This document shows positions 1 to 8,586 of a stretch of DNA of 8,586 nucleotides, piece after piece. A model generated the notes under the pieces. It had not been told where the DNA came from. It ran no database searches and was given only the letters and a program-made list of their open reading frames with translations. This stretch comes from DASVDK01 sp036562265 [NCBI: Thermodesulfobacteriota bacterium] (GTDB lineage: Bacteria; DASVDK01). The stretch covers positions 1 to 8,586 of the forward strand of contig DATCKS010000534.1 of NCBI GenBank assembly GCA_036562265.1. The letters are read 5' to 3'. The first letter of the stretch is position 1, and each line of letters opens with the position of its first letter. The position numbers and the translations under genes are program-made.

Positions 1-449
1 GCGATGGCCCGTGCCAGGGCGACGCGCTGCTGCTGTCCGCCCGACAACTGGTTCGGGTAGCGGTCCTCGAGGCCCTGGAGCTTGAGGAGGCGGACCATCT
101 CGTCCACCCGCCGGGCGGCCTCGGCCCGCGGCGTGCGGCGCATGGCGAGGCCGTAGCCGATGTTCTCCCGGACGGTCCTGTGCGGGAAGAGGGCGTAGTC
201 CTGGAAGACCATGCCGACGCCGCGCCGGTGGGCCGGCACGCCGTCGACGACCCGCCCGCCGATGCGGATCTGCCCGTCGTAGTCGACGAACCCGGCGATC
301 GCCCTGAGCAGGCTCGTCTTGCCGCAGCCGCTCGGCCCCAGGAGCGCCACGAACTCCGACGGCTCCACGACGAGCGACACGCCCCGGACCGCCTGGACGT
401 CCCGGTACCTGACCCTGAGGTCCTCGATCTCGATCCGTACGCCGTCCAT
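1..449 (-). CDS. ABC transporter ATP-binding protein, PotA-like (3' part cut by window edge)
   Basis: This is the cytoplasmic ATPase that powers the importer encoded just upstream. Only the first 149 residues are present; PotA/CysA-type subunits usually run about 350-380, so the Walker B, H-loop and C-terminal regulatory domain lie outside the window. Visible in order are a likely A-loop Tyr15, Walker A GPSGCGKTS (38-46), the Q-loop with Gln83 in FQDYALFPH, and the ABC signature LSGGQQQR (135-142). FQDYALFPH is typical of the polyamine/iron/molybdate-class (MOI) importers. The ATG at 449 is preceded by AGAGGAG, which overlaps the TAG stop of the permease gene eight bases upstream, so the two genes are probably translationally coupled. 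As the last visible gene of a DBCA-order transporter set, its partners are the two permeases before it. Family assignment is secure; the substrate is not determinable. Confidence 0.95.
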   Translation of the reverse strand, partial: MDGVRIEIEDLRVRYRDVQAVRGVSLVVEPSEFVALLGPSGCGKTSLLRAIAGFVDYDGQIRIGGRVVDGVPAHRRGVGMVFQDYALFPHRTVRENIGYGLAMRRTPRAEAARRVDEMVRLLKLQGLEDRYPNQLSGGQQQRVALARAI

Positions 450-457
450 CGACTCCT

Positions 458-1255
458 CTAGCGCCCCGTGAACGCCTCGATCCCCACGTACCGGTCGAGG
501 ACGACCACGACCACGGAGACCCCGGCGACGAGCAGCGCGCAGAGGGCCGCCACCGTCGGGTCGTTCTCGGTCCGCACGTAGCTGTAGATCTCGACCGGCA
601 GCGTGCTCCGGTCCCAGACGAGGAACTGGCTCGCCGTGAAGTTGTCGAACGACGTGACGAAGGCGAAGATCGCCGCCGCCACCATCCCGGTGCGGATGAC
701 CGGCAGCGTCACCGTGAGGAAGGCCCGCCACGGCGGGGCCCCGAGCACCCGCGCCGCCTCCTCGAGGGAGACCTTGACGCGGGTCAGGCTCCCGACGACG
801 ACCCGCACGGCGTAGGGCAGCGTGATGACGACGTGCAGGACGAAGAGGCTCGGGAAGGAGCGGAAGACGCCGAGGGCCGCGAACGAGACGAGGAACGCCA
901 TGCCGATGACGACGCCCGGCACGATGAGCGGCGAGAGGAGCAGCGTGAGGAGCGCGTCTCGCCCCGGGAAGCGGTAGCGGACCAGGGCCAGCGCGGCCAG
1001 GGTTCCGGCCGCGACGCTTACCAGGGCCGAGAGGAGGCCGAGCGCCACGCTGAGCTCGAAGGCCCTGAGGAAGCCGTCCCGATTGAGGATGTTGGCGTAC
1101 CACCGGAGCGAGAGGCCGCGCGGCGGGAACACCTGCTCGGTGCCGGGGTTGAAGGACGCGCCGATCATCACGACGAGCGGCAGGCAGAGCACGGCCAGGA
1201 CGGCGAGCGCCACGGGCGCGGCGACCGGGTGGCGGCGCACGACCCGGTGGGCCAT
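458..1255 (-). CDS. ABC transporter permease, PotC-like (second membrane subunit)
   Basis: This is one of two integral-membrane subunits forming the translocation channel of the polyamine/opine-type importer. The 265 residues match the usual PotC length. Hydrophobic stretches near residues 10-32, 68-92, 101-124, 136-156, 190-212 and 232-253 fit six membrane helices. The cytoplasmic EAA loop that docks onto the ATPase is clear at about 165-185, beginning EEAARVLGAPPWRAF and ending in TLP. The ATG shares one base with the TGA of the preceding permease (TGATG), which points to coupled translation and supports this start. A G-rich run lies four bases before the ATG. It is the shorter permease and follows the PotB-like gene, the order found in pot-type operons. 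Substrate specificity is set by the binding protein and cannot be read from this subunit. Confidence 0.93.
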   Translation of the reverse strand: MAHRVVRRHPVAAPVALAVLAVLCLPLVVMIGASFNPGTEQVFPPRGLSLRWYANILNRDGFLRAFELSVALGLLSALVSVAAGTLAALALVRYRFPGRDALLTLLLSPLIVPGVVIGMAFLVSFAALGVFRSFPSLFVLHVVITLPYAVRVVVGSLTRVKVSLEEAARVLGAPPWRAFLTVTLPVIRTGMVAAAIFAFVTSFDNFTASQFLVWDRSTLPVEIYSYVRTENDPTVAALCALLVAGVSVVVVVLDRYVGIEAFTGR

Positions 1256-2145
1256 CAGGCCCCCCGGATCCGCGCGGCGAAGGCGCGCTGGAGCCCGTAG
1301 ACGAGCGTCGCCGTCACGACGAGGGTCACCATGGCCGACGCGGCCGCGAAGGGGTAGTCCTGCGCCCCCATGGCCTTGTCGTAGATCAGGTTGGCGATCA
1401 TCTCGAAGTAGCCCCCGCCGAGGAGGCCGGGGATCACGTAGGCCGTGAGCGTGAAGAGGAAGACGACGACCGTCCCGGCCGCGACGCCCGGCATGGCGAG
1501 CGGCACCGTGACGGTCCAGAAGCGCTCGAGCGGCCCGGCCCCGAGCGACTCGGCCGCGGCGTCGAGGTTCGCCTCGATCGCGAGCAGGCTCGAGTAGACC
1601 GGGAAGACCATGAACGGGATCGAGACCAGCACGAGGCCGATCACGACGCCGAGTTCGTTGTACATGAGCGGCAAGGGCGCCTCGATGAGCCCGAGGGCGA
1701 CGAGCGTCCGGTTCACGACCCCGTTGCGCCCGAGAATCAGCATGAGCGCGTACGTCCGGACGACGTACGCCGTGAAGAACTGGACGACGAGCACGAGGCT
1801 CGTCACGAGGCGCACCACCGGCCCCGAGCGGCTCATGTAGTAGGCGACGGCGAAGCCGAGGACCGCCACGATGGCCGTGCTCACGACCGCGGCACGGATC
1901 GAGCGCCAGAGGTAGCCGAGGTAGTAGGGGTCGCCGAGGAAGCGCGCGTAGTTCTCGAGCGTGAACCCCGAGCCGACCTGCGCCATGCCGAGGCTCGGAC
2001 GGACGCTGTAGTAGACCATGGCCGCGAGGCAGGCGAAGAAGGCGAGGACGATCGCCGCGGCGGGCGCCGCGAGGAGGGCGGCCCGCGCCATCCGGCCGCG
2101 GGGACGGCGCACCGGCGCCGTCCCCATGGCCGCTCCCGGGGCCAT
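1255..2145 (-). CDS. ABC transporter permease, PotB-like (first membrane subunit)
   Basis: This is the other membrane subunit of the importer, 296 residues from the chosen start. The first helix is near 22-46, and further hydrophobic segments lie near 84-104, 110-138, 165-185, 220-240 and 260-288. The EAA loop is at about 195-220, with AAAESLGAGPLERFW followed by VTVPLAMPG. A periplasmic stretch containing FTLENYARFL (61-70) is typical of PotB/CysT-like permeases. The ATG at 2145 overlaps the binding-protein stop by one base (TGATG), the same junction seen at two other places in this operon, so I prefer it. An in-frame ATG at 2127 (Met7) has the better Shine-Dalgarno (GGGAG, five bases before it) and is a real alternative that removes only six residues. 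The open frame extends further upstream, but there it is only the shadow of the binding-protein gene. Confidence 0.92.
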   Translation of the reverse strand: MAPGAAMGTAPVRRPRGRMARAALLAAPAAAIVLAFFACLAAMVYYSVRPSLGMAQVGSGFTLENYARFLGDPYYLGYLWRSIRAAVVSTAIVAVLGFAVAYYMSRSGPVVRLVTSLVLVVQFFTAYVVRTYALMLILGRNGVVNRTLVALGLIEAPLPLMYNELGVVIGLVLVSIPFMVFPVYSSLLAIEANLDAAAESLGAGPLERFWTVTVPLAMPGVAAGTVVVFLFTLTAYVIPGLLGGGYFEMIANLIYDKAMGAQDYPFAAASAMVTLVVTATLVYGLQRAFAARIRGA

Positions 2146-3173
2146 CAGCGAGTCTGAACCTCGCGATTCCAGCGGTCTTCCCATCGGCTGTAGTTGGCGT
2201 TCACGACGCCCCAGTCGATCTGGTAGACGTGGTCGAGGGGCGGGATCATGTCCTTGATGGTGTCGGGGGGCTTCGCGGCCGGGTTGGCCGGGATCGTCCC
2301 GGCGACCGCCACCATCTTCTCCTGCGCCGGCTTCGACAGGAGGAAGTTCACGAACTTCTGCGCGGCCGCCTCCTGGTCGGCGCCGCGGCCCTTGACGATC
2401 GAGACGGGGATGTTGGCGAGGAACTGCGGCTTGGCCGGCATCACGAACCGGTACTTCGAGCCGGGACCGAGGTGCCGGTACACGTTCGGCAGGATCCCCC
2501 ACCCGGCCACCGCGATCTCCCCCGCCTCGAGGAACTTGATCGACTCGGGGTCGGTCTTGTAGAAGAGGGCGAGGTTCGGCTTGAGCTGCTTCATCTTCTC
2601 GAAGCCGGGCTCGATGTTCTTCTCGCTCCCCCCGTTGATCAGCGCCGCCATGACGAGGAAGTTCCCCGTGTCGAGGACGAAGCTCGTGCCGACCTTCCCC
2701 TCGAGGCGCGGATCCCAGAGGTCCTCCCACTTCGTGATCTCGAACGGCACGAGGTCCTGCCGGTAGAAGATCCCCCTCGGCGAGAGCCAGATGGCGGCCG
2801 CCGTCGGCGTCACGTACTGCTTCGGGATCGCCGCGAGGTTCGGGATCTGCTCGACCTTGAGCTCCGAGAGGAGCCCCGCCTCGGCCGCCGCCTTGGCGGT
2901 CCCCTCGATCGAGGCCCAGACGTCGACCTGCGGGTTGTTGCGCTGGGCCATGAGCTTGTTGAGACCGTCCTTCGCGCCGGCCTGCACGGCGAAGGTCACC
3001 TTGATGCCGGTCTCCTTCTCGAAGTCGTCCGCCACCGGCCGGAAGATGTCGTGGTAGAGACCGCCCCAGCTGAGGAACACGATCTCCGTCGCCGCCCCCG
3101 CCGGGCGGACCGCGCCGGCGACGAGCGCGAGGCCGACGAGCCCCGCGAGCGCACCCTGGACGAGTCGTCGCAT
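2145..3173 (-). CDS. Extracellular solute-binding protein, PotD/PotF-like
   Basis: This is the secreted receptor that captures substrate outside the cytoplasmic membrane and delivers it to the permeases. The 342-residue protein starts with a Sec signal peptide: Arg2-Arg3, a hydrophobic core at about 8-22, and an AGA motif giving likely cleavage after Ala27. The mature part opens with the family-typical EIVFLSWGG (30-38). WEDLWDP at 139-145, followed by LEGKVGT, is the hallmark loop of the PotD/SBP_bac_8 group. GWG at 224-226 lies in the region where relatives place ligand-contacting aromatics. There is no lipobox cysteine, so it appears to be a free periplasmic protein rather than a lipoprotein. 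The start is backed by a GGAGAGG-type ribosome binding site about five bases before the ATG. It begins 13 bases after the amidohydrolase gene. Polyamine, opine or small peptide are all possible ligands. Confidence 0.93.
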   Translation of the reverse strand: MRRLVQGALAGLVGLALVAGAVRPAGAATEIVFLSWGGLYHDIFRPVADDFEKETGIKVTFAVQAGAKDGLNKLMAQRNNPQVDVWASIEGTAKAAAEAGLLSELKVEQIPNLAAIPKQYVTPTAAAIWLSPRGIFYRQDLVPFEITKWEDLWDPRLEGKVGTSFVLDTGNFLVMAALINGGSEKNIEPGFEKMKQLKPNLALFYKTDPESIKFLEAGEIAVAGWGILPNVYRHLGPGSKYRFVMPAKPQFLANIPVSIVKGRGADQEAAAQKFVNFLLSKPAQEKMVAVAGTIPANPAAKPPDTIKDMIPPLDHVYQIDWGVVNANYSRWEDRWNREVQTR

Positions 3174-3186
3174 AGCGTCCTCTCCT

Positions 3187-4359
3187 TCACTGCCCTGCCG
3201 ACCGCGTCCGGTCGACGTAGGTGACCCCGTCCTTCATCACGAGGACGACCCGGGCCACCGCCTCCACCCGCTCGAGCGGGTTCTCCGCGAGCGCCACCAG
3301 GTCGGCCGCGAGGCCGGGCCTGATCGCGCCCGTCCGGTCCGCGAGACCGCACGCCGCCGCGCCGGCGGCCGTCGCCGCCCGGAGCGCCTCGAGCGGCGTG
3401 TAGCCGGCCTTCACCATGAAGGCGAGTTCCATGTCGATCCGGCCGTGGTTCTCGTCCGTGCCGACCGCGACCGGCACGCCGAGCCGGCGCGCCGCGGCCA
3501 TCGTCTCGAGGTAGCGGTCGAGCGCCGCCTTCGACCGATCGCGCATGTACTCGGGAACGTCCGTCCGCGCGGCCGCCGCCTGGAAGTACCCCGACGTGAG
3601 GATCAAGGGCACCCGCCGTTCGGCCATGAGGGCCAGGACTTCCTCGTCGAGGAAGACGCCGTGCTCGATCGTGTCCGCGCCCGCCTCGACCGCCCAGCGC
3701 GCCGCGATCGGGCTGTGGGCGTGGACCCCGAGCCGCCTGCCGGCGCGGTGCGCCTCCTCGGCCGCCACCGTCATCTCGGCCTTCGTGAAGCAGGGGAGCT
3801 GCATGTCGACGCGGAGCGTCGCCGCGCTCCCTGTGGCGAACATCTTGAGGACGTCGACGCCGGCCTTCACCTCGCGGCGGACGTGCTTGCGGATCTCCTC
3901 GGGGCCGTCCACCTCGGTCCCCTCGAACCAGCTCTGCGTCCCGCCGGTCATCGTCATGCTCCGGCCGGCCACGAGGAGCCGCGGCCCGGGGAAGAGCCCC
4001 TCGGCGATCGCCCGCCGCGCGAGGAGGTCGACGTGGTTCTTCTCCCCCATGTCGCGCAGCGTCGTCACGCCCGCCTCGAGGGCCCACCTGGCGCGCGCCA
4101 CCATCTTCGCCATGACCCACTCGTTCGGCTCGGCGGTGAGCCGGTCCTTCGGCTCGCCCGCGTCGAAGCCGAGATGGTCGTGGCAGTCGACGAAGCCGGG
4201 CACGACCGTGTAGCCGCCGAGGTCGAGGACCGGCTCTCCCGGGGCCGGCGCGAGGTCCTCGCCCACGGTGGCGATGTTCGCCCCCTCGACCCGGATGGAC
4301 GCCCGGCGCTTCGGCTCCGTCGAGACGCCGTCGATGAGGAGTCCGCAGCGGATCAGCAT
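3187..4359 (-). CDS. Metal-dependent amidohydrolase, imidazolonepropionase/prolidase-like
   Basis: This is a 390-residue cytoplasmic TIM-barrel hydrolase of the amidohydrolase superfamily (imidazolonepropionase-like group), whose members hydrolyse C-N bonds in cyclic imides or cleave X-Pro and other blocked dipeptides. The metal site is intact by inspection: His60 and His62 in VDCHDH, Lys172 in LKMFATG (probable carboxylated bridging lysine), His213/His215 in GVHAH, His233 in EHG and Asp302 in GTDENHG. The N-terminal strand LLIDG and the C-terminal GLAADLVAL segment form the small beta-sandwich that flanks the barrel. The ATG at 4359 overlaps the GntR stop by one base (TGATG), with a GAGAGG ribosome binding site about eight bases before it. 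The much longer upstream open frame reads Arg/Gly-rich nonsense and is a shadow. It lies directly before the binding-protein gene, so its substrate is probably the imported compound. Of the four enzymes here, it has the most canonical active site. Confidence 0.9.
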   Translation of the reverse strand: MLIRCGLLIDGVSTEPKRRASIRVEGANIATVGEDLAPAPGEPVLDLGGYTVVPGFVDCHDHLGFDAGEPKDRLTAEPNEWVMAKMVARARWALEAGVTTLRDMGEKNHVDLLARRAIAEGLFPGPRLLVAGRSMTMTGGTQSWFEGTEVDGPEEIRKHVRREVKAGVDVLKMFATGSAATLRVDMQLPCFTKAEMTVAAEEAHRAGRRLGVHAHSPIAARWAVEAGADTIEHGVFLDEEVLALMAERRVPLILTSGYFQAAAARTDVPEYMRDRSKAALDRYLETMAAARRLGVPVAVGTDENHGRIDMELAFMVKAGYTPLEALRAATAAGAAACGLADRTGAIRPGLAADLVALAENPLERVEAVARVVLVMKDGVTYVDRTRSAGQ

Positions 4360-5036
4360 CAGCCCGTCCTCTCCCGCCTGCCGCCGGCCGGCCGGTCGGC
4401 GCCGGCGATGATCGACGCCGCCGCGTCGGTGATGTGCGCCCGCAGCAGCGTCTCGGCCCGGGCGGCGTCCCTCGCCTTGACCGCCTCGAGGATCTCCCGG
4501 TGCTCCCGGGCCGAGCGGCGCACCGTCTCCTCGTCGTAGAGGCGAGAGGCCACGAGGAAGTACTCGTGGTGGTCGCTCAGGATCTTGAGGAGCCGTGCGT
4601 TGCCGGAGGCGGCGACGAGCGTCTCGTGGAACTCCCGGTTGAGGCGCGCCCGCCGCTCGACCGCCTTGAGCGGCAGGGCGTCGAACTCCTCGCAGTTCGC
4701 CTCGAGCCTCGCGATGGCTTCCGGTCCGATCCGCTCGACCGCGCGCCGCACGGCGTACACCTCGAGCGCCTCGCGGACGCCGAGGATGTCCTCGAGTTCC
4801 CGCCGGATGTCCTTGACGGCCACGCCGCCGCCCGCGAGCGGCTCGACGAGCCCCTCGGCCTGGAGGAAGAGGATCGCCTCGCGCACCGGCGTGCGGCTCG
4901 TGCCGAGGCTTTTGGCCAGCTCCGCCTCGACGAGCTGCTGGCCGGGCGGGATGCGACCCTTGAGAATCGCCTCCCGGATCTCGCGGCAGACCTGCCGCGA
5001 CATCGGTTCCGGCCTGACGATGCGGCTCACCACCAT
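4359..5036 (-). CDS. GntR-family transcriptional regulator, FadR/FCD subfamily
   Basis: This is a DNA-binding repressor or activator of 225 residues, the usual FCD-type length. Residues 12-75 form the winged helix-turn-helix: REIREAILKG, PPGQQLVEAELAKSLG, the recognition helix TSRTPVREAI (46-55) and a wing ending near 75. Residues about 80-210 form the all-helical FCD ligand domain. Its metal-binding positions are visible as Asn133 and His137 in NREFH, His179 in REHREIL and His201 in LLRAHI; FCD proteins commonly bind a carboxylate ligand through such a metal. The start lies six bases after the M20 stop with a weak AGG. Met12 is an alternative that would keep the whole DNA-binding domain. The gene sits in mid-operon, and the palindrome over the -10 of the operon promoter is its most likely target, implying autoregulation by an operon substrate or product. 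That link is inferred. Confidence 0.93.
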   Translation of the reverse strand: MVVSRIVRPEPMSRQVCREIREAILKGRIPPGQQLVEAELAKSLGTSRTPVREAILFLQAEGLVEPLAGGGVAVKDIRRELEDILGVREALEVYAVRRAVERIGPEAIARLEANCEEFDALPLKAVERRARLNREFHETLVAASGNARLLKILSDHHEYFLVASRLYDEETVRRSAREHREILEAVKARDAARAETLLRAHITDAAASIIAGADRPAGGRRERTG

Positions 5037-5042
5037 GGCGAC

Positions 5043-6281
5043 CTACCGCGCCAGGGCGCCCGGGGCCGTCATCCGGGCCATCGTGAGGGCGTACACCTTC
5101 GCCGCGGTCACGAGGTCCGCGATGTCCACCCGTTCGTCGGGCATCGTGTTGTACTTGCCTCCCGGGCCGTAGACGAGGCCCTGCATGCCGGCCCGCGCGA
5201 GGTGCGCCGCGTCCGAGCCGTAGAACTTGTAGGGCGCCACCGCCCCGATCTTCGGTCTCGTCCCCGTGACCTCGCGGTGGGCCGCCACGAGCGTCCGGAC
5301 GACCGGGGCCTGCGGGTCGACCTCGAAGGGGGGCATGTAGACCCGCTCGTCGTCGACCAGCTCCACCTCGGCGCGGAAGTCCCGGTCCTCGCGGGCGAGG
5401 TCGCGAAGCATCCGCCTGAGGTCGGCCATCGCCCCCTCGAGCGTCTGGCCCGGGGCGATCCGCCCCGCCGCCTTGATCGTGCAGACGTCGGCGAGCTGCG
5501 CCGCCCGCCACTCGTGGTACTCGCGCGACACGCCCGCCCGCATGACGCCGACGTTGATCCTGTTCATCCCCCGATCGCGCGCCGTCTTCGCGCCGCTGAA
5601 GGTCATCCGCTTGAGGCGCGCGAGGACCTTCAGCATCTTCTCGAGCGCGTCCACCCCCTCCTCGCGCTTCGAGAGGTGCCGCGTCTTGCCGAAGGTGTGG
5701 ATGCGGAAGACGAAGCTCGCCGCGTGACAGGTGACGGCCGAGAGGTCGGTCGGCTCGCCGACGACGAACGTGTCGGCCCGGACGCCGCTCTCGATGAGCT
5801 TCAGCGTCCCGATGCCGCCCTGCAGCTCGCCGACGACGTAGGCGAGGATCAGGTCCCCGGCGGGCACGAAGCCCGAGGCCTTGAGCGCCTCGACCGCGTG
5901 GAAGGCGGCCGCGTTGGCCGCCTTCATGTTCGAGACGCCGATGCCGTAGACGAAGCGGCGGTCCACCACCCCGCCGAGCGGGTCCTTCGTCCACCCCATG
6001 CCGGCCGGGTTCGTGTCCATGTGGCCGTTGAACATGAAGGACGGGCCGCCCCCGGTCCCCCGCCAGACGCCGATCGCGTTGAAGCGATTCGGGCGGACCT
6101 CCTGGAGCGTCACCTCGAGGCCGAGGCCGCGCATCCGCTCGGCCATGAACCGGGCGATGTCGCGCTCGTCGCCGCTGTAGCTCTTGATGCGGGCCGTCTC
6201 CGAGAGGAACGACACGACGCGCCCGCGATCGATGGCGGCCAGCACGCCGGCCGGCCGCTCCTGCCTGGCCACCGCGCTCAT
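5043..6281 (-). CDS. M20-family metallopeptidase/deacylase homologue with altered metal site
   Basis: This 412-residue protein belongs to the M20 (ArgE/DapE/carboxypeptidase G2) fold, which normally cleaves amide bonds with two zinc ions. Retained landmarks are GHMDTNP (His87 as ligand, Asp89), the dPlGGVVD stretch at 100-107, Glu152 at the general-base position, GEPTDL with ligand Glu176, His202 in the dimerisation domain, and GPGG plus PDERVDI near the C-terminus. Several key positions are changed. The bridging Asp is Asn118 (GVSNMKA), the second Glu of the usual DEE motif is Leu153 (VGELQGG), and the C-terminal His ligand is Thr379 (YNTMPDE). I checked all three codons in the DNA. These are the ligands of one zinc, so the protein may be mono-zinc, use other ligands, or act as a non-catalytic binding protein. 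The ATG overlaps the upstream stop by four bases (ATGA) with no clear ribosome binding site, indicating coupling. Fold assignment is sure; activity is open. Confidence 0.9.
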   Translation of the reverse strand: MSAVARQERPAGVLAAIDRGRVVSFLSETARIKSYSGDERDIARFMAERMRGLGLEVTLQEVRPNRFNAIGVWRGTGGGPSFMFNGHMDTNPAGMGWTKDPLGGVVDRRFVYGIGVSNMKAANAAAFHAVEALKASGFVPAGDLILAYVVGELQGGIGTLKLIESGVRADTFVVGEPTDLSAVTCHAASFVFRIHTFGKTRHLSKREEGVDALEKMLKVLARLKRMTFSGAKTARDRGMNRINVGVMRAGVSREYHEWRAAQLADVCTIKAAGRIAPGQTLEGAMADLRRMLRDLAREDRDFRAEVELVDDERVYMPPFEVDPQAPVVRTLVAAHREVTGTRPKIGAVAPYKFYGSDAAHLARAGMQGLVYGPGGKYNTMPDERVDIADLVTAAKVYALTMARMTAPGALAR

Positions 6282-7477
6282 GCGTGCATCTGGACGGGCT
6301 CGAGCTTCGGCCCGTACTTCTGCTTGGAGTGGAACGGCGCCCCGAGGATCGCCTGCGCGAGCATCTGCAGGAGCCGGTCCTCGCGGAAGTGGAGCGTGAA
6401 CGTCCGGACGTCCCGGAAGGCGAGCTCGAGCGGCGCCGGGAAGGTGCGGTAGGTGGCCCGCGCGCCGCAGATGTCGAAGGCGCGCGAGGTCACCGTGAGC
6501 GCCGTCTGCTTCGTCTGGTGGAGCGCCCGCATCGAGGCCAGCTCCGCCTCGTCGACTCGTCCCTGCTCCCAGAGCCACGCCGCGTAGTGGAGGAGCGCCC
6601 GCGAGGAGGCCAGGAGCGTATCGGCCTCGGCGAGCTGGCACTGGACCACCGGGTTCGCCTTGAGGTCCTCGCGCACCCGGACGAAGTCGAGGACCCGGTC
6701 GTGGACCCCCTGGGCCGTGCCGAGATGGTTGGCCGCGAAGGCGAGCGTGAAGGTGCGCGCGTCCTTCTGCACCCAGTCGCCCGGCTGGCCGATCACCTGC
6801 TCCTGCTCGACCGGTACGGCGTCGAGGTGCAGACTCCAGCTCACCGTGGGACGCATGCCGAGCGTGTCCCAGTCGTTCTCGAGGCGGACGCCCGGCGCGC
6901 CCTTCGGGACCACGACCATGACGAGGCCGTCGGCCATGCGCCGCGTCCCTTCCACGAGCGCCCAGATCACGTAGTAGTCGGCCGCGCCCGCGAGCGACGC
7001 GAAGCCCTTGTAGCCCGAGAGCGTGTACCCGCCACCGGAGGGCCTGAGGACCGCGTCGAACCCCTCCGGCCCCTTCTGCCGCACGGAGGCCTCGCTGCCG
7101 CAGGAGGCGAAGAGGGCGCCCTTCTTCACGACCTCCGGGAGGTAGCGCGCCTTCTGCGCCGGCGACCCCATGCCGGCGATCATGCCGACCGCGTGCGAGT
7201 GCACCTGGAGGAGTTGAGCCGTCGAGCTGCAGTGCCGGGCGATCTCCTCGATGACCAGGTAGTAGGCGAGGTAGCGCCCCGGCTGCCAGTACCCGAGCCC
7301 GCCGTACTCCTTCGGGACCGTCAGGGCGAGCAGCCCCGCCCGTGCGAGGTCGTCGAAGTTCTCCCGCGGGAAGGCGGCGGCCGCGTCGTAGGCCCGCGCG
7401 CGCGCCGGGAACTCCCGGCTCGCCTCCCGGGCCCGTGCGACCAGCTCCGCCTGCTCGGGCGTCAGCGAGAAGTCCAT
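6278..7477 (-). CDS. Acyl-CoA-dehydrogenase-fold flavoprotein, possibly a DszC-like monooxygenase
   Basis: This 399-residue protein has the three-part acyl-CoA dehydrogenase fold. The N-terminal helical domain starts MDFSLTPEQ and includes LTVPKEYGGLG (52-62); the middle beta domain carries SGYKGFASLAGAADYYV (154-170); the C-terminal helical domain includes NHLGTAQGV and FDICGARAT (334-342). It should bind FAD or FMN. Ordinary members have a catalytic Glu either in a YEGT-like motif near the C-terminus or before a conserved Arg in the third domain. Here the first position reads LHFRED with Phe364, and the second is Ala240 before Arg241. The TFTLH stretch after RDVR resembles the THTLHDP region of DszC-type monooxygenases of the same fold, so an N-, S- or C-oxygenase role is possible. 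This is an inference. It is the first gene of the operon, starting at an ATG with GGAGGG five bases before it and about 45 bases after the predicted transcription start. Confidence 0.88.
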   Translation of the reverse strand: MDFSLTPEQAELVARAREASREFPARARAYDAAAAFPRENFDDLARAGLLALTVPKEYGGLGYWQPGRYLAYYLVIEEIARHCSSTAQLLQVHSHAVGMIAGMGSPAQKARYLPEVVKKGALFASCGSEASVRQKGPEGFDAVLRPSGGGYTLSGYKGFASLAGAADYYVIWALVEGTRRMADGLVMVVVPKGAPGVRLENDWDTLGMRPTVSWSLHLDAVPVEQEQVIGQPGDWVQKDARTFTLAFAANHLGTAQGVHDRVLDFVRVREDLKANPVVQCQLAEADTLLASSRALLHYAAWLWEQGRVDEAELASMRALHQTKQTALTVTSRAFDICGARATYRTFPAPLELAFRDVRTFTLHFREDRLLQMLAQAILGAPFHSKQKYGPKLEPVQMHA

Positions 7478-7482
7478 CCGTG

Positions 7483-7488
7483 CCCTCC
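7483..7488 (-). promoter_or_regulatory. Ribosome binding site of the first operon gene
   Basis: GGAGGG ends five bases before the ATG at 7477. It fixes the start of the flavoprotein gene: the same frame stays open to 7558, but that extension runs through the promoter and has no similar signal. Confidence 0.8.
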
Positions 7489-7526
7489 GGTGCCGAATCC
7501 GTGTAAGCGCCGTGGAAGTCTGGTGG

Positions 7527-7538
7527 ACGGTATACCGT
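7527..7538. promoter_or_regulatory. Candidate GntR/FCD operator: 12-bp palindrome over the -10
   Basis: ACGGTATACCGT is a perfect 12-bp palindrome covering the whole predicted -10 element. Operators of FadR/FCD-type GntR regulators are short palindromes, often with a GGT...ACC or GTATAC core, and this site has both. Its position would let a bound repressor block RNA polymerase. The operon itself encodes an FCD regulator (4359-5036), the natural candidate. I noticed no second TATACC in the window. That this protein binds here is an inference. Confidence 0.55.
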
Positions 7539-7558
7539 GTGCCGTACGCGGCTGTCAA
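7529..7558 (-). promoter_or_regulatory. Predicted sigma-70-type promoter of the eight-gene operon
   Basis: On the minus strand a perfect TTGACA -35 (7558-7553) is followed by an 18-base spacer and TATACC (7534-7529), which matches the first four bases of the TATAAT consensus. Transcription would begin near 7522, leaving a leader of about 45 bases before the flavoprotein ATG. The stretch is visibly AT-richer than its surroundings. It sits in the only sizeable gap of the window (7478-7671). I saw no convincing terminator for the creatininase gene between 7559 and 7671, so read-through from upstream remains possible. Confidence 0.6.
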
Positions 7559-7561
7559 GAC

Positions 7562-7585
7562 GGATATAACGATGATCTATATTCC
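7562..7585. repeat. AT-rich imperfect inverted repeat upstream of the -35
   Basis: GGATATA (7562-7568) and TATATTCC (7578-7585) form an inverted repeat with one extra base in the right arm and a nine-base centre. It lies just upstream of the -35 box in an otherwise very GC-rich sequence. It could be an activator site, an UP-like element or a second regulator site, or simply part of an AT-rich promoter region. Confidence 0.35.
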
Positions 7586-7671
7586 CCGGGGCCGCACGGC
7601 GCCCGAAAGACCCTTGCGTACGCGCGTCGGGGCCGGCCGCGAGGACCGGCGCCCGGCGTGCGCCACGCGTG

Positions 7672-8529
7672 TCAGCGCCGGCGGCGTGCGGGAGAGCGTC
7701 CCGCCCGGCGGCGGCGGCGCTGCTCGGCCCAGTCGCGGCGCACCACCTCCGCGATCCAGTCGGTGATGAGCCCGTAGATCTTCTCGCCCGTCTCGGCGGT
7801 CGCGAGCGCAGGCTCGCCGACGATGCCGCCCTTGAAGCCGGCGAAGCGTTCGGCGGGGAGCCGGTAGCGGCCGATGCCGCCGCCCAGGTAGGGCAGCCGG
7901 TCCTCGTCGATGGCCGGCTCCGGCGCGGGCCGCATGTGGTAGCTGCGAGCGCGGTCCATGCGGACCAGGTGAGGGGCCGTCGCCAGCATCCGCGCCGTCT
8001 CCCCCTCCCCGCCGTGGCCCTGCGGCCGCGGCGACCGCAGGACCCCCTTGTATCGGGATCGGATGCCGATCAGCCAGTTGAGCGTGACGACGTTGGCCTC
8101 GGTCCGCTCGGTCAGGTCCTTGGCGACGATCTGCAGGACCGGGTCGGTCTCGGCGTTGCAGAGCAAGAGGTAGAGCTGGCGAAAGCCGTGTCCGATGAGC
8201 TGCGCGCAGACCTCCTCGAAAAGCGCGATGAGGGTCGCATGGCTCAGGCTGATCGTCCCCGGGAAGTCGCGCGGCGACTCGCTCAGGAAGGGACGCGGCC
8301 CGTAGGGGACGGCCGGGCCGACGACCACGGGGATCCCCTCGCTCGCCAGGCGCCGCGCGACGCGCCGCGAGATGTCGATCCCCTGCATCGTGTCCGATCC
8401 GAGCGGCAGGTGCTCCCCGTGCTGCTCGGTCGCGCCGGCCGAGACGAGGATCGGAGCCCCGGCCCGCACGGCCGCCTCCACCTCGGGCCAGGTCATCTCC
8501 TCGAACGTCGGGATACGATCGGTCGCCAT
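7672..8529 (-). CDS. Creatininase-family amidohydrolase homologue
   Basis: The creatininase family comprises metal-dependent cytoplasmic hydrolases that open or cleave amide bonds in small nitrogen compounds such as creatinine and formamides. This 285-residue protein has the family's N-terminal signature ATEQHGEHLPLGSD, giving ligands Glu35, His37 and Asp46, and HGGEGETA with His172 and Glu177 at the spacing of the catalytic His178/Glu183 pair of Pseudomonas creatininase. The central NGHxxN motif is replaced by CNAETD: the metal-binding His position is Asn125, while Glu127 matches creatininase Glu122. The C-terminus is unusually basic, with five consecutive Arg at 271-275 and four at 282-285. 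The ATG follows GGAGG with a six-base spacer. It starts 27 bases after the preceding gene's stop and is separated from the downstream operon by its promoter, so it may be a neighbour rather than a member. Family is likely; reaction unknown. Confidence 0.85.
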   Translation of the reverse strand: MATDRIPTFEEMTWPEVEAAVRAGAPILVSAGATEQHGEHLPLGSDTMQGIDISRRVARRLASEGIPVVVGPAVPYGPRPFLSESPRDFPGTISLSHATLIALFEEVCAQLIGHGFRQLYLLLCNAETDPVLQIVAKDLTERTEANVVTLNWLIGIRSRYKGVLRSPRPQGHGGEGETARMLATAPHLVRMDRARSYHMRPAPEPAIDEDRLPYLGGGIGRYRLPAERFAGFKGGIVGEPALATAETGEKIYGLITDWIAEVVRRDWAEQRRRRRAGRSPARRRR

Positions 8530-8535
8530 CCTCCC

Positions 8536-8540
8536 CCTCC
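8536..8540 (-). promoter_or_regulatory. Ribosome binding site of the creatininase-family gene
   Basis: GGAGG six bases before the ATG at 8529, inside a purine run. It supports this start over an out-of-frame ATG 12-14 bases upstream. Confidence 0.7.
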
Positions 8541-8543
8541 ATC

Positions 8544-8557
8544 ACCGGCGCGCCGGT
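8544..8557. repeat. 14-bp perfect palindrome before the creatininase-family gene
   Basis: ACCGGCGCGCCGGT is self-complementary over 14 bases and touches the stop codon of the upstream reading frame. With no loop and no T-run it is a poor terminator. It could be an operator or a processing site, or chance in a GC-rich sequence. Confidence 0.35.
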
Positions 8558-8586
8558 CAGCCCGGCTCGCCCCCCACGAGCCGCGT
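8557..8586 (-). CDS. C-terminal end of an unidentified upstream gene
   Basis: The minus strand reads TRLVGGEPG followed by TGA from the window edge. A stop just 27 bases before a well-marked start is what the end of a preceding operon gene would look like. Nine residues are too few for identification, and a chance open frame cannot be excluded. Confidence 0.3.
   Translation of the reverse strand, partial: TRLVGGEPG

Follow-up and report, generated by a model that had tools for sequence, protein, structure and literature searches.

What does a protein of the M20 peptidase family do once its metal site has lost part of the usual ligands? The question is raised by one gene in a stretch of 8,586 nucleotides from a Thermodesulfobacteriota bacterium (contig DATCKS010000534.1), denoted here as the window. 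The gene has an intact frame and encodes a 412-residue M20 protein, which is matched by PF01546 (M20) with 96 bits (cut-off 24.6) and by PF07687 (M20_dimer) with 30 bits (cut-off 21). The ligand set of two-zinc M20 enzymes (His, a bridging Asp, Glu, Glu, and His) is incomplete in this protein, with Asn, Leu, and Thr replacing three of the five residues.

Metal ligands of the window protein

The replaced residues are Asn118 (codon 5928-5930), Leu153 (5823-5825), and Thr379 (5145-5147, acg). They take the places of the Asp, Glu, and His of the GxxDMK, DEE, and HxxDE motifs in DapE and ArgE; in the alignments, GVSNMK of the window protein faces GxxDMK, GELQ faces (D/G)EE, and NTMPDE faces xHxPDE. 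His87 (6021-6023), Asp89 (6015-6017), Glu152 (5826-5828), Glu176 (5754-5756), and His202 (5676-5678), counted from the start codon, are kept. Codons and alignments agree in this respect with the sequence-only reading of the locus, which had put Asn, Leu, and Thr at the ligand positions of the second zinc (Zn2) and had listed the same five residues as retained.

That reading had also concluded that every ligand of one zinc is lost while the rest of the site is kept. The first half stands, as every Zn2 ligand is replaced. The second half needs correction, since the bridging Asp is a ligand of the first zinc (Zn1) as well, so that one of the three ligands of the retained Zn1 site is altered from Asp to Asn. 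According to excerpts of the respective papers, V. cholerae DapE uses His68, Asp101, and Glu164 for Zn1, with Asp101, Glu136, and a C-terminal His serving Zn2 (PMC4012986), and the Zn2 ligands of E. coli ArgE are Asp112, Glu145, and His355 (PMC11270798).

Conservation and occurrence of the window subfamily

Genome contigs were scanned with an eight-protein profile, and at least 560 relatives were confirmed at E up to 1e-3, a limit at which not all of them are of the window's kind. The scan patterns were YNTMPDE, which contains Thr379, and [LM]FNGH[LM]DT. The best 80 of these relatives and eight plasmid loci were fetched, giving 88 loci with roughly 47% identity or more and with record titles naming Pseudomonadota, Rokuibacteriota, Bacillota, and an Acidobacteria MAG. 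Asn118, Leu153, and Thr379 are all present in 88 of the 88, and His87, Asp89, Glu152, Glu176, and His202 are unchanged in the same set. Homologues that the profile picked up in whole genomes likewise carry Asn, Leu, and Thr (16/16; in L171, one base at Glu152 is unread). Ten of the 16 are also among the pattern-found loci, and five of the other six (L091, L166, L168-L171) themselves contain the pattern motif. Since the pattern includes Thr379 and the sets overlap, Thr379 is less independently tested than Asn118 and Leu153.

The proposal that the site was adapted rather than left to decay is strongly supported by this invariant residue set and by 29 aligned rows with Asn for the bridging Asp (Asn-type rows, treated below), which lack the Zn2 Glu and His and keep the Zn1 His, the Zn1 acid, and the base Glu. 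Decay was rejected in view of the residue conservation in the fetched relatives. A decaying or mis-sequenced ordinary peptidase, in favor of which no point was found, is hardly conceivable given the intact frame, the tight gene order, and the recurrence of its residue set in all 88 fetched relatives, which come from several phyla.

The window subfamily is widespread but sparse. With the seed genome counted in each case, matches at the level of this subfamily (B-level) were obtained in 6 of 95 genomes from the phylum of the Rokubacterial seed, in 4 of 190 Alphaproteobacteria, and in 4 of 199 genomes of one alphaproteobacterial order. Among 185 Gammaproteobacteria, 199 Bacillota, and 149 genomes from the phylum of the Acidobacteria MAG, only the respective seed genome itself is positive.

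The Asn-type branch and its characterized member

More distant relatives with Asn for the bridging Asp are found in the phylum of the Rokubacterial seed, in Alphaproteobacteria, and on plasmids. The 29 Asn-type rows, 13 of which are the window protein and its subfamily, all have His87, Asp89, and Glu152, and the Zn1 acid is Glu in 28 and Asp in one. The lid His is present in 21 rows, the Zn2 Glu in none, and the Zn2 His in none, the column of the latter being a gap in five rows and L104 having His residues elsewhere in that stretch. The 35 canonical rows have the bridging Asp in 35, the Zn2 Glu in 34, and the Zn2 His in 33 cases; the exceptions are L148, in which His replaces the base Glu, Met the Zn2 Glu, and Tyr the Zn2 His, and a second row with Ala in the Zn2 His column. 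Separate counts were kept for four rows of a paralogue (A, see below), two His-type rows, and L114/L115; L093, L147, L151, L152, and L160 were left out of the count, and the short L123 and L130 were retained in it.

Two maximum-likelihood trees of 60 and 70 rows were calculated with the three trait columns excluded. The window subfamily is represented by 12 of the 88 loci, with L093 as a near-copy in the 60-row tree. Rows L089-L092, L094, L099-L102, L105, L122, L124, L125, L137, L149, and L150 of the alignment were left out, the 60-row tree is further without L123, L130, and L147, and the 70-row tree is also without L093, L151, L152, and L160. A single branch holds all Asn-type rows of both trees (support 100/98 with 60 rows, 100/100 with 70 rows) and, in addition, the His-type rows L126 and L127 and the odd rows L114 and L115. 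On this branch lies 5NAA-A (PDB 5k8m), the 5-nitroanthranilate aminohydrolase of Bradyrhizobium sp. JS329, together with seven insert-bearing Asn-type relatives (100/98, 60-row tree); the tree neighbors nearest to the window protein are L009 and L010. The idea that 5NAA-A and the window subfamily lost the ligands independently was rejected, as both are on one well-supported branch in both trees with the trait columns excluded. The label of residue 118 needs three changes in each tree and L114/L115, with Asp at this position, sit on the branch, so that position 118 changed more than once and the trees are silent on a single origin of Asn.

Several relatives show other alterations. L114/L115, from the phylum of the Rokubacterial seed, combine Asp118 with His-Lys for the base and the Zn2 Glu, have no Zn2 His, and are perhaps not hydrolases; absence of the Zn2 Glu and His together with presence of the Zn1 His and Glu and of the base Glu is found in the window subfamily, and the base Glu is what L114/L115 lack. 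L124/L125, distant matches of 5NAA-A that are outside both trees and the 29-row count, have Asn118, Pro for the Zn1 His, and neither base Glu nor Zn1 Glu. They are possibly metal-free, so that some Asn-carrying relatives may bind no metal. A further altered site is seen in L147 and L148, which retain the bridging Asp, carry His-Met in place of Glu-Glu, and lack the C-terminal His; L148 is placed outside the Asn branch in the trees. Close to the window subfamily in the tree, L126:1075-2667(+) and L127:1456-2883(-) carry His in a shortened loop (YGFVHMK) at the place of Asn118. These two possibly have a different one-metal ligand set, and His at this place is expected if position 118 is still a ligand.

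5NAA-A resembles the window protein in Asn for the bridging Asp, in the retained Zn1 His, base Glu, and Zn1 Glu, and at the Zn2 positions, where it has Ile for the second Glu and a C-terminal place without His; identity is about 22-26% and the structural Z 40.1-41.2. It differs in that 14 residues are inserted behind its GE motif and Tyr stands at the place of His202, whereas the window protein has GELQGGIGT without insert and keeps His202, and the chemistry of 5NAA-A therefore need not carry over. Titles of its PDB entries (5k8m/5k8n/5k8o/5k8p) name apo, substrate-bound, Mn2+/5NSA-bound, and Zn2+/tetrahedral-intermediate-bound forms. The original paper from 2016 reportedly describes a single, labile metal. 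In excerpts of other papers, an enzyme-coordinated M2+ (Mn2+ or Zn2+) takes part in the replacement of the amino group by a hydroxyl (PMC9814641), a dioxygenase catalyzes the next step of the pathway (PMC10306065), and the enzyme is also named (PMC11903332). No dioxygenase was detected among the six window proteins scanned. Plasmid-borne 5NAA-A-like genes of Paraburkholderia graminis (L128:4893-6212) and Acinetobacter baumannii (L129:4893-6221) are flanked by genes for an LLM flavin oxidoreductase and a cysteine hydrolase on one side and a flavin reductase on the other, an arrangement that we take to resemble pyrimidine-ring (Rut) degradation.

An AlphaFold2 model of the window protein was built with 51 family sequences (pLDDT 91.0, pTM 0.90). 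Its top structural matches are 3pfo (Z 42.1), 5k8m (Z 41.2, rmsd 2.7), and 7uoi (Z 40.8), followed by 5k8p (Z 40.4) and 5vo3 (Z 40.2); carboxypeptidase G2 scores Z 35.3. By the rule of the search tool, 3pfo ties with 5k8m and 5k8m with 7uoi. As 3pfo is canonical by its motifs in the alignment, fold alone does not single out 5NAA-A. DapE, ArgE, and carboxypeptidase G2 share with the window protein the fold, the domain plan, the base Glu, the Zn1 His and Glu, and the lid His; unlike the window protein, they possess the three Zn2 ligands. One-metal offshoots of two-zinc peptidase families exist elsewhere, in that glutaminyl cyclases have arisen from the related M28 fold, a case from another family and with another reaction.

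The window protein belongs to the Asn-type branch, in which the bridging Asp has become Asn and the Glu and His of the second zinc have been given up. It is probably an active one-metal C-N hydrolase of M20 fold that serves a catabolic uptake operon. The remaining metal probably sits at the Zn1 place, held by His87, Glu176, and probably the side-chain oxygen of Asn118. Water would be activated by Glu152 as the base, and the partner subunit would contribute His202 of its lid, which would help to hold the substrate. The C-N bond of a small molecule, imported by the ABC transporter of the operon, would then be split by what is presumably a cytosolic enzyme.

For the window protein itself, a mono-metal site is the best inference, and the position of 5NAA-A on the same branch helps it. 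An alternative would be a site that still holds two metals, with His360, His186, Asn378, or Asp357, for example, in place of the lost Zn2 ligands. These four residues surfaced in a search for replacement ligands by conservation (His360 in 87 of 88 relatives, the others in 88 of 88), but His360 proved not to be specific for the branch when this was checked: the canonical row L110 has His there, and 5NAA-A and its nearest relatives do not. As the joint loss of all three canonical Zn2 ligands also argues against retention of the second site, this alternative is unlikely.

Excerpts of studies on ArgE describe no major structural difference between its one-zinc and di-zinc forms (PMC11270798) and, for the H355A variant, in which only the Zn2 His is lost, an approximately 380-fold lower kcat with Co and no detected activity with Zn (PMC4320195). 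The former result favors a one-metal site. Going by the latter, activity of an M20 site with a single metal cannot be taken for granted, and some compensation must have taken place in the branch. The loss of metal ligands as such and the GntR regulator gene adjoining the M20 gene could also fit a pseudoenzyme that binds a substrate or regulates the operon, and the base Glu is absent in the distant rows L124/L125 and L114/L115. Set against this, all 88 relatives of the window subfamily retain the base Glu152, the Zn1 His, the Zn1 Glu, and His202 of the lid, and 5NAA-A, an enzyme of known activity, is on the same branch; a pseudoenzyme is very unlikely. The mere binding function that the sequence-only reading had offered as one option finds no support in the window subfamily, given its invariant Glu152 and His202.

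Operon context and a complementary paralogue

The genes of the window are listed in Table 1. The M20 start codon overlaps the end of the flavoprotein gene by four bases, and the GntR gene begins six bases after the M20 gene. The order of flavoprotein, M20, GntR, and transporter genes is repeated in L009 and L010.

Table 1. Predicted genes of the 8,586-nucleotide window
Feature	Position	Strand	Basis
ABC ATPase, truncated by window end	3..461	-	homologues in L009, L010
ABC permease 2	458..1255	-	homologues in L009, L010
ABC permease 1, start codon approximate	1255..2136	-	homologues in L009, L010
ABC substrate-binding protein, SBP_bac_8, weakly PhnS/PotD-like	2145..3173	-	scan, synteny
Amidohydrolase, distantly like Xaa-Pro dipeptidase model (248.4 bits, cut-off 500)	3187..4359	-	scan
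GntR/FCD regulator	4359..5036	-	scan; synteny in L009, L010
Asn-type M20 hydrolase, 412 aa (predicted)	5043..6281	-	frame, Pfam, alignment
Acyl-CoA dehydrogenase-fold flavoprotein, start codon approximate	6278..7477	-	scan; adjoins M20 gene in L009, L010
Creatininase-family amidohydrolase, upstream, same strand	7672..8529	-	scan

In L009, a flavin reductase gene (L009:1331-1819(-)) adjoins the flavoprotein gene preceding the M20 gene, and for the flavoprotein, monooxygenase may therefore be a better assignment than acyl-CoA dehydrogenase.

In 76 of the 88 fetched loci, a Dpp/Opp peptide-type transporter accompanies the M20 gene, with three or more of its four genes present within 9 kb. Five loci have a Pot/Phn-type set instead and seven have neither, four of these seven being short stretches that end at the contig end. 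An M24-type gene is nearby in 55 of the 88 loci (no identity limit applied); the one in L007, a single case, shows a weak likeness to ectoine hydrolase (117.9 bits, cut-off 575). Such M24-like and creatininase-like partners are a hint at cyclic amide or amidine substrates. A gene for DdpX (D-Ala-D-Ala dipeptidase) follows the M24 gene in L006 (L006:10352-10924) and also occurs in L033, L037, and L069; the operons carrying it are from Sodalis, Pantoea, and Erwinia.

A second M20 gene (paralogue A, e.g. L007:1620-2930(+)) is located nearby in 56 of the 88 fetched loci. All 56 copies keep the Zn1 His, bridging Asp, base Glu, Zn2 Glu, lid His, and Zn2 His and have Asn-Gly, with no acid, at the Zn1 Glu position. 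By its residues, the loss in paralogue A is the reverse of that in the window protein. Paralogue A is grouped with the canonical rows in both trees, off the Asn branch. In one order of 199 genomes, with scoring confined to the best candidates per genome, A was found in three, all of them within the four genomes carrying a member of the window subfamily (B) and about 5 kb from it. B occurs without A in 20 of the 76 Dpp loci and, as far as it reaches, in the window, so that a mixed A/B dimer cannot be general. It is rather unlikely that the whole Asn-type branch forms a separate one-metal class for C-N bonds other than peptide bonds (those of aromatic amines, cyclic amides, or amidines) that is paired with paralogue A in a peptide-transporter operon, perhaps as a mixed dimer.

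A one-metal relative of the M20 enzymes was already known from 5NAA-A, and the trait of the window protein is a family trait. In the open-licence literature, no description was found of the size of the branch, the window subfamily, its operons, or the complementary paralogue. The window protein scores 186.1 bits with TIGR01910, below the cut-off of 217.6, and none of the 25 NCBIfam models listed among the 44 that match it reaches its own cut-off; the plasmid annotations listed for homologues name M20 hydrolases and, in one case, an acetylornithine deacetylase. With no listed model at cut-off and annotations of this kind, many genomes probably carry wrong assignments of metal number and reaction. 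In an excerpt of the DapE paper, the metal-coordinating residues are called strictly conserved across all M20 metallopeptidases (PMC4012986). The whole Asn-type branch consistently breaks this rule, and its one structurally known member performs an unusual aromatic chemistry. As 5NAA-A is the only member of the branch with known chemistry, the bulk of it is an unexplored group of probable one-metal enzymes. Through the recurring operon and the complementary paralogue, the transition from a two-metal to a one-metal site becomes directly testable.
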